A stretch of 43,152 nucleotides of DNA. Source: a virus. The position numbers were made by a program, and so were the translations under genes. The stretch covers positions 1 to 43,152 of IMG/VR virus record IMGVR_UViG_3300046318_000209; one strand, given 5' to 3'. Below, piece after piece: positions 1 to 43,152 of this stretch (position 1 is the stretch's first letter; the number at the start of each line of letters is the position of its first letter). The notes beneath the pieces are model-generated. The model saw only the letters and a program-made list of their open reading frames with translations, had not been told where the DNA came from and did no database searches.

Positions 1-68
1 GTGATCAAGACTGGATCCTTTATGCTGCAGCTGTTGAGATGAAGCTGCGTGAGAAGAATGGACTATGA
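1..68 (+). CDS. 3' end of an upstream CDS (partial)
   Basis: An open frame enters from the left edge (codons from base 3) and reads about 21 residues, ending REKNGL, to a TGA at 66-68. The TGA overlaps the ATG of the next gene at 65 (ATGA). That overlap is the usual spacing here, which supports a real translated C-terminus. Too little is present to name the product. Confidence 0.6.
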   Translation, partial: DQDWILYAAAVEMKLREKNGL

Positions 69-406
69 CATACATCAAGATGAAGTGGGACGCGGTGTTC
101 AGCGCTGCAATCACCAAGCAATTGGAGATCGAGAAGTATCAAGCTGAGTGGCATGAGAAGCGGATTACCCGGCTGATGGATTGTACTGTAGGGTTTCTAT
201 GGAACAAACGGAAAAGGACCCGGGAAGAAGCTGAGCAACTTCATCAAGAGTGTATTGGTGAAGTATACTTAGTGCCGCGGATGAGGTCACTACAAAGAGC
301 GAAGGAGCTTGCTGAGGTAGCTTTGAGAGCTTCGAAGCAATATGATGATAATAACGATTACGTCTACCTGGACAAGGATGATGTGATCTTTTTGTTTGGA
401 GTTTGA
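65..406 (+). CDS. hypothetical protein, 113 aa
   Basis: Unrecognised, charged and probably soluble. It has an N-terminal region rich in Glu, Lys and Arg (about residues 18-65), then an Ala/Leu helix and an acidic end finishing LFGV. It starts in a 4-base overlap with the preceding frame. The end of the gene carries TTTGGAGTTTGATG, so its last codons supply the Shine-Dalgarno sequence of the next gene. The LFGV end resembles a short form of the FGVEE tail seen at 5390, 5680 and 6932. Confidence 0.75.
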   Translation: MTYIKMKWDAVFSAAITKQLEIEKYQAEWHEKRITRLMDCTVGFLWNKRKRTREEAEQLHQECIGEVYLVPRMRSLQRAKELAEVALRASKQYDDNNDYVYLDKDDVIFLFGV

Positions 407-600
407 TGATGAGTTACAAAGTGCATGGGTATCTTGACCGTATGCTGCTGTTCTATTGGAAGCTGGAGCATCTTCCTCGGCACGGAGACACTGTTCGGGT
501 TGGCCGGGACAGGTACGCTAAAGTGACCGAAGTGATCTGGTGCATAGATGAGGAGTGGCCTGATGGCCAGCGAGTTAACCTAAGAATGGAATCGATATGA
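406..600 (+). CDS. hypothetical protein, 64 aa
   Basis: Small protein of unknown function beginning MMSYKVHGYL. ATGs lie at 406 and 409; GGAG at 398-401 is 7 nt from the second, so 409 may be the real start. It overlaps its neighbours at both ends (TGATG upstream, ATGA at 597), which suggests translational coupling. Trp and charged residues are frequent near the C-terminus. No domain recognised. Confidence 0.7.
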   Translation: MMSYKVHGYLDRMLLFYWKLEHLPRHGDTVRVGRDRYAKVTEVIWCIDEEWPDGQRVNLRMESI

Positions 601-980
601 GTAAAGCAGTAATGCAGCAGGCCCTGGATGCAATCGAGCACATGTGCAGAACCACTAGTGCCATCCCCGGCAGGAACTACGACTCAGATCTCGTCGAGGA
701 AGCAATGATTGCACTGATGAATGCCTTGGAAGACCCTATTGAGAAGCAGCTCAATGAGTCTCAAGAGGAACGGTTGCAGCGAGTCGAAAAGGGACTGGAA
801 TGGCTAGCAAAGACTCGTGTGTCTGGTGGCAGCAATCCAGTTGACTTCCCTAAGTTCGGAGGTTGTCCGCAGCAAGGTAATCTCGATAAAGCTGATCGAT
901 GTGCTACCTGTACGTGCTGGAAATCAAATGACATTGTCGCTGTTGGTCGTTTGACTGTTGCCCTAAACTCTAATTCATGA
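597..980 (+). CDS. conserved small phage protein, 127 aa
   Basis: Begins MSKAVMQQALDAIE, a helical opening common in small phage early proteins of unknown role. Residues 50-70 are Glu/Gln rich and probably helical. The C-terminal part has a Cys cluster (GCPQQ...RCATCTCW), which could bind metal. Its last 20 bases contain the -35 and -10 boxes of the promoter for the gene at 1009, so the unit boundary lies inside this coding sequence. Confidence 0.75.
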   Translation: MSKAVMQQALDAIEHMCRTTSAIPGRNYDSDLVEEAMIALMNALEDPIEKQLNESQEERLQRVEKGLEWLAKTRVSGGSNPVDFPKFGGCPQQGNLDKADRCATCTCWKSNDIVAVGRLTVALNSNS

Positions 981-986
981 GATAAT
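958..986 (+). promoter_or_regulatory. early sigma70-type promoter P1
   Basis: TTGCCC at 958-963, 17-bp spacer, GATAAT at 981-986, followed by TGGGCATCAACCGGAG, which is the predicted start and ribosome-binding region. GCCC in the -35 box and GGGC after the -10 box are complementary. Lies inside the end of the preceding gene. Confidence 0.85.
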
Positions 987-1008
987 TGGGCATCAACCGG
1001 AGAACACA

Positions 1009-1203
1009 ATGTTTAAAGTCGCTATCGAAACCGCTCTGAATCTGATCCCCACATCCGAAGCTCGCTTCCGTGGTCAAACAATGTTTGTTGAGTGCACTGT
1101 GGCAGAAGCTGTCAAACTGGAAACAGAACTGCGCAAAGCTACGGCATTCGGTATCGTCATGGAACGCGTCAGCAAGTCCACAACCGCTTTCGATTTCGTC
1201 TAA
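1009..1203 (+). CDS. small paralogous early protein (xFDFV family), 64 aa
   Basis: Preceded by promoter P1 and a CCGGAG ribosome-binding site. The end TTAFDFV matches the ends of the proteins at 7183 (SYDFV) and 11201 (AIDFV). All three have similar length, a central F..GTxF-type segment (here FRGQTMFVE) and a mixed alpha/beta look, so they appear to be three diverged paralogues, each with its own promoter. Function unknown. Confidence 0.8.
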   Translation: MFKVAIETALNLIPTSEARFRGQTMFVECTVAEAVKLETELRKATAFGIVMERVSKSTTAFDFV

Positions 1204-1213
1204 GGAGAACAAC

Positions 1214-1378
1214 ATGGCTATTTTGTCACGCGAAGAGAAGAGTGCAAAGATCATGGAACTGGAGATCGAAGCCAGCAAGCTGATGCAACAAGCCGGCGGC
1301 AACATCTACGGTAGCAATTTGTTCCCCAAGTACTTGAAGATCACACGCAAGGTTCAGAAGCTGAGAGATTCTCTGTGA
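1214..1378 (+). CDS. small helical hypothetical protein, 54 aa
   Basis: Begins MAILSREEKSAKIMELEIEA behind AAGGAGAACAAC, an excellent ribosome-binding site. Strongly helical and rich in Lys/Glu, possibly a short coiled coil. Ten bases after the 1009 gene and in its transcription unit; promoter P2 follows directly. No family recognised. Confidence 0.75.
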   Translation: MAILSREEKSAKIMELEIEASKLMQQAGGNIYGSNLFPKYLKITRKVQKLRDSL

Positions 1379-1382
1379 GCCG

Positions 1383-1411
1383 TTGCCCTAAACTCTAATC
1401 CGTAGGATAAT
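1383..1411 (+). promoter_or_regulatory. early sigma70-type promoter P2
   Basis: TTGCCC 1383-1388, 17-bp spacer, GATAAT 1406-1411, then TGGGCATCAACCGGAG. The spacer begins TAAACTCTAAT, the same as P1, so the two promoters look like recent duplicates. Confidence 0.85.
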
Positions 1412-1433
1412 TGGGCATCAACCGGAGAACAAC

Positions 1434-1697
1434 ATGACCAAATTTGACGAGCTCTATCGCAAGATCAGCACCAACAAGAATTACGTCACCCCAAAGTATC
1501 CACGGATGGACAATTGGGCTGTGGACCTCTATCAGACTCCTGATGGCTGGTTTGCTGGGATGGGTGACGGCGGCTATTCGCGATGGGTTGGTCGCATGGA
1601 CGCTGAGGGCAGAGTGCTCTGGCGGGTGTCTGACTACTACCCAAAGCCATTGGAGTACAGCTCAATCACAGCAGAAGAATTCGAAGCGTTGTCTTAA
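1434..1697 (+). CDS. hypothetical protein, 87 aa
   Basis: First gene behind promoter P2, with ribosome-binding site CCGGAG. Rich in aromatic residues and Gly in the middle (WFAGMGDGGYSRWVG, about residues 38-52), suggesting a small beta-sheet domain. Not recognised. Confidence 0.75.
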   Translation: MTKFDELYRKISTNKNYVTPKYPRMDNWAVDLYQTPDGWFAGMGDGGYSRWVGRMDAEGRVLWRVSDYYPKPLEYSSITAEEFEALS

Positions 1698-1709
1698 TTG
1701 GAGAGTGTC

Positions 1710-2075
1710 GTGGTTGAATACAAAGTAACTGCAGGGCCGCTAGCAAGCCGGAAGAGTATCGCTAAGTGGCTGCTGACCCTACCAAGTTTTGATGGTTCAA
1801 GTTCAAGGTCTGTGCCGAAGGCGCTGGACATGGCCGACCACTTGTTAGGTGGAGGTGAGTTTATAAGGTATCTTTCAGAAGAGGAAAAAGATGCCGCCGG
1901 TGACATCTGTTCATTCGAAGAGATTCTGTGGGAAAATCCATGGGTCAAACACATGAAAGAACAGGAAGAATACTTCGCTCTCTGTAAAAGAGGTGCCGCT
2001 GGGGACGTGGAAGCTGCCATCGCATACTGCAAGCTAGAAGTTGCCGGTACAGTCAAACACGGCGGAATGGGTTGA
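1710..2075 (+). CDS. hypothetical protein with GTG start, 121 aa
   Basis: GTG at 1710 is chosen because GGAG at 1700-1703 sits 6 nt upstream; the in-frame TTG at 1698 overlaps that site. The protein is mostly helical and acidic in the middle, with an Ala-rich C-terminal helix (AAGDVEAAIAYC) and a Gly/His end. It follows the 1434 gene by 12 nt and ends just before promoter P3. No domain recognised. Confidence 0.65.
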   Translation: MVEYKVTAGPLASRKSIAKWLLTLPSFDGSSSRSVPKALDMADHLLGGGEFIRYLSEEEKDAAGDICSFEEILWENPWVKHMKEQEEYFALCKRGAAGDVEAAIAYCKLEVAGTVKHGGMG

Positions 2076-2083
2076 GACAGCTG

Positions 2084-2112
2084 TTGCCCAATAATGTATT
2101 TCATGAGATAAT
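2084..2112 (+). promoter_or_regulatory. early sigma70-type promoter P3
   Basis: TTGCCC 2084-2089, 17-bp spacer, GATAAT 2107-2112. The 7-base arms GCCCAAT and ATTGGGC make a perfect inverted repeat around the spacer. Confidence 0.85.
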
Positions 2113-2134
2113 TGGGCATCAACTGGAGAACACA

Positions 2135-2314
2135 ATGATCGACATGAAACAATACGAAATCACTGTAAAGATTCTGGTCAGTGTACCCGATGTGCCCGAC
2201 ACGTCTGATGTTTGGGCTGACGAGATCGCTAACAAGTACGCCAATATCGCTACGTCATATAAGAGCATTGGCGCTGACAAAGTACTGGATATTATTGTGG
2301 AGCTCAGAAAATGA
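2135..2314 (+). CDS. small hypothetical protein, 59 aa
   Basis: Starts at ATG 2135 just after the CTGGAG ribosome-binding site of the P3 unit. The sequence alternates a short beta strand (YEITVKILVSV) with a helix carrying DVWADEIANKY. It overlaps the next gene by 4 bases. Function unknown. Confidence 0.75.
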   Translation: MIDMKQYEITVKILVSVPDVPDTSDVWADEIANKYANIATSYKSIGADKVLDIIVELRK

Positions 2315-2655
2315 TTAACGCAAAAGAAGCCCGTGAGTTGGTTGAGCAAAGTGATGCCACCGTGAAAAAACGATTAGATCGGATCAATGCGGTGATCCGA
2401 GCAGAAGCCTCTTTGGGCAAGCGTGAAGTATTGTTGAAAGACTATCTCTACCACGAAGACTGGATGAAGGTTGAAAAGCAACCATTCTACGAACCTGAGT
2501 TTACTCCTGTTCAACGTTTGGTCAAGACTGAACTTGAAAAAGTAGGATTCACTGTAGATATTCACGGATACCCGATCACCATCGGTGGCGGACTGAGTAG
2601 CATGGGCGAAGAGCCACGTGAAGGAACTAACTATGCTATCAGAGTGAGATGGTAA
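2311..2655 (+). CDS. hypothetical protein, 114 aa
   Basis: Coupled to the 2135 gene through an ATGA overlap. N-terminal half is helical and highly charged (VKKRLDRINAVIRAEA); C-terminal half is beta/Gly rich with GYPITIGGG and ends YAIRVRW. Phage proteins with a similar helix-then-strand plan are common, but no function is known to me. Confidence 0.75.
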   Translation: MINAKEARELVEQSDATVKKRLDRINAVIRAEASLGKREVLLKDYLYHEDWMKVEKQPFYEPEFTPVQRLVKTELEKVGFTVDIHGYPITIGGGLSSMGEEPREGTNYAIRVRW

Positions 2656-2801
2656 ACAGGGTGCCCAACTCTAATACAGAGCGTGCCGGGGTATAGGTAC
2701 CAGAACGGCCTGTAAACGTGCATTTAAATATTTTGCCCTCCTAGAGCCCGCATGAATAGGGGGTTGTACGAGGGCGATTTCACGAATTTCCTCTATGCAT
2801 G
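2656..2801 (+). other. 146-bp non-coding spacer with nested inverted repeats
   Basis: No convincing gene. It contains GCCCTC (2735-2740) pairing with GAGGGC (2770-2775), enclosing CCC and GGG that can also pair. Downstream lies promoter P4. It may be the end of the previous transcript or a small RNA; a frame from the ATG at 2751 has no ribosome-binding site and was not called. Confidence 0.4.
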
Positions 2802-2830
2802 TTGCCCAATAATTGATTCCGAAGGATAAT
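2802..2830 (+). promoter_or_regulatory. early sigma70-type promoter P4
   Basis: TTGCCC 2802-2807, 17-bp spacer, GATAAT 2825-2830, followed by AGAGTCATCTACTAAGGA, the second class of initially transcribed sequence in this region. Confidence 0.85.
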
Positions 2831-2854
2831 AGAGTCATCTACTAAGGAACGCAA

Positions 2855-3058
2855 ATGAACTTCGAAACAATGTACTACATCGCCCTGGGCACAGTTGTTG
2901 ACTATATGTCCGCTAGCGATGCATACCGTGAGATGGCCCGCACAGCAGACGGCGAAGAAGAACGCAAACGATGCCTGCGTAAGACACTCAGGTTCAAGGC
3001 TCGGGCCGTTGTTGGTTTCGACCGTGAGATGGACCGCTGTATCAAGGAGTACATGTAA
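2855..3058 (+). CDS. small hypothetical protein, 67 aa
   Basis: Sole gene of its unit: promoter P4 upstream (TAAGGA ribosome-binding site) and a hairpin plus promoter P5 downstream. Helical and basic in the second half (RKRCLRKTLRFKARAV), which could contact nucleic acid. No family recognised. Confidence 0.75.
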   Translation: MNFETMYYIALGTVVDYMSASDAYREMARTADGEEERKRCLRKTLRFKARAVVGFDREMDRCIKEYM

Positions 3059-3059
3059 T

Positions 3060-3080
3060 AACCTTACGTTGTGTAAGGTT
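3060..3080 (+). other. hairpin directly upstream of an early promoter (PeSL-type)
   Basis: AACCTTAC, loop GTTGT, GTAAGGTT: a perfect 8-bp stem followed at once by the -35 box of P5. T4-type phages are known to carry promoter-early stem-loop cassettes with this arrangement. There is no U-run, so termination would be weak. Confidence 0.7.
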
Positions 3081-3081
3081 G

Positions 3082-3110
3082 TTGACCTTTATGCACAACT
3101 CCGTTATAAT
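3082..3110 (+). promoter_or_regulatory. early sigma70-type promoter P5
   Basis: TTGACC 3082-3087, 17-bp spacer, TATAAT 3105-3110, a full consensus -10 box. The spacer begins TTTATGCACAACT. Confidence 0.9.
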
Positions 3111-3135
3111 AGAGTCATCTACTAAGGAAATGATC

Positions 3136-3486
3136 ATGAACGCACAAGAACAAGTTGAATACGGCAATCGCAAACTGGCTCACTACAATGCTTGGCTAAT
3201 GGACTCCAAGCGTCCATTCGGTGTTCCTTACGCTGGTTTTCCAGAAGACGTGGAAGCTCCAAAGGCGAAGCGTGTTGCTAAGGTCACTGACAAAGTGGCT
3301 AAGAAGGGCTCTGTTCCTGCAAAGATGAAAGCAAAGCGTTCTGGTGTCACTAAGCTGGATCAGGCTAAGGCTCTCTTCCAAGCTAACGGTTCTATGGGCC
3401 GCGACTTTGTAGTTGCTTTGTTCATGGAGCAACTGTCTATGTCTAAGGCTGGGGCATCTACTTACTGGTATTCGGTTAGCAAGTAA
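3136..3486 (+). CDS. basic protein with C-terminal GMSKAxASTYxYS-type domain, 116 aa
   Basis: ATG 3136 is 8 nt after AAGGA; the ATG at 3130 is too close. The middle is a Lys/Ala linker (residues 55-80). The last 40 residues (AKALFQAN...FMEQLSMSKAGASTYWYS) resemble those of the 13772 protein. The shared segment is helical and looks like a small DNA- or protein-binding module. Both genes are followed directly by homing-endonuclease genes. Confidence 0.8.
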   Translation: MNAQEQVEYGNRKLAHYNAWLMDSKRPFGVPYAGFPEDVEAPKAKRVAKVTDKVAKKGSVPAKMKAKRSGVTKLDQAKALFQANGSMGRDFVVALFMEQLSMSKAGASTYWYSVSK

Positions 3487-3493
3487 AATACAC

Positions 3494-3847
3494 GTGGAAA
3501 AAGAAAAATACCTTAGAGAGAAGTATCGAGCAAAGATACATTCTACACGATTGCGAGTGGACAAGCTGGGTAATCCTATTGAGTTTCGATTATCATTTGA
3601 GGAGTGGTCAAAACTATGGAATGATGCTGGGTTATTACCTAACAGGCATCATGTCCTGAGTAGAGTTAATGACATAGGACATTATGAAGTAGGTAATGTA
3701 TATGTCAATCATAATCTTTCAAACCTCACAGAGTCGTTAACTGATAACAGTGATGACGAACAAAAGATTACTCAATATAGTATTGAATCCGGATATAAAC
3801 GACGTATCGTCAAGGGCATGATCAAACGTGGTGATCTTGTGCTGTGA
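3494..3847 (+). CDS. putative HNH-like homing endonuclease, 117 aa
   Basis: GTG start at 3494, 7 nt after the preceding stop, with no clear ribosome-binding site. Residues 1-35 are basic. It then shows LSFEEWSKLWNDAG and a HHVLSRVNDIGHYEVGNVYV stretch, the layout (LSR.ND.G.Y..GNV.....N) of phage free-standing HNH-type endonucleases. It cuts DNA if active. Composition is more AT-rich than its neighbours, as expected of a mobile gene. Assignment rests on motif pattern only. Confidence 0.6.
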   Translation: MEKEKYLREKYRAKIHSTRLRVDKLGNPIEFRLSFEEWSKLWNDAGLLPNRHHVLSRVNDIGHYEVGNVYVNHNLSNLTESLTDNSDDEQKITQYSIESGYKRRIVKGMIKRGDLVL

Positions 3848-4014
3848 CTTATTGATTGTAGGCTTTCGGCCGAAAGCGTCTTAGAGAGGTCACATAACGT
3901 GTTGATTTATAAGGACGCGAGGACGTTCAAAATCGATGAATCGTGTAGATTGTGTCTTGACCGCAAAAACATCAAAAGAATCGGTTTAAACTGTGCTTAC
4001 GGTTTGTAAGGTTG
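3848..4014 (+). other. spacer with a perfect 16-bp palindrome
   Basis: GCTTTCGGCCGAAAGC is a perfect palindrome able to form a hairpin, with no U-run behind it. A possible 36-residue frame (GTG 3899 to 4009, containing CRLC and ending CAYGL) follows GAGAGG. It could be a remnant carried with the endonuclease gene. Not called as a gene. Confidence 0.35.
3996..4010 (+). other. hairpin upstream of P6 (PeSL-type)
   Basis: CTTAC, loop GGTTT, GTAAG, 4 nt before the -35 box. It is a shorter version of the 3060 hairpin. Confidence 0.6.
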
Positions 4015-4043
4015 TTGACCTAATTGCACAACTAGAAGATAAT
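4015..4043 (+). promoter_or_regulatory. early sigma70-type promoter P6
   Basis: TTGACC 4015-4020, 17-bp spacer TAATTGCACAACTAGAA, GATAAT 4038-4043, then AGAGTCATTGCAAACAAGGA. Confidence 0.9.
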
Positions 4044-4071
4044 AGAGTCATTGCAAACAAGGAATGATATG

Positions 4072-4269
4072 ATGAACATCCGCGAGAAAATGGACCAGGC
4101 GTTCAAGTTTATCCAGAGCAATTCTGTGTACTACAAAGAGTGGTGTGAGTGCAAGACTCAAGAAGAACGCAACGTGATGCTGGCTGAGCAGCTGTGGGAC
4201 GCCGCTTTTCAGGCAGGGTATGAGGACGGGTATAAGCAGTGCGATGAAGATGTTTCGATGGGTGGCTGA
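4072..4269 (+). CDS. small hypothetical protein, 65 aa
   Basis: ATG 4072 lies about 8 nt after AAGGA; an in-frame ATG at 4069 is also possible. Helical and acidic with several aromatic and Cys residues (YYKEWCECK), and an AGYEDGYKQCDED end. Only gene of the P6 unit. No known function. Confidence 0.7.
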   Translation: MNIREKMDQAFKFIQSNSVYYKEWCECKTQEERNVMLAEQLWDAAFQAGYEDGYKQCDEDVSMGG

Positions 4270-4273
4270 CCCG

Positions 4274-4302
4274 TTGCCCAAATTGCACAACTGGAAGATA
4301 AT
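4274..4302 (+). promoter_or_regulatory. early sigma70-type promoter P7
   Basis: TTGCCC 4274-4279, 17-bp spacer, GATAAT 4297-4302, then TGGGCATCTACCAAGGA. A hybrid: spacer of the TTGCACAAC class with the TGGGCATC leader class. Confidence 0.85.
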
Positions 4303-4325
4303 TGGGCATCTACCAAGGAAACAGC

Positions 4326-4556
4326 ATGAAACCCCAAACACGCGCTAAGATCACCTACTGGACAATGACAGCGAAGATCGCACCTGCAGTGATCGGCAAT
4401 GTGATCAAGATGTTGTGGATGACATACGTCAAAAAAGACAGCGCTGGTGCTGCAGCATGCTCTGATCGTTGCTATCGGATGTTCGCTGACCGCCGGTTTG
4501 AGACAGAGCGGACTTATCGTGTATACAAGGCCGGCTACGAGTTGGAATTGCAATAA
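4326..4556 (+). CDS. small basic hypothetical protein, 76 aa
   Basis: Starts after AAGGA. N-terminal half is a moderately hydrophobic helix (AKIAPAVIGNVIKMLWMTYV), which could associate with membrane. C-terminal half has several Arg/Tyr residues. Single-gene unit between P7 and P8. Function unknown. Confidence 0.7.
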   Translation: MKPQTRAKITYWTMTAKIAPAVIGNVIKMLWMTYVKKDSAGAAACSDRCYRMFADRRFETERTYRVYKAGYELELQ

Positions 4557-4560
4557 GCTG

Positions 4561-4589
4561 TTGCCCAAATTGCACAACCAGAGGATAAT
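4561..4589 (+). promoter_or_regulatory. early sigma70-type promoter P8 (leaderless transcript)
   Basis: TTGCCC 4561-4566, 17-bp spacer, GATAAT 4584-4589. The start codon of the next gene begins only 7 nt after the -10 box, where transcription is expected to start. Confidence 0.85.
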
Positions 4590-4595
4590 AGAGTC

Positions 4596-4778
4596 ATGGC
4601 AAACAAATTCACACTCAAAAAAGCATACGGCTCCACCTCCACAGGTCGTGAGGTTGTGGTCTGGGACGTTGTTGATTCTGCTGACGGTTACGTTGTCGAT
4701 ACCTTCTCACTTCGCCGTGATGCAAAGTATTACATGGATCTGTGGAACTCTGAGGCCGCTCGCGCGGGTGTCAAATGA
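4596..4778 (+). CDS. small hypothetical protein from a predicted leaderless mRNA, 60 aa
   Basis: The ATG coincides with the expected transcription start of P8 and has no Shine-Dalgarno sequence. In sister promoters this stretch reads CATAGCAAACAAGG; here it reads CATGGCAAACAAATTC, so an A-to-G change appears to have created the start codon. The protein has a short beta-rich middle (EVVVWDVVDSADGYVV) and a helical end. Role unknown. Confidence 0.7.
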   Translation: MANKFTLKKAYGSTSTGREVVVWDVVDSADGYVVDTFSLRRDAKYYMDLWNSEAARAGVK

Positions 4779-4933
4779 TGATGTTCATTATTGAATTTGA
4801 AGATGGCCCATGCGCCTGGAATTGCGGTGCAGAGATGTTGGAGGCAGACTCCGAGCAAGCTGCTTGTGATTTGTTTGAAGAGCGGAATCCCCGCGCAATG
4901 ATCACAGCAGTATACCCGTTGCCCAATAATTGA
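4775..4933 (+). CDS. small acidic hypothetical protein, 52 aa
   Basis: Overlaps the stop of the 4596 gene (ATGATGATG at 4775-4783, three possible starts). It begins with a strand-like MFIIEFEDG and has an acidic Cys-containing helix. Its last codons run through the -35 box of P9, so it ends where the next promoter begins. Not recognised. Confidence 0.6.
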   Translation: MMMFIIEFEDGPCAWNCGAEMLEADSEQAACDLFEERNPRAMITAVYPLPNN

Positions 4934-4947
4934 TTTCATTGTATAAT
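4919..4947 (+). promoter_or_regulatory. early sigma70-type promoter P9
   Basis: TTGCCC 4919-4924, 17-bp spacer, TATAAT 4942-4947, then TGGGCATCAACCGGAG. GCCCAAT and ATTGGGC form a perfect inverted repeat. Confidence 0.9.
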
Positions 4948-4970
4948 TGGGCATCAACCGGAGAAACAAG

Positions 4971-5153
4971 ATGATTGATCGTACACCAAAAGAGCAGATC
5001 TCGGACAAGATGACACAAGAGATCCGAGAGGCTCGTGCCCGTCAAGTCCAGGACCGCAAGACTGGCGAGTTCTACAATCCACAAGAGCGTTTCGATGTTC
5101 TGATGAACAAGCCAGAGACCCTGGCAGTGTTGAAGCGTTTGGCTGATCGTTGA
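4971..5153 (+). CDS. small helical hypothetical protein, 60 aa
   Basis: Follows CCGGAG of the P9 leader. Almost entirely charged and helical (EQISDKMTQEIREARARQVQ), consistent with a small coiled coil. First gene of a unit of four (4971-5874). No family known to me. Confidence 0.75.
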   Translation: MIDRTPKEQISDKMTQEIREARARQVQDRKTGEFYNPQERFDVLMNKPETLAVLKRLADR

Positions 5154-5162
5154 GGAGTTGAT

Positions 5163-5393
5163 ATGAACGAACGACTTAAAGAACTTAGAAAACAGGCTTG
5201 GAAAGAGGCATACAATGTTGATCCAGATGACCCTCGTATTGCCCGAGCCCATAAAGCTATGGAAGAAGGCATGGCAAAGTTCGCCGAGTTGATTGTTCGA
5301 GAATGTGCTGGAGTGATGCAGAAGAATGTCAATCTAAATTATGACCATTGTTTAGATACACAGATTTTGGAACATTTTGGAGTTGAAGAATGA
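5163..5393 (+). CDS. small phage protein, FAELIVxEC...FGVEE family, 76 aa
   Basis: Contains FAELIVRECAGVMQ (about residues 40-53) and ends ILEHFGVEE. Paralogues lie at 6723 (FAELLIQKCAEV...HFGVEE) and 11719 (FAELIVRDCA...NYGIE). The family is frequent in phages and has no known function. The codons for GVEE carry GGAG, which serves as ribosome-binding site for the next gene. Confidence 0.8.
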   Translation: MNERLKELRKQAWKEAYNVDPDDPRIARAHKAMEEGMAKFAELIVRECAGVMQKNVNLNYDHCLDTQILEHFGVEE

Positions 5394-5683
5394 ATCTAAA
5401 ACTTAAATTGTTCAAAGATGAATTACCAGAACTAACCTGCTATAGTAGTTCATACGGTGGCCAATGGACATCTGATTGGATTATTATATTTGAGCCAGAC
5501 GGCACAGTTAGAACGACAAAATTTACTGTCAGCTGGTCAACACAGCGAAAAAATGAACCATTGTCTTTAGAAGATAAGAATTGTGGAAAGATTACTGGTA
5601 GTTTGCCTTGGAAATTTACTCACGCTAATAGTGCTTGGTGTTATTCTAAAGATGCCTCAAATCTTTTCGGAGTTGAAGAATGA
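5390..5683 (+). CDS. hypothetical protein with FGVEE tail, 97 aa
   Basis: Body is unlike the FAELIV family: beta-rich and aromatic (YSSSYGGQWTSDWIIIFEPDG). Yet it ends LFGVEE, encoded by TTCGGAGTTGAAGAATGA like the family genes. The shared end is probably kept or exchanged because it carries the next ribosome-binding site. More AT-rich than its neighbours. Function unknown. Confidence 0.75.
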   Translation: MNLKLKLFKDELPELTCYSSSYGGQWTSDWIIIFEPDGTVRTTKFTVSWSTQRKNEPLSLEDKNCGKITGSLPWKFTHANSAWCYSKDASNLFGVEE

Positions 5684-5874
5684 AAACAGAAATTGAACGC
5701 ATCCAGGAACTCCTGCCCACAGAGTTGTTTGAGGGTAGCAAGGACTGGCGTGAGGGCAGTCCTGCAGAGCGAGTTGAGTGGCTGCTGTCAATGTACGCCA
5801 GCGCCAAGCAGGAAGTTGATCGACTGGAAGATGAACTCACTGCTGTCAATCAATATTGGCACGACAGGACCTGA
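5680..5874 (+). CDS. small coiled-coil-like protein, 64 aa
   Basis: Coupled to the upstream gene by ATGA and the FGVEE-encoded GGAG. The C-terminal half (YASAKQEVDRLEDELTAVNQ) has heptad-like spacing of Leu/Val and may form a coiled coil. Last gene of the P9 unit, ending just before a hairpin-promoter cassette. Confidence 0.75.
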   Translation: MKTEIERIQELLPTELFEGSKDWREGSPAERVEWLLSMYASAKQEVDRLEDELTAVNQYWHDRT

Positions 5875-5898
5875 ATAACCTTACGTGATGTCTGCTTG

Positions 5899-5927
5899 TT
5901 GCCCATTAATGGAATCCAAGGGATAAT
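5899..5927 (+). promoter_or_regulatory. early sigma70-type promoter P10 driving a non-coding RNA
   Basis: TTGCCC 5899-5904, 17-bp spacer, GATAAT 5922-5927, then AGAGTCATACTAAGG. Unlike the other copies it is not followed by a credible gene; the next one starts at 6411. Its product is therefore predicted to begin with the structured RNA described next. Confidence 0.85.
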
Positions 5928-6140
5928 AGAGTCATACTAAGGCAACAACGAGTACTTTGAGTAGATGAAAACCGACCCGGGAGAGACTTCCCGGGCTTCG
6001 CGAAAGCGACGAACGATAAGCAAAGTCGGTCCAGTAGGGTAAGGAAAGTTGAAGCTAGCGGAAAGAGCTGCTGGCCAGGACAGAAGTTTGGGCACATCCT
6101 CGGAGGGGGTGGTTAGTCTTAACGCCGTGTAATCCTGGCA

Positions 6141-6246
6141 CCATATTGAAGCACATTAGCCTGACTGAAACGGGCATCGAGTACGTGGAACGTGGAAGAA
6201 GGTTCGATTCCTTCATACTCAATTTCAGTAGTGTGCTTCAATATGG
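6141..6246 (+). ncRNA. tRNA-like domain inside a 15-bp stem
   Basis: CCATATTGAAGCACA (6141) pairs perfectly with TGTGCTTCAATATGG (6232). Inside, ACTGAAA 6164 pairs with TTTCAGT 6223; GAGTA 6179 pairs with TACTC 6216; and GAAGG-TTCGATT-CCTTC (6198-6214) is a textbook tRNA T-arm. Only 14 nt separate GAGTA from the T-arm, too few for D and anticodon arms, so this is tRNA-like rather than a tRNA. Confidence 0.65.
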
Positions 6247-6311
6247 TTGTCATTCCGTGGTTTACTCCACCAGACCGACACGCCTTGAGCGTATCGAAGT
6301 AAGGTTTGACT

Positions 6312-6395
6312 CCATATTGAAGCACATTCGCTGAAGTTGGTTCAGCAAGACGGGGAGATCCAATTGCCTACGTCGTTGAGTGTGTTTCAATATGG
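6312..6395 (+). repeat. second copy of the 15-bp stem with a different insert
   Basis: CCATATTGAAGCACA (6312) with TGTGTTTCAATATGG (6381). The only difference from the first copy is C to T, which keeps a G-U pair. The insert differs: GCTGAA-GTTGG-TTCAGC hairpin (6330-6346) and GACG 6349 with CGTC 6371. Confidence 0.7.
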
Positions 6396-6410
6396 ATCAA
6401 GGAGTTTGAT

Positions 6411-6569
6411 ATGTTCGTTGTAAGAGAAGTTGAATACGGTGGTGATGTGGACGGTACCGGTCCCGAGCGTTGGTTGGGCAGGGCATTGGGTTGTTTCGAC
6501 ACTTGGGATCAAGCCTTGGACTTTATCGACACCCAATGGACTGAATGTGAAGTTGTTGAGGAGCAATAA
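6411..6569 (+). CDS. small acidic hypothetical protein, 52 aa
   Basis: ATG 6411 follows CAAGGAGTTTGAT, a good ribosome-binding site immediately after the structured RNA. Begins MFVVREVEYGGDVDG, with Trp residues and an acidic tail (CEVVEEQ). First gene downstream of the RNA, so it may be read through from P10. Unrecognised. Confidence 0.65.
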   Translation: MFVVREVEYGGDVDGTGPERWLGRALGCFDTWDQALDFIDTQWTECEVVEEQ

Positions 6570-6570
6570 T

Positions 6571-6726
6571 ATGTGGCAAATCTATCGTCGGCGGCCAGAC
6601 GGCACGCACTTGGACATCTGCGGTGAGTTGTATGACACTGAAGATGAAGCTGAAGACCGTGCAGAGTATCTGGATGAAGAGTGGTTAGCAATGGGCGATT
6701 ATCATTGGGTAAAGGAAGTGGAATGA
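6571..6726 (+). CDS. small acidic hypothetical protein, 51 aa
   Basis: ATG 6571 comes right after the preceding TAA, with GAGGAG in the coding end upstream. Starts MWQIYRRRPDG and becomes very acidic (DTEDEAEDRAEYLDEEW). The longer frame from 6430 was rejected because it runs antiparallel in phase with the 6411 gene. Overlaps the next gene by 4 bases. Confidence 0.65.
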   Translation: MWQIYRRRPDGTHLDICGELYDTEDEAEDRAEYLDEEWLAMGDYHWVKEVE

Positions 6727-6935
6727 ACCGCAAAATTTATGAACTTGCTCTACAGGCTGGCTTTAGCACTTGGGTACTGAATCCCTCGAAAGAAACAATG
6801 TCTGATACCCCTGAACTATTGAAAAAGTTTGCCGAGTTGCTTATTCAAAAATGTGCTGAGGTTGCTAATGATCACGACTGGAATCTATCCGGCAATGCAG
6901 GTGAGATTTTGAATCATTTCGGAGTTGAAGAATGA
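6723..6935 (+). CDS. small phage protein, FAELLIQKC...FGVEE family, 70 aa
   Basis: Paralogue of the 5163 and 11719 proteins: opens MNRKIYELALQAGF, contains KFAELLIQKCAEVAND and ends NHFGVEE. Start at 6723 fits the ATGA overlap. GGAG in its final codons serves the next gene. Widespread in phages, function unknown. Confidence 0.75.
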   Translation: MNRKIYELALQAGFSTWVLNPSKETMSDTPELLKKFAELLIQKCAEVANDHDWNLSGNAGEILNHFGVEE

Positions 6936-7105
6936 TCAGCACGTTCGAACGGATCTCTGAACGCCTGCTGAAAGGTCAACCTAAACCCAAGCGATTCGGC
7001 CGTATGGAAAGCGGAAAGTTCTGGACAGGAACAAAGAGCCTGCACCGCACACCCCAGAGTCGTCGTTGGAGGCTGTTCTGGCGACTGAAGTTCTGTCGCT
7101 TGTAA
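6932..7105 (+). CDS. small Arg-rich protein, 57 aa
   Basis: Coupled to the previous gene by ATGA. Strongly basic, particularly the C-terminal third (RTPQSRRWRLFWRLKFCRL), so nucleic acid or acidic-protein binding is possible. Last gene of the unit; a degenerate hairpin and promoter P11 follow. No homologous family recalled. Confidence 0.65.
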   Translation: MISTFERISERLLKGQPKPKRFGRMESGKFWTGTKSLHRTPQSRRWRLFWRLKFCRL

Positions 7106-7128
7106 TAACCTTACGGTTTAGAAGCTTG

Positions 7129-7157
7129 TTGCCCTAATTGCACATCTACGTTATAAT
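7129..7157 (+). promoter_or_regulatory. early sigma70-type promoter P11
   Basis: TTGCCC 7129-7134, 17-bp spacer, TATAAT 7152-7157, then AGAGTCATAGCAACAAGGA. The 25 bases before it (AATAACCTTACGGTTTAGAA and on) recur before P15. Confidence 0.9.
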
Positions 7158-7182
7158 AGAGTCATAGCAACAAGGAACTGAT

Positions 7183-7386
7183 ATGAACTTCGAAGACCGC
7201 TGCATCGCAATTGTGAAATCTGTTACGGACAAGCGTGCGTACTTTTTCCAGGGCACTATGTTCCTGGAGACAGAAGATTCTGTGATTGCGACCAAAGTGT
7301 ACAATGCTCTTGCAATCAACAACCAGAGCTGCGGTATCATCTTCGGCCTGTGTGGCCAATCTGAAACATCTTACGATTTCGTCTGA
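7183..7386 (+). CDS. small paralogous early protein (xYDFV family), 67 aa
   Basis: Same family as 1009 and 11201: central FQGTMFLETEDSVIATKVYNAL and an end reading TSYDFV. It has its own promoter (P11), as do the other copies. The repeated gene-plus-promoter units suggest spread by recombination between identical promoter cassettes. Confidence 0.8.
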   Translation: MNFEDRCIAIVKSVTDKRAYFFQGTMFLETEDSVIATKVYNALAINNQSCGIIFGLCGQSETSYDFV

Positions 7387-7394
7387 AAGATTAT

Positions 7395-7574
7395 ATGTAC
7401 GCAGTATTTGATGTCAATAACCGACTTGTCGGTACGTTTCGACGCATTCGTTCAGCAAAGAATGCTGGTGAAAAGACACGAGATTATTACAGGTGTGAAT
7501 GGGTTAAAGATATGGCAAAGCTAATGCTGAACGCAATAATGAGCCCCCGCTCACCCAAATTGAAAAAGATCTGA
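7395..7574 (+). CDS. small hypothetical protein, 59 aa
   Basis: ATG 7395, 8 nt after the preceding stop, with a weak ribosome-binding site (GAAAGATT). MYAVFDVNNRLVGTFRRI looks like a beta hairpin; the rest is helical and basic, ending LKKI. Conserved phage proteins with this opening exist, but no role is known to me. Confidence 0.6.
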   Translation: MYAVFDVNNRLVGTFRRIRSAKNAGEKTRDYYRCEWVKDMAKLMLNAIMSPRSPKLKKI

Positions 7575-7583
7575 GGAGCTCCT

Positions 7584-7739
7584 ATGACAGTCACATTCCG
7601 CACAGTGGTTATTGGCGAGCGTTTTGAATGCAACGGCAATACTTGCATCAAGAAGTCTACGCGTACAGCTGAGATCGTAGGAACCGGCCGCGTGTTTTAT
7701 TTCGGCCAAATGGATAATTGCAAATTGGAGTCAAAATGA
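7584..7739 (+). CDS. conserved small phage protein (RVFYFG type), 51 aa
   Basis: Starts after GAGGAGCTCCT. The pattern FRTVVIGERFECNGN...KKSTRTAEIVGTGRVFYFG is one I recognise from many tailed phages, always short, never characterised. Mostly beta strands, so it is probably a small barrel. ATGA overlap with the next gene. Confidence 0.7.
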   Translation: MTVTFRTVVIGERFECNGNTCIKKSTRTAEIVGTGRVFYFGQMDNCKLESK

Positions 7740-7966
7740 ACTACAAAACCAAACAAGAGGCAATTGAAGCTTTCACTAAAGCTGCCGGCGACGACTTCAT
7801 TGAATTCGATGGGCAGAATTGCAACGACTACCTGGACGATGATGCTGATGAGTGCGCTGGGTGGCAAGTTGGTGATCGCCGCTGCGACTGTGGAAACCGC
7901 CGTGTGAGCATTGAGGTGGGTGGTGATGAAAAAGATGGCTACTACGCGTTTGCGTCTGCCTACTAA
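7736..7966 (+). CDS. acidic Cys-containing hypothetical protein, 76 aa
   Basis: Very acidic centre (NDYLDDDADECAGW) and a CDCGNRRVSIEVGG segment. Cys residues spaced as C..C-C suggest possible metal binding. Translationally coupled to 7584. No family recognised. Confidence 0.7.
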   Translation: MNYKTKQEAIEAFTKAAGDDFIEFDGQNCNDYLDDDADECAGWQVGDRRCDCGNRRVSIEVGGDEKDGYYAFASAY

Positions 7967-7975
7967 GGAAACAAC

Positions 7976-8149
7976 ATGGCTAAAGAATATCGAGTGATCT
8001 GCTCATACAAACCAGGCAAGCTGGAAGAGGACGTCAACCGGTACCTGGCAAACGGCTGGAATCCGGTCGGCGGCGTTGTAATTGCTGTCAGCAGTAACAC
8101 CGGCGAACCAGAGTTTGCTCAGGCAATGATTAAGGTGGAAGAAGAATGA
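7976..8149 (+). CDS. DUF1737-like protein, 57 aa
   Basis: EYRVICSYKPGKLEEDVNRYLANGWNPVGG followed by a beta strand and FAQAMIKVEEE fits the DUF1737 pattern (a Leu-Glu helix, GW.P.GG turn, QAM strand). The family is common in phages and bacteria, and its biochemical role is unknown. AAGGA ribosome-binding site; ATGA overlap with 8146. Confidence 0.7.
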   Translation: MAKEYRVICSYKPGKLEEDVNRYLANGWNPVGGVVIAVSSNTGEPEFAQAMIKVEEE

Positions 8150-8340
8150 CCTACGTTTTAATGTTGTGGACAGCTGTAGCAATGGCCGGCGACAGGCATG
8201 TACAACAAAAGGCATACGACTGGCGACCAATGGCTGAGTTTCACGAGACGATCACTGCAAGTGCGAACAGTAAATGTGAGGAAGCCGCTCGGCAACTTGG
8301 TCTGAAGTCTGACCGTTACCGCTGCATTCGAACAAAGTGA
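8146..8340 (+). CDS. small protein with hydrophobic N-terminus, 64 aa
   Basis: Begins MTYVLMLWTAVAMAGDRHV, a possible signal peptide or membrane anchor. The later segment CEEAARQLG...DRYRCIRTK matches the 9711 protein (CLAAGRQSEALG...KFVCLKQE), so the two are paralogues with two conserved Cys that could form a disulphide outside the cytoplasm. Function unknown. Confidence 0.7.
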   Translation: MTYVLMLWTAVAMAGDRHVQQKAYDWRPMAEFHETITASANSKCEEAARQLGLKSDRYRCIRTK

Positions 8341-8347
8341 GCTGAAA

Positions 8348-8674
8348 ATGACTAAGAAAGTTATTACCGAAAAGATCGACTCCCAGTCGTTCTATTCGAT
8401 CCTCGATGGGAACACTCCGGAGCAGGTGATTGAGGCGGTGCAGGAGATCCGCGACTATTACGGATCGCGTGACATCTATTTCGACATCCAGCCTTATGGG
8501 TATGATGGCGGGGCTGAGTTGTATCTGTATGAGCGCCGGTTTGAAACTGACGAGGAATACGCTAAGCGTACCGCTGCGGAAAAGAAAGAGCGTGAAAAGA
8601 AGAAGGTCGCTGCAGATAAGAAGAAGGACAAGGAGTACGCTGAGTACCTCCGTCTGTTGAAGAAATTTGGCTAA
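8348..8674 (+). CDS. hypothetical protein with long charged C-terminal helix, 108 aa
   Basis: N-terminal 65 residues are mixed alpha/beta with several Tyr (YFDIQPYGYDGGAELYLYERRF). Residues 72-105 are almost only Lys, Glu, Ala and Asp, a long helix or coiled coil. Not recognised. Confidence 0.75.
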   Translation: MTKKVITEKIDSQSFYSILDGNTPEQVIEAVQEIRDYYGSRDIYFDIQPYGYDGGAELYLYERRFETDEEYAKRTAAEKKEREKKKVAADKKKDKEYAEYLRLLKKFG

Positions 8675-8715
8675 CACCAACTTGAAATTTTGATTTTTAA
8701 CCAAGGAACTATATC

Positions 8716-8985
8716 ATGAAACCCACTTTGAAACAAAAGATTCGTTTTGCTCTCTACGGCACAGGCATTGGTTATACCGATGATCAGCTCGCCAAAATGT
8801 TCAACACAGAGCCGTACGTGATCCGTGCTCGTTTGTCCGATCTCCGCAAAGACTGCTTCAACGTCGTTAAGCAGCTGGATGTGGTTAAAGGCCAAGTCCA
8901 AAAAGCAAAGTACTACATGCCCATGGGCGTTGCAGAGGATGTGCTGACTCGCTTGGGTCGTCCAACGCACTTGTTCTTGAAGTGA
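8716..8985 (+). CDS. winged-helix-like DNA-binding protein, 89 aa
   Basis: TDDQLAKMFNTEPYVIRARLSDLRKD (residues 20-45) reads as a helix-turn-helix with recognition helix TEPYVIRARLSDLRK, then a wing (VKGQVQKAKYYMP). The protein at 30946 has the same FNTEPYVIRGYISSM core. Probably binds DNA as a small regulator; the targets are unknown. AAGGA ribosome-binding site. Confidence 0.7.
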   Translation: MKPTLKQKIRFALYGTGIGYTDDQLAKMFNTEPYVIRARLSDLRKDCFNVVKQLDVVKGQVQKAKYYMPMGVAEDVLTRLGRPTHLFLK

Positions 8986-9053
8986 TCTGATTAGAAGCGG
9001 AGTCATGTCAGAGAATGATATGATTCCGAATAACCTTCTGATTCGTCAGCTTG

Positions 9054-9082
9054 TTGCCCTAAATGTGATTTGACAGGATAAT
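9054..9082 (+). promoter_or_regulatory. early sigma70-type promoter P12
   Basis: TTGCCC 9054-9059, 17-bp spacer, GATAAT 9077-9082, then AGAGTCATAGCAAACAAGGA. A CCTTCTGATTCG stretch just upstream resembles a decayed stem-loop. Confidence 0.9.
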
Positions 9083-9108
9083 AGAGTCATAGCAAACAAG
9101 GAACTGAT

Positions 9109-9474
9109 ATGGCAAAAGAAACTAAAGCACAACGCGAAGCACGTCTGGAACTCGTCGAACAAGGACGCTTGGCAATGGCTAAAGCTACCTACACCGAGCG
9201 CTTGATGGCAGTGCTGGAGCGAGCAGTCAAAGAGAACTTTGAATTGGAAGTTCGCAATGGCCTGTTCGTTGTGGAGGACCGTGATAACCGCTACAACGTG
9301 CGTCATGGCCTGAAACCCACGTGGACTGAAACCGCAGACATGGATCTCTACAGCTTGGAAGTGGAAGTTGAGCTGAAAGAAGAGGCAAGTGCTGAGCTGG
9401 TGCGAAAGGCTCAGGTCCGTGGGAAGGCTCTGGCTAAGCTGACAGAAGAAGAAAAAGAATTGTTGGGTCTCTGA
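9109..9474 (+). CDS. hypothetical charged helical protein, 121 aa
   Basis: Begins MAKETKAQREARLELVEQG. It has an N-terminal basic helix, a middle beta region (NGLFVVEDRDNRYNVRHG) and an acidic C-terminal helical part. Only gene of the P12 unit. No domain recognised. Confidence 0.75.
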   Translation: MAKETKAQREARLELVEQGRLAMAKATYTERLMAVLERAVKENFELEVRNGLFVVEDRDNRYNVRHGLKPTWTETADMDLYSLEVEVELKEEASAELVRKAQVRGKALAKLTEEEKELLGL

Positions 9475-9478
9475 GCTG

Positions 9479-9507
9479 TTGACCTAATTGCACAACTCGT
9501 AGATAAT
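9479..9507 (+). promoter_or_regulatory. early sigma70-type promoter P13 (leaderless transcript)
   Basis: TTGACC 9479-9484, 17-bp spacer, GATAAT 9502-9507. The ATG of the next gene begins 7 nt after the -10 box, so the transcript should have no leader. Confidence 0.85.
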
Positions 9508-9513
9508 AGGCTT

Positions 9514-9708
9514 ATGAACAAACAACTTACACCCCTCAACGACACTGAACTTGATGACCTGCAATTCAGCGAAGAGTATGCTGAATTCATCATGGAAAAT
9601 GCCAGCGGCGATCGAATGATCTGCAATGGCGACACCCTGTTGGAAGCTCAAGAAGACGGCTATCTGTTTCCTGAGTTTCTGGAATCCCTTGGCTTTTGCA
9701 TGGAGTAA
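9514..9708 (+). CDS. acidic hypothetical protein from a predicted leaderless mRNA, 64 aa
   Basis: Start codon at the expected +1 of P13, with no Shine-Dalgarno sequence: the second such case after 4596. Very acidic throughout (LNDTELDDLQFSEEYAEFI and LEAQEDGYLF), which can be a DNA-mimic-like composition, though nothing else supports that. Its end supplies GGAG for the next gene. Confidence 0.7.
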   Translation: MNKQLTPLNDTELDDLQFSEEYAEFIMENASGDRMICNGDTLLEAQEDGYLFPEFLESLGFCME

Positions 9709-9710
9709 TT

Positions 9711-9893
9711 ATGACTTACATTCTTGTTTTGTTTTTGCACGCTGGTATGTTGTCGGAAAAAGATTCGATGGCCCTGACCACCATTCCCGGTTTCAAAACT
9801 GAGGCTTCTTGTCTTGCTGCTGGCCGGCAATCCGAGGCGCTCGGTAAGCGTACTACCAAAGATGTGAAATTTGTTTGCTTGAAGCAGGAGTAA
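9711..9893 (+). CDS. small protein with hydrophobic N-terminus, 60 aa
   Basis: MTYILVLFLHAGMLSEKDS could be a signal or anchor segment. Paralogue of 8146: both share the MTY(V/I)L start, two Cys and a Lys-rich end. ATG 9711 follows GGAGTAATT. Its own 3' end repeats the GGAGTAATTATG arrangement for the next gene. Confidence 0.7.
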   Translation: MTYILVLFLHAGMLSEKDSMALTTIPGFKTEASCLAAGRQSEALGKRTTKDVKFVCLKQE

Positions 9894-9895
9894 TT

Positions 9896-10039
9896 ATGGC
9901 TAAATCTGATCCAATTTTGTTGTTCGTTGCCAGCCAAGTAGCACCCCGCTCCCTCGCTGCGTATATGCAAAGTGCTGTTCTGAGGCTGAACAAACAAACT
10001 ACACTATCTGCTGTCCACGCATCTGTGACATCCCATTAA
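9896..10039 (+). CDS. very small hypothetical protein, 47 aa
   Basis: ATG 9896 after GGAGTAATT. Begins MAKSDPILLFVASQVAPRS, moderately hydrophobic, and ends VHASVTSH. Good ribosome-binding site and tight spacing are the main support. Function unknown. Confidence 0.55.
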   Translation: MAKSDPILLFVASQVAPRSLAAYMQSAVLRLNKQTTLSAVHASVTSH

Positions 10040-10051
10040 ATGGAGGTTGAT

Positions 10052-10228
10052 ATGAATACAGTACAAGTTGAGATTCGACCAGCAACGGCAGCTTATCCCA
10101 AGCACGTTGTTATGGTCAAAGAATTCAAATTCGACAGCATCCGCCAGGAAAGCTACTGGGTCACACGAGAGGTGCGCGAGTACCGCTTGCGTTCAGATGC
10201 TGAAGTGTTTGCTGCACGGTTCAAATAA
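10052..10228 (+). CDS. small hypothetical protein, 58 aa
   Basis: ATG 10052 is preferred over 10040 because GGAGG lies just before it. Composition is balanced, with a C-terminal helix SDAEVFAARFK. Short leader, same strand and compact spacing. Unrecognised. Confidence 0.65.
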   Translation: MNTVQVEIRPATAAYPKHVVMVKEFKFDSIRQESYWVTREVREYRLRSDAEVFAARFK

Positions 10229-10243
10229 TTAAGGAAACGAGAA

Positions 10244-10636
10244 ATGAAAATTGTCATCAACAAATGCTACGGTGGTTACGGCCTTTCTTCGATGGCCGTT
10301 CTCCGATATGCTGATCTTGCTGGTATCACGATCTACCTCGACCACGACGGTTGGTGTGATCATTACTACACAGTACCTGTTGCAGAGTATAAGAAATTGT
10401 ATGAACAAGCTGTGTCTACGGGCGATCATTCAAAAATCAACGGGCTGTACTTCTCCGAGCGATCGATCGGGCGTAATGACCCCCTGCTTATTCAGGTTGT
10501 CGAGGAGCTGGGTGAGCGCTCCTGGGGTGAATACGCTGAGTTACACGTCGTGGAGATTCCCGATGATGTGAGTTGGGAAATTGACGAGTATGATGGCATG
10601 GAACACATCGGTGAAACACACCGTACATGGGGCTGA
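10244..10636 (+). CDS. conserved phage protein (MKIVINKCYGGYGLS type), 130 aa
   Basis: The opening MKIVINKCYGGYGLSSMA is a pattern I know from many phages of different hosts. The family has no established function. The C-terminal part is acidic (IPDDVSWEIDEYDG). Ribosome-binding site AAGGA. The stop overlaps the GTG start of the next gene. Confidence 0.8.
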   Translation: MKIVINKCYGGYGLSSMAVLRYADLAGITIYLDHDGWCDHYYTVPVAEYKKLYEQAVSTGDHSKINGLYFSERSIGRNDPLLIQVVEELGERSWGEYAELHVVEIPDDVSWEIDEYDGMEHIGETHRTWG

Positions 10637-10637
10637 T

Positions 10638-10901
10638 GTGAATAACAAACAGCGGGTGAAGCGAAAGCTGCGGTTCATCCCGCGGCTTCTCAACGAAGTA
10701 CAGTATTTGGATGCAAGACCGCGGAAAAATGCGGTGTATTTCCGCGATTTTTGCTGCGATATGTGCTATTTTGACTGGGGAAGATGGTTCGCAAAGCAGC
10801 ACATGTACAAGCACGATAGTGCTTTTCACAATTATCATGGCATTTTGAAGAAGTATTGGGTGTCGGTATCAGATCAAAGATACGGAGATGGTGATGAGTG
10901 A
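10638..10901 (+). CDS. hypothetical protein with GTG start, 87 aa
   Basis: GTG 10638 lies directly after the preceding TGA; no ATG is available without extending into the previous gene. Rich in aromatics and Arg, with a C-C pair (FCCDMCYFDWGRW) that could bind metal. Overlaps the next gene by 8 bases. Function unknown. Confidence 0.6.
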   Translation: MNNKQRVKRKLRFIPRLLNEVQYLDARPRKNAVYFRDFCCDMCYFDWGRWFAKQHMYKHDSAFHNYHGILKKYWVSVSDQRYGDGDE

Positions 10902-11034
10902 AGAAGAATTGCTACGCCATTATGAGAAACTCCTGGAGATCTACGGTGATGATTTACCGAATCCGGAGCATGAGCCGCTGAGATTCAAGTTTTTTGTAAC
11001 TCTTTACAAGTATTTTGATATGGCTAAAGACTAA
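10894..11034 (+). CDS. conserved very small phage protein, 46 aa
   Basis: MSEEELLRHYEKLLEIYGDD, then HEPLRFKFFVTLYKYF. This pattern recurs in T4-type phages as an uncharacterised short protein. ATG 10894 within GGTGATGAG; the unit ends at the terminator at 11037. Confidence 0.65.
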   Translation: MSEEELLRHYEKLLEIYGDDLPNPEHEPLRFKFFVTLYKYFDMAKD

Positions 11035-11036
11035 TA

Positions 11037-11068
11037 AAAGACCTCGGATTTTCGGGGTCTTTCTTTTT
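11037..11068 (+). terminator. Rho-independent terminator
   Basis: AAAGACC (11037-11043) pairs with GGTCTTT (11056-11062), followed by CTTTTT. Closes the multi-gene unit that begins at 9514. Confidence 0.85.
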
Positions 11069-11100
11069 GTGGCTCAACATACAGATTTAAACACATTCAT

Positions 11101-11137
11101 CGATTTTGAACGTGTTGAGTATCCGAAAACGACACTA
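11101..11137 (+). pseudogene. decayed copy of the start region of the 12802 gene
   Basis: CGATTTTGAACGTGTTGA, then CGAAAACGACACT, matches 12774-12810 (CGATTTTAAACGTGTTGA, then CGAAAATGACACT). The ribosome-binding AAGGAG is replaced by GTATC and the ATG by ACG, so it cannot be translated. A short relic, or a recombination joint. Confidence 0.5.
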
Positions 11138-11146
11138 TCCACCCTG

Positions 11147-11175
11147 TTGCCCTTATTGTGCATCTGCATGATAAT
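11147..11175 (+). promoter_or_regulatory. early sigma70-type promoter P14
   Basis: TTGCCC 11147-11152, 17-bp spacer, GATAAT 11170-11175, then AGAGTCATACCAAAGGA. Confidence 0.9.
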
Positions 11176-11200
11176 AGAGTCATACCAAAGGAAATACACT

Positions 11201-11395
11201 ATGTTCAATGAAACTGCAATCCTCTCTCGCGTCGAAGACGTTGTTGGCGCTCCTTGTGCCGCCTTCCAATATGGCACCCTGTTCATGACAGCAGACATTG
11301 AGTCTGTTTTGATGGCAGTGGAAGACCTGGAACGTGATTTTGAAGTTCGTTTTTCACGTGTGTGCGAAGACGAGTATGCCATCGATTTTGTCTGA
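11201..11395 (+). CDS. small paralogous early protein (xIDFV family), 64 aa
   Basis: Third member of the 1009/7183 family: FQYGTLFMTADIESVLMAVEDL in the middle and YAIDFV at the end. Own promoter P14 and AAGGA ribosome-binding site. Members share layout more than sequence, so they may be diverging under selection. Confidence 0.8.
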   Translation: MFNETAILSRVEDVVGAPCAAFQYGTLFMTADIESVLMAVEDLERDFEVRFSRVCEDEYAIDFV

Positions 11396-11408
11396 TAGGA
11401 ACCATAAC

Positions 11409-11708
11409 ATGCGCGTTGAAGTTTTGAAACCAACCCAAGACGATTGGTGCGGATCTTACAAAATCGATTGTTGGTATGGGGGTGTTGAGAATCCAATGTT
11501 TGTTGAGGTAATCTTCAACGGCAACATCACAGCCTATGACCCTAAGCAGGCGCCTGTGTGGCGAACATGTGTCTGGGGCACTGATGACTGTGGCATGGAG
11601 TTTGACTGTGATAATGAGGCCGAAGCGTGGAACAAGTTCCTGCAGGTGATTGGCATGAAGTTCGTCAACCGCGACGAGCTTACCAAACTTGGCTACGTTT
11701 CGGCATGA
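11409..11708 (+). CDS. hypothetical protein, 99 aa
   Basis: ATG 11409 after AGGAACCATAAC. Rich in Trp, Cys and acidic residues (WCGSYKIDCWYGG and VWGTDDCGMEFDCDNEAEAW), a mostly beta protein. It lies in the P14 unit. No family recognised. Confidence 0.7.
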   Translation: MRVEVLKPTQDDWCGSYKIDCWYGGVENPMFVEVIFNGNITAYDPKQAPVWRTCVWGTDDCGMEFDCDNEAEAWNKFLQVIGMKFVNRDELTKLGYVSA

Positions 11709-11718
11709 GGAATGTAAT

Positions 11719-11946
11719 ATGAACGAGCGCCATGAACAGCTTGCTAAGTTTGCAAAGATCCGCGTGAATAACCCGACCGTCAATTCCGACGGGAAGGTGG
11801 TTTGCGACAATTGGGAAGAGGGGATCAGTATATCTAAATTTGCTGAACTAATCGTCCGTGACTGCGCTCTTACCGCTGGTCTGATGGAGCAAGATGGCCG
11901 CAAAAACATCGGAGCAGCTATCCTAGACAATTATGGTATTGAATAA
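11719..11946 (+). CDS. small phage protein, FAELIVRDC family, 75 aa
   Basis: MNERHEQLAKFAKIRV, then FAELIVRDCA and an end reading ILDNYGIE, a diverged form of the HFGVEE end of 5163 and 6723. Here no coupled gene follows and the GGAG-bearing tail has been lost (GGTATTGAA instead), consistent with the tail being kept for its ribosome-binding role. Confidence 0.75.
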   Translation: MNERHEQLAKFAKIRVNNPTVNSDGKVVCDNWEEGISISKFAELIVRDCALTAGLMEQDGRKNIGAAILDNYGIE

Positions 11947-11966
11947 CCTTACGGTTTAGAAGCTTG

Positions 11967-11995
11967 TTGACTTTATTGCACAACTGGAAGATAAT
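11967..11995 (+). promoter_or_regulatory. early sigma70-type promoter P15
   Basis: TTGACT 11967-11972, 17-bp spacer, GATAAT 11990-11995. Preceded by the same AATAACCTTACGGTTTAGAA stretch as P11. Confidence 0.85.
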
Positions 11996-12017
11996 AGAGT
12001 CATACTAAGGAAACAAG

Positions 12018-12299
12018 ATGAACATCGCACAAACAATCCTCTCGCAAATCAAGACTCTGGACGGCCGTGCTATGTGGGCCTGGGGTGCAAAGGACCTCGT
12101 CAATACTGGCTCCGGCCTGCAATTCAAAGTCGGTGGTTTGGCTAAGTTCAAAGGTCATGTTCTAATCAAGCTCAATGCCAGCGATCTGTATGACGTCGAG
12201 TTCTACAAGATCCGCAAAGGCGACATCAAAGTGACTAATACATTTTCGGATGTGTTTGCCGAAAACCTCGTCGAAGTGATCGACTCTGTTGTTCAATAA
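12018..12299 (+). CDS. conserved phage protein, 93 aa
   Basis: MNIAQTILSQIKTLDGRAMWAWGAKDLV then Gly-rich strands and INLN-like pattern LIKLNASDLYDVEFYKI. This is a frequent phage and plasmid family of unknown function. Ribosome-binding site AAGGA of the P15 leader. Confidence 0.75.
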   Translation: MNIAQTILSQIKTLDGRAMWAWGAKDLVNTGSGLQFKVGGLAKFKGHVLIKLNASDLYDVEFYKIRKGDIKVTNTFSDVFAENLVEVIDSVVQ

Positions 12300-12314
12300 T
12301 CCTGGAGAATTATT

Positions 12315-12752
12315 ATGATGCAAGCTGGCAAGTATTATGTGGGTGATCTGTGCTACGTTATGACAGACGCTGAGTGGGACGAGTTCTGCTCAATTACCAT
12401 TGACGGCTCTCGCTGCCTGGACGGCGAATTCCAATTCAAAGACGGTCGCCGTTTTGCCACTTACGGTACAATGTACGGCGACGGTTCCTACAGCGACCAA
12501 TATGGAAACGATTACGGTGTGGATGCCGGCTTGATTGGCTGCATTCGTATCGAGGATATCTCCGGCGAAAAGCTGGACGGGATTGAGCTCGGTGCAGTCC
12601 ACGAATTCGGTACGGACTTTGTGACCGGTGGTGGTCGCGGTGAGAAATTCTGGGCCGGTACTATCCAGTTTGGCCGCGTGGCAATTGAGACTGGCGATTC
12701 TAACTCATACGACGAAGATGAGGACGATGAAACCGATTGCTTTGACGAGTGA
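12315..12752 (+). CDS. conserved phage protein (YYVGDLCYVM type), 145 aa
   Basis: Opens MMQAGKYYVGDLCYVMTDAEWDEFC, a pattern found in many phage and bacterial proteins of unknown role. The middle is Gly/Tyr rich (YGTMYGDGSYSDQYGNDYG) and the end is a run of Asp/Glu. Likely a soluble beta-rich fold. Second gene of the P15 unit. Confidence 0.75.
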   Translation: MMQAGKYYVGDLCYVMTDAEWDEFCSITIDGSRCLDGEFQFKDGRRFATYGTMYGDGSYSDQYGNDYGVDAGLIGCIRIEDISGEKLDGIELGAVHEFGTDFVTGGGRGEKFWAGTIQFGRVAIETGDSNSYDEDEDDETDCFDE

Positions 12753-12801
12753 TCCAGGTTTTCAGAAAAGAATCGATTTTAAACGTGTTGAAGGAGCGAA
12801 A

Positions 12802-13077
12802 ATGACACTTACAGAGCAACAGTGCCAACTTCTGGCAAAGACCCTGAAATGGCAAGCTGCTGCGCCCGCTCGGGCAACAGTCAATTCTGAGGCCGCTTTT
12901 GTGAAGTATAAACTTGAAGTTCTTGGTGAAGTAGCACTCGCCAAACAATACTGGAGTTGGGTTTGCTCTGGTGCAAATCCTGGCTATTTTCCAGCAGAGA
13001 TTGATACCCTGCAAAGCGAGCTCAAAAAGATTGATCAGGGTGCGCAAATGCCTGCTTGGGGGACCTATGGTACTTGA
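12802..13077 (+). CDS. small hypothetical protein, 91 aa
   Basis: ATG 12802 follows GAAGGAGCGAAA. Helical, with an Ala-rich stretch (KWQAAAPARATVNSEAAFVK) and a Trp/Gly-containing C-terminus. Its 5' region has a decayed duplicate at 11101. Unknown function. Confidence 0.75.
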   Translation: MTLTEQQCQLLAKTLKWQAAAPARATVNSEAAFVKYKLEVLGEVALAKQYWSWVCSGANPGYFPAEIDTLQSELKKIDQGAQMPAWGTYGT

Positions 13078-13080
13078 ATA

Positions 13081-13099
13081 ACCTTTCAAAGTTGAAGGT
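13081..13099 (+). other. hairpin upstream of P16 (PeSL-type)
   Basis: ACCTT-T-CAA, AG, TTG-AAGGT forms a short stem ending 7 nt before the -35 box. It begins at the stop codon of the preceding gene. Confidence 0.55.
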
Positions 13100-13106
13100 C
13101 ATTGCG

Positions 13107-13135
13107 TTGCCCTAATTATAGATCCAGAAGATAAT
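13107..13135 (+). promoter_or_regulatory. early sigma70-type promoter P16
   Basis: TTGCCC 13107-13112, 17-bp spacer, GATAAT 13130-13135, then AGGGCATCGCAAACG, an intermediate between the two leader classes. Confidence 0.85.
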
Positions 13136-13166
13136 AGGGCATCGCAAACGAAATTGGAGATTGAAA

Positions 13167-13385
13167 ATGAAAGTTTATTCACTGTTGGGATTCGTGGACT
13201 ACGAAGGCCAAGACTTACTGGGGGTGTTCGGCTCCCTGGAAGATTTGATGAAGGTAGTGGATGGATTCGAACGCCGTGTGCGGTTCGATGGCGTGGAAGT
13301 GATATCCAACTTTGATCAGGTGGGATACGTGGTGTCCGAACTGGGTTCCAAGATAGATGTATTGGGTGAAGTCGAGTACGTGTAA
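13167..13385 (+). CDS. small hypothetical protein, 72 aa
   Basis: ATG 13167 after TTGGAGATTGAAA. Val/Asp/Glu-rich, alternating strands (VEVISNFDQVGYVVSELG). Single gene between P16 and P17. No known family. Confidence 0.7.
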   Translation: MKVYSLLGFVDYEGQDLLGVFGSLEDLMKVVDGFERRVRFDGVEVISNFDQVGYVVSELGSKIDVLGEVEYV

Positions 13386-13408
13386 TAAGCTTCGGCTTTG
13401 TACGGTTG

Positions 13409-13437
13409 TTGACCTAATTGCACAACTGGAAGATAAT
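13409..13437 (+). promoter_or_regulatory. early sigma70-type promoter P17
   Basis: TTGACC 13409-13414, 17-bp spacer TAATTGCACAACTGGAA, GATAAT 13432-13437, then AGAGTCATACCAAAGGA. AGCTTCGGCTTTGTACGG just before it looks like a weak stem-loop. Confidence 0.9.
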
Positions 13438-13457
13438 AGAGTCATACCAAAGGAAAT

Positions 13458-13670
13458 ATGATGACACGTAAAACCAAACTCTCTTATAATGAATGCAAAG
13501 CAGAACTGCAATTGATGTCTGATGCTTCATACGCCAAATACGGCAGCCACTCTTTCGCTGCAGGTTATTTTGAGTCAATGTTGGCTGAAGTTCTGGCCGA
13601 GTTGCCTAAGGCTACTCAAGATCGTCTGATCTTATCGGTTCGCACATCATCAGTGATGCAACCAAAATAA
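13458..13670 (+). CDS. small hypothetical protein, 70 aa
   Basis: Starts MMTRKTKLSYNECKAEL (second ATG at 13461). Middle helix with SFAAGYFESMLAEVLAELP is reminiscent of small phage proteins that pair with recombination or host factors, but this is only an impression. Own promoter P17. Confidence 0.7.
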   Translation: MMTRKTKLSYNECKAELQLMSDASYAKYGSHSFAAGYFESMLAEVLAELPKATQDRLILSVRTSSVMQPK

Positions 13671-13683
13671 AGGTGTTGAGCTG

Positions 13684-13712
13684 TTGACCTTTATATGTGC
13701 TCATGAGATAAT
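13684..13712 (+). promoter_or_regulatory. early sigma70-type promoter P18
   Basis: TTGACC 13684-13689, 17-bp spacer, GATAAT 13707-13712, then AGGGCACATCG. The leader to the next start is about 55 nt, longer than usual here. Confidence 0.85.
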
Positions 13713-13771
13713 AGGGCACATCGAACAAAACAGCGATGTTCTTTTTCAAACTTTTCAAGGAAATTTATATT

Positions 13772-14185
13772 ATGACAAACGTTTCTGCAAATGTGATCCA
13801 GTCCATGTTCAACCACCTGTCGGCTTCTTACTCTGCTGATGAAGCTAAAGACATTCTCGTCCAGAAGTACCCTGAGTCCGAAACCCTGATCAAGGAATTC
13901 AAGGTCGATGGTCTCCGTACTACCGTTGTCGAAATGGGTAAAGTTAAATCCGTGACCGAAGCCGGTTCGACCGTGGCTACCGATCTCAAGACTGCAGTCA
14001 AGACCAAGGTCGCTAAGCCAAAGACTGAGTCTGCTCCTAAGAAGGAGTCTAAGGTTGATCTGGCTCGTGCGATGTACAATCAAAGTGAAAATAAGACACG
14101 CGCAGTCGTTGTTGCAATGTTTATGGAAAAGCTTGGCATGAGCAAAGCTATGGCATCGACATACTTCTATTCTTGCAGGGCCTGA
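13772..14185 (+). CDS. basic protein with C-terminal GMSKAMASTYFYS domain, 137 aa
   Basis: N-terminal 65 residues are helical; a Lys/Ala/Val linker follows (residues 68-95), then the module shared with 3136 (LARAMYNQSE...FMEKLGMSKAMASTYFYS). The start is at 13772 because AAGGA lies 12 nt upstream and no credible site precedes 13736. The stop is overlapped by the convergent endonuclease gene. The shared module may bind DNA; function unknown. Confidence 0.8.
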   Translation: MTNVSANVIQSMFNHLSASYSADEAKDILVQKYPESETLIKEFKVDGLRTTVVEMGKVKSVTEAGSTVATDLKTAVKTKVAKPKTESAPKKESKVDLARAMYNQSENKTRAVVVAMFMEKLGMSKAMASTYFYSCRA

Positions 14186-14754
14186 CCTTTTTCTAGGTAC
14201 TCAACGAGCAATTTCAACTCGTTGAGTGTACTGTCTGTTTTAATAGAATTTGCTCTGAAAGATATGATTGATACATTGCCCTGCACATAACCTTTAGAAG
14301 GAATGGTTTTATCAATTGAAGCACACCACTGTAGGTTATTGCCGGACAGGTCGAATTCCACATCATAAACCGGGCATTTGTTGTCTTGTGGCCAGATTGT
14401 TTGGATGTATTCGATAGTAAGATCAAATGGCAAGTCCTCTTTCTTCGATCGAAGTTTTACTCTTGATAACATACGGCGTTGGATGTATAATAGATTTCCC
14501 CGTTGTTGATCGCGCCAGTCCTTATGATAAGCGCGCATCAATTCCGGGTGATCTTTAGACCACTTAGTGTTATACTGCTTCTTAGAATCAATATTGCGCG
14601 CATAAGAGTTGTGGGAGTTTTGTTTATCACATAAAATACATGATTGATTACTTACGCGTCGGGGAGATAAGTGCCCTCGAGGGCACGGTCTTCCGGTAAA
14701 GAATGTGGATTGGCCTAGTTGAACGGCTTCTTTTCTTGTAGTTGCTTGTGTCAT
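14167..14754 (-). CDS. HNH-type homing endonuclease with zinc finger, 195 aa
   Basis: Minus strand against the local trend. Residues 22-45 carry a CPRGH...CILC zinc-binding pattern, followed by a basic Tyr/Lys/Arg region. The C-terminal half has WPQDNKCPVYDVEFDL and WCASIDKTIPSKGYVQGN, the layout of phage HNH/Endo VII-like homing endonucleases. AAGGAG precedes the ATG, and TATAAATA 23 nt upstream looks like a T4-type late promoter. AT-rich. Its 3' end overlaps the neighbouring gene by 19 bp. Confidence 0.75.
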   Translation of the reverse strand: MTQATTRKEAVQLGQSTFFTGRPCPRGHLSPRRVSNQSCILCDKQNSHNSYARNIDSKKQYNTKWSKDHPELMRAYHKDWRDQQRGNLLYIQRRMLSRVKLRSKKEDLPFDLTIEYIQTIWPQDNKCPVYDVEFDLSGNNLQWCASIDKTIPSKGYVQGNVSIISFRANSIKTDSTLNELKLLVEYLEKGQALQE

Positions 14755-14776
14755 TCAATCTCCTTAATAGCACGAG

Positions 14777-14784
14777 TATTTATA
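14777..14784 (-). promoter_or_regulatory. T4-type late promoter candidate
   Basis: TATAAATA on the minus strand, 23 bp upstream of the endonuclease start. The octamer matches the T4 late consensus exactly. T4 homing endonuclease genes are often expressed late. Confidence 0.55.
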
Positions 14785-14833
14785 TAACCCGAAGCACAAT
14801 TCCCGTGCATACTATAAACAATTTGGAGTATTA

Positions 14834-15274
14834 ATGGATAAAGAATTTAACGATGGTGAACAGTTCACCCTTAACATTGAAAAATGTATTGTTGACAAGT
14901 CTATTCCCGCGGTAATTCGCGAGACTTTTGTTCATTTGCGTGAACATGGATACATTAATGTCGGCAAGTATTTCAAAGAGATGTCTGACGTCGACCTGGA
15001 CACGCTACAGATGTTAGCTGAGTATACACACCCCGACGTCGAAGCTACTGAAGAACAAATGCAACGAGGTTACGAGTACTTGACTCTGCTCGGCCTAGCG
15101 ATGTTGGTTGGTGAAGGCCACGAATTGACGGAGCAGGCATGTGAGAATAGTCTGAGGGTCATGATCTCATATGTGACCATTGAAACTCTGGCTCGCAAGA
15201 ACCTCGTTGAAGCATTTCATGAGAATTGGTCTATGGACCTGGACGATGCAAAACCAATCGTCAAAGCAAAATAA
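14834..15274 (+). CDS. conserved phage hypothetical protein, 146 aa
   Basis: ATG 14834 after TTTGGAGTATTA. Acidic and all-helical (LREHGYINVGKYFKEMSDVDLDTLQMLAEY). Proteins of this kind accompany replication or RNA-ligase genes in T4-like phages, but I know no function. Divergent from the endonuclease gene across a 79-bp spacer. Confidence 0.7.
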   Translation: MDKEFNDGEQFTLNIEKCIVDKSIPAVIRETFVHLREHGYINVGKYFKEMSDVDLDTLQMLAEYTHPDVEATEEQMQRGYEYLTLLGLAMLVGEGHELTEQACENSLRVMISYVTIETLARKNLVEAFHENWSMDLDDAKPIVKAK

Positions 15275-15282
15275 TACTACAA

Positions 15283-15708
15283 ATGCCTAGACAAAAGACA
15301 CTGTGCGACATTGGTGGTTGTGAGAACTTGACGAGTGGAAAGTTGTGTAAGTCACATGATCTCGCGCGGCGGGCTTCGGATAAAACACCACAAGAATATC
15401 GTAGACAATGGCATCTGTATAACAAATATGGATTGACGGTAGAAGAGTTTGATGCTTGGTGGATAGTATTTAAGGGTAGGTGTGGTATTTGCAGGAGCTT
15501 GATGAAAATGCCGACCAATACTCGTGGTCAAGCTCTTGACGTTGTAGCAGTTGATCATGACCACGGTACCGGGAAAGTTCGTGGATTGTTGTGCAATGCC
15601 TGCAATAAGGGCCTGGGACTGTTCAGGGATAATATTAAAAACTTAAATGGAGCCATCAAATGGCTGGAGATGTGTAATGAGAAAACTAGCAACCATTCGA
15701 AAAATTGA
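15283..15708 (+). CDS. recombination endonuclease VII-like nuclease, 141 aa
   Basis: N-terminus has a C...C...C..H zinc-like cluster. GRCGICRS (about residues 67-74), VAVDHDHGTGKVRGLLCNACNKGLG and FRDNIKNLNGAIKWL make the classic Endo VII/HNH core: a zinc knuckle of two CxxC pairs around the DHDH catalytic motif. T4 gp49 resolves branched DNA during packaging; small relatives may instead be homing endonucleases. ATG 15283 chosen since the frame upstream is inside the 14834 gene. Overlaps the RNA ligase gene by 32 bp. Confidence 0.85.
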   Translation: MPRQKTLCDIGGCENLTSGKLCKSHDLARRASDKTPQEYRRQWHLYNKYGLTVEEFDAWWIVFKGRCGICRSLMKMPTNTRGQALDVVAVDHDHGTGKVRGLLCNACNKGLGLFRDNIKNLNGAIKWLEMCNEKTSNHSKN

Positions 15709-16732
15709 CAATGTTAAAGCAATCCCCGAAGCAGATAAAATCTGTGCCTATCAAGTAGGTGGGTGGTGGGTTGTCGATGCGGTGGGTAAGTATAAAATCA
15801 ACGACCTTGTGGTTTTCTGTGAGGTGGACTCGTTCGTACCAACTGCCCTGGCTCCGTTTCTGACCAAACCTGGCCACTTCGCGAAGACATACTCCGTCAC
15901 AAACGAAGATGGCACTGTTACCACAATTGAGGGTGAACGTCTCCGTACTGTCAAGTTACGCGGTCAGCTATCGCAAGGTCTGCTACTGCCAATTCCGGAA
16001 GACACTATCAAGGGTGCTGGTAGTCTGATTGCTGATGGGCTGGATGTAACTGACCACCTCGGTATTTTGAAGTGGGAGGCTCCAGTCAATGCTCAGCTAG
16101 CTGGTATGGCAAGGGGCAATTTCCCAACTGCAGTTCCGAAGACTGATCAGGAACGTATTCAGAATTTGACTCGCGAGCTCCAGAAGTGGACCATGGACGA
16201 AACAACTTGGGAAGTGACTGAGAAGCTTGACGGATCATCATGCACATTCTTTATGGATGGTGAAGGAGAGTTTCATGTCTGCAGCCGTAACCTGAACTTG
16301 AAGCAGGATGAATTTAACACATTTTGGAAGGCCGCTGTCCATTACAATGTCGAAAGCACCATGCGTACTTTTGGCTTGTTAAATGTAGCAATCCAAGGTG
16401 AGTTGATTGGTGAAGGTATTCAGGGTAACCCATACGGTATCAAAGGCCATGAATTTCATTGCTTTGACATTTACGACGTGAAGTTGGGTCAGTACATGAA
16501 GCCAAACGATCGTCGTGCCACATGTGAGTTCATGAAGATCAAGCACGTGCCGGTGATCGAAAAGAACTGGCGTCTGGTTGAGAATACTACCAAGCTGCTT
16601 TCAATTGCTGAGGGCAAGTCTGTACTAAATGTTGGTACAGAGCGTGAGGGCCTTGTTTTTAAAAATAACAAGGAGCACAACGTTTCTTTTAAGGCTATCT
16701 CAAACAAATTCCTCTTGAAAGGTGGTGACTGA
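15677..16732 (+). CDS. RNA ligase, DRB0094/Rnl5 type, 351 aa
   Basis: Seals RNA 3'-OH/5'-phosphate nicks through a covalent AMP-lysine. Residues 1-130 form the OB-fold N-terminal domain typical of the Deinococcus-type ligase (VGGWWVVDAVGKYKINDLVVF). The nucleotidyltransferase motifs are visible: I EKLDG with Lys183, CSRNLNLK, III IQGELIGEG, IV EGLVFKN and V VSFKAIS. Length fits the family. Start at ATG 15677 overlaps the nuclease gene. It is one of two unrelated RNA ligases in the window. Confidence 0.9.
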   Translation: MRKLATIRKIDNVKAIPEADKICAYQVGGWWVVDAVGKYKINDLVVFCEVDSFVPTALAPFLTKPGHFAKTYSVTNEDGTVTTIEGERLRTVKLRGQLSQGLLLPIPEDTIKGAGSLIADGLDVTDHLGILKWEAPVNAQLAGMARGNFPTAVPKTDQERIQNLTRELQKWTMDETTWEVTEKLDGSSCTFFMDGEGEFHVCSRNLNLKQDEFNTFWKAAVHYNVESTMRTFGLLNVAIQGELIGEGIQGNPYGIKGHEFHCFDIYDVKLGQYMKPNDRRATCEFMKIKHVPVIEKNWRLVENTTKLLSIAEGKSVLNVGTEREGLVFKNNKEHNVSFKAISNKFLLKGGD

Positions 16733-17016
16733 TGGGTGTATCGTATTGCGCAGTAATCGTTGTTGGTCTTCCCACAGAGGAAGTTGACTTTGACCAAGAA
16801 GTTGCGGAGGATTGTGGACTCGATTCATTCAGCCCTTCCTATGATGCTCCTTGGGAAGACTGCCTTGTTGGCGTGCCGGTTGTTCAGACTCACGACTACA
16901 ATTACAAGAGCATCAAACCCAACGACTTGCGGACTAATATTGAGAAAGCTGAGATCAAGTTTAAAAAGGCAACTGGACTTGATGCCCGCGTCTTTTTGAC
17001 AACATATGGTTGGTGA
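16732..17016 (+). CDS. hypothetical protein, 94 aa
   Basis: Overlaps the RNA ligase stop by one base (TGATG). Begins MGVSYCAVIVVGLPTEEVDF, a beta strand followed by acidic helices; later IEKAEIKFKKATGLDARVFL. Likely a small alpha/beta protein made together with the ligase. Not recognised. Confidence 0.7.
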   Translation: MGVSYCAVIVVGLPTEEVDFDQEVAEDCGLDSFSPSYDAPWEDCLVGVPVVQTHDYNYKSIKPNDLRTNIEKAEIKFKKATGLDARVFLTTYGW

Positions 17017-17219
17017 TGAGTGAGTTCTGGGGTACTAATCCCCGACCCACCTACGCCCGGCCAGAACCTCCTCCGATGCCTCCTGAAAGAAAACTCCCGT
17101 GCCATCACCTAGACTACTGTCCCCTAAAAAGATTGTTGTCCACACATACAGTGGAATCAGCCACGCCAGTGTGCTCAAGCTGCTCCGCGCTCGCAAGTCA
17201 AAAAAGTACGGGTTCCTAG
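17016..17219 (+). CDS. Pro-rich short ORF overlapping the next gene, 67 aa
   Basis: ATG 17016 overlaps the previous stop. The first 37 residues (MSEFWGTNPRPTYARPEPPP and on) look like a real phage protein; the remainder lies in another phase of the 17099 frame and looks like read-out. The genuine product may end earlier by frameshifting or the frame may be partly spurious. Confidence 0.45.
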   Translation: MSEFWGTNPRPTYARPEPPPMPPERKLPCHHLDYCPLKRLLSTHTVESATPVCSSCSALASQKSTGS

Positions 17220-17293
17220 AAGTCGCCTATGATGTTGAGGAACTCGACAAAGACTGTTATAATGTTCGTATGGAATATACTGTGAAAGACTAA
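17099..17293 (+). CDS. hypothetical protein with GTG start, 64 aa
   Basis: KKIVVHTYSGISHASVLKLLRARKSKKYGFLEVAYDVEEL is protein-like and ends 2 nt before the nucleotidyltransferase gene. The only upstream start is GTG 17099, without a clear ribosome-binding site, inside the 17016 frame. The two may form one product through a -1 shift near CCCCTAAAAAG (17121-17131). Confidence 0.5.
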   Translation: MPSPRLLSPKKIVVHTYSGISHASVLKLLRARKSKKYGFLEVAYDVEELDKDCYNVRMEYTVKD

Positions 17294-17295
17294 TT

Positions 17296-18294
17296 ATGGA
17301 AAATCAAATGAAGCGTGGTTTCAAACGCAAGACAATTGAAGCGGTGATTCGTGGCAAGATGAAATCGTGGCTGTCGTCAATTGACCACATCGAGCTCCGC
17401 GACAAAATCAAGAACAGCTACATCGTCACTGGTGGTGCAATCACGTCGATGCTGCTTGGTGAGAAACCAAATGATTTTGATGTCTATTTGAATGACGCGG
17501 ACGTTGCAGCAAGACTGGCTAACTATTACATCAGCCGCTTGCCTGCAGTGGAGAATGATATGACAAAGACTCCGATCGTGTCGGTTCCCGAGTCTCGCGA
17601 CCGCGTTGAAATTAAGGTTCAGTCTGCTGGTGTTGCTGGTGAAGATATGGACCAGAACAAGTATGAGTACTTTGAGCAGTACGCTGACGGTTCTCAACGA
17701 GCTGCTGCTTACCTCGATGCAATGGCTGCCAAGAAGACCGGCAAGTACACGTCGGTTGCAATTACAACAAACGCAATCACACTGACTGATGACGTTCAGA
17801 TTGTTTTGCGTTTTGTTGGTAGCCCGGACGTTATCCACACCAACTATGACTTTGTGCACACAACAAACTGGTTTACGGAAGAAGGTGGTCTAGTTCTCCG
17901 TCAAGAGGCGTTGGAATCTACTCTGGCCCGCGAATTGCAATACATCGGTAGCAAGTATCCCGTCTGCTCCATGTTCCGCTTGAAGAAATTCATCAAACGT
18001 GGCTGGACAATCACGGCTGGTGAAATGGTCAAGATTGCATATGACATTTCCAAGTTGGATCTCGACAACATCGAGGTGTTGCAGGAGCAATTGACTGGTG
18101 TCGACGCTGCGTACTTTCGTCAGATTATTGATCTGCTTCGCAAGGAAGATAAACCAATCGAGCGGACCTATCTGTTCGAACTTGTAAACCGTATTTTCGA
18201 TGAAGAGTGGGAAGTACTTGAAGTGATTGAATCAAATAATGAAAACCTGGATAACGACACAAGCAGCTGCAACGTGCAATTTCATTCGGAATGA
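17296..18294 (+). CDS. nucleotidyltransferase-fold protein, 332 aa
   Basis: YIVTGGAITSMLLGEKPNDFDVYL (residues 42-65) is the DNA-polymerase-beta/CCA-adding type core: GG turn, then D60-x-D62 metal ligands. Helices follow, with LRQEALESTLARELQYIG and a C-terminal all-helical region. Such enzymes add nucleotides to RNA, proteins or small molecules. Its place three small genes after the RNA ligase suggests RNA as substrate, but this is inference. T4-like relatives have similar unassigned proteins. Confidence 0.75.
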   Translation: MENQMKRGFKRKTIEAVIRGKMKSWLSSIDHIELRDKIKNSYIVTGGAITSMLLGEKPNDFDVYLNDADVAARLANYYISRLPAVENDMTKTPIVSVPESRDRVEIKVQSAGVAGEDMDQNKYEYFEQYADGSQRAAAYLDAMAAKKTGKYTSVAITTNAITLTDDVQIVLRFVGSPDVIHTNYDFVHTTNWFTEEGGLVLRQEALESTLARELQYIGSKYPVCSMFRLKKFIKRGWTITAGEMVKIAYDISKLDLDNIEVLQEQLTGVDAAYFRQIIDLLRKEDKPIERTYLFELVNRIFDEEWEVLEVIESNNENLDNDTSSCNVQFHSE

Positions 18295-18538
18295 CTTCCG
18301 ATCCAACCGAATTCGGTTCAGCATTGAGTTGTTGGCCTGGGCTATCAGTATCGGCTGTAGTATCACAATGGCAACTACTGTACCCAACCCTCCACTCATC
18401 ATCCTCTATCCTATCTGGATTGTTGGTTGCTGTCTATACGCTTGGGCCGCATGGTCTCGTAAGTCCGTAGGAATGTTGGCTAACTATCTACTACTGGTGA
18501 CAATCGACACCATTGGTTTGTTAAGGATGTGGTTATGA
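18239..18538 (+). CDS. integral membrane protein, three helices, 99 aa
   Basis: ATG 18239 lies inside the end of the 17296 gene. Hydrophobic stretches at about residues 27-45 (IELLAWAISIGCSITMA), 50-70 (PPLIILYPIWIVGCCLYAWAA) and 77-96 (SVGMLANYLLLVTIDTIGLL). An N-terminal amphipathic NFIRNDF segment precedes them. Conserved in T4-like phages as an unknown membrane protein. Confidence 0.75.
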   Translation: MKTWITTQAAATCNFIRNDFRSNRIRFSIELLAWAISIGCSITMATTVPNPPLIILYPIWIVGCCLYAWAAWSRKSVGMLANYLLLVTIDTIGLLRMWL

Positions 18539-18762
18539 CGGTTCCTTGCGAGCGCACTAATGCAGTTATATCCACACATAGCTTCCTACTATCACTCTGC
18601 AACACAACACAAACACCGAGGGTGCCAAAGTCAGTGCGACAACAGGCAGCACATCTACTCCGCCACTACCCAAGTAAGTTTGAGATGGATGTGATAGCAG
18701 ATCGGGAGGATAATGTACCCGAGGCAATTAAGATTAAAATCTTCGGCCGCAGTTTTAAATAA
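18535..18762 (+). CDS. BPSL0761-like small protein, 75 aa
   Basis: MTVPCERTNAVISTHSFLL, then TPRVPKSVRQQAAHLLRHYPS, fits the pattern MT.P.ERT.A...FL...PR.P..VR..A..LLRHYP of a family known from Burkholderia and relatives and from some phages. Function unknown. Overlaps the previous stop (ATGA). It is one of the few clues to a beta-proteobacterial host. Confidence 0.7.
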   Translation: MTVPCERTNAVISTHSFLLSLCNTTQTPRVPKSVRQQAAHLLRHYPSKFEMDVIADREDNVPEAIKIKIFGRSFK

Positions 18763-18771
18763 GGATTGACG

Positions 18772-19023
18772 ATGGTTAAATTGTATACAGTGAAAGTTTC
18801 TTTTGATTATGTGGTGGTTGCTGAAGACCAACACGATGCATATCAAGTTGGTCTGGGGTATGTCAAGGATGCGTTAAGTGACATGAGTATCCACGACGTT
18901 GATATGGAAGTCACATCCGGTGTGAGTGCATATGGATGGGATGATGATTGTCTTCCTTACGGGGGAGATGGTCGTAAACGTACACGCGATTATAAGCAGG
19001 AGATTAAAGATGAGCAAAAGTAA
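18772..19023 (+). CDS. hypothetical protein, 83 aa
   Basis: ATG 18772 after AAGGATTGACG. A beta strand LYTVKVSFDYVVVAED, then a helix DAYQVGLGYVKDALSD, an arrangement seen in small phage proteins that process periodic beta-alpha folds. The end is highly charged. Unknown. Confidence 0.7.
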   Translation: MVKLYTVKVSFDYVVVAEDQHDAYQVGLGYVKDALSDMSIHDVDMEVTSGVSAYGWDDDCLPYGGDGRKRTRDYKQEIKDEQK

Positions 19024-19387
19024 ACGTATTGAAGGCCCCTTTACAAATAAGTTCGGCCAAACATTCAACCCAGGAGATCAAGCTATTGCAGTTACCACCT
19101 GCACCGGTCGAACAAACATTTCCCGCGTTGAGTATGTTGGTTATATTGAACGAAGCAGATATAATTGGCACACGAAGAAGACTGATAAGGAGAAGTTTGT
19201 TCAAATTCGCCGCCCCACCAGCAAGTTCACTTCCTTCTGGAAGGGGACCGACGAGAAGGCAAGCCGGCCGTATGGTGATCGAGAAGTTGAGTATCGAGAT
19301 GTTTCCAGTACAATTATCTCTACATTGCAATACAATAACATTATTGCTGCCACCGCATCTGTTGATGAAGTGATTAAGGCCGTGTAA
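19010..19387 (+). CDS. hypothetical protein, 125 aa
   Basis: ATG 19010 follows AGGAGATTAAAG inside the end of the 18772 gene. Begins MSKSKRIEGPFTNKFGQTFN, then GDQAIAVTTCTGRTNISRVEYVGYIE, a barrel-like region (SH3-like impression only). C-terminal helix VDEVIKAV. Not recognised with confidence. Confidence 0.7.
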   Translation: MSKSKRIEGPFTNKFGQTFNPGDQAIAVTTCTGRTNISRVEYVGYIERSRYNWHTKKTDKEKFVQIRRPTSKFTSFWKGTDEKASRPYGDREVEYRDVSSTIISTLQYNNIIAATASVDEVIKAV

Positions 19388-19608
19388 TGAAAGCGCTTCG
19401 AATCACACAATGCTCTGATTCGATGATGTGGTACCGTAACCATGTGGGTAAGACGGTACCACTTCTCGCTGTTGGAGATAAAGAACACACATCTCGCGAG
19501 CCGGCTGGATATACAAACATTGTGTTGGTCAACGATTGTGAGGTTGTTGACGTGGATGACCTAAGTAAGGTTTCTTTTTCGAGGCCGCACGACGGACGAT
19601 ATGAATGA
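19387..19608 (+). CDS. hypothetical protein, 73 aa
   Basis: Overlaps the previous stop (TAATG). Beta-rich sequence: MWYRNHVGKTVPLLAVGDKEH and NIVLVNDCEVVDVDDL. The GKTVPL phrase also occurs in small phage barrels, but nothing more can be said. Confidence 0.7.
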   Translation: MKALRITQCSDSMMWYRNHVGKTVPLLAVGDKEHTSREPAGYTNIVLVNDCEVVDVDDLSKVSFSRPHDGRYE

Positions 19609-19810
19609 TCACGATGCCGGTAACCTACGGTTTCTTCTAAGTGCGGATGAGCAGACATTAACGGATTGGTATGATTCTGCGTCAGAAGACGATATCCTTT
19701 ATGCACGTGATCTGTTAGCGGTTGCACACCTTAATCTAATTGATCGCGTCGTTGACAATATGACGGAATTCAGCGATACTACCGCTATCATGCAAAGATT
19801 TATTAAATGA
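19601..19810 (+). CDS. hypothetical protein, 69 aa
   Basis: Acidic and all-helical: LSADEQTLTDWYDSASEDDILYARDLL, then VVDNMTEF and IMQRFIK. Overlaps both neighbours, so it is part of a coupled run from 18535 to 22622. Function unknown. Confidence 0.7.
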   Translation: MNDHDAGNLRFLLSADEQTLTDWYDSASEDDILYARDLLAVAHLNLIDRVVDNMTEFSDTTAIMQRFIK

Positions 19811-20085
19811 CAAAACTAGTTGAGATCCCCTACGAGATGATTGATCAAATCATCATCGACGAGGTTAAACAAGCACTCCAAATGGCTACCACAATCGAAC
19901 GGGATGAAGGTGGGCAAATCTGCGAACCGGACTTTGAACTTATCAGCGCCTTGAAAGTTGTGTTGAGATACTTCGCACCACACACAGAATATGAACCATT
20001 CCTTCGCAATCTAGCTTTGCAGGAGATGTTTATGCACAGCGAATTGCTTGGATTATGTGATGAACAACCTCAAACTACCTCGTAA
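19807..20085 (+). CDS. conserved phage hypothetical protein, 92 aa
   Basis: MTKLVEIPYEMIDQIIIDEVKQALQ, then FELISALKVVLRYF, helices frequent in T4-like uncharacterised proteins encoded near the phosphatase gene. Overlaps the phosphatase start by 26 bp. Confidence 0.7.
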   Translation: MTKLVEIPYEMIDQIIIDEVKQALQMATTIERDEGGQICEPDFELISALKVVLRYFAPHTEYEPFLRNLALQEMFMHSELLGLCDEQPQTTS

Positions 20086-20740
20086 CGATAAGGGGCGTGA
20101 CTTTTTCGTGGGTGACATCCACGGTTGTTATGCCCTGCTTGAACATCACCTCAGCATGGTTAACTTCGACAAGACCGTCGACCGGTTGATCTCCGTCGGT
20201 GATCTAGCAGACCGTGGTCCATCTTCACTTGAGTGTGTGCAACTAATCACAGAGCCGTGGTTCTTTGCCGTCCGTGGCAACCATGAAGATATGGCGATCG
20301 GTGTACGCCGTGGTGGCTGGTCGTTGGGCAACTTTATCATGAATGGTGGTGGGTGGTTCGATGAGTTGGATGACCCCATCCAAGAACGAGTGGTCCAATT
20401 GATGGAGACTCTGCCTTATACTATGGAGGTGCCCGTTGACGATAAGCTAGTAGGGGTACTTCACGCTGACTGTACTGTACATTCGTGGAAAGCTTTCGAC
20501 GGCATCTACAACAAAGAGTCTGTGTTGTGGGGTCGTAGTAGAATCAGCCGCAATGATCCTACATGGGTTAAAGATATTGATGTTGTTGTAGTTGGCCATA
20601 CACCAGTCAAGAAAACATGCGCTCTTGGCAACGTGGTATATATTGATACCGGAGCAGTGTACGGCAAGGGGCTTACGCTGATTGAAGGTAAAGAACTTTT
20701 AAAAATGGCAACCCAATATGAAACCCCGTCCAGGCATTAA
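20060..20740 (+). CDS. serine/threonine-type metallophosphatase, 226 aa
   Basis: Lambda-phosphatase-like metal-dependent hydrolase. Visible motifs: FFVGDIHGCY (GDxHG), ISVGDLADRGPSS (GDxxDRG), VRGNHEDMA (GNHE) and VVGHTP. Length matches the lambda PP/PrpE family. It removes phosphate from proteins or possibly nucleotides such as Ap4A. ATG 20060 chosen over 20048 to limit overlap. One of three phosphoesterases in the window. Confidence 0.85.
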   Translation: MNNLKLPRNDKGRDFFVGDIHGCYALLEHHLSMVNFDKTVDRLISVGDLADRGPSSLECVQLITEPWFFAVRGNHEDMAIGVRRGGWSLGNFIMNGGGWFDELDDPIQERVVQLMETLPYTMEVPVDDKLVGVLHADCTVHSWKAFDGIYNKESVLWGRSRISRNDPTWVKDIDVVVVGHTPVKKTCALGNVVYIDTGAVYGKGLTLIEGKELLKMATQYETPSRH

Positions 20741-21326
20741 ATTTACAATCAACATCCCACTACCAACCGCAGTGGCCGAGTTTTTCGAACGGTGCAAGTA
20801 CGCTGTTCGAAAAACAAAATTCAAACTTCGTCCTTATCGGTGTGCTGTGTGTAACGCAGCAATGGCTGTAAAGGCGCCTGAGTATGAATATCACGTCCCA
20901 GATGCTAAAGGGGGTGACGGCTGCCGGGTTATGGTTCATAATTTTAGCTGGGAGTCGGTCAATTTAATTTGCCGGACTTGCTTAGTTAATGAATTACAGA
21001 CAAAAGAATGGACTCCTCGTTTTACGCAGATGCGTAAGGATAAAGGACAATCATCCCGGCCAGAGTATAGATTTTGGTCAACGAAGAAATGTGACGTCAC
21101 AGGGCGTAGCGTAAGATCGTATAAAGACGTCGAAATATATCCGTATGTTGATATGACATTCTGTACCATCGCTTGGAACCACAGCTACATATCAAAGGAG
21201 GTTGTTATTGATTGTGTCAAATATGGCAAAATTAAAACAAGCCGCTGGGGTGTATGGAATAAACAACGAATGGCTCCTATGAATGATAAGGGGCTGTTCA
21301 TCGACGAAAACGGAGATCTGTTATGA
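20718..21326 (+). CDS. Cys-rich hypothetical protein, 202 aa
   Basis: YRCAVCNAAM (about residues 34-43) and LICRTCL (74-80) form two CxxC pairs, likely one zinc-binding site. A further KKCDVTGRSVRSYKDVE segment follows. Basic N-terminus. Probably a zinc-ribbon protein of unknown role; its place in the coupled run with small conserved genes suggests a shared early or middle function. Confidence 0.7.
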   Translation: MKPRPGIKFTINIPLPTAVAEFFERCKYAVRKTKFKLRPYRCAVCNAAMAVKAPEYEYHVPDAKGGDGCRVMVHNFSWESVNLICRTCLVNELQTKEWTPRFTQMRKDKGQSSRPEYRFWSTKKCDVTGRSVRSYKDVEIYPYVDMTFCTIAWNHSYISKEVVIDCVKYGKIKTSRWGVWNKQRMAPMNDKGLFIDENGDLL

Positions 21327-21490
21327 GCGATGGAGGAAAAGGGTCTGCTCCAAGACCCTTCAGTGTCAGTCAACAAGAGTATGATACTAGGTGGGATGCT
21401 ATCTTCGGCCGAGACCTTAAGGAAGATAAGCAGCCGGTGGTTGAAGAGAGAGATATCGATCCAGAGGATCCGGATAAGGACACGCAATGA
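21323..21490 (+). CDS. conserved small T4-like protein (MSDGGKGSAPRPFSVS), 55 aa
   Basis: The opening MSDGGKGSAPRPFSVSQQEY and RWDAIFGRDLKE are a pattern I recognise from several myoviruses. It then becomes acidic and Pro-rich. The protein is probably disordered and its function is unknown. Overlaps both neighbours by 4 bases. Confidence 0.75.
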   Translation: MSDGGKGSAPRPFSVSQQEYDTRWDAIFGRDLKEDKQPVVEERDIDPEDPDKDTQ

Positions 21491-22011
21491 GCCGCCGGCC
21501 GCTTCATTTTATCACACGGGAAAAAGAATGGGAGTTGATTCAACGGTTACTGACGATTGTTGACAACTCTCAATTCCGCCCAGGAAACACAATGGTGATT
21601 ATGGCATCACCAGACTACAGCGCCACTGTAGCAATGCATCTTGCGCATGCATGGTCATGCGACGGTGACATGCTACCAATCCTCCCTGTGGACGTTACGT
21701 ACCCAGATGAGGTACCACTACCTTACGAGGTTAAATTTCGAAACCAATTAGCTGAGCTTGCGAAACATCAACAGCTTCCGCTACATTGGGTTTGTGTGGA
21801 AGCTGGGATTATTCGCGGCGGAAACTGGAAGTGGATGCTTGACGTTCTGTATGAGTTCGGCTACAAGCGCCATGAAATAACATTAGTTGCACTATGCGAA
21901 AACCTCCGTAGCGCAATTAAGTCTGACTACGTCGGTGAATACTATAATAACGATCGAGAGGAACTAATGTTCTACTTCGAGCGTTACAATAAACACTGGC
22001 CGGTTGAATGA
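21487..22011 (+). CDS. conserved phage hypothetical protein, 174 aa
   Basis: Alternating strands and helices: TMVIMASPDYSATVAMHLAHAW, PILPVDVTYPDE and HWVCVEAGIIRGGNWKWMLDVL suggest a Rossmann-like or phosphoribosyltransferase-like alpha/beta fold, without a recognisable catalytic motif. Coupled to the glycosyltransferase gene by ATGA. Confidence 0.65.
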   Translation: MSRRPLHFITREKEWELIQRLLTIVDNSQFRPGNTMVIMASPDYSATVAMHLAHAWSCDGDMLPILPVDVTYPDEVPLPYEVKFRNQLAELAKHQQLPLHWVCVEAGIIRGGNWKWMLDVLYEFGYKRHEITLVALCENLRSAIKSDYVGEYYNNDREELMFYFERYNKHWPVE

Positions 22012-22622
22012 GAGTAATATCGTACTTCACTGACTTATATGCGTGGGACGCTGAGCAGCTGTTGAAATCTCTTGCACGCAGTGGCGTGTCCGATTACAGC
22101 GTTGAGCGTCGACCGCAACTCGGTTCGTGGGAACGCAACACACAATACAAGGCACCATTCATCCTCGAGAAACTTCTTGAGGGTGATTCCGTCGTTTGGA
22201 CGGACGCCGACTCCAGAATTAGACAATACCCATCATTGTTTGATTCGCTTACCTGTGACGTTGCATTCTTTTTCCTCACAAAGGAACAGGTACCGGAATT
22301 TGAATTACCTAGCAATTCAACTCTTTCGAGGGAATCTATTGACCGACATGGTTACCTACAATCAGGAACCATGTTCTTCAACAACACACCGAACTCAATT
22401 GCACTAGTTGAGAAGTGGATTAGCATAAACGAACAAGATCACGTACAATGGGATCAGTGGACATTGCAAACTGCAATTGAATTGATCCCGGGCTTGGTGG
22501 TTGAAAACCTTCCTCCGGAATACGTTTGGATTGATGGGGTTAGCTCTGCCATATTTGGTTCGAGGAAGCCTGTAATAGAACACTTACAAGCTAGTCGAAG
22601 ATTTAAAAAATTGTTGAGGTAG
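22008..22622 (+). CDS. putative GT-A glycosyltransferase, 204 aa
   Basis: MRVISYFTDLYAWDAEQLLKSL followed by SVVWTDADSR: residues D66-x-D68 form the DxD metal/nucleotide-sugar motif. Later GYLQSGTMFFNN and W.DQWTLQTAIE match the general plan of nucleotide-diphospho-sugar transferases (PF03407-like). It could glycosylate phage DNA, host envelope or virion protein; nothing in the window supplies the acceptor. No signal peptide, so cytoplasmic. Confidence 0.75.
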   Translation: MRVISYFTDLYAWDAEQLLKSLARSGVSDYSVERRPQLGSWERNTQYKAPFILEKLLEGDSVVWTDADSRIRQYPSLFDSLTCDVAFFFLTKEQVPEFELPSNSTLSRESIDRHGYLQSGTMFFNNTPNSIALVEKWISINEQDHVQWDQWTLQTAIELIPGLVVENLPPEYVWIDGVSSAIFGSRKPVIEHLQASRRFKKLLR

Positions 22623-22625
22623 TGT

Positions 22626-23255
22626 ATGGCTTTGCGTTACAGAAAAAGAACCAAGGGTAAGAATGGTTGGATGAACTTTTCATGGAGTGAGAAGAATGGG
22701 TTGAATGCCTCCGTCTCCGTTAAAGCCGGCCCATTCACGTGGAATTCCGGTAACGGCAAAAGTACCCGTCGACGAATTACAACTAACATTGGTGGAGGAT
22801 TCCACCACGTTTCTTATGATGAGAGGTCATCTAAGCCAAAGACGTCCACACCCAAGTCTAGTTACAGTACAGGCTCCACACATAATGACGGACCGGAATG
22901 GGGATGGAATTTCTTTGTGATTGCCATGGCCGTTATGTTGTTAGTGACATGGCCTGTTGTGGGATGTATTTTACTGGTTGTGGCAGCCACACTCTGGTAT
23001 ATTTCTAAGAAAGAAGACCCCGAACGGCTTGAAGATAAACTGCTTTCTGAAACCAATACTGCGGAGTTGAAGGAGTATTTTGAAAGCCTGGACCCTGAGG
23101 GACAAACTGATCTCACTAACCTAATGGAGAGTATTCGAGAAGATGAGCAATACGTTTCGCGAATCTTTAAAGAATCCGGAATGAGTGATGAAGACATCGC
23201 TCTAATTATAAAACAAATGAAAGACTTAGATGCCAGTTTACGATTTTCGAAATAA
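22626..23255 (+). CDS. DUF4236-like membrane protein, 209 aa
   Basis: The N-terminus (ALRYRKRTK, then WMNFSWSEKNGLNASVSVKA) and the Gly/Thr-rich repeat after it resemble DUF4236, found in bacteria and phages with no known role. Ser/Thr-rich linker, then one or two membrane helices (about 95-125: WNFFVIAMAVMLLVTWPVVG). The C-terminal 75 residues are acidic and helical and would lie in the cytoplasm. Confidence 0.7.
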   Translation: MALRYRKRTKGKNGWMNFSWSEKNGLNASVSVKAGPFTWNSGNGKSTRRRITTNIGGGFHHVSYDERSSKPKTSTPKSSYSTGSTHNDGPEWGWNFFVIAMAVMLLVTWPVVGCILLVVAATLWYISKKEDPERLEDKLLSETNTAELKEYFESLDPEGQTDLTNLMESIREDEQYVSRIFKESGMSDEDIALIIKQMKDLDASLRFSK

Positions 23256-23478
23256 AGACACGGGGGATATTGTAACTCTGACAATGAAAATATCCGAAAA
23301 ACAGCAGTATTTGCAGGACCATCCAAATATGGAATCATACTTTGGTGACACGCAAATGAACATAGGTGATCCAGTACGCTTAGGTGTACGGAAGGTTGAT
23401 GGGGGATTCAAAGATGTGCTACAACAAGTGCATGCAAGGACTCCAGGCAGCAACCTAAATACGATTGCCAACATTTAA
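23230..23478 (+). CDS. FmdB-like conserved phage protein, 82 aa
   Basis: MPVYDFRNKDTGDIVTLTMKISEK, then GDPVRLGVRKVDGGFKDVLQQVH and an end PGSNLNTIANI, is a conserved T4-like layout. It matches the start of FmdB-type zinc ribbons, but the Cys ligands are missing, as is usual in the phage branch. Function unknown. Lies in the end of the preceding gene and precedes phoH. Confidence 0.75.
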   Translation: MPVYDFRNKDTGDIVTLTMKISEKQQYLQDHPNMESYFGDTQMNIGDPVRLGVRKVDGGFKDVLQQVHARTPGSNLNTIANI

Positions 23479-23488
23479 TAGGAGAAAT

Positions 23489-24253
23489 ATGGCTTCCAAA
23501 AAACCAGCATTGCAACGCCGAGAAGAAAATATCGATAATGATGACCACGCGCATCGCCACCAGCCTGCAATAAGCAACTCTCTCAGAATCAAGCTTGACC
23601 ACCTTAAAACATTCCAAGCACTAACTCCTAACCAAGAACGATTCTTCGAAATGTATCGAGGTGGTGGTTACTTCATTGGTCTGTTTGGGTCGCCGGGTGT
23701 AGGTAAGACGTTCCTCGCCCTGTATAGAGCCCTCGAAGAAGTTTTGTCAAAAGACAATCCTTTCAAGCAGATTGTGGTAGTCCGTTCAATGGTGCAGTTA
23801 CGTGAGATTGGTCACTTGCCAGGATCTCTGGATGAAAAGCAAGAGATCTATGAACTTCCTTATAAAGAAGTTTGCCAGACCTTATTTGGTCGAGCCGATG
23901 CGTGGGATCGTTTGAAAGAACAGGGATATGCACGCTTTATTTCAACAACTGCCATTCGTGGTATCTCTATTGACGACTCTATCATCATCGTAGACGAGTG
24001 CCAGAACATGAACTGGTCCGAAGTGAATACTGTGATGTCTCGTTGCGGCCATCGATCCAAAATTATTTGGTGTGGTGATTACAAGCAGTCTGATTTGATC
24101 AAATCAAACAAGGACTCAACCGCTTTCCATGATTTCCGACGTGTTGCAACAAATATGAGGGCGTTTCAAGAAGTGTATTTTACACCCGATGATATTGTGC
24201 GTAGTTCGTTGGTTAAAGACTGGATCATCTCCTGTGAAGAGAATGGGTTCTAA
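23489..24253 (+). CDS. phoH: PhoH-family ATPase, 254 aa
   Basis: P-loop ATPase. Walker A LFGSPGVGKTF (Lys73), VVVRSMVQLREIGHLPGSLDEK, Walker B SIIIVDECQNM and sensor WCGDYKQSDL are all present and typical of PhoH/PhoH2. Linked to phosphate stress and RNA metabolism in bacteria; common in phages, exact role unclear. ATG 23489 follows TAGGAGAAAT. Four-base-type overlap with the nuclease gene next. Confidence 0.9.
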   Translation: MASKKPALQRREENIDNDDHAHRHQPAISNSLRIKLDHLKTFQALTPNQERFFEMYRGGGYFIGLFGSPGVGKTFLALYRALEEVLSKDNPFKQIVVVRSMVQLREIGHLPGSLDEKQEIYELPYKEVCQTLFGRADAWDRLKEQGYARFISTTAIRGISIDDSIIIVDECQNMNWSEVNTVMSRCGHRSKIIWCGDYKQSDLIKSNKDSTAFHDFRRVATNMRAFQEVYFTPDDIVRSSLVKDWIISCEENGF

Positions 24254-24903
24254 TGAAAACCTTTGTACATCATGATTTCCCGAAACTGAAACGTGTTGAC
24301 AGCGAGGCCGGCCGGGTTTATGAAACACCGACTGGCCAAGCGTATCCGTCAGTAACTTCTGTTGTGAGTTTGCACTCAGCACAATATATCCAGCAATGGA
24401 GAAATCGCGTTGGACATGAGGAGGCTAATCGCATATCGTCGAAAGCGTCTAAACGTGGAACGGCAATTCACTCGTTGTGTGAAGATTATATTCTGGGTAA
24501 GAACCCAGAACCTCACTTAGCGGATCATGAGATGTTTTCCACAATTCGACCCCACCTCGACTATATCGATGAGGTCCACTGTCTCGAGACTCAACTGTTT
24601 TCACATAAGTTGGAGGTTGCGGGGACCGTTGACTGTATTGCAAAATACAAAGGTCGTCTTCACATCATTGACTTTAAGACGTCTGGTCGAGTCAAATCAA
24701 AAGATGACATTCACAGCTACTTTATGCAAACAGCAGCATACAGCTTCATGTTTTGGGAAATGACTGGTGTTATGGTGGATCGGTCTTTGATTATTATGGG
24801 CGTTGATGACAACGACGCGCTGATATTTGAAGAGGGCATCACACCGTGGCTCAAGCAATTCCAAAAGCTCCGATATGAGTATAAGGCACTAAAAGGAATT
24901 TAA
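24253..24903 (+). CDS. PD-(D/E)XK exonuclease, RecB/MGME1-like, 216 aa
   Basis: VVSLHSAQYIQQWRNRVGHEEA and SKRGTAIHSLCEDYI lead to the nuclease core: VAGTVDCIAKYKGRLHIIDFKTSG (motif II Asp, motif III D-x-K) and YFMQTAAYSFMFW (QxxxY). Such enzymes process DNA ends. The gene follows phoH by one base, an arrangement seen in other T4-like genomes as I recall. Likely recombination or repair. Confidence 0.85.
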   Translation: MKTFVHHDFPKLKRVDSEAGRVYETPTGQAYPSVTSVVSLHSAQYIQQWRNRVGHEEANRISSKASKRGTAIHSLCEDYILGKNPEPHLADHEMFSTIRPHLDYIDEVHCLETQLFSHKLEVAGTVDCIAKYKGRLHIIDFKTSGRVKSKDDIHSYFMQTAAYSFMFWEMTGVMVDRSLIIMGVDDNDALIFEEGITPWLKQFQKLRYEYKALKGI

Positions 24904-24910
24904 GTGCCCA

Positions 24911-24947
24911 GGTGCCCTAAATATAGGTTTAAACCTATAAGGGCACC
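24911..24947 (+). promoter_or_regulatory. long inverted repeat masking the endolysin start; possible late promoter
   Basis: GGTGCCCT (24911) pairs with AGGGCACC (24940), enclosing the 18-bp perfect palindrome TATAGGTTTAAACCTATA (24922-24939). The arm ends 3 nt before ATG 24951, so the hairpin would cover the ribosome-binding site. CCTAAATA (24916-24923) is 6/8 to the T4 late octamer; a start near 24930 would remove the 5' arm. Confidence 0.65.
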
Positions 24948-24950
24948 AAT

Positions 24951-25577
24951 ATGTCTTTTGAATTTGAATTCACACAAGATAAGCTAGCTCAAATCATTCC
25001 CCAAGCAAAGTATGGGGTTCAAGTTTGGTATGATGAGATGGCCGAACTGTTACCACTATTTGAAATTACTACAGCCGAGCGAGTAGCTGCGTTTGTTGCT
25101 CAAACAGCGCATGAGTCTGGTGGTTATACAGCACTTGTCGAGAATCTCAACTACAGTGCAGAGGCATTGAATCGTGTGTGGCCAAGACGATTTCCAACCA
25201 TTGAGTTTGCTAAACAATTTGCTCGCAATCCAATTAAGATCGCCAACACTGTTTACTCCCATAGAATGGGGAATGGCGCGCCCGAGACGGGGGATGGATT
25301 TTTCTATCGCGGGAGGGGTTTGATTCAATTGACTGGCAAAACAAACTACTCTTTGTTTGCTGAATATGCTGAAATACCAGTGCAAGATGCTCCCGGCTAT
25401 ATCGAGACACCACGTGGCGCTATACACTCAGCGTGCTGGTTTTGGCACACAAATAACCTCAACGGTTATGCAGATGCCGGGGAATTTACCGCAATGACTA
25501 GGATAATCAATGGCGGTACAAATGGTCTCCAAGATCGTATCCAGCACTACAACCACGCGCTAGAATTATTCTCATGA
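24951..25577 (+). CDS. endolysin, glycoside hydrolase family 19, 208 aa
   Basis: Degrades peptidoglycan at lysis. AFVAQTAHESGGYT carries the catalytic Glu55, FFYRGRGLIQLTGKTNY and ACWFWHTNNLN are GH19 signatures, and the end RIINGGTNGLQDRIQHYN is typical of phage members. No signal peptide, so release depends on a holin. The convergent gene at 25602 is a candidate. Single-domain, without a cell-wall binding module. Start fixed by the first ATG after the inverted repeat. Confidence 0.9.
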   Translation: MSFEFEFTQDKLAQIIPQAKYGVQVWYDEMAELLPLFEITTAERVAAFVAQTAHESGGYTALVENLNYSAEALNRVWPRRFPTIEFAKQFARNPIKIANTVYSHRMGNGAPETGDGFFYRGRGLIQLTGKTNYSLFAEYAEIPVQDAPGYIETPRGAIHSACWFWHTNNLNGYADAGEFTAMTRIINGGTNGLQDRIQHYNHALELFS

Positions 25578-25604
25578 AAAAAAGGCCCATCAGGGCCTTT
25601 TTTA
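25577..25604. terminator. bidirectional terminator between endolysin and holin
   Basis: AAAAAAGGCCC, ATCA, GGGCCTTTTTT: A- and U-runs on both sides, so it serves both converging genes. It begins at the endolysin stop and overlaps the stop of the minus-strand gene. Confidence 0.9.
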
Positions 25605-25988
25605 TTCACCTCGCGGATAAACTTTGGGGACACCTACTCTAGGTGTTGGTTGCGGGGTTACGGGCGGATATCTGTTTTCATCGTATCCCGACGGATCATA
25701 TGGGGCTCTTTGATCGTACATCGAGGGCCCACCCATCATCTTTTCACGGCTCCGTCCCCAAGCCGTCACACCCAATACCGCTCCCATAGCCATGTGGAAT
25801 AGACCCGCCCCTTGTAGGGTTATGGGGTTCCACTGCGCCTGTATTTGTCCGCTGTAGCTCACCTGAATTGCTGACCACAGTACCGGAAAGATTACAAAAT
25901 CCATAATACACACGACCATATACATCCAAGCCATCATTGGACGCCACTTTGTATTCAACCAATCCGTTTTGTTCTTTTTGCTGTCCAT
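25602..25988 (-). CDS. putative holin, 128 aa
   Basis: WRPMMAWMYMVVCIMDFVIFPVLWSAIQV is a long hydrophobic segment (residues 16-45). A second lies at about 60-78 (AGLFHMAMGAVLGVTAWG). The Pro/Tyr-rich tail is probably cytoplasmic. This W.P.MAW.Y....D....P resembles phage 3TM holin families (PF11351-like). Placement opposite the endolysin supports a role in lysis. AATAAATA about 20 bp upstream of the ATG may be a late promoter. Confidence 0.7.
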   Translation of the reverse strand: MDSKKNKTDWLNTKWRPMMAWMYMVVCIMDFVIFPVLWSAIQVSYSGQIQAQWNPITLQGAGLFHMAMGAVLGVTAWGRSREKMMGGPSMYDQRAPYDPSGYDENRYPPVTPQPTPRVGVPKVYPRGE

Positions 25989-26006
25989 AGATACCTCTAG
26001 TTGCTT

Positions 26007-26014
26007 TATTTATT
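26007..26014 (-). promoter_or_regulatory. possible late promoter of the holin gene
   Basis: AATAAATA on the minus strand, one mismatch to the T4 late octamer TATAAATA, 19 bp upstream of the start codon. A weak call. Confidence 0.35.
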
Positions 26015-26076
26015 AAAGTTGACCGTGCACTCTGTGCACCATGATAATCGGTATGTCCGCCGTTAAGTAATACTAT

Positions 26077-26577
26077 ATGACACAAAGAATTCTAAGAGGT
26101 GCTGTTCTAGGTAATGGCCCATCACGTGATAACTATGACTATGCAGCTGATGTTGTAATTGGATGCAACATTCCCGGGGAGGGGTTTTCAGTAGATGCCA
26201 CTATCATTTCAGACATTGAGGTGGTGTGGTTGTTGAAGAACAACCCCGAGATTATAAACTGTCCATTGATTGTATCTACACAAGCTCATGAGAAGATGAA
26301 AGAGTTGAGGATAGACGATCAATTTGAAATCCTAGAACGATTCGTTACAAAGGACTGGCATACCAGTGGCCACTATGCAGCCCTGTACTTGACAAAATAT
26401 ATGGAATGTCGTACAATCGATATTTGGGGTTGCGATTCGTTCTTCGTCGACAACGCATCCTCAATCACCGATGACCTTGTTCCAAAAACTGGAGATGTTT
26501 TCTTCAAGCAGTGGAGAGCGACGTGGAATGGAATCTTTGAGTCCCACCCCGATGTTACGTATACTGTGAGGAGATAA
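26077..26577 (+). CDS. Rossmann-like protein with LGNGPSR motif, 166 aa
   Basis: GAVLGNGPSRDNYDYAADVVIGCN places a Gly-rich loop after the first strand, then DATIISDIEVVWLL and SGHYAALYLTKY...IDIWGCDSFF. The order resembles DUF115 or sialyltransferase-like nucleotide-sugar folds. Possible glycan-related role; function not certain. Isolated gene divergent from the holin. Confidence 0.6.
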   Translation: MTQRILRGAVLGNGPSRDNYDYAADVVIGCNIPGEGFSVDATIISDIEVVWLLKNNPEIINCPLIVSTQAHEKMKELRIDDQFEILERFVTKDWHTSGHYAALYLTKYMECRTIDIWGCDSFFVDNASSITDDLVPKTGDVFFKQWRATWNGIFESHPDVTYTVRR

Positions 26578-26606
26578 ATATACCTCCATCATTAAATAAC
26601 AAATAG

Positions 26607-27161
26607 ATGATTAAAATTTTAATAGGTACCGCATTAATTGCGGCTTCTTTTGCTACTGCCGTGTTCGAGACACGAGTGCCATCTAACCCAGCAGAAGTCG
26701 CAATTAATTACAATAATCTTGATACAAGCATAAAGAAGCAAGTCGACTGTTTAACTGACAATATATACTTCGAGGCACGTAACCAACCAGATGCAGGTAA
26801 AATTGCAGTTGCAATGGTTACTATGAATCGGGTACAGTCAAAAGACTATCCCAAAACCGTCTGTGGGGTTGTTAAGCAACAAAAAGGAGGAACCTGCCAG
26901 TTTTCATGGTGGTGTAACTCTAAGATGAAAGCTAAAGCAATTGCGCAACGGTTCATGACCACAGAGGAAGATATGATCGACGAAATTCGACAGATATCAA
27001 TGTGGGTTTATTTCTATCACAAACAAATCAAGGATCAGACAAATGGCGCGACATTCTACCATGCCACATACGTTCGCCCTCAGTGGAAGAACGTTGAGAA
27101 AACGATCAAGATCGGGGATCACATCTTCTATCGACAGCGCAACGGCGAATCCTGGCAATAA
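26607..27161 (+). CDS. SleB-type cell wall hydrolase with signal peptide, 184 aa
   Basis: N-terminal MIKILIGTALIAASFATAVF is a likely signal peptide or signal anchor. DCLTDNIYFEARNQPDAGKIAVAMVTMNRVQSKDYPKTVC is the Hydrolase_2 (SleB, PF07486) core, with Glu in YFEAR the likely catalytic residue, and QFSWWCN typical of the second half. It may assist lysis or act on the wall during entry. GATAAATA (26573) is 7/8 to the late octamer. Confidence 0.85.
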   Translation: MIKILIGTALIAASFATAVFETRVPSNPAEVAINYNNLDTSIKKQVDCLTDNIYFEARNQPDAGKIAVAMVTMNRVQSKDYPKTVCGVVKQQKGGTCQFSWWCNSKMKAKAIAQRFMTTEEDMIDEIRQISMWVYFYHKQIKDQTNGATFYHATYVRPQWKNVEKTIKIGDHIFYRQRNGESWQ

Positions 27162-27168
27162 TAGCATA

Positions 27169-27774
27169 ATGCAATTGTTGACTGGGCAAGATAACTACAT
27201 TGCAACGACACCCACAACAGTACACCACTACGATGTATTCATCGACTCGGAGATCACTGGGCCAGAAGATTATCGTGACCTGATCACACTCTTGTTTAAC
27301 GCTGATGAAGGCACGACGGTCAACATCTTCATTAACTCTGAGGGTGGTCATCTCGACACGGCAATTGCTGTGATTGAGGGGCTAAAGAACACACAAGCTC
27401 ACGTGGTCGCGGTGTTGATTGGAGCTTGCCATTCAGCAGCTAGTTTCATTGCAATGTACTGCCACGAGGTTGCTGTCCTCGACAATGCATATTCGATGGT
27501 GCACACAGCTACGTTTGGATCAGTTGGTTTCACAGGCAACGTTAAAGCTCACACAGACTTTACTGTACGGATGGTCGAGAAGTTGATCAACGACACCTAT
27601 GAGGGATTCCTCACCAAGGATGAATTGTCGAGAGTTAAATCAGGTGTGGAAATGTGGTTTGACGCTGATGAGATTCGCGATCGGATGCGCAGTCGTATCA
27701 AGCACCTACAGGCCCTCGAGAAAAAGAAGCTCAAAGCCGCTGGCCAAGCTTTAAAGAAAGAGCTTGAAGAGTAA
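27169..27774 (+). CDS. ClpP-like serine protease, 201 aa
   Basis: INSEGGHLDTAIAVIEGL matches the ClpP strand-helix after the hydrophobic core. IGACHSAASF holds the nucleophile Ser89, and YSMVH the His112. The end is a Lys/Glu-rich helix. The frame opens further upstream inside SleB, but ATG 27169 gives the correct family start. In phages such enzymes occur as head-maturation proteases or host-directed proteases. No head genes are near, so the target is open. Confidence 0.85.
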   Translation: MQLLTGQDNYIATTPTTVHHYDVFIDSEITGPEDYRDLITLLFNADEGTTVNIFINSEGGHLDTAIAVIEGLKNTQAHVVAVLIGACHSAASFIAMYCHEVAVLDNAYSMVHTATFGSVGFTGNVKAHTDFTVRMVEKLINDTYEGFLTKDELSRVKSGVEMWFDADEIRDRMRSRIKHLQALEKKKLKAAGQALKKELEE

Positions 27775-27778
27775 CGCA

Positions 27779-27801
27779 AACGCCCTACGGGGCGTTTTCT
27801 T
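27779..27801 (+). terminator. Rho-independent terminator upstream of P19
   Basis: AACGCCC, TACG, GGGCGTT then TTCTTTC. It is followed 8 nt later by promoter P19, a terminator-plus-promoter cassette. Confidence 0.8.
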
Positions 27802-27808
27802 TCACCCG

Positions 27809-27837
27809 TTGCCCAAATTGTATTTTGACAGTATAAT
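27809..27837 (+). promoter_or_regulatory. early sigma70-type promoter P19
   Basis: TTGCCC 27809-27814, 17-bp spacer, TATAAT 27832-27837, then AGAGTCATACCAGGAG. Confidence 0.9.
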
Positions 27838-27858
27838 AGAGTCATACCAGGAGATAAT

Positions 27859-28050
27859 ATGAAACGCAAACTTGAACCAATCGCAACTTACTTCAACACT
27901 GACGGCGTTGAAGTGAAAGTGTATACTGAGAAGAAAGTGAAACGTATCCCGTGGCAACGGGGAGAGGCTTTCCTGGGCCAGAAGATGCGGATTGGCGATG
28001 AGAATGATCGTATGTTCGCTCGGTTTACTCGTAAGAATGGAAAGTATTGA
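27859..28050 (+). CDS. small basic hypothetical protein, 63 aa
   Basis: Starts after CCAGGAGATAAT. Very basic, beta-rich (GVEVKVYTEKKVKRIPWQRGE and RMFARFTRKNGKY). Could bind nucleic acid. First gene of the P19 unit, which also holds the kinase-like gene. No family recognised. Confidence 0.7.
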   Translation: MKRKLEPIATYFNTDGVEVKVYTEKKVKRIPWQRGEAFLGQKMRIGDENDRMFARFTRKNGKY

Positions 28051-28200
28051 ATGAGATATATTGCATCACTAATTTTGTTTACAAGTTGGGTGGTTGGTAT
28101 AGTGCTGGCCAAAGGTTTTTGGAGCACTCTTTTCGCCATCTTCATACCCCTGTGGTCATACTACTTGGTGGTTGAACGTTTTGTTGTGGGGTACCTATAA
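28051..28200 (+). CDS. small membrane protein, two helices, 49 aa
   Basis: MRYIASLILFTSWVVGIVLAKGFWSTLFAIFIPLWSYYLVVE: two hydrophobic helices around an AKGFWST turn. That turn and the Y-L-V-V-E end are known from uncharacterised membrane proteins of many phages. ATG directly abuts the preceding TGA; TAATG overlap with the next gene. Confidence 0.7.
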   Translation: MRYIASLILFTSWVVGIVLAKGFWSTLFAIFIPLWSYYLVVERFVVGYL

Positions 28201-28370
28201 TGGGTCAAGTAAGTGAAGCTGTTCTCGATATTGAGGACTTATACAACTCTGGGTTTTCAGCACCAGACATTTCCCGCCGCCTGAACCTCGCCCTCTTTTT
28301 TGTAGAGCAGGTTATTATGGAATTAACAACAGATGTACCAGATGATGAGGTCCACCCATGGCAAAATTAA
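28200..28370 (+). CDS. small helix-turn-helix-like protein, 56 aa
   Basis: MGQVSEAVLDIEDLYNSGFSAPDISRRLNLALFFVEQVI: residues 14-38 read like a helix-turn-helix (GFSAPDISRRLNL). It may bind DNA or be a structural scrap; T4-like phages carry similar short proteins. Overlaps the kinase gene by 13 bases. Confidence 0.65.
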   Translation: MGQVSEAVLDIEDLYNSGFSAPDISRRLNLALFFVEQVIMELTTDVPDDEVHPWQN

Positions 28371-28789
28371 CACTTATTCGCGGCTTACCTGGTTCTGGTA
28401 AGTCCACCTACGCAAAAACCTTGGATTGCATTCACTACGAGGCTGATCAATTCTTTGAGTTGGATTGGGGCGACTATGTGTTCGATCCTAAGTTGATCAA
28501 AGTTGCTCATGAATGGTGCTTTGCGAAGACTATCCGGGCATTACGTCGGGGACACGACGTTGCCGTGAGTAACACATTCACGCAGCTGTGGGAGATCAAC
28601 CGCTACTTGGAAATTCCTCGTACTCTATCTGATGTTGAAGTTGAAATAGTTGAGATGAAGACCCAATACGAAAATATCCACGGTGTACCGGAGGATAAGT
28701 TGGTACAAATGGCAGCACGTTGGGAAGACATTTCACAAGCATGTGTCGAGGTGTTTGGGTTCAATGTCAGGGTCATTGAAAATGCGTGA
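28358..28789 (+). CDS. P-loop kinase, polynucleotide-kinase-like, 143 aa
   Basis: LIRGLPGSGKSTYAK is a Walker A P-loop (Lys15), followed by IHYEADQFFE in the position of the kinase Asp of T4 Pnkp-like enzymes (motif with D and R further on). The C-terminal half has VEMKTQYENIHGVPEDKL, a LID-like region with Arg in AARWED. It lacks the phosphatase domain of T4 Pnkp. With the Rnl1-type ligase two genes on, a 5'-OH kinase role in RNA repair is plausible, but AAA_33-type kinases have other substrates too. Confidence 0.75.
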   Translation: MAKLTLIRGLPGSGKSTYAKTLDCIHYEADQFFELDWGDYVFDPKLIKVAHEWCFAKTIRALRRGHDVAVSNTFTQLWEINRYLEIPRTLSDVEVEIVEMKTQYENIHGVPEDKLVQMAARWEDISQACVEVFGFNVRVIENA

Positions 28790-29165
28790 AACCAAACTCT
28801 ACACACTCAATGAACAAGTTGTACTAACTTATCCTACGGCAGAATTTCTCCGTATTCGTCACCAGCAACGTCTCCCCAACCTCGATCAATGGCTGGAAGC
28901 TGGTGATGAAATGGTAATGCTGACGGAGAAAACGGAAGACGTGCCTATTCATATGATTTCAAAGATTGAATATGGTCAACGCAAGGATGAATTCATTGCG
29001 TTGGATTCGGAATTGCAGGCAATCATAGAGGCGCCTTTTATTCACCGAACCCTCCAAGCAGAAAAACAATTTGAAGGCACTAAGGCAGAGCTGAGAAGCA
29101 TGCTAGATAAAGTTAACCATTTCAACTCACTCCCTTGGTATAAAAGAATTTTCAAAAAGATCTGA
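28782..29165 (+). CDS. hypothetical protein between kinase and RNA ligase, 127 aa
   Basis: ATG 28782 overlaps the kinase end. Begins MRETKLYTLNEQVVLTYPTAEFLRIRHQQRL; the C-terminal third is helical and basic, ending WYKRIFKKI. Conserved-looking but unrecognised. It shares the unit with the kinase, so a role beside the RNA-repair genes is possible. Confidence 0.65.
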   Translation: MRETKLYTLNEQVVLTYPTAEFLRIRHQQRLPNLDQWLEAGDEMVMLTEKTEDVPIHMISKIEYGQRKDEFIALDSELQAIIEAPFIHRTLQAEKQFEGTKAELRSMLDKVNHFNSLPWYKRIFKKI

Positions 29166-29171
29166 TATCCG

Positions 29172-29200
29172 TTGACCTAATTGCACAGATCGATGATAAT
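29172..29200 (+). promoter_or_regulatory. early sigma70-type promoter P20
   Basis: TTGACC 29172-29177, 17-bp spacer, GATAAT 29195-29200, then AGAGTCATAGTAAACAAGGA. It drives the RNA ligase gene, so that enzyme is predicted early. Confidence 0.9.
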
Positions 29201-29225
29201 AGAGTCATAGTAAACAAGGATTGTA

Positions 29226-30089
29226 ATGTCTAAAGAATTAGTGACTCGAAAAGAGTCGGTGCGATGGCCGGGGTTGTTTGTAAAGAAGTACACACGCCGT
29301 GTTTTCTTCGACAACCTGTGGCATGAGAATGCTGAACTGATGGAAGCACGTGGCCACGTTGAGCTTGCTGATGGCACTGTCGTGGTCCGTCCGTTTACAA
29401 AGATCTTCAACCGTGGAGAAAATGGTACAGACATTGACCGGGATGAAGTTTGCCTGTCTGTGCGCAAGGTGAACGGCTTTATGGCTGCTGCTACGTGGGT
29501 TGACGAAGTGTGTGATGTTGTTGTTTCTACGACGGGTTCATTAGACTCAGACTTCGTGACGTTGGCAGAGAAGTATATCAACGAGGATGTCAAGTCTTAT
29601 ATCAAGTCGATGATGTACTTGGAGCCGGGTACATTTCTTTTTGAAATCGTCGACCCATCTGACCCACATATTGTACCGGAAGACACTGGTGCATATTTGA
29701 TTGGTTTCCGACCAGTTTACAGTGACGCTGCTTACACCACAAGCGTCACTAAAGAAATGGACCTCGACAGCACAGCTAGGGCTATGGGTGTTAAGCGTCC
29801 AGAGTGGAAAATTCAAAAGTTTGGCGATGTGGTGTATGAGGCATCTACGTGTAAGCATGAGGGGTATGTAGTTTACGGGCTACAAACCGGAAAGTCTTTG
29901 AAGATCAAGTCTCCATATTACCTGCACCTGAAAATGGCAGCTCGTAAGAAAGATATCATGTCTTTGAATAAAAAGCGGATCGATGAGGAGTACTACCCAT
30001 TGATTGATCACTTGACCGAAATGGGTGAAGCGTTTACAATGATGGATGAACAAGCGCGTTTGGATTACATGCGATCATGGCTAAGCTAA
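29226..30089 (+). CDS. RNA ligase, T4 Rnl1-like, 287 aa
   Basis: The region before the active site, ARGHVELADGTVVVRPFTKIFNRGEN, follows the T4 Rnl1 pattern of RG...VRP..KFFN.NEN. Motif I is RKVNG (Lys81), III FLFEIVDP, IV EGYVVY (Glu212) and V LKIKSPYY (Lys226/228). Shorter than T4 Rnl1 (374 aa), mostly missing the C-terminal domain that binds tRNA. T4 Rnl1 repairs tRNA cut in the anticodon loop by host PrrC. Its own early promoter fits a counter-defence role. Confidence 0.85.
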   Translation: MSKELVTRKESVRWPGLFVKKYTRRVFFDNLWHENAELMEARGHVELADGTVVVRPFTKIFNRGENGTDIDRDEVCLSVRKVNGFMAAATWVDEVCDVVVSTTGSLDSDFVTLAEKYINEDVKSYIKSMMYLEPGTFLFEIVDPSDPHIVPEDTGAYLIGFRPVYSDAAYTTSVTKEMDLDSTARAMGVKRPEWKIQKFGDVVYEASTCKHEGYVVYGLQTGKSLKIKSPYYLHLKMAARKKDIMSLNKKRIDEEYYPLIDHLTEMGEAFTMMDEQARLDYMRSWLS

Positions 30090-30364
30090 CATTGAAGACC
30101 TGGGATGAGTGGGAGTCGGAAGGCCTCCACGTCATCAAAGGACAGAAGGCTGTTGGCTTTGACAAGAATAGCAAAGCATTGTTCTCTGAACGACAAGTAA
30201 CAAAGACTGTCCACCACCGTTACGGCTACACTCGTGATCGAGCGCAGGCTCAATACAAACCTGAGCCAGAACCTGAGCGAGTGTACTATGCTGACGGTGG
30301 TGGATATGTCAACTACGGAGGCCCGTGTGGGCCTCTGTATTTTGATAGAAATGGAAATACATAA
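30077..30364 (+). CDS. conserved phage hypothetical protein, 95 aa
   Basis: MAKLTLKTWDEWESEGLHVIKGQKAVG is a recognised opening in T4-like phages. The rest is Tyr/Gly/Pro-rich (YADGGGYVNYGGPCGPLYF), probably disordered. Overlaps the ligase end by 13 bases and the phosphoesterase start by 1. Confidence 0.7.
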   Translation: MAKLTLKTWDEWESEGLHVIKGQKAVGFDKNSKALFSERQVTKTVHHRYGYTRDRAQAQYKPEPEPERVYYADGGGYVNYGGPCGPLYFDRNGNT

Positions 30365-30936
30365 TGACTGAGAAAATTTGGTTTACATCTGATAACCACT
30401 ACTTTCACAAGAACATCATGAAGTTCTGTCCAAACACTCGCTTCGGTGAGTCTGTAGAACAGATGAATGAGTTGATGATTGAAGCACACAACGCTAAAGT
30501 TGGACCACACGACCGTGTGTACTTTCTCGGCGACTTCTGCTTTAGCTCAGCTGAAAACACTGAAGGTGTATTGAAGCGGTTGAACGGTCGTAAGCATTTG
30601 ATCTACGGTAACCACGACAAGGTACTCCGGAGCAACCGCCACTTGCAAAACTACTTTGAGTCTGTGCAAGACTATAAGGAAATTGTGATTGAAGGTCAGA
30701 AGGTTGTTATGTTCCACTTCCCAATGCGGGAATGGAACTCAATGCATCATGGATCATACCACTTGTTCGGCCACGTCCACGGTGGTCTCGAGCATGAGAT
30801 TGTAGGACGTTCTATGGACGTTGGTATCGATACACGAGTGCCAGCTGACATGGCTCCTTGGTCGTGGGAAGAAGTGCATGCAAAGTTGCAAGCAAGAGAG
30901 GTGCGTACGCACCATGGTAAATCATCTAATCTTTAA
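30364..30936 (+). CDS. calcineurin-like metallophosphoesterase, 190 aa
   Basis: WFTSDNHYFHKN (D-x-H), VYFLGDFCFS (GD), LIYGNHDK (GNHD), MFHFPMREW and LFGHVHGG: all metal-ligand motifs of the single-domain family. The substrate may be nucleotides or phosphorylated RNA or protein. Position after the Rnl1-like ligase allows a role in removing 2',3'-cyclic phosphate, an inference only. Confidence 0.85.
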   Translation: MTEKIWFTSDNHYFHKNIMKFCPNTRFGESVEQMNELMIEAHNAKVGPHDRVYFLGDFCFSSAENTEGVLKRLNGRKHLIYGNHDKVLRSNRHLQNYFESVQDYKEIVIEGQKVVMFHFPMREWNSMHHGSYHLFGHVHGGLEHEIVGRSMDVGIDTRVPADMAPWSWEEVHAKLQAREVRTHHGKSSNL

Positions 30937-30945
30937 GGATATAAA

Positions 30946-31236
30946 ATGACACGTACTCAACAGGTAAGGAATTTTTTTGCCCGCGGCGGTTCAGGTACTG
31001 ATAAAGAACTTGCTATTGTATTTAATACAGAACCGTACGTTATTCGTGGATACATTTCCAGTATGAACAAACGGCAGCCAGGACTTATTGACAAACGTGT
31101 TGTTCCTGGCCAGCGGAAACAGGAGTATTACCAACCCAATCGTAATAAAGCAGTTCGCTCACCCTCAGTGAGAGTAGCGCCTACTCTTTCGATTACCATT
31201 AACGGGACGCTCTACCGAGCTATTCCTATCCAATGA
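30946..31236 (+). CDS. winged-helix-like DNA-binding protein, 96 aa
   Basis: TDKELAIVFNTEPYVIRGYISSM is the same helix-turn-helix core as 8716, followed by a basic wing (KRVVPGQRKQEYY). The C-terminal strand SITINGTLYRAIPIQ is extra. The ribosome-binding site is AAGGATATAAA. Probably a regulator of phage or host transcription. Confidence 0.7.
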   Translation: MTRTQQVRNFFARGGSGTDKELAIVFNTEPYVIRGYISSMNKRQPGLIDKRVVPGQRKQEYYQPNRNKAVRSPSVRVAPTLSITINGTLYRAIPIQ

Positions 31237-31619
31237 TCATTGGCATTACAGGCACTCGTGAAGGAATGACCGACCACCAACTACGGTCGGTTGGTCGTTA
31301 CCTTGCCGATCGCAGTGGTGAATTTCATCACGGCGACTGTGTTGGCGTAGATGTGCAAGCAGCAAAGATAGCCAAGTATTTTGGTTACCACGTCGTGTGC
31401 CACCCTCCCATGGATAGCGCGATGCGCGCCTTTCATGATAGTGATGAAGTTCGTGCACCACTCGGTTACCTAGCACGCGATCGGAAGATCGTTGAGAGTG
31501 TTGAGTTGTTACTTGTTGTGCCCAAACAAAAAGAGTGGCAGTCGTCGGGTGGAACGTGGTATACTCATGACTACGCCAAGAAGAAAGGCGTTCCTATTAT
31601 TATGTTTTGGCCGGAGTAA
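31233..31619 (+). CDS. SLOG-like nucleotide-binding protein (YspA/DUF2493-type), 128 aa
   Basis: MIIGITGTREGMTDHQL, then HHGDCVGVDVQAAKIAKYFGYHVVCHPP and YLARDRKIVESVELLLVVPK, match the YspA-like SLOG fold: a Gly-rich loop, GD-x-x-GVD, and ARD/R-N-x-x-I-V. SLOG proteins bind nucleotides, such as NAD-derived ones, and some serve in phage defence. It may sense or sequester such a signal here, which is inference. Confidence 0.75.
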   Translation: MIIGITGTREGMTDHQLRSVGRYLADRSGEFHHGDCVGVDVQAAKIAKYFGYHVVCHPPMDSAMRAFHDSDEVRAPLGYLARDRKIVESVELLLVVPKQKEWQSSGGTWYTHDYAKKKGVPIIMFWPE

Positions 31620-31624
31620 AAATC

Positions 31625-31912
31625 ATGCCTAAGTTTGTTGTTGAAACAGTTCGTGTTCTCAGATCCAAGTATTATGTTGAGTGCCCAGCGGCTGAGTGGG
31701 CAGCTGATGCCATTACCATGGAAGAACTCGATCAATTTTCTGATGTGTTTCACATGGAAGATATTGCCTCAATTACAGAGGTGGAAGACTACCCAGTAGC
31801 ACTACCCAACGAAGGTGTGAACGGAGCAATCAATACATATAACCCTGACACTAAACGTTGGGATCAATCTGTGCGGTGGGAACTCGCCCACCAACACCCA
31901 TTAAAGGATTGA
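31625..31912 (+). CDS. hypothetical protein, 95 aa
   Basis: ATG 31625 chosen over 31607, which is inside the previous gene. MPKFVVETVRVLRSKYYVEC opens with strands, then acidic helix ITMEELDQFSDVFHMEDIASITEVED. An acidic soluble protein of unknown role. Confidence 0.65.
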   Translation: MPKFVVETVRVLRSKYYVECPAAEWAADAITMEELDQFSDVFHMEDIASITEVEDYPVALPNEGVNGAINTYNPDTKRWDQSVRWELAHQHPLKD

Positions 31913-31913
31913 G

Positions 31914-32225
31914 ATGAAAACATTTGTAAGCGAAGGACTGACTATTGAGGTCCCTGATATCAACATCGTCAGCGATGACGGCCCCGTTATGCAAATTGCA
32001 GAGGGTGAACATGCAGGTGTGTGTTTCAAGATTTCAAACATTCGAATGGATGACGCTGATGAAGGTCTGATGTGGTACGACCTTAACATCACTGATGCAG
32101 TTGGCCAAAATACAGGATTGTCTGTTGACAACATCAAACCAATCGCGGATAATTTCATTTTACTGGCACTACACGAACAAATTAAACGAGCTAAAACAGG
32201 TGCGGTTTCAATTTCAAATACTTAA
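31914..32225 (+). CDS. hypothetical protein, 103 aa
   Basis: Begins 1 nt after the previous stop, with AAAGGATTGAG as ribosome-binding site. Acidic and beta-rich (GLMWYDLNITDAVGQNTGLSVDNIKP), ending AKTGAVSISNT. The last 35 bp overlap the 3' end of the convergent GIY-YIG gene; the endonuclease insertion may have altered this C-terminus. Confidence 0.7.
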   Translation: MKTFVSEGLTIEVPDINIVSDDGPVMQIAEGEHAGVCFKISNIRMDDADEGLMWYDLNITDAVGQNTGLSVDNIKPIADNFILLALHEQIKRAKTGAVSISNT

Positions 32226-32889
32226 AGAAATTTGCAACTGACATCTCCTTACCATCCTTGAGACGACATACCTTATAGATGATTTTGGTCTTTAGTTTTG
32301 CTATTTCTTCTTGTGATTTTACTCTTGAATAAGATTGCAAGTTTTGATCTGTAGTCCTTAAAGATCTTGTATATCTCAACTTATCCATGGATTTTTTTGC
32401 GTGGGGTTTACCGTACATTCCGTTAAGCTCTCCGGGCCTCCCTTTCAAAGGGTTTGGGCCTTGGGCCACGCCCAACTTAGCTTGAGATATTTTATGTTTG
32501 TGTTCACCGGAGCGTGGCGATTTTAATTTATACTTTTCACGAGGCTTTCTGTTGGGATGTTTCCTACCAAAGTTATCACACCCCCACATTCGTCGGCCGG
32601 CCATAGTATAAAACTGGTTAATGCACAGTGGATCTCCCCAATGCTCGTGAATCATGTCCTGCTCATAGTCATAAGCATCTTTACGGTCGAAGAACTCTGC
32701 AATGATCATCCAGTCAAATTGATCAAAAATGGGTTTGACTCTTTTACTCGAAGTCTGGTATAATGGAAAGTCAACGTCTGATGGAGTTACTTGTTTTCTT
32801 GATGTTCTAGACCCTATGTAGAACTCCCCTGTGTCTTTGTGGGTACACATGTAGACGTAGGGCATAACTCGATCTGACTTATAAATCAC
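32191..32889 (-). CDS. GIY-YIG homing endonuclease, 232 aa
   Basis: GTG start at 32889 with AAGGAG upstream. VYMCTHKDTGEFYIGSRT gives a diverged GIY-YIG pair (VYM...FYIGS), followed by Arg/Glu at expected positions (Glu in YEQDMIHEHWGDP). The C-terminal half has NUMOD-like basic repeats (HKHKISQAKLG, KGRPGELNGMYGKPHA). AT-rich, opposite strand, likely mobile. Confidence 0.85.
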   Translation of the reverse strand: MIYKSDRVMPYVYMCTHKDTGEFYIGSRTSRKQVTPSDVDFPLYQTSSKRVKPIFDQFDWMIIAEFFDRKDAYDYEQDMIHEHWGDPLCINQFYTMAGRRMWGCDNFGRKHPNRKPREKYKLKSPRSGEHKHKISQAKLGVAQGPNPLKGRPGELNGMYGKPHAKKSMDKLRYTRSLRTTDQNLQSYSRVKSQEEIAKLKTKIIYKVCRLKDGKEMSVANFFKYLKLKPHLF

Positions 32890-32926
32890 AACTTCTCCTT
32901 AATTACTATTTCCATCTTTGTTAGAT

Positions 32927-32938
32927 TATTTATAAATA
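32927..32938. promoter_or_regulatory. palindromic T4-type late promoter, possibly bidirectional
   Basis: TATTTATAAATA is its own reverse complement and contains TATAAATA on both strands: + strand 32931-32938, 13 bp before ATG 32951; minus strand 38 bp before GTG 32889. Confidence 0.65.
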
Positions 32939-32950
32939 AAAGGAATTCAA

Positions 32951-33706
32951 ATGTTCGTGCGATTATTGTCTGACCTTCACATGGAGGGGTACTACTACTC
33001 CTATACTCCCGTCGGCGAAGACCTTGTTGTTTTCGCTGGGGATATTCACACCCGCAATCGTCACGAAGAGTTGATTGAACAGGTACCTGAGACCACTCAG
33101 ATCATTATGGTTGCCGGTAACCACGAATACTACCATCGTGAATTTCATGAAGTCAACCGCTATCTAAAGTCGCTTGAGACTGTGTATAAGAACTTCAAGT
33201 TCCTGAACAACGACTCATTTGTACACGATGGCATCCACTTTTACGGTGGTACGATGTACAGTGACTTCTACTTGTATGGACAAGGTGAGCATTGGCAGAC
33301 GATTGCTGATGCTGACAAGTTCATTATGGACTTCCGTGTGTCTCAGATTGAAGATGGTGGTAACCGGCGTATATGGTCTACGGATGATCATATTAAGGAA
33401 CATACTAAGTTCCGCAACGGTCTCCAACATTGGATTCGAGAAACCGAAGGCCATAAGCGAGTTGTTGTGTCACACTTTGTACCACACCTTAAAGCAGTGC
33501 ATCCTCGTTGGGGCCGTAGTGCTCTGAACGGATACTTCACGTGCGATATGGATAAGCACATGGGTTGGGAAGGTTTGTGGTTGTATGGCCACACTCACGA
33601 CTCTGGTGACTTCATGGTTGGCGACACTCGATGTGTCGGTAACCCACGAGGCTACGGCGATGAAAACCGCCACGGCTTTGAAGAGGAAAAAATATTAGAA
33701 ATTTGA
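32951..33706 (+). CDS. calcineurin-like metallophosphoesterase, 251 aa
   Basis: LLSDLHMEGY (D-x-H), VVFAGDIHTR (GD), MVAGNHEYY (GNHE), VVSHFVPHLK and WLYGHTHDS (GHTH) are all present. Larger than the 30364 enzyme and with a typical phage phosphatase C-terminus (GNPRGYGDEN). Ribosome-binding site AAAGGAATTC; candidate late promoter just upstream. Third phosphoesterase in the window. Confidence 0.85.
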   Translation: MFVRLLSDLHMEGYYYSYTPVGEDLVVFAGDIHTRNRHEELIEQVPETTQIIMVAGNHEYYHREFHEVNRYLKSLETVYKNFKFLNNDSFVHDGIHFYGGTMYSDFYLYGQGEHWQTIADADKFIMDFRVSQIEDGGNRRIWSTDDHIKEHTKFRNGLQHWIRETEGHKRVVVSHFVPHLKAVHPRWGRSALNGYFTCDMDKHMGWEGLWLYGHTHDSGDFMVGDTRCVGNPRGYGDENRHGFEEEKILEI

Positions 33707-33716
33707 GTTGGACCTG

Positions 33717-33745
33717 TTGTCAACAAACTGATTCAGATAGATAAT
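33717..33745 (+). promoter_or_regulatory. sigma70-type promoter P21 of the Ro-like gene leader
   Basis: TTGTCA 33717-33722, 17-bp spacer, GATAAT 33740-33745. Same geometry as the other 23, but the leader begins ATCCG rather than AGAGTCAT or TGGGCATC. Confidence 0.75.
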
Positions 33746-33751
33746 ATCCGA

Positions 33752-33978
33752 ATACCACTAAGGATGGTTTCAGCAACTTAAAATACAATCGTACTAAAGT
33801 AGAAGCGTTTATCAGTCACAGCTTCACGCTCTTCGGAGTGACGTCACACAGAAACTGGGTACCTTGCAGGTGGTTATGAACCTGATATTGGGAACGGTAG
33901 AAATCGAACCTCAGTGGTAGCTGAGTACAGCCCTACGGGCGACCATCCTGCAATTGAATTCTTAGGTTGAATTCTGCA
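33752..33978 (+). ncRNA. candidate structured leader or Y-RNA-like RNA
   Basis: Non-coding 300-nt stretch between P21 and the Ro-like gene. Hairpins visible: CTC-TTCG-GAG 33829-33838 (UUCG tetraloop), CAGGT/ACCTG 33867-33884, CTCAG-TGGTAG-CTGAG 33910-33925, GCCC-TAC-GGGC 33930-33940, and TGCA(ATT)GAATTC-TTAGGTT-GAATTCTGCA 33949-33978. TGGTAG and CTCAG recall tRNA D-arms. Ro-type proteins bind Y RNAs that can be encoded next to them and carry tRNA-like modules; that link is inferred. Confidence 0.6.
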
Positions 33979-34044
33979 ATCAAAACCTATGGCGTCTACC
34001 AGGACATTAAACTGGCATCAACCTGTAACATTATGGAGAAAGAT

Positions 34045-35451
34045 ATGAACGCATTTGTAAACGCGGCAGTTCAACTGCCTGACTCGTACACTGAAAACGG
34101 TGCAGAAACTTTTGCATCGTCACTGAACACCAACGTCGACTTGTTTTTCCAAGTCGGTGCATCTCGCGGCAAAGCTGTCGAGGTTGCAAAGGTGTTCGCT
34201 CAAGCGTACCGCGAGAACCCTTCACTGGCTGTTCGCATTGCTTTGTGGGCACGTGATGCTCGCGGTGGTGCTGGTGAGCGTGAAGTGTTTAAGGAAATGG
34301 TTAAGCTGATGCCTCGCCAGGTTCAGCTTGGTGTGATTCCAAAGGCTGTTGAGCTCGGTCGTTGGGATGACTTGGAAATCTTGGTTAACTCCACAGACGA
34401 CCTCGTTTCGCAAACTGCGGCAATCTACTGGAAGAACGCTGTTCTTGCAGGCCACGGTTTGGCAGCAAAGTGGGCTCCTCGGAAGGGAGACACAGCCATC
34501 AAGTTGCGCACTCTTTGGGGTATGACTCCAAAGCAGTATCGCAAGACTGTTGTTACTGCAACCGATGTTGTGGAACAAAAGATGTGCGCGAAGGAATGGG
34601 ATGCAATTGAGTTTGCACACGTTCCATCAGTTGCTGCTTCACGGTACAACAAGGCATTTTTGAAGAATGCTACAGTCAAGTATGGTGAGTACAAGGAAGC
34701 GCTGGTTAAGGGTGAAACCAAGATCAATGCATCCGCACTGTTCCCACACGACGTTGTTCGCGGCCGCGAACAAGCCGTCGATCATGATGTGATGAACGAA
34801 CAATGGAAGGCTTTGCCTGACTTCTTAAACGGTAAGAACAACGACATCCTTGTGATGTCCGACGTCTCCGGTTCTATGAGTGTTCAGGTGTCTGGTAGCG
34901 TAATTGCTATGGATGTGTCTATCGCATTGGGTCTGTATATCTCCGAACGTCAGTCTGGAGCGTTTAAGGATCTTGTGTTGACCTTCTCTTCAACTCCAAA
35001 GTTCCACAAGGTGCATGGCGCAGGAGTTGTTGATCGTATCAACAACCTGTCTCGCGCAGATTGGGGAATGTCAACTGACGTCAACAAGGCTTTCAAGCTG
35101 ATTGTTGATAATGGTGTCAAGAACAACGTCCCTGCGGCTGAGATGCCAAAGATGCTGTTGATCTTGTCAGATATGGAATTCGACCACTGTGGTGGCGGAA
35201 CCAACTTCCAAGTATCCCAAAAGATGTTTGCGGCAGCTGGCTACGAAATGCCAAAGGTCGTATTCTGGAATCTGAACTCGCGCACTAAGAATGTACCTGT
35301 TCGCCATAACGAGCAAGGGGTTGCCCTGGTTTCTGGCTTCTCGCCAGCGATCTTGAAGTCTATTTTGGGAGTGGAAGAATTCACTCCTGAGAAGATCATG
35401 CTCGATGCTGTGATGTCGGATCGCTATGCAATCCCAGGTGTAACAGCATAA
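34045..35451 (+). CDS. Ro60/TROVE-like DUF2828 protein with vWA domain, 468 aa
   Basis: N-terminal helical repeat region with ALWARDARGGAGEREVF and ELGRWDDLEIL, the signature shared by DUF2828 and TROVE proteins. The C-terminal vWA domain carries an intact MIDAS (DVSGSMS, Asp273-Ser275-Ser277) and SDMEFDHCGG. Ro60 binds Y RNAs and misfolded RNAs through its ring of helices. ATG 34045 follows TATGGAGAAAGAT; the frame opens upstream at 33967, but that part lies in the structured leader. Terminator at 35470. Confidence 0.8.
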   Translation: MNAFVNAAVQLPDSYTENGAETFASSLNTNVDLFFQVGASRGKAVEVAKVFAQAYRENPSLAVRIALWARDARGGAGEREVFKEMVKLMPRQVQLGVIPKAVELGRWDDLEILVNSTDDLVSQTAAIYWKNAVLAGHGLAAKWAPRKGDTAIKLRTLWGMTPKQYRKTVVTATDVVEQKMCAKEWDAIEFAHVPSVAASRYNKAFLKNATVKYGEYKEALVKGETKINASALFPHDVVRGREQAVDHDVMNEQWKALPDFLNGKNNDILVMSDVSGSMSVQVSGSVIAMDVSIALGLYISERQSGAFKDLVLTFSSTPKFHKVHGAGVVDRINNLSRADWGMSTDVNKAFKLIVDNGVKNNVPAAEMPKMLLILSDMEFDHCGGGTNFQVSQKMFAAAGYEMPKVVFWNLNSRTKNVPVRHNEQGVALVSGFSPAILKSILGVEEFTPEKIMLDAVMSDRYAIPGVTA

Positions 35452-35469
35452 TTAGCACTCGATTGCTAT

Positions 35470-35501
35470 AAAGCCCCTACAGTGTAGGGGCTTTTCTTTT
35501 T
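35470..35501 (+). terminator. Rho-independent terminator after the Ro-like gene
   Basis: AAAGCCCCTAC, AGT, GTAGGGGCTTT then TTCTTTTT: 11-bp stem plus U-run. P22 follows 5 nt later. Confidence 0.92.
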
Positions 35502-35505
35502 GCTG

Positions 35506-35534
35506 TTGCCAAATATACAATTCCAGAAGATAAT
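35506..35534 (+). promoter_or_regulatory. early sigma70-type promoter P22
   Basis: TTGCCA 35506-35511, 17-bp spacer, GATAAT 35529-35534, then AGAGTCATAGCAAACAAGGA. Terminator plus promoter cassette. Confidence 0.85.
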
Positions 35535-35560
35535 AGAGTCATAGCAAACAAGGAATGAAT

Positions 35561-35764
35561 ATGATCAAGTATACAATTGAATCGTCGATGGACTCTTTCG
35601 AAGTGGTTCGGTGGGCCGATGTTAAAGATGGTATTCGTTCAGGCACAGTTGTTTTCACTACAACTGATCCAGATGAAGCTGAGACAATGTGTGATGAATA
35701 CACTATTGGAGAATTGGCTGATTATTACTACACTGAACCAGAAAGCGAGTTTGACCGTGTGTGA
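35561..35764 (+). CDS. small acidic hypothetical protein, 67 aa
   Basis: ATG 35561 is 8 nt after AAGGA; ATG 35555 is too close to it. Very acidic with several Tyr (DEYTIGELADYYYTEPESEFD). Its end overlaps the GTG start of the next gene. Unrecognised. Confidence 0.7.
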   Translation: MIKYTIESSMDSFEVVRWADVKDGIRSGTVVFTTTDPDEAETMCDEYTIGELADYYYTEPESEFDRV

Positions 35765-35963
35765 TTGTGCAATTTGTGTTAGGACGCGGTCATTCAATAC
35801 CGTCGTTGAAGCTTTGGTGCCGGAGCACCAAGAGTATTTCCGGGCGATGTATGATCAACTGCTTGAAGTTGAGCATGACCGCGATTATTACAGGGTGATT
35901 GTAGATGGCACGTGGCCAAATGCTGATGAGGTGATCAAGCACATCCGGAGTAAACGTGGTTGA
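35757..35963 (+). CDS. conserved small phage protein (CDCxxC), 68 aa
   Basis: GTG 35757 within the previous gene. VCDCAICVRTRSFNTVVEAL, then MYDQLLEVEHDRDYYRVIVDGTWPNADEVI, is a pattern found in T4-like phages. The paired Cys may bind metal. Function unknown. Its end carries GGAG for the next gene. Confidence 0.7.
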   Translation: MCDCAICVRTRSFNTVVEALVPEHQEYFRAMYDQLLEVEHDRDYYRVIVDGTWPNADEVIKHIRSKRG

Positions 35964-36108
35964 GTTAAAATACTACATTTACAGGGCCGGGCGTGTTTTG
36001 ATGCGCCCTATTGCCTTTCTCTCACTGTGTTATAATGATGAGAAGGTTGTTTTGCATGCTTCGTTGAAGAAACAGTTCAGGGAGCGCCGCGAGCGCATCA
36101 ACAAATAA
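35956..36108 (+). CDS. small basic protein with GTG start, 50 aa
   Basis: GTG 35956, 5 nt after GGAG, overlapping the previous stop. VELKYYIYRAGRVLMRPIAFL begins with a hydrophobic stretch; the end (KKQFRERRERINK) is strongly basic. The stop leads into a hairpin and P23. No family recalled. Confidence 0.55.
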   Translation: MVELKYYIYRAGRVLMRPIAFLSLCYNDEKVVLHASLKKQFRERRERINK

Positions 36109-36109
36109 T

Positions 36110-36130
36110 AACCTTCTGTTTCGTAAGGTT
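36110..36130 (+). other. hairpin upstream of P23 (PeSL-type)
   Basis: AACCTT, loop CTGTTTCGT, AAGGTT, directly adjoining the -35 box, like the 3060 hairpin. Confidence 0.6.
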
Positions 36131-36131
36131 G

Positions 36132-36160
36132 TTGACCTAATTGCACAAATCGATTATAAT
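36132..36160 (+). promoter_or_regulatory. early sigma70-type promoter P23
   Basis: TTGACC 36132-36137, 17-bp spacer, TATAAT 36155-36160, then AGAGTCATAGCAACAAGGA. Confidence 0.9.
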
Positions 36161-36185
36161 AGAGTCATAGCAACAAGGAACTGAA

Positions 36186-36281
36186 ATGAAATTGATCAAA
36201 GAAATCGCCCAAGCAACAGTGATCGCAGCTTTGTTTTTTGGCCCCCTGTTTTATTATTTCCTGTTTGTGATGAAGCCCTGA
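36186..36281 (+). CDS. single-helix membrane peptide, 31 aa
   Basis: MKLIKEIAQATVIAALFFGP followed by LFYYFLFVMKP, one membrane helix of about 20 residues with a short basic N-terminus. Very short, but it has a strong promoter (P23) and AAGGA ribosome-binding site, so it is likely real. It may modulate a host membrane protein; this is speculation. Confidence 0.6.
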   Translation: MKLIKEIAQATVIAALFFGPLFYYFLFVMKP

Positions 36282-36327
36282 GTTTTTGGATATATAATAC
36301 CCCTTCACAAATTTTCAAGGAAACACC

Positions 36328-36471
36328 ATGAACTACACGCTGATCACATCCAAAGGTAAAGTTTACACGTTCTTCATCAAAGAATTGGCACTGACATACC
36401 AACAAGCGTTTGGTGGGGTATTGATGGATTCACGTGAATTCGCCCAAGTGAAAGAGACGGCCGCAGTCTAA
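36328..36471 (+). CDS. conserved small T4-like protein, 47 aa
   Basis: MNYTLITSKGKVYTFFIKELALTYQQAFGG is a recognisable short phage protein of unknown role. AAGGA ribosome-binding site. TATAAT at 36292-36297 could be part of an extra promoter, but no good -35 box was found. Confidence 0.7.
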   Translation: MNYTLITSKGKVYTFFIKELALTYQQAFGGVLMDSREFAQVKETAAV

Positions 36472-36485
36472 TTGAAAGTTTTATT

Positions 36486-36641
36486 ATGAACAACGCAGTG
36501 ATGTATAAGGGCCAGTTGTTGGCCAAAAATTCTGAGGCATACTTTTTATGGGATGTAAAAGAGTTCAAAAAGCTCGATGCCCACCTAAAAGAACTTGACC
36601 GAAAGCAAAAAGAGTTGATGGAGCGATACGATAGCCGTTGA
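36486..36641 (+). CDS. small charged helical protein, 51 aa
   Basis: MNNAVMYKGQLLAKNSEAYF, then a Lys/Glu/Asp helix (KEFKKLDAHLKELDRKQKEL) likely to be a coiled coil. The ribosome-binding site is weak. Its final codons overlap the -35 box of P24. Unrecognised. Confidence 0.65.
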   Translation: MNNAVMYKGQLLAKNSEAYFLWDVKEFKKLDAHLKELDRKQKELMERYDSR

Positions 36642-36666
36642 CCTAAACTCGAATTCAGAAGATAAT
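36638..36666 (+). promoter_or_regulatory. early sigma70-type promoter P24
   Basis: TTGACC 36638-36643, 17-bp spacer, GATAAT 36661-36666, then AGAGTCATAGCAAACAAGGA. Confidence 0.9.
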
Positions 36667-36692
36667 AGAGTCATAGCAAACAAGGATACATC

Positions 36693-37208
36693 ATGAACGC
36701 AAGTGCAAAAATCGCTGAAATCAAAAACCTGATCAACACAGCTGCTGGTATTGTGGATGGTAATATTGACGACGTGTGGGTGTGGTACGAGGTTAAAGAA
36801 ATGCAGGAGAAGGTTGGTTTCAGTTCTTGGAAAACCCAACCGAGTGGCCGATTCCAAATCAACGTGTCCCATCCAGGCGAGCGTCGTGACCGTATCTTCC
36901 GCACCAAGAAAGCTGATGGTTCGTTTAATGTTTTAGATGTAGTCGAAGCTATCAAGTCACAGCACCGGGCCCGTAAATCTGAGATAGACCGTGAAGTCGC
37001 CCGCAAGTCAAATGCAGACGTTGCTGAGGCTATTCGTACCAGCTACGTGGGTAAAACTAAGTACATTTCCTCTTACGCCAGCTCTACGAGCACGTTTGTG
37101 GCTCCATCTAGTGTGGAGGGTAAAGTAGCCGTTCAGATCAACTTTGGGTCAGTTGACCCAGAAGTCGCTCGTAAAATTATGGCATTCGTTAACGCCTTGG
37201 AGGCATGA
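36693..37208 (+). CDS. conserved T4-like hypothetical protein, 171 aa
   Basis: MNASAKIAEIKNLINTAAGI, then DVWVWYEVKEMQEKVGFSSWKTQ. The middle is basic (KSQHRARKSEIDREVARKS), a Ser/Thr-rich linker follows, and FGSVDPEVARKIMAFVNAL closes the protein. No established function. First gene behind P24. Confidence 0.7.
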   Translation: MNASAKIAEIKNLINTAAGIVDGNIDDVWVWYEVKEMQEKVGFSSWKTQPSGRFQINVSHPGERRDRIFRTKKADGSFNVLDVVEAIKSQHRARKSEIDREVARKSNADVAEAIRTSYVGKTKYISSYASSTSTFVAPSSVEGKVAVQINFGSVDPEVARKIMAFVNALEA

Positions 37209-37540
37209 TGGCTGGCTTGATCTACACCACACAAAAGTCCAAGTTGTCTAAGAAACAACGAGCGGCTCAAGAAGCACTAATGAAAGAACAACGTGCAATC
37301 AAACTTCAACTCAAAGCAATCCAACCGGCGTCTCGGATGTCTTTTGTGGATCCTGCGCCAGCTGTTCGTACGACTCGTCATATTCCTAGTCGCGATACCG
37401 GTGGTGCTGTGGCTACGCTGAAACCAGTTCCTGTATATACAGGTGACAAGATGATCGGTATTGGTCAACTGCATAAGAGTAATGCGGTGCCTGTGTTCCG
37501 GGCAGAAGATGCCGAAGATATCGCAAGAATGCGACGTTAA
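37208..37540 (+). CDS. widely conserved phage protein (PVYTGDKMIGIGQLHKSN), 110 aa
   Basis: N-terminal Lys/Gln-rich helix, Pro-rich middle, and the C-terminal signature YTGDKMIGIGQLHKSNAVPVF, ending DIARMRR. That signature occurs in phages of many hosts but has no assigned role. ATG 37208 is 5 nt after GGAGG; ATG 37205 is also possible. Confidence 0.8.
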   Translation: MAGLIYTTQKSKLSKKQRAAQEALMKEQRAIKLQLKAIQPASRMSFVDPAPAVRTTRHIPSRDTGGAVATLKPVPVYTGDKMIGIGQLHKSNAVPVFRAEDAEDIARMRR

Positions 37541-37561
37541 TCTCATACGAAGGTTTATATC

Positions 37562-37699
37562 ATGATCAATATTTTTATTTCTGCGTTGAATATCTTCGTA
37601 GCAAAGATGTGTTTTGAATCCGGACACCCAGCATGGGGTTGGATCAACCTCGTATCAAGCGCTGCGAATGCATCTATATTTTTGGTGAAAATTGTATGA
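37562..37699 (+). CDS. small membrane protein, 45 aa
   Basis: MINIFISALNIFVAKMCFES followed by GWINLVSSAANASIFLVKIV: two hydrophobic segments. ATGA overlap with the DUF3307 gene suggests they act together in the membrane. No confident family. Ribosome-binding site is weak (AAGGTTTATATC). Confidence 0.6.
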   Translation: MINIFISALNIFVAKMCFESGHPAWGWINLVSSAANASIFLVKIV

Positions 37700-38055
37700 C
37701 CCCAGTTTACTTGCTGTTGTTTCTTTTGCTGAAACACTTTATAATTGACTTTCCACTGCAGACAAAGTATCAGTGGAGCAATAAAGGAACGTACGGACAT
37801 CCAGGCGGTCTACTTCATGCGGGCCTCCACGGTGTTGGAACATGGGCTGTTCTTGCTTGGTATGCTCCATACGCTGCTATCATTCTGGGGATGATGGATA
37901 CGTTGATTCACTACCATATTGATTGGGCGAAGATGAATCTCAACGCAAAGTTTGGTTGGGGTCCAACAACACACGAGAGTTTCTGGTGGCTTTTGGGGCT
38001 TGATCAGCTTGCACATCAGCTAACGTATATTTGGTTTATAACACTATTGGTTTAA
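37696..38055 (+). CDS. DUF3307-like membrane protein, 119 aa
   Basis: YLLLFLLLKHFIIDFPLQTKYQWSNKG, GGLLHAGLHGVGTWAVLAWY and WWLLGLDQLAHQLTYIWF match the DUF3307 pattern (H-x-x-x-D near helix 1, HAxxHG, LDQxxHxLTY). At least three membrane helices with conserved His. Role unknown in phages and bacteria. Confidence 0.8.
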   Translation: MTPVYLLLFLLLKHFIIDFPLQTKYQWSNKGTYGHPGGLLHAGLHGVGTWAVLAWYAPYAAIILGMMDTLIHYHIDWAKMNLNAKFGWGPTTHESFWWLLGLDQLAHQLTYIWFITLLV

Positions 38056-38058
38056 CAT

Positions 38059-38889
38059 ATGAGAAGTAATTACTGGACATGTTCTAAGTTTGCAGATTGG
38101 CTGCGCGGTACTATGAAGCCAAAAGCTGCAACGGCTGGTGAATGGAGTGCGTGGAAGAAAGAAGCCCGTACACAGCACCCAATTCGATTCTGGTTTGCCG
38201 AAGAGGGTTTGGATAAAATCCAAACCGCGGTAATGTGGCCAGTGGATCGCATGTACGATGTGAAGTACTACATCAACAATCGCTGGATCACTAAGACACA
38301 CACACTAACCGCCAGCTCTTTAAAGGCAGGCAAATGGCATGAGTTTGAAACTCGAGTCCTTCACTGTCTGTTTGATGAGCTTGTGAATTACGTCGAGGTT
38401 GAGAGTGCATGGTCGCATATCATGTGGGCTGACGAGCAAGAACGCAAGAAGTACGATACACCATTCTGGGCTTCTGGTTGGTTTCGCTGGCGCACTTGGC
38501 GTTCTCCACAAGCCGGAAAAGACCACCTCAAGTGGGCTGCAAATTTGAAGTTTGATGATAACTGGGGTGTGAGTCCCGAAAATGAGTCGTACGGTAAACC
38601 AACTCATCAAGCAATTGCAGCACAAGAAATACTGGCTTTGTATGAGTGGTGGTCTATTTACCGTCCACTGCGGCCTGATCCTTACGATGTATCTGGTTGG
38701 AGTGCAATTTGTTCTCGGCGCCGAGAACGAGACCCAGATGACATCTTTGGGGAAGATAAAACGCCTACTGATCGTGAAGAGACGACAAAATCTCTTGACG
38801 CGATACAGAAAATGGAAGAAGATTACGAGCGAGAAGATGAAGAAATGTTGATTCGTTTGATCAAGATTCGTGGATCGATGTGGACTTAA
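38059..38889 (+). CDS. conserved large-phage protein, 276 aa
   Basis: MRSNYWTCSKFADWLRGTMKP, then RFWFAEEGLDKIQTAVMWPVDR, is a well-conserved start in T4-like phages. Very rich in Trp and Glu. The C-terminal end is a long acidic coiled-coil-like helix. No catalytic motif known to me. Ribosome-binding site is poor; start set by the 3-nt gap to the previous stop. Confidence 0.75.
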   Translation: MRSNYWTCSKFADWLRGTMKPKAATAGEWSAWKKEARTQHPIRFWFAEEGLDKIQTAVMWPVDRMYDVKYYINNRWITKTHTLTASSLKAGKWHEFETRVLHCLFDELVNYVEVESAWSHIMWADEQERKKYDTPFWASGWFRWRTWRSPQAGKDHLKWAANLKFDDNWGVSPENESYGKPTHQAIAAQEILALYEWWSIYRPLRPDPYDVSGWSAICSRRRERDPDDIFGEDKTPTDREETTKSLDAIQKMEEDYEREDEEMLIRLIKIRGSMWT

Positions 38890-38901
38890 CAAGGAGTAAT
38901 T

Positions 38902-39219
38902 ATGAGTAAAATTGTGTTTTTGAGACTGGACGGAGATGAACAAGTCGAGGTTCGAATGAGCGGAGATGCTACGTGGATGGAGGTGACGAGTAAATTCGTT
39001 AACTTCCTCCGCGGGGCAGGATACTCTGTCACAGAGGATGACGTTGGACAATACTTGAGCCCTTCACTGGAAGATTCAACGCCATTTGAGTGGGATGAAA
39101 TTACCATCTCAGCAACAGACTATAATGATTATGAGGAATTTCAATTCCAAGAAACATCTGACCCGCGGTATAACTTCGACCCACTTACCCAAGCCACTAC
39201 AACGTGGTTCAACAAATGA
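38902..39219 (+). CDS. acidic hypothetical protein, 105 aa
   Basis: ATG 38902 after AAGGAGTAATT. Strands KIVFLRLDGDEQVEVRM, a helix VTSKFVNFLRGAGYS, then a very acidic C-terminal half. Coupled by ATGA to the dsbA-position gene. Unknown. Confidence 0.7.
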   Translation: MSKIVFLRLDGDEQVEVRMSGDATWMEVTSKFVNFLRGAGYSVTEDDVGQYLSPSLEDSTPFEWDEITISATDYNDYEEFQFQETSDPRYNFDPLTQATTTWFNK

Positions 39220-39458
39220 TTACATTACAGGACGTTGCAGCTGCTAATCGTTCAGATCTGTACGACATCAAAGGTCAACTGCAAGTTGACAAGATGAAAC
39301 TTGATCGATTCTTCTCTATTTTTCTGGATCAAAATGAGATGGACGAAGATGATCTTGACACACCCGTATGGTTTACCTATAAAGAAATGCTAAAAGAATA
39401 TGACCGGATTGACCGACTACTCAAAACAACCGACTTCTACATTAAACAAAATGCATGA
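39216..39458 (+). CDS. DsbA-position small protein, 80 aa
   Basis: QVDKMKLDRFFSIFLDQNEMDEDDLDTPVWFTYKEMLKEYDRI: helical and acidic. In T4 the gene before 33 is dsbA, a double-strand DNA binding protein of late transcription, of similar size. Sequence similarity is slight, so this is inferred mainly from position. ATG overlaps both neighbours. Confidence 0.55.
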   Translation: MITLQDVAAANRSDLYDIKGQLQVDKMKLDRFFSIFLDQNEMDEDDLDTPVWFTYKEMLKEYDRIDRLLKTTDFYIKQNA

Positions 39459-39681
39459 GGCTCCGGCGTTTAAAACAGCCAATGAATTTTCACTTCACAT
39501 CGAAAGTCTCGCATCCAAGATGCGAATCACACACATGGAGGCCGTCCTGTTGTTCTGCGAGCAACACTATCTTGAGCCAAAGGATGTGTCCTCAAAAATC
39601 AACAAGTCTCTGAAAGAGAAAATTGAAGTGGACTTTCGCAACCTGAACTACCTCCCAAAACAAGCCCAGTTGGATGTATGA
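39451..39681 (+). CDS. 33: late-transcription coactivator, gp33-like, 76 aa
   Basis: ITHMEAVLLFCEQHYLEPKDVSSKINKSLKEKIEVDFRNLNYLP parallels T4 gp33 (SYLEATTAFLEENSIPE..FAKFI...I.EKI..EA...NLL). gp33 bridges RNA polymerase to the sliding clamp at late promoters. ATG 39451 sits in the overlap with the preceding gene. Shorter than T4 gp33 (112 aa), which has a longer N-terminus. Order with gp59 and gp32 is as in T4. Confidence 0.75.
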   Translation: MHEAPAFKTANEFSLHIESLASKMRITHMEAVLLFCEQHYLEPKDVSSKINKSLKEKIEVDFRNLNYLPKQAQLDV

Positions 39682-39705
39682 AAGACAAATGTAGGGACCA
39701 AAACT

Positions 39706-40326
39706 GTGGATGGATTTAAGACGTTTAAGTACTACACCGCCATTAAACTTCATTTCACTGACGCAAAGTTCAATGTTTTCACAAACAAAGGACGTGTGAG
39801 AGGGTCTGTGGATCGGTTTAATGCCCGCAATGATAGGATGTTGTTCGAACGGTTGGGCCGTCAGTTCTCAACCGATAAAGAGTGCATTCAATACATTGCA
39901 GCGAACTTCATGTATGGAAATCCAGAGGTGGTGTACAACCCAAACGAGGGGTTAACAAACTACCAGGAGTATCTTCGCCGCAAGCAATCGATGACGAAAA
40001 TATTCCAGGATGACCTACACAAGATCATTAACACCGGTGCTCGGTATGACCAAGATGAATTCAGTGGATTCAAAATACCGGACGTAGTACAATTGCTTCT
40101 AGCGCAGAAGATCACTATCGAGACTGTAGTGATACTAGATACACTGGATGCAATTGTAGATAAATTGAAGCAAGGAAACCATATATCTTTGCTTCTTGCT
40201 GATGACCTTCGGCGAATAGAAAAGTCGAGGGGGTTCGTTAAATTTGACTCATCGAAGGTTATGGGTCCGTACTTAGAATTTTTGGAAGAAACACATGGGC
40301 AAGACATACCGTCAACCATCGCATAA
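39706..40326 (+). CDS. 59: helicase loader, gp59-like, 206 aa
   Basis: FKTFKYYTAIKLHFTDAKFNVFTNKGRVRGSVDRFNARNDRMLFERL follows the conserved gp59 start (a YK.Y..IK.H...KY.V...GR.R.S...F..R.D..FF..L). YQEYLRRKQSMTKIFQDDL and the helical C-terminus are also alike. It loads the replicative helicase on gp32-coated forks. ATG 39706 is 8 nt from AGGGA; GTG 39703 is an alternative. Confidence 0.85.
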   Translation: MDGFKTFKYYTAIKLHFTDAKFNVFTNKGRVRGSVDRFNARNDRMLFERLGRQFSTDKECIQYIAANFMYGNPEVVYNPNEGLTNYQEYLRRKQSMTKIFQDDLHKIINTGARYDQDEFSGFKIPDVVQLLLAQKITIETVVILDTLDAIVDKLKQGNHISLLLADDLRRIEKSRGFVKFDSSKVMGPYLEFLEETHGQDIPSTIA

Positions 40327-40504
40327 GTTTGACGATGAGCGAGCAGCTCGTAAAGGAAAGCATCCAAGCCACGCGAACGGGCGTAAGTCGGGTGGCATGA
40401 GAATCATCAACGATGTTTTTGACGAAGATGATGATTTTTTTGATGATGATCTCAATATCACGGACACAATCGTTATAAATAAGTTTAGTGACGACAAATC
40501 TTGA
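40295..40504 (+). CDS. small two-part charged protein between 59 and 32, 69 aa
   Basis: Basic first half (GKTYRQPSHKFDDERAARKGKHPSHANGRKS) and very acidic second half (NDVFDEDDDFFDDDLN). Begins within the end of gene 59. Intrinsically disordered in appearance, possibly a partner of single-strand binding protein. Not found in T4 at this place as far as I know. Confidence 0.65.
   Translation: MGKTYRQPSHKFDDERAARKGKHPSHANGRKSGGMRIINDVFDEDDDFFDDDLNITDTIVINKFSDDKS
40474..40481 (+). promoter_or_regulatory. T4-type late promoter candidate before gene 32
   Basis: TATAAATA exactly, 78 bp upstream of the gp32-like start, inside the end of the previous small gene. T4 gene 32 also has a late promoter upstream. 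Confidence 0.5.
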
Positions 40505-40558
40505 TAATGAATACATCGCAATAACGCGTTAATACTACGTTTATACAAAGGAAATACA

Positions 40559-41500
40559 ATGGACTTGAAATCTCTCCGCGCATCGCGCAACAATGACTTC
40601 TCTAAAATCGCAGGTGAATTTGAGAAGGCCGCCAATCCCGAATCTGGCGCAAAGTCTTACGAAGACAACCGCTTCTGGAAACCAGAGCGCGACAAAGCCG
40701 GTAACGCTACCGCAACGATTCGATTCTTAGCTCGTACCGAAGGTGATGAATTGCCTTGGGTCAAAGTGTTTTCTCATGGTTTCAAAGGCCCTACCGGTCG
40801 CTGGTACATTGAGAACAGTTTGACAACCCTCGGCCAAGCCGACCCAGTGTCTGAGCTGAATATGAAGCTGTGGAACTCTACCACAGACGACAAATCCCCA
40901 GAACGCAAGCAGGCCCGCGATCAAAAGCGTAAGCTGAGCTACATTGCCAACGTGTTGATCATCAACGATCCGAAGCACCCTGAAAATAACGGCCAAGTTA
41001 AGCTGTTCAAGTTCGGTAAGAAGATTTTTGATAAGATCATGGACAAGGCGCGCCCAACTTTTGAAGATGAGCAGCCAGTCAATGTGTTCGATTACTGGGA
41101 AGGTGCAAACTTCAAGCTTCGTATGAAGGTTGTTGACAAGTACCCTAACTACGACTCTTCTGAATTTGAGCCGATTGCTCCAATCGCTGATAGCGATGAA
41201 GAAATCCTCGAGATCGTTAACCAACAGTACAAGCTGTCTGAGTTTACCGCTCCAGGTAATTTCAAGACGTACGATCAGCTGAAAGCTAAACTCGATGCTG
41301 TTTTGTCAGGCGCGCCATCTAGTGGTGGTACTGCAATGGATGAAGCTACGAGTGACGATGACGAGCGTTTGCTTGCACGCGTTGCAACCTCACCAGCTCC
41401 ACGCAGCGTTCCCGCTCCAGCACCAAAGTCCAAGGCACCAGCATTAGATAATGATGATGATGCCCTCAGCTACTTCCAAAGTATTGCTGACGAAGACTGA
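40559..41500 (+). CDS. 32: single-strand DNA binding protein, gp32-like, 313 aa
   Basis: N-terminal LAST-like KSLRAS; then FWKPERDKAGNATATIRFLAR, HGFKGPTGRWYIEN, RKLSYIANVLIINDPKHPENNGQVKLFKFGKKIFDKI and WEGANFKLRMK, as in T4 gp32. Ends with the acidic tail (DNDDDALSYFQSIADED) that binds partner proteins. The zinc cysteines of T4 (C77, C87, C90) are absent; the stretch reads TTLGQADPVSELN. It coats replication forks. AAGGA ribosome-binding site. Confidence 0.92.
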   Translation: MDLKSLRASRNNDFSKIAGEFEKAANPESGAKSYEDNRFWKPERDKAGNATATIRFLARTEGDELPWVKVFSHGFKGPTGRWYIENSLTTLGQADPVSELNMKLWNSTTDDKSPERKQARDQKRKLSYIANVLIINDPKHPENNGQVKLFKFGKKIFDKIMDKARPTFEDEQPVNVFDYWEGANFKLRMKVVDKYPNYDSSEFEPIAPIADSDEEILEIVNQQYKLSEFTAPGNFKTYDQLKAKLDAVLSGAPSSGGTAMDEATSDDDERLLARVATSPAPRSVPAPAPKSKAPALDNDDDALSYFQSIADED

Positions 41501-41518
41501 TCAGGTAAGCTGATAAAA

Positions 41519-41545
41519 GAAAAGCCCGCTAAGCGGGCTTTTTTG
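41519..41545. terminator. bidirectional terminator between gene 32 and the minus-strand gene
   Basis: AAAGCCCGC, TAA, GCGGGCTTT with A-run before and TTTTTTG after. It lies between two converging genes and can serve both. Confidence 0.9.
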
Positions 41546-41549
41546 TTGG

Positions 41550-43152
41550 TTAGAATGCATACCGAGAGTCAATAAACTTCCGTACAGAGGACTCCGAATT
41601 CCTTGTCGGGCTCTTTGCCGTATACGATGAAGTTTGATTACTGACATTAGTTGAGTTGCTTGGTGCATTGATAATGACGGGTGCGCTCGATGGTGTCAAA
41701 ATTGATGCATTCTCGGCTGATTGTGTTGCAATTTGATCTGCACTTGATGGAGTAGGTGCAATTGCTGATGCTGGTGTAGCCACTCCAGCAGTTGTATTTT
41801 TAGCAAGCTGGGCCGGACGATCATTTGCTGCACGCATCTCGCGAGCGGCATTAACACTACTCTGCTTACTTGGATCAACTGCAATAGGGTATGCCTTACC
41901 TGTTGTTTTATCGGTAATCTCTGTCAGCTGTCCACCTTCAAATTTACCCTCAGCGTTATTTGGATCAAGGCCAAGCTTTGTTGCCTCATTACGTAGCTTG
42001 TCATCCTGTTGCGCAACTCCAACACCTTCTTTTTTCACTTTTGCTGACGTCGCTAACATTGCTGGAGTACGATCAACTGGTTTAGCTTGGGTTGATGCAC
42101 CACTTTCTTTTGATTTTGCTGCAATTGCTCTATCTAACTGTTGCAATTGATTTTTGTGTGCTAGTTTAGATTGAGCACTATCTGTAGCTGGACCTGCTTT
42201 AGCCAACTTATCACGCGTTGCTTGCAATGACTCTACTGTTGCCTCTCCACCCAATGCAGCGACGGGCGCTCCTGCGACTGGAGGTTCTCCGAGTGTTGTA
42301 ACCGGAGCTTTTAAAACGGGCTGTGCACGGCCTTCTTTCACCATGTATTCAGATTCGTTTTGAATACGCTTTGATTGAGCTTCACGCGCAAAATTATCGT
42401 CACCGCCAAATCCAAACATCGACTTAACGCCTTGATATCCTTTTACGGCGTAACCACCAACAGCCTTACCTACCGACGATCCTGCAAACCCACCAATCGC
42501 ACCACCAACTAGACCACCAACTACCGTACCGGCACCTGGGATAATAGAACCGATGGAAGCACCAAGAGCTGCTCCACCGATAGCGCCGGCGGCCATACCA
42601 CCACCTTCACCTACGGCCTCACCCTTGCCAACAGAAGCTTTTTGCTCCGATTCAAGTTTCTTAGCCTCACCCTGTTCTTTGGTCATTTGGCCAGCTGCTA
42701 CAGCTTGGTCAATTGCCTTCTTTTCACCCTCTTCGTTTTGGCTAGCAGTCTGCCATCCACTATAAGCAGTGTATGCACCTGCCCCAACAGCTAACGCTGA
42801 TCCAGCAATTGCACCGCCTTTACCACTCAAAAATTGAAGAGCCTTACCACCAAACCCCTTCGCAGCAGTAGCTGCTTTACCCAGCCCACCCTTTTTACCA
42901 AACTTGTCAAGGGCAAAATCTGCAATATCACCAAGAATACCACCGCCCCCTTCCTCAGATTGTGCTTTTTCTGTAGGAGCTGCTTCTTTACGGGGCACTG
43001 CAGTCCCCGTTGCACTGGCGCGAGTGTTCTCTTCAATCTTTTTTAGAAGATCGGTCTGCTCTGCCATCAAGCGTGCGTTTTCAGCCACATCCTCGGTAGT
43101 TGTGCCAATAGCCGGTACTGTTAGAGCTGACGATACTTTTTCAGGTAAAGGA
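41550..43152 (-). CDS. large Ala/Gly-rich protein, probably virion structural (5' partial)
   Basis: The frame is open to the right edge (533 or more codons), so the true start is outside. It contains coiled-coil-like AEQTDLLKKIEENT, then Gly/Ala zipper segments (AGAIGGAALGASIGSI, GGLVGGAIGGFAGSSVGKAVGG), a Gln/Lys-rich helical part, and a Ser/Asn-rich tail ending RKFIDSRYAF. Gly-zippers suggest membrane insertion. Candidates: tape-measure or baseplate-hub component, or an ejected protein. Confidence 0.6.
   Translation of the reverse strand, partial: PLPEKVSSALTVPAIGTTTEDVAENARLMAEQTDLLKKIEENTRASATGTAVPRKEAAPTEKAQSEEGGGGILGDIADFALDKFGKKGGLGKAATAAKGFGGKALQFLSGKGGAIAGSALAVGAGAYTAYSGWQTASQNEEGEKKAIDQAVAAGQMTKEQGEAKKLESEQKASVGKGEAVGEGGGMAAGAIGGAALGASIGSIIPGAGTVVGGLVGGAIGGFAGSSVGKAVGGYAVKGYQGVKSMFGFGGDDNFAREAQSKRIQNESEYMVKEGRAQPVLKAPVTTLGEPPVAGAPVAALGGEATVESLQATRDKLAKAGPATDSAQSKLAHKNQLQQLDRAIAAKSKESGASTQAKPVDRTPAMLATSAKVKKEGVGVAQQDDKLRNEATKLGLDPNNAEGKFEGGQLTEITDKTTGKAYPIAVDPSKQSSVNAAREMRAANDRPAQLAKNTTAGVATPASAIAPTPSSADQIATQSAENASILTPSSAPVIINAPSNSTNVSNQTSSYTAKSPTRNSESSVRKFIDSRYAF

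Follow-up and report, generated by a model that had tools for sequence, protein, structure and literature searches.

Why does a phage place a member of a promoter family ahead of several hundred nucleotides with no gene in them? The question is raised by a stretch near the left end of the window, by which we mean the whole IMG/VR contig that was analysed (G000; 43,152 bases), whose PHROG matches are T4-like: RNA ligases, PhoH and a single-strand binding protein. The promoter element, TTGnCC/GATAATAGAGTCATA, occurs in 15 near-identical copies in this 43,152-nt window; 14 of them reach an ATG within ~35 nt, the sole exception being the copy at 5922, behind which the first credible ATG is at 6411. 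An earlier, sequence-only reading had singled out this copy as the gene-less member of the family, and the count agrees with it. The ~460 nt between the promoter (5899-5935) and the ORF at 6411 are gene-free: none of the six reading frames is open throughout, and each holds 3 to 9 stops. A conserved ORF through the interval, which that reading had named as fatal to its proposal of a structured RNA, is therefore not there. The features of the region are as follows.

5899..5935, + strand: sigma-70-type phage promoter (TTGCCC ... GATAAT, AGAGTCATA), one of 15 near-identical copies
5936..6139, + strand: scaffold domain of ~204 nt, a proposed new RNA family with 8 other IMG/VR stretches
6140..6247, + strand: clamp cassette 1, a 19-bp helix (6140-6158/6229-6247) with ACCA at its start and TGGT at its end
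6159-6228, + strand: payload 1, within cassette 1
6248..6311, + strand: linker domain, consisting of a GTGG...CCAC hairpin, a second hairpin with a conserved bulge and a closing helix
6312..6395, + strand: clamp cassette 2, a helix (6312-6328/6379-6395) around payload 2
6400..6569, + strand: Shine-Dalgarno sequence AAGGAG and a 52-aa ORF (6411-6569), directly 3′ of the RNA

The 52-aa ORF, which has no match in PHROG, may lie on one transcript with the RNA upstream of it. INPHARED, searched with the whole window and with the RNA, gave no match.

A chain of four structured units

All four long-range helices that had been read by eye (5971-5976/6025-6030, 6075-6080/6133-6138, 6140-6158/6229-6247 and 6312-6328/6379-6395) are present in the window and backed by homologues. 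The two smaller motifs reported with them are also real: a GNRA-capped hairpin, GCGAAAGC, and the T-arm GAAGG-TTCGATT-CCTTC (6198-6214). The folding energy of the 476-nt stretch is −174 kcal/mol vs −138 ± 6 for shuffles (z −5.6), a z that owes much to two long hairpins; folded alone, the window scaffold has a z of −1.0 and that of L042 a z of −3.0. The decisive test of RNA structure is the comparison of homologues rather than the folding z, and here covariation, on which the sequence-only reading had staked its proposal, was observed as compensatory changes in the scaffold, the payloads, the linker and the clamp.

Scaffold homologues were retrieved with a 20-nt invariant piece (6025-6044), which returned 8 stretches of viral contigs; with the window these make seven distinct scaffold sequences of the form ACUAAGGCAA...UCCU(GG). 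The domain contains P1 (5942-5947/6047-6052), P2 (5971-5975/6026-6030), which is invariant in sequence, a hairpin (5976-5995) and P5 (6075-6080/6133-6138), and the block GTCGGTCCAGTAGGGTAAGGAAA (6025-6047) is invariant. With helix arms placed by hand, compensatory changes were seen across the seven sequences in four helices (P1, the CCC/GGG hairpin, P5 and P6); the long single-stranded blocks are invariant across the same set and in this resemble blocks seen where an RNA forms tertiary contacts or is bound by a partner. When 943 kb of related loci were searched with a 111-position covariance model built on the 3′ half of the scaffold, its own members scored 98-126 bits, and nothing else turned up beyond one 12.9-bit match at chance level.

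The scaffold closes with the helix CCAGGA/UCCUGG followed by C-A-CCA, directly ahead of cassette 1, an arrangement that mimics an acceptor end. A tRNA search of the window RNA (ARAGORN, RF00005) found no cloverleaf; beyond the T-arm, its only tRNA-like part is a scaffold stem of 7 bp that resembles an acceptor stem and has a CCA. No tRNA was seen in the window, and no tRNA or tmRNA gene adjoins the RNA there; it is the scaffold-terminal CCA that cassette 1 follows instead.

What stands next to the scaffold differs among homologues, being various genes or tRNAs. In L042 it precedes a gene unrelated to the 52-aa ORF, and in L151, L153 and L154 it sits within tRNA arrays; the one constant downstream gene that a leader or riboswitch should have was not found. 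The Shine-Dalgarno sequence and ATG within 16 nt of cassette 2 could suggest that the RNA is a long 5′ leader or riboswitch of the ORF at 6411; given the changing neighbours, and given that cassettes lie mostly between tRNAs, we consider this highly improbable. In L152 (− strand) a scaffold hairpin hosts a complete second structured unit, inserted via a private helix. Short ORFs that look HNH-like by eye lie directly 3′ of the scaffold in L154 and L155 and are possible homing endonucleases.

A clamp cassette is a conserved ~17-bp helix enclosing an unrelated structured payload, and both window helices, 6140-6158/6229-6247 and 6312-6328/6379-6395, have the same clamp arms, CCATATTGAARCACATT...AGTGTGYTTCAATATGG. 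Payload 1 contains a pseudoknot (CTGAAA 6165-6170/TTTCAG 6223-6228) and a stem (6179-6183/6216-6220) in addition to its canonical T-arm; in a diverged copy in L059 the T-stem and the lower stem are compensated and the pseudoknot is unchanged. In payload 2 the loop (6336-6340) of the hairpin GCTGAA-GTTGG-TTCAGC pairs with CCAAT (6360-6364), and a further stem joins GACG (6349-6352) to CGTC (6371-6374); this payload is also found in L040 and L187, with other outer clamps and with compensatory changes. The linker has homologues in L202, L253 and L156 with compensatory closing pairs, and in L202 and L253 it is placed between two cassettes, as in the window. Helix arms for these payload and linker comparisons were picked by hand.

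Rfam 15, searched at gathering and permissive thresholds, returned no family match for the interval, only chance matches to miRNA and lncRNA families; the comparison that had been proposed thus leaves the interval outside all Rfam 15 families. The covariance models of GOLLD, ROOL and OLE did not match either, in agreement with the earlier failure to recognize a GOLLD or ROOL RNA. From the idea of a multi-domain structured RNA, perhaps of a new class, we retain a presumably promoter-driven, gene-free, multi-domain RNA outside Rfam, but not a single compact class, as there are four separable units, found elsewhere singly and in other combinations and orders. The window RNA is real and evolutionarily conserved, four units in a chain, each of which recurs in phage tRNA arrays; the tRNA neighbourhood expected for such an RNA is found with its relatives, which lie beside tRNAs.

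GOLLD and ROOL are large phage ncRNAs of unknown function found near tRNA islands, and GOLLD linkers can contain tRNAs (PMC12286853). One could suppose that the window RNA is a structural RNA of this type, assembling via its scaffold, with the cassettes as appended domains: it is likewise phage-borne, large, multi-domain and associated with tRNA islands, and in L069 a gene-free region (1-1160) strings together four cassettes along with several domains. Still, GOLLD and ROOL each have one conserved fold, whereas here we see a modular chain of small units that occur singly and in varied order and have no Rfam match, which makes this supposition very unlikely. The L069 stretch, in which structured units follow one another over ~1.1 kb before a tRNA array begins, matches nothing in Rfam, lacks a long ORF and is a candidate giant RNA in its own right.

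Clamp cassettes behind tRNA ends and in permuted tmRNA genes

IMG/VR was searched with the exact arm pattern (at least 120 matches) and then with a pattern having three free positions per arm (at least 119 further stretches), the two scans together giving at least ~240 cassette-bearing contig stretches. Among the first-scan matches the clamp is common and the interiors differ. We counted at least 275 clamp copies in at least 126 loci, with at least 139 payload clusters; all these counts are lower bounds from fragmentary contigs with near-identical ones among the matches, and absences are soft.

Pairing percentages at the 14 core clamp positions are biased because detection required near-complete pairing. 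The outer positions are free of that bias, and outside the search pattern the copies among the matches listed covary (AT 63, GC 38, CG 28, TA 12). In the free-position scan the first and third positions switch jointly from A-U to G-C (14 and 6 G-C pairs among the matches listed). The middle one, clamp position 10, carries an A.C mismatch in 65 of the 109 variant clamps listed and C.A in 10 (an example is CATAT-AAA-.. / ..-TCT-ATATG); the clamp helix therefore includes a non-Watson-Crick step at a fixed place, and the conserved A.C suggests a recognition feature. With all three free positions required to pair, the test was not significant (22 observed; re-dealing gave an expectation of 16.7), a result explained by the conserved mismatch in the middle; the outer two covary on their own counts. 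Conserved inverted arms, variable interiors and many sites are also what one would see with MITE-like mobile DNA elements whose terminal inverted repeats resemble a helix. However, the arms keep fixed-position G.U wobbles along with the A.C mismatch and compensate beyond the core, and their exact register behind tRNAs argues for a role at the RNA level, so that we give mobile DNA the least credence of all the explanations considered; the cassette as such may still be mobile.

That register is set by the CCA end: of the at least ~240 cassette stretches, most begin exactly there. Among the matches listed, 92 of 101 first-scan cassettes that had a tRNA close by on the 5′ side started exactly after A76, the terminal A of CCA; in the second scan the figure was 96 of 129. 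In the loci among the matches listed a clamp arm lies directly 3′ of 70 of 1,177 distinct tRNAs, and all 70 encode CCA, which pairs with UGG at the far end of the cassette. All 119 second-scan loci among the matches listed contained tRNAs.

Permuted tRNAs were rejected as a general explanation, since many cassettes have a complete tRNA in front of them. A self-cleaving ribozyme behind the CCA was set aside by reasoning, as the helix is unbroken across the junction.

The same position is occupied by the IVS of permuted tmRNA. The transcript of a permuted tmRNA gene is cut by tRNA-processing enzymes and the IVS is lost; the IVS has been known solely as a discarded spacer, with single cases of a tRNA or a repeat inside (PMC11915505). 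L187/L298 carry a permuted tmRNA whose IVS matches window payload 1 at 100% identity: the window and L187 agree in 74/74 nt (80 nt with the inner clamp), and their outer clamps differ. In L187 the payload sits between ...CAGGUCCACCA and GGGCCUGACACAGGAUCGA, as the IVS of a permuted tmRNA (RF04321, positions 812-1112, 98.1 bits at a cut-off of 47) in which the tag ANDSQFALAA is readable. The window copy of cassette 1 has the terminal helix at the CCA (the ACCA...TGGT ends) that such IVSs have; there is no tmRNA in the window, and its payload 1 is therefore homologous to an IVS and not an IVS at this place.

In 31 of 50 contigs that carry cassettes, permuted tmRNA scored above the cut-off. Each of the 21 IVSs that were parsed is closed by a terminal helix (9-15 bp), and the payloads of six were also seen in cassettes beside tRNAs or in the window. 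Cassettes are thus like the IVSs of permuted tmRNA (RF04321; RF01849-RF01851) in lying directly behind a CCA, in having a terminal helix and, in six cases, in the payload; they are unlike them in occurring also after ordinary tRNAs and within a free-standing RNA, in their conserved clamp sequence and in their shuffled payloads. In five contigs (L276, L277, L282, L289 and L300) the IVS opens with an apparent Shine-Dalgarno sequence and a short ORF, as if it were a slot for gene cargo; such segments seem to contain an ORF in place of an RNA payload, which speaks against a general RNA cargo.

Cultured phages gave a single match, and it too is a permuted-tmRNA IVS: Erythrobacter phage vB_EliS-L02 has it in an array of 31 tRNAs; these tRNAs and the tmRNA lie in an unannotated stretch (L148, 69841-76600), followed by proteasome-like and RtcB genes. 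The cassettes have stayed invisible because they are almost absent from cultured phages (this one weak clamp match in 50,697 records) and the exact pattern occurs in none of 84,980 bacterial and archaeal genomes scanned. A literature search on the clamp sequence and the cassette system, which covered few subscription journals and preprints, found no description of either; the clamp sequence led to one unrelated paper.

Payloads are not tied to their surroundings. Among the matches listed, 27 of 52 payload clusters with several members were seen in more than one context, and each of 18 upstream units other than tRNAs carries at least two payload types. One payload type was found behind different tRNAs; the window and L042 have a common scaffold and unrelated payloads in the cassette that follows; and between a Ro-like gene and tRNA-Gly the payloads of L133 and L135 differ in otherwise similar surroundings. 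Judged by these sequence comparisons, payloads have been exchanged among tRNA spacers, tmRNA IVSs and the free-standing window RNA.

Possible release of the payloads and what they may do

We think it somewhat probable that the window RNA is a ncRNA built from exchangeable domains (scaffold, two clamp cassettes and linker), its cargo released by processing of the tRNA type and its payloads swapped between phages. The payload would be held closed by the ~17-bp clamp that begins at the CCA end; the enzymes of tRNA and tmRNA end maturation could excise the cassette, cleaving on the 3′ side after the CCA and, by RNase P, at the 5′ end that follows; and excision would yield a closed, stable small RNA in which the helix protects the payload. 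Phages would swap payloads by recombining within the clamp or close to it. Excision of the tRNA type is least certain for the window RNA itself, because no tRNA gene or tmRNA adjoins it. More speculatively, a freed payload might act in trans, for example as a decoy or as an RNA that binds tRNAs or ribosomes.

The strongest rival is a pure spacer role, in which the clamp is a maturation or insulation hairpin behind the CCA and the interior drifts without function. The exact position behind the CCA is what such a spacer would have, the discarded tmRNA IVS offers an analogy, and the mean folding z of the payloads is slightly negative only (−0.29 ± 0.08), which is expected if pseudoknots matter and equally if many payloads are loosely structured. 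Several payloads, however, have compensatory changes around invariant loops; T-loops occur in 10 of the 139 payload clusters among the matches listed vs 0.28 expected; and the identity of payload 1 between the window and L187, despite different outer clamps, is stricter than a spacer needs. We regard a spacer role as unlikely in general, while it may hold for some payloads.

The protein content of the window brings in another rival. The ORF at 33967-35451 (+ strand) is Ro60/TROVE-like, with DUF2828 and DUF7788 and the MIDAS motif DVSGSM, and its AlphaFold model has structural matches in 9kop, a TROVE domain, and 9l5y, the Ro60 protein of Thermus phage phiLo. Two RNA ligases are encoded on the + strand at 15647-16732 and 29226-30089 (phrog_968; phrog_562 / RNA_lig_T4_1); together with the Ro-like gene they make an unusual RNA-repair content for a phage.

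YrlA RNAs, which are Y RNAs working with Ro60/Rsr, carry an end bearing a T-arm and a long stem that pairs their ends. Cassettes could accordingly be Y-RNA-like partners of a phage Ro60/TROVE protein, with Ro binding the clamp helix and the payload forming the end that mimics a tRNA. The window RNA has a long end-pairing stem and, in payload 1, a T-arm, as YrlA has; a gene whose product is predicted to fold as TROVE/Ro60 is in the same phage; and in three phage lineages (L133, L135/L136/L147 and L137) the cassette starts ~32-35 nt after a Ro-like gene. But many payloads are without a T-arm, Rfam gives no Y-RNA match, the Ro-like gene and the RNA of the window lie 28 kb apart, and among 27 large cassette-bearing contigs DUF2828 was detected in one and TROVE in none. 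The lack of a detectable Ro-like protein in most carriers weakens a Y-RNA role, which appears to us quite improbable. RtcB, tried as a partner of the cassettes, was rejected, being present in one of the same 27 contigs; no protein partner common to the cassette carriers was found.

Two known systems are comparable in part. RNAs C and D of phage T4 are stable non-tRNA RNAs co-transcribed with a tRNA cluster, and they would be like the cassettes in this; we know of no clamp cassette or shuffling reported for them. Integron attC cassettes are recombining modules with conserved folded arms around variable inserts; in our cassettes the payload is an RNA rather than a gene, and no integrase or recombination core was seen.

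Returning to the reading of an exchangeable, releasable cargo, the diversity of the payloads, with their T-loops and pseudoknots, and their location in the translation islands of phages are consistent with RNAs that interact with proteins handling tRNAs or ribosomes, and they might serve as decoys for host defence; this we offer as a possibility of rather modest likelihood. Hundreds of uncultivated phages carry such exchangeable structured pieces behind tRNA ends and in split tmRNA genes. One could speculate, with comparable reserve, that large uncultivated phages share an RNA cargo of clamped, hypervariable payloads, placed behind the CCA of tRNAs and in the IVS of tmRNA, freed by tRNA-processing enzymes and traded as weapons or shields against host defences that target RNA. 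If the reading as an exchangeable, releasable cargo is right, the tRNA arrays of large phages would be, beyond stores of tRNAs, expression platforms for a large and so far unannotated set of small structured RNAs with at least 139 payload types, and the IVS of permuted tmRNA would be a cargo slot rather than scrap; the cassettes would then provide a searchable signature, a processing route and candidates for RNA-based counter-defence.
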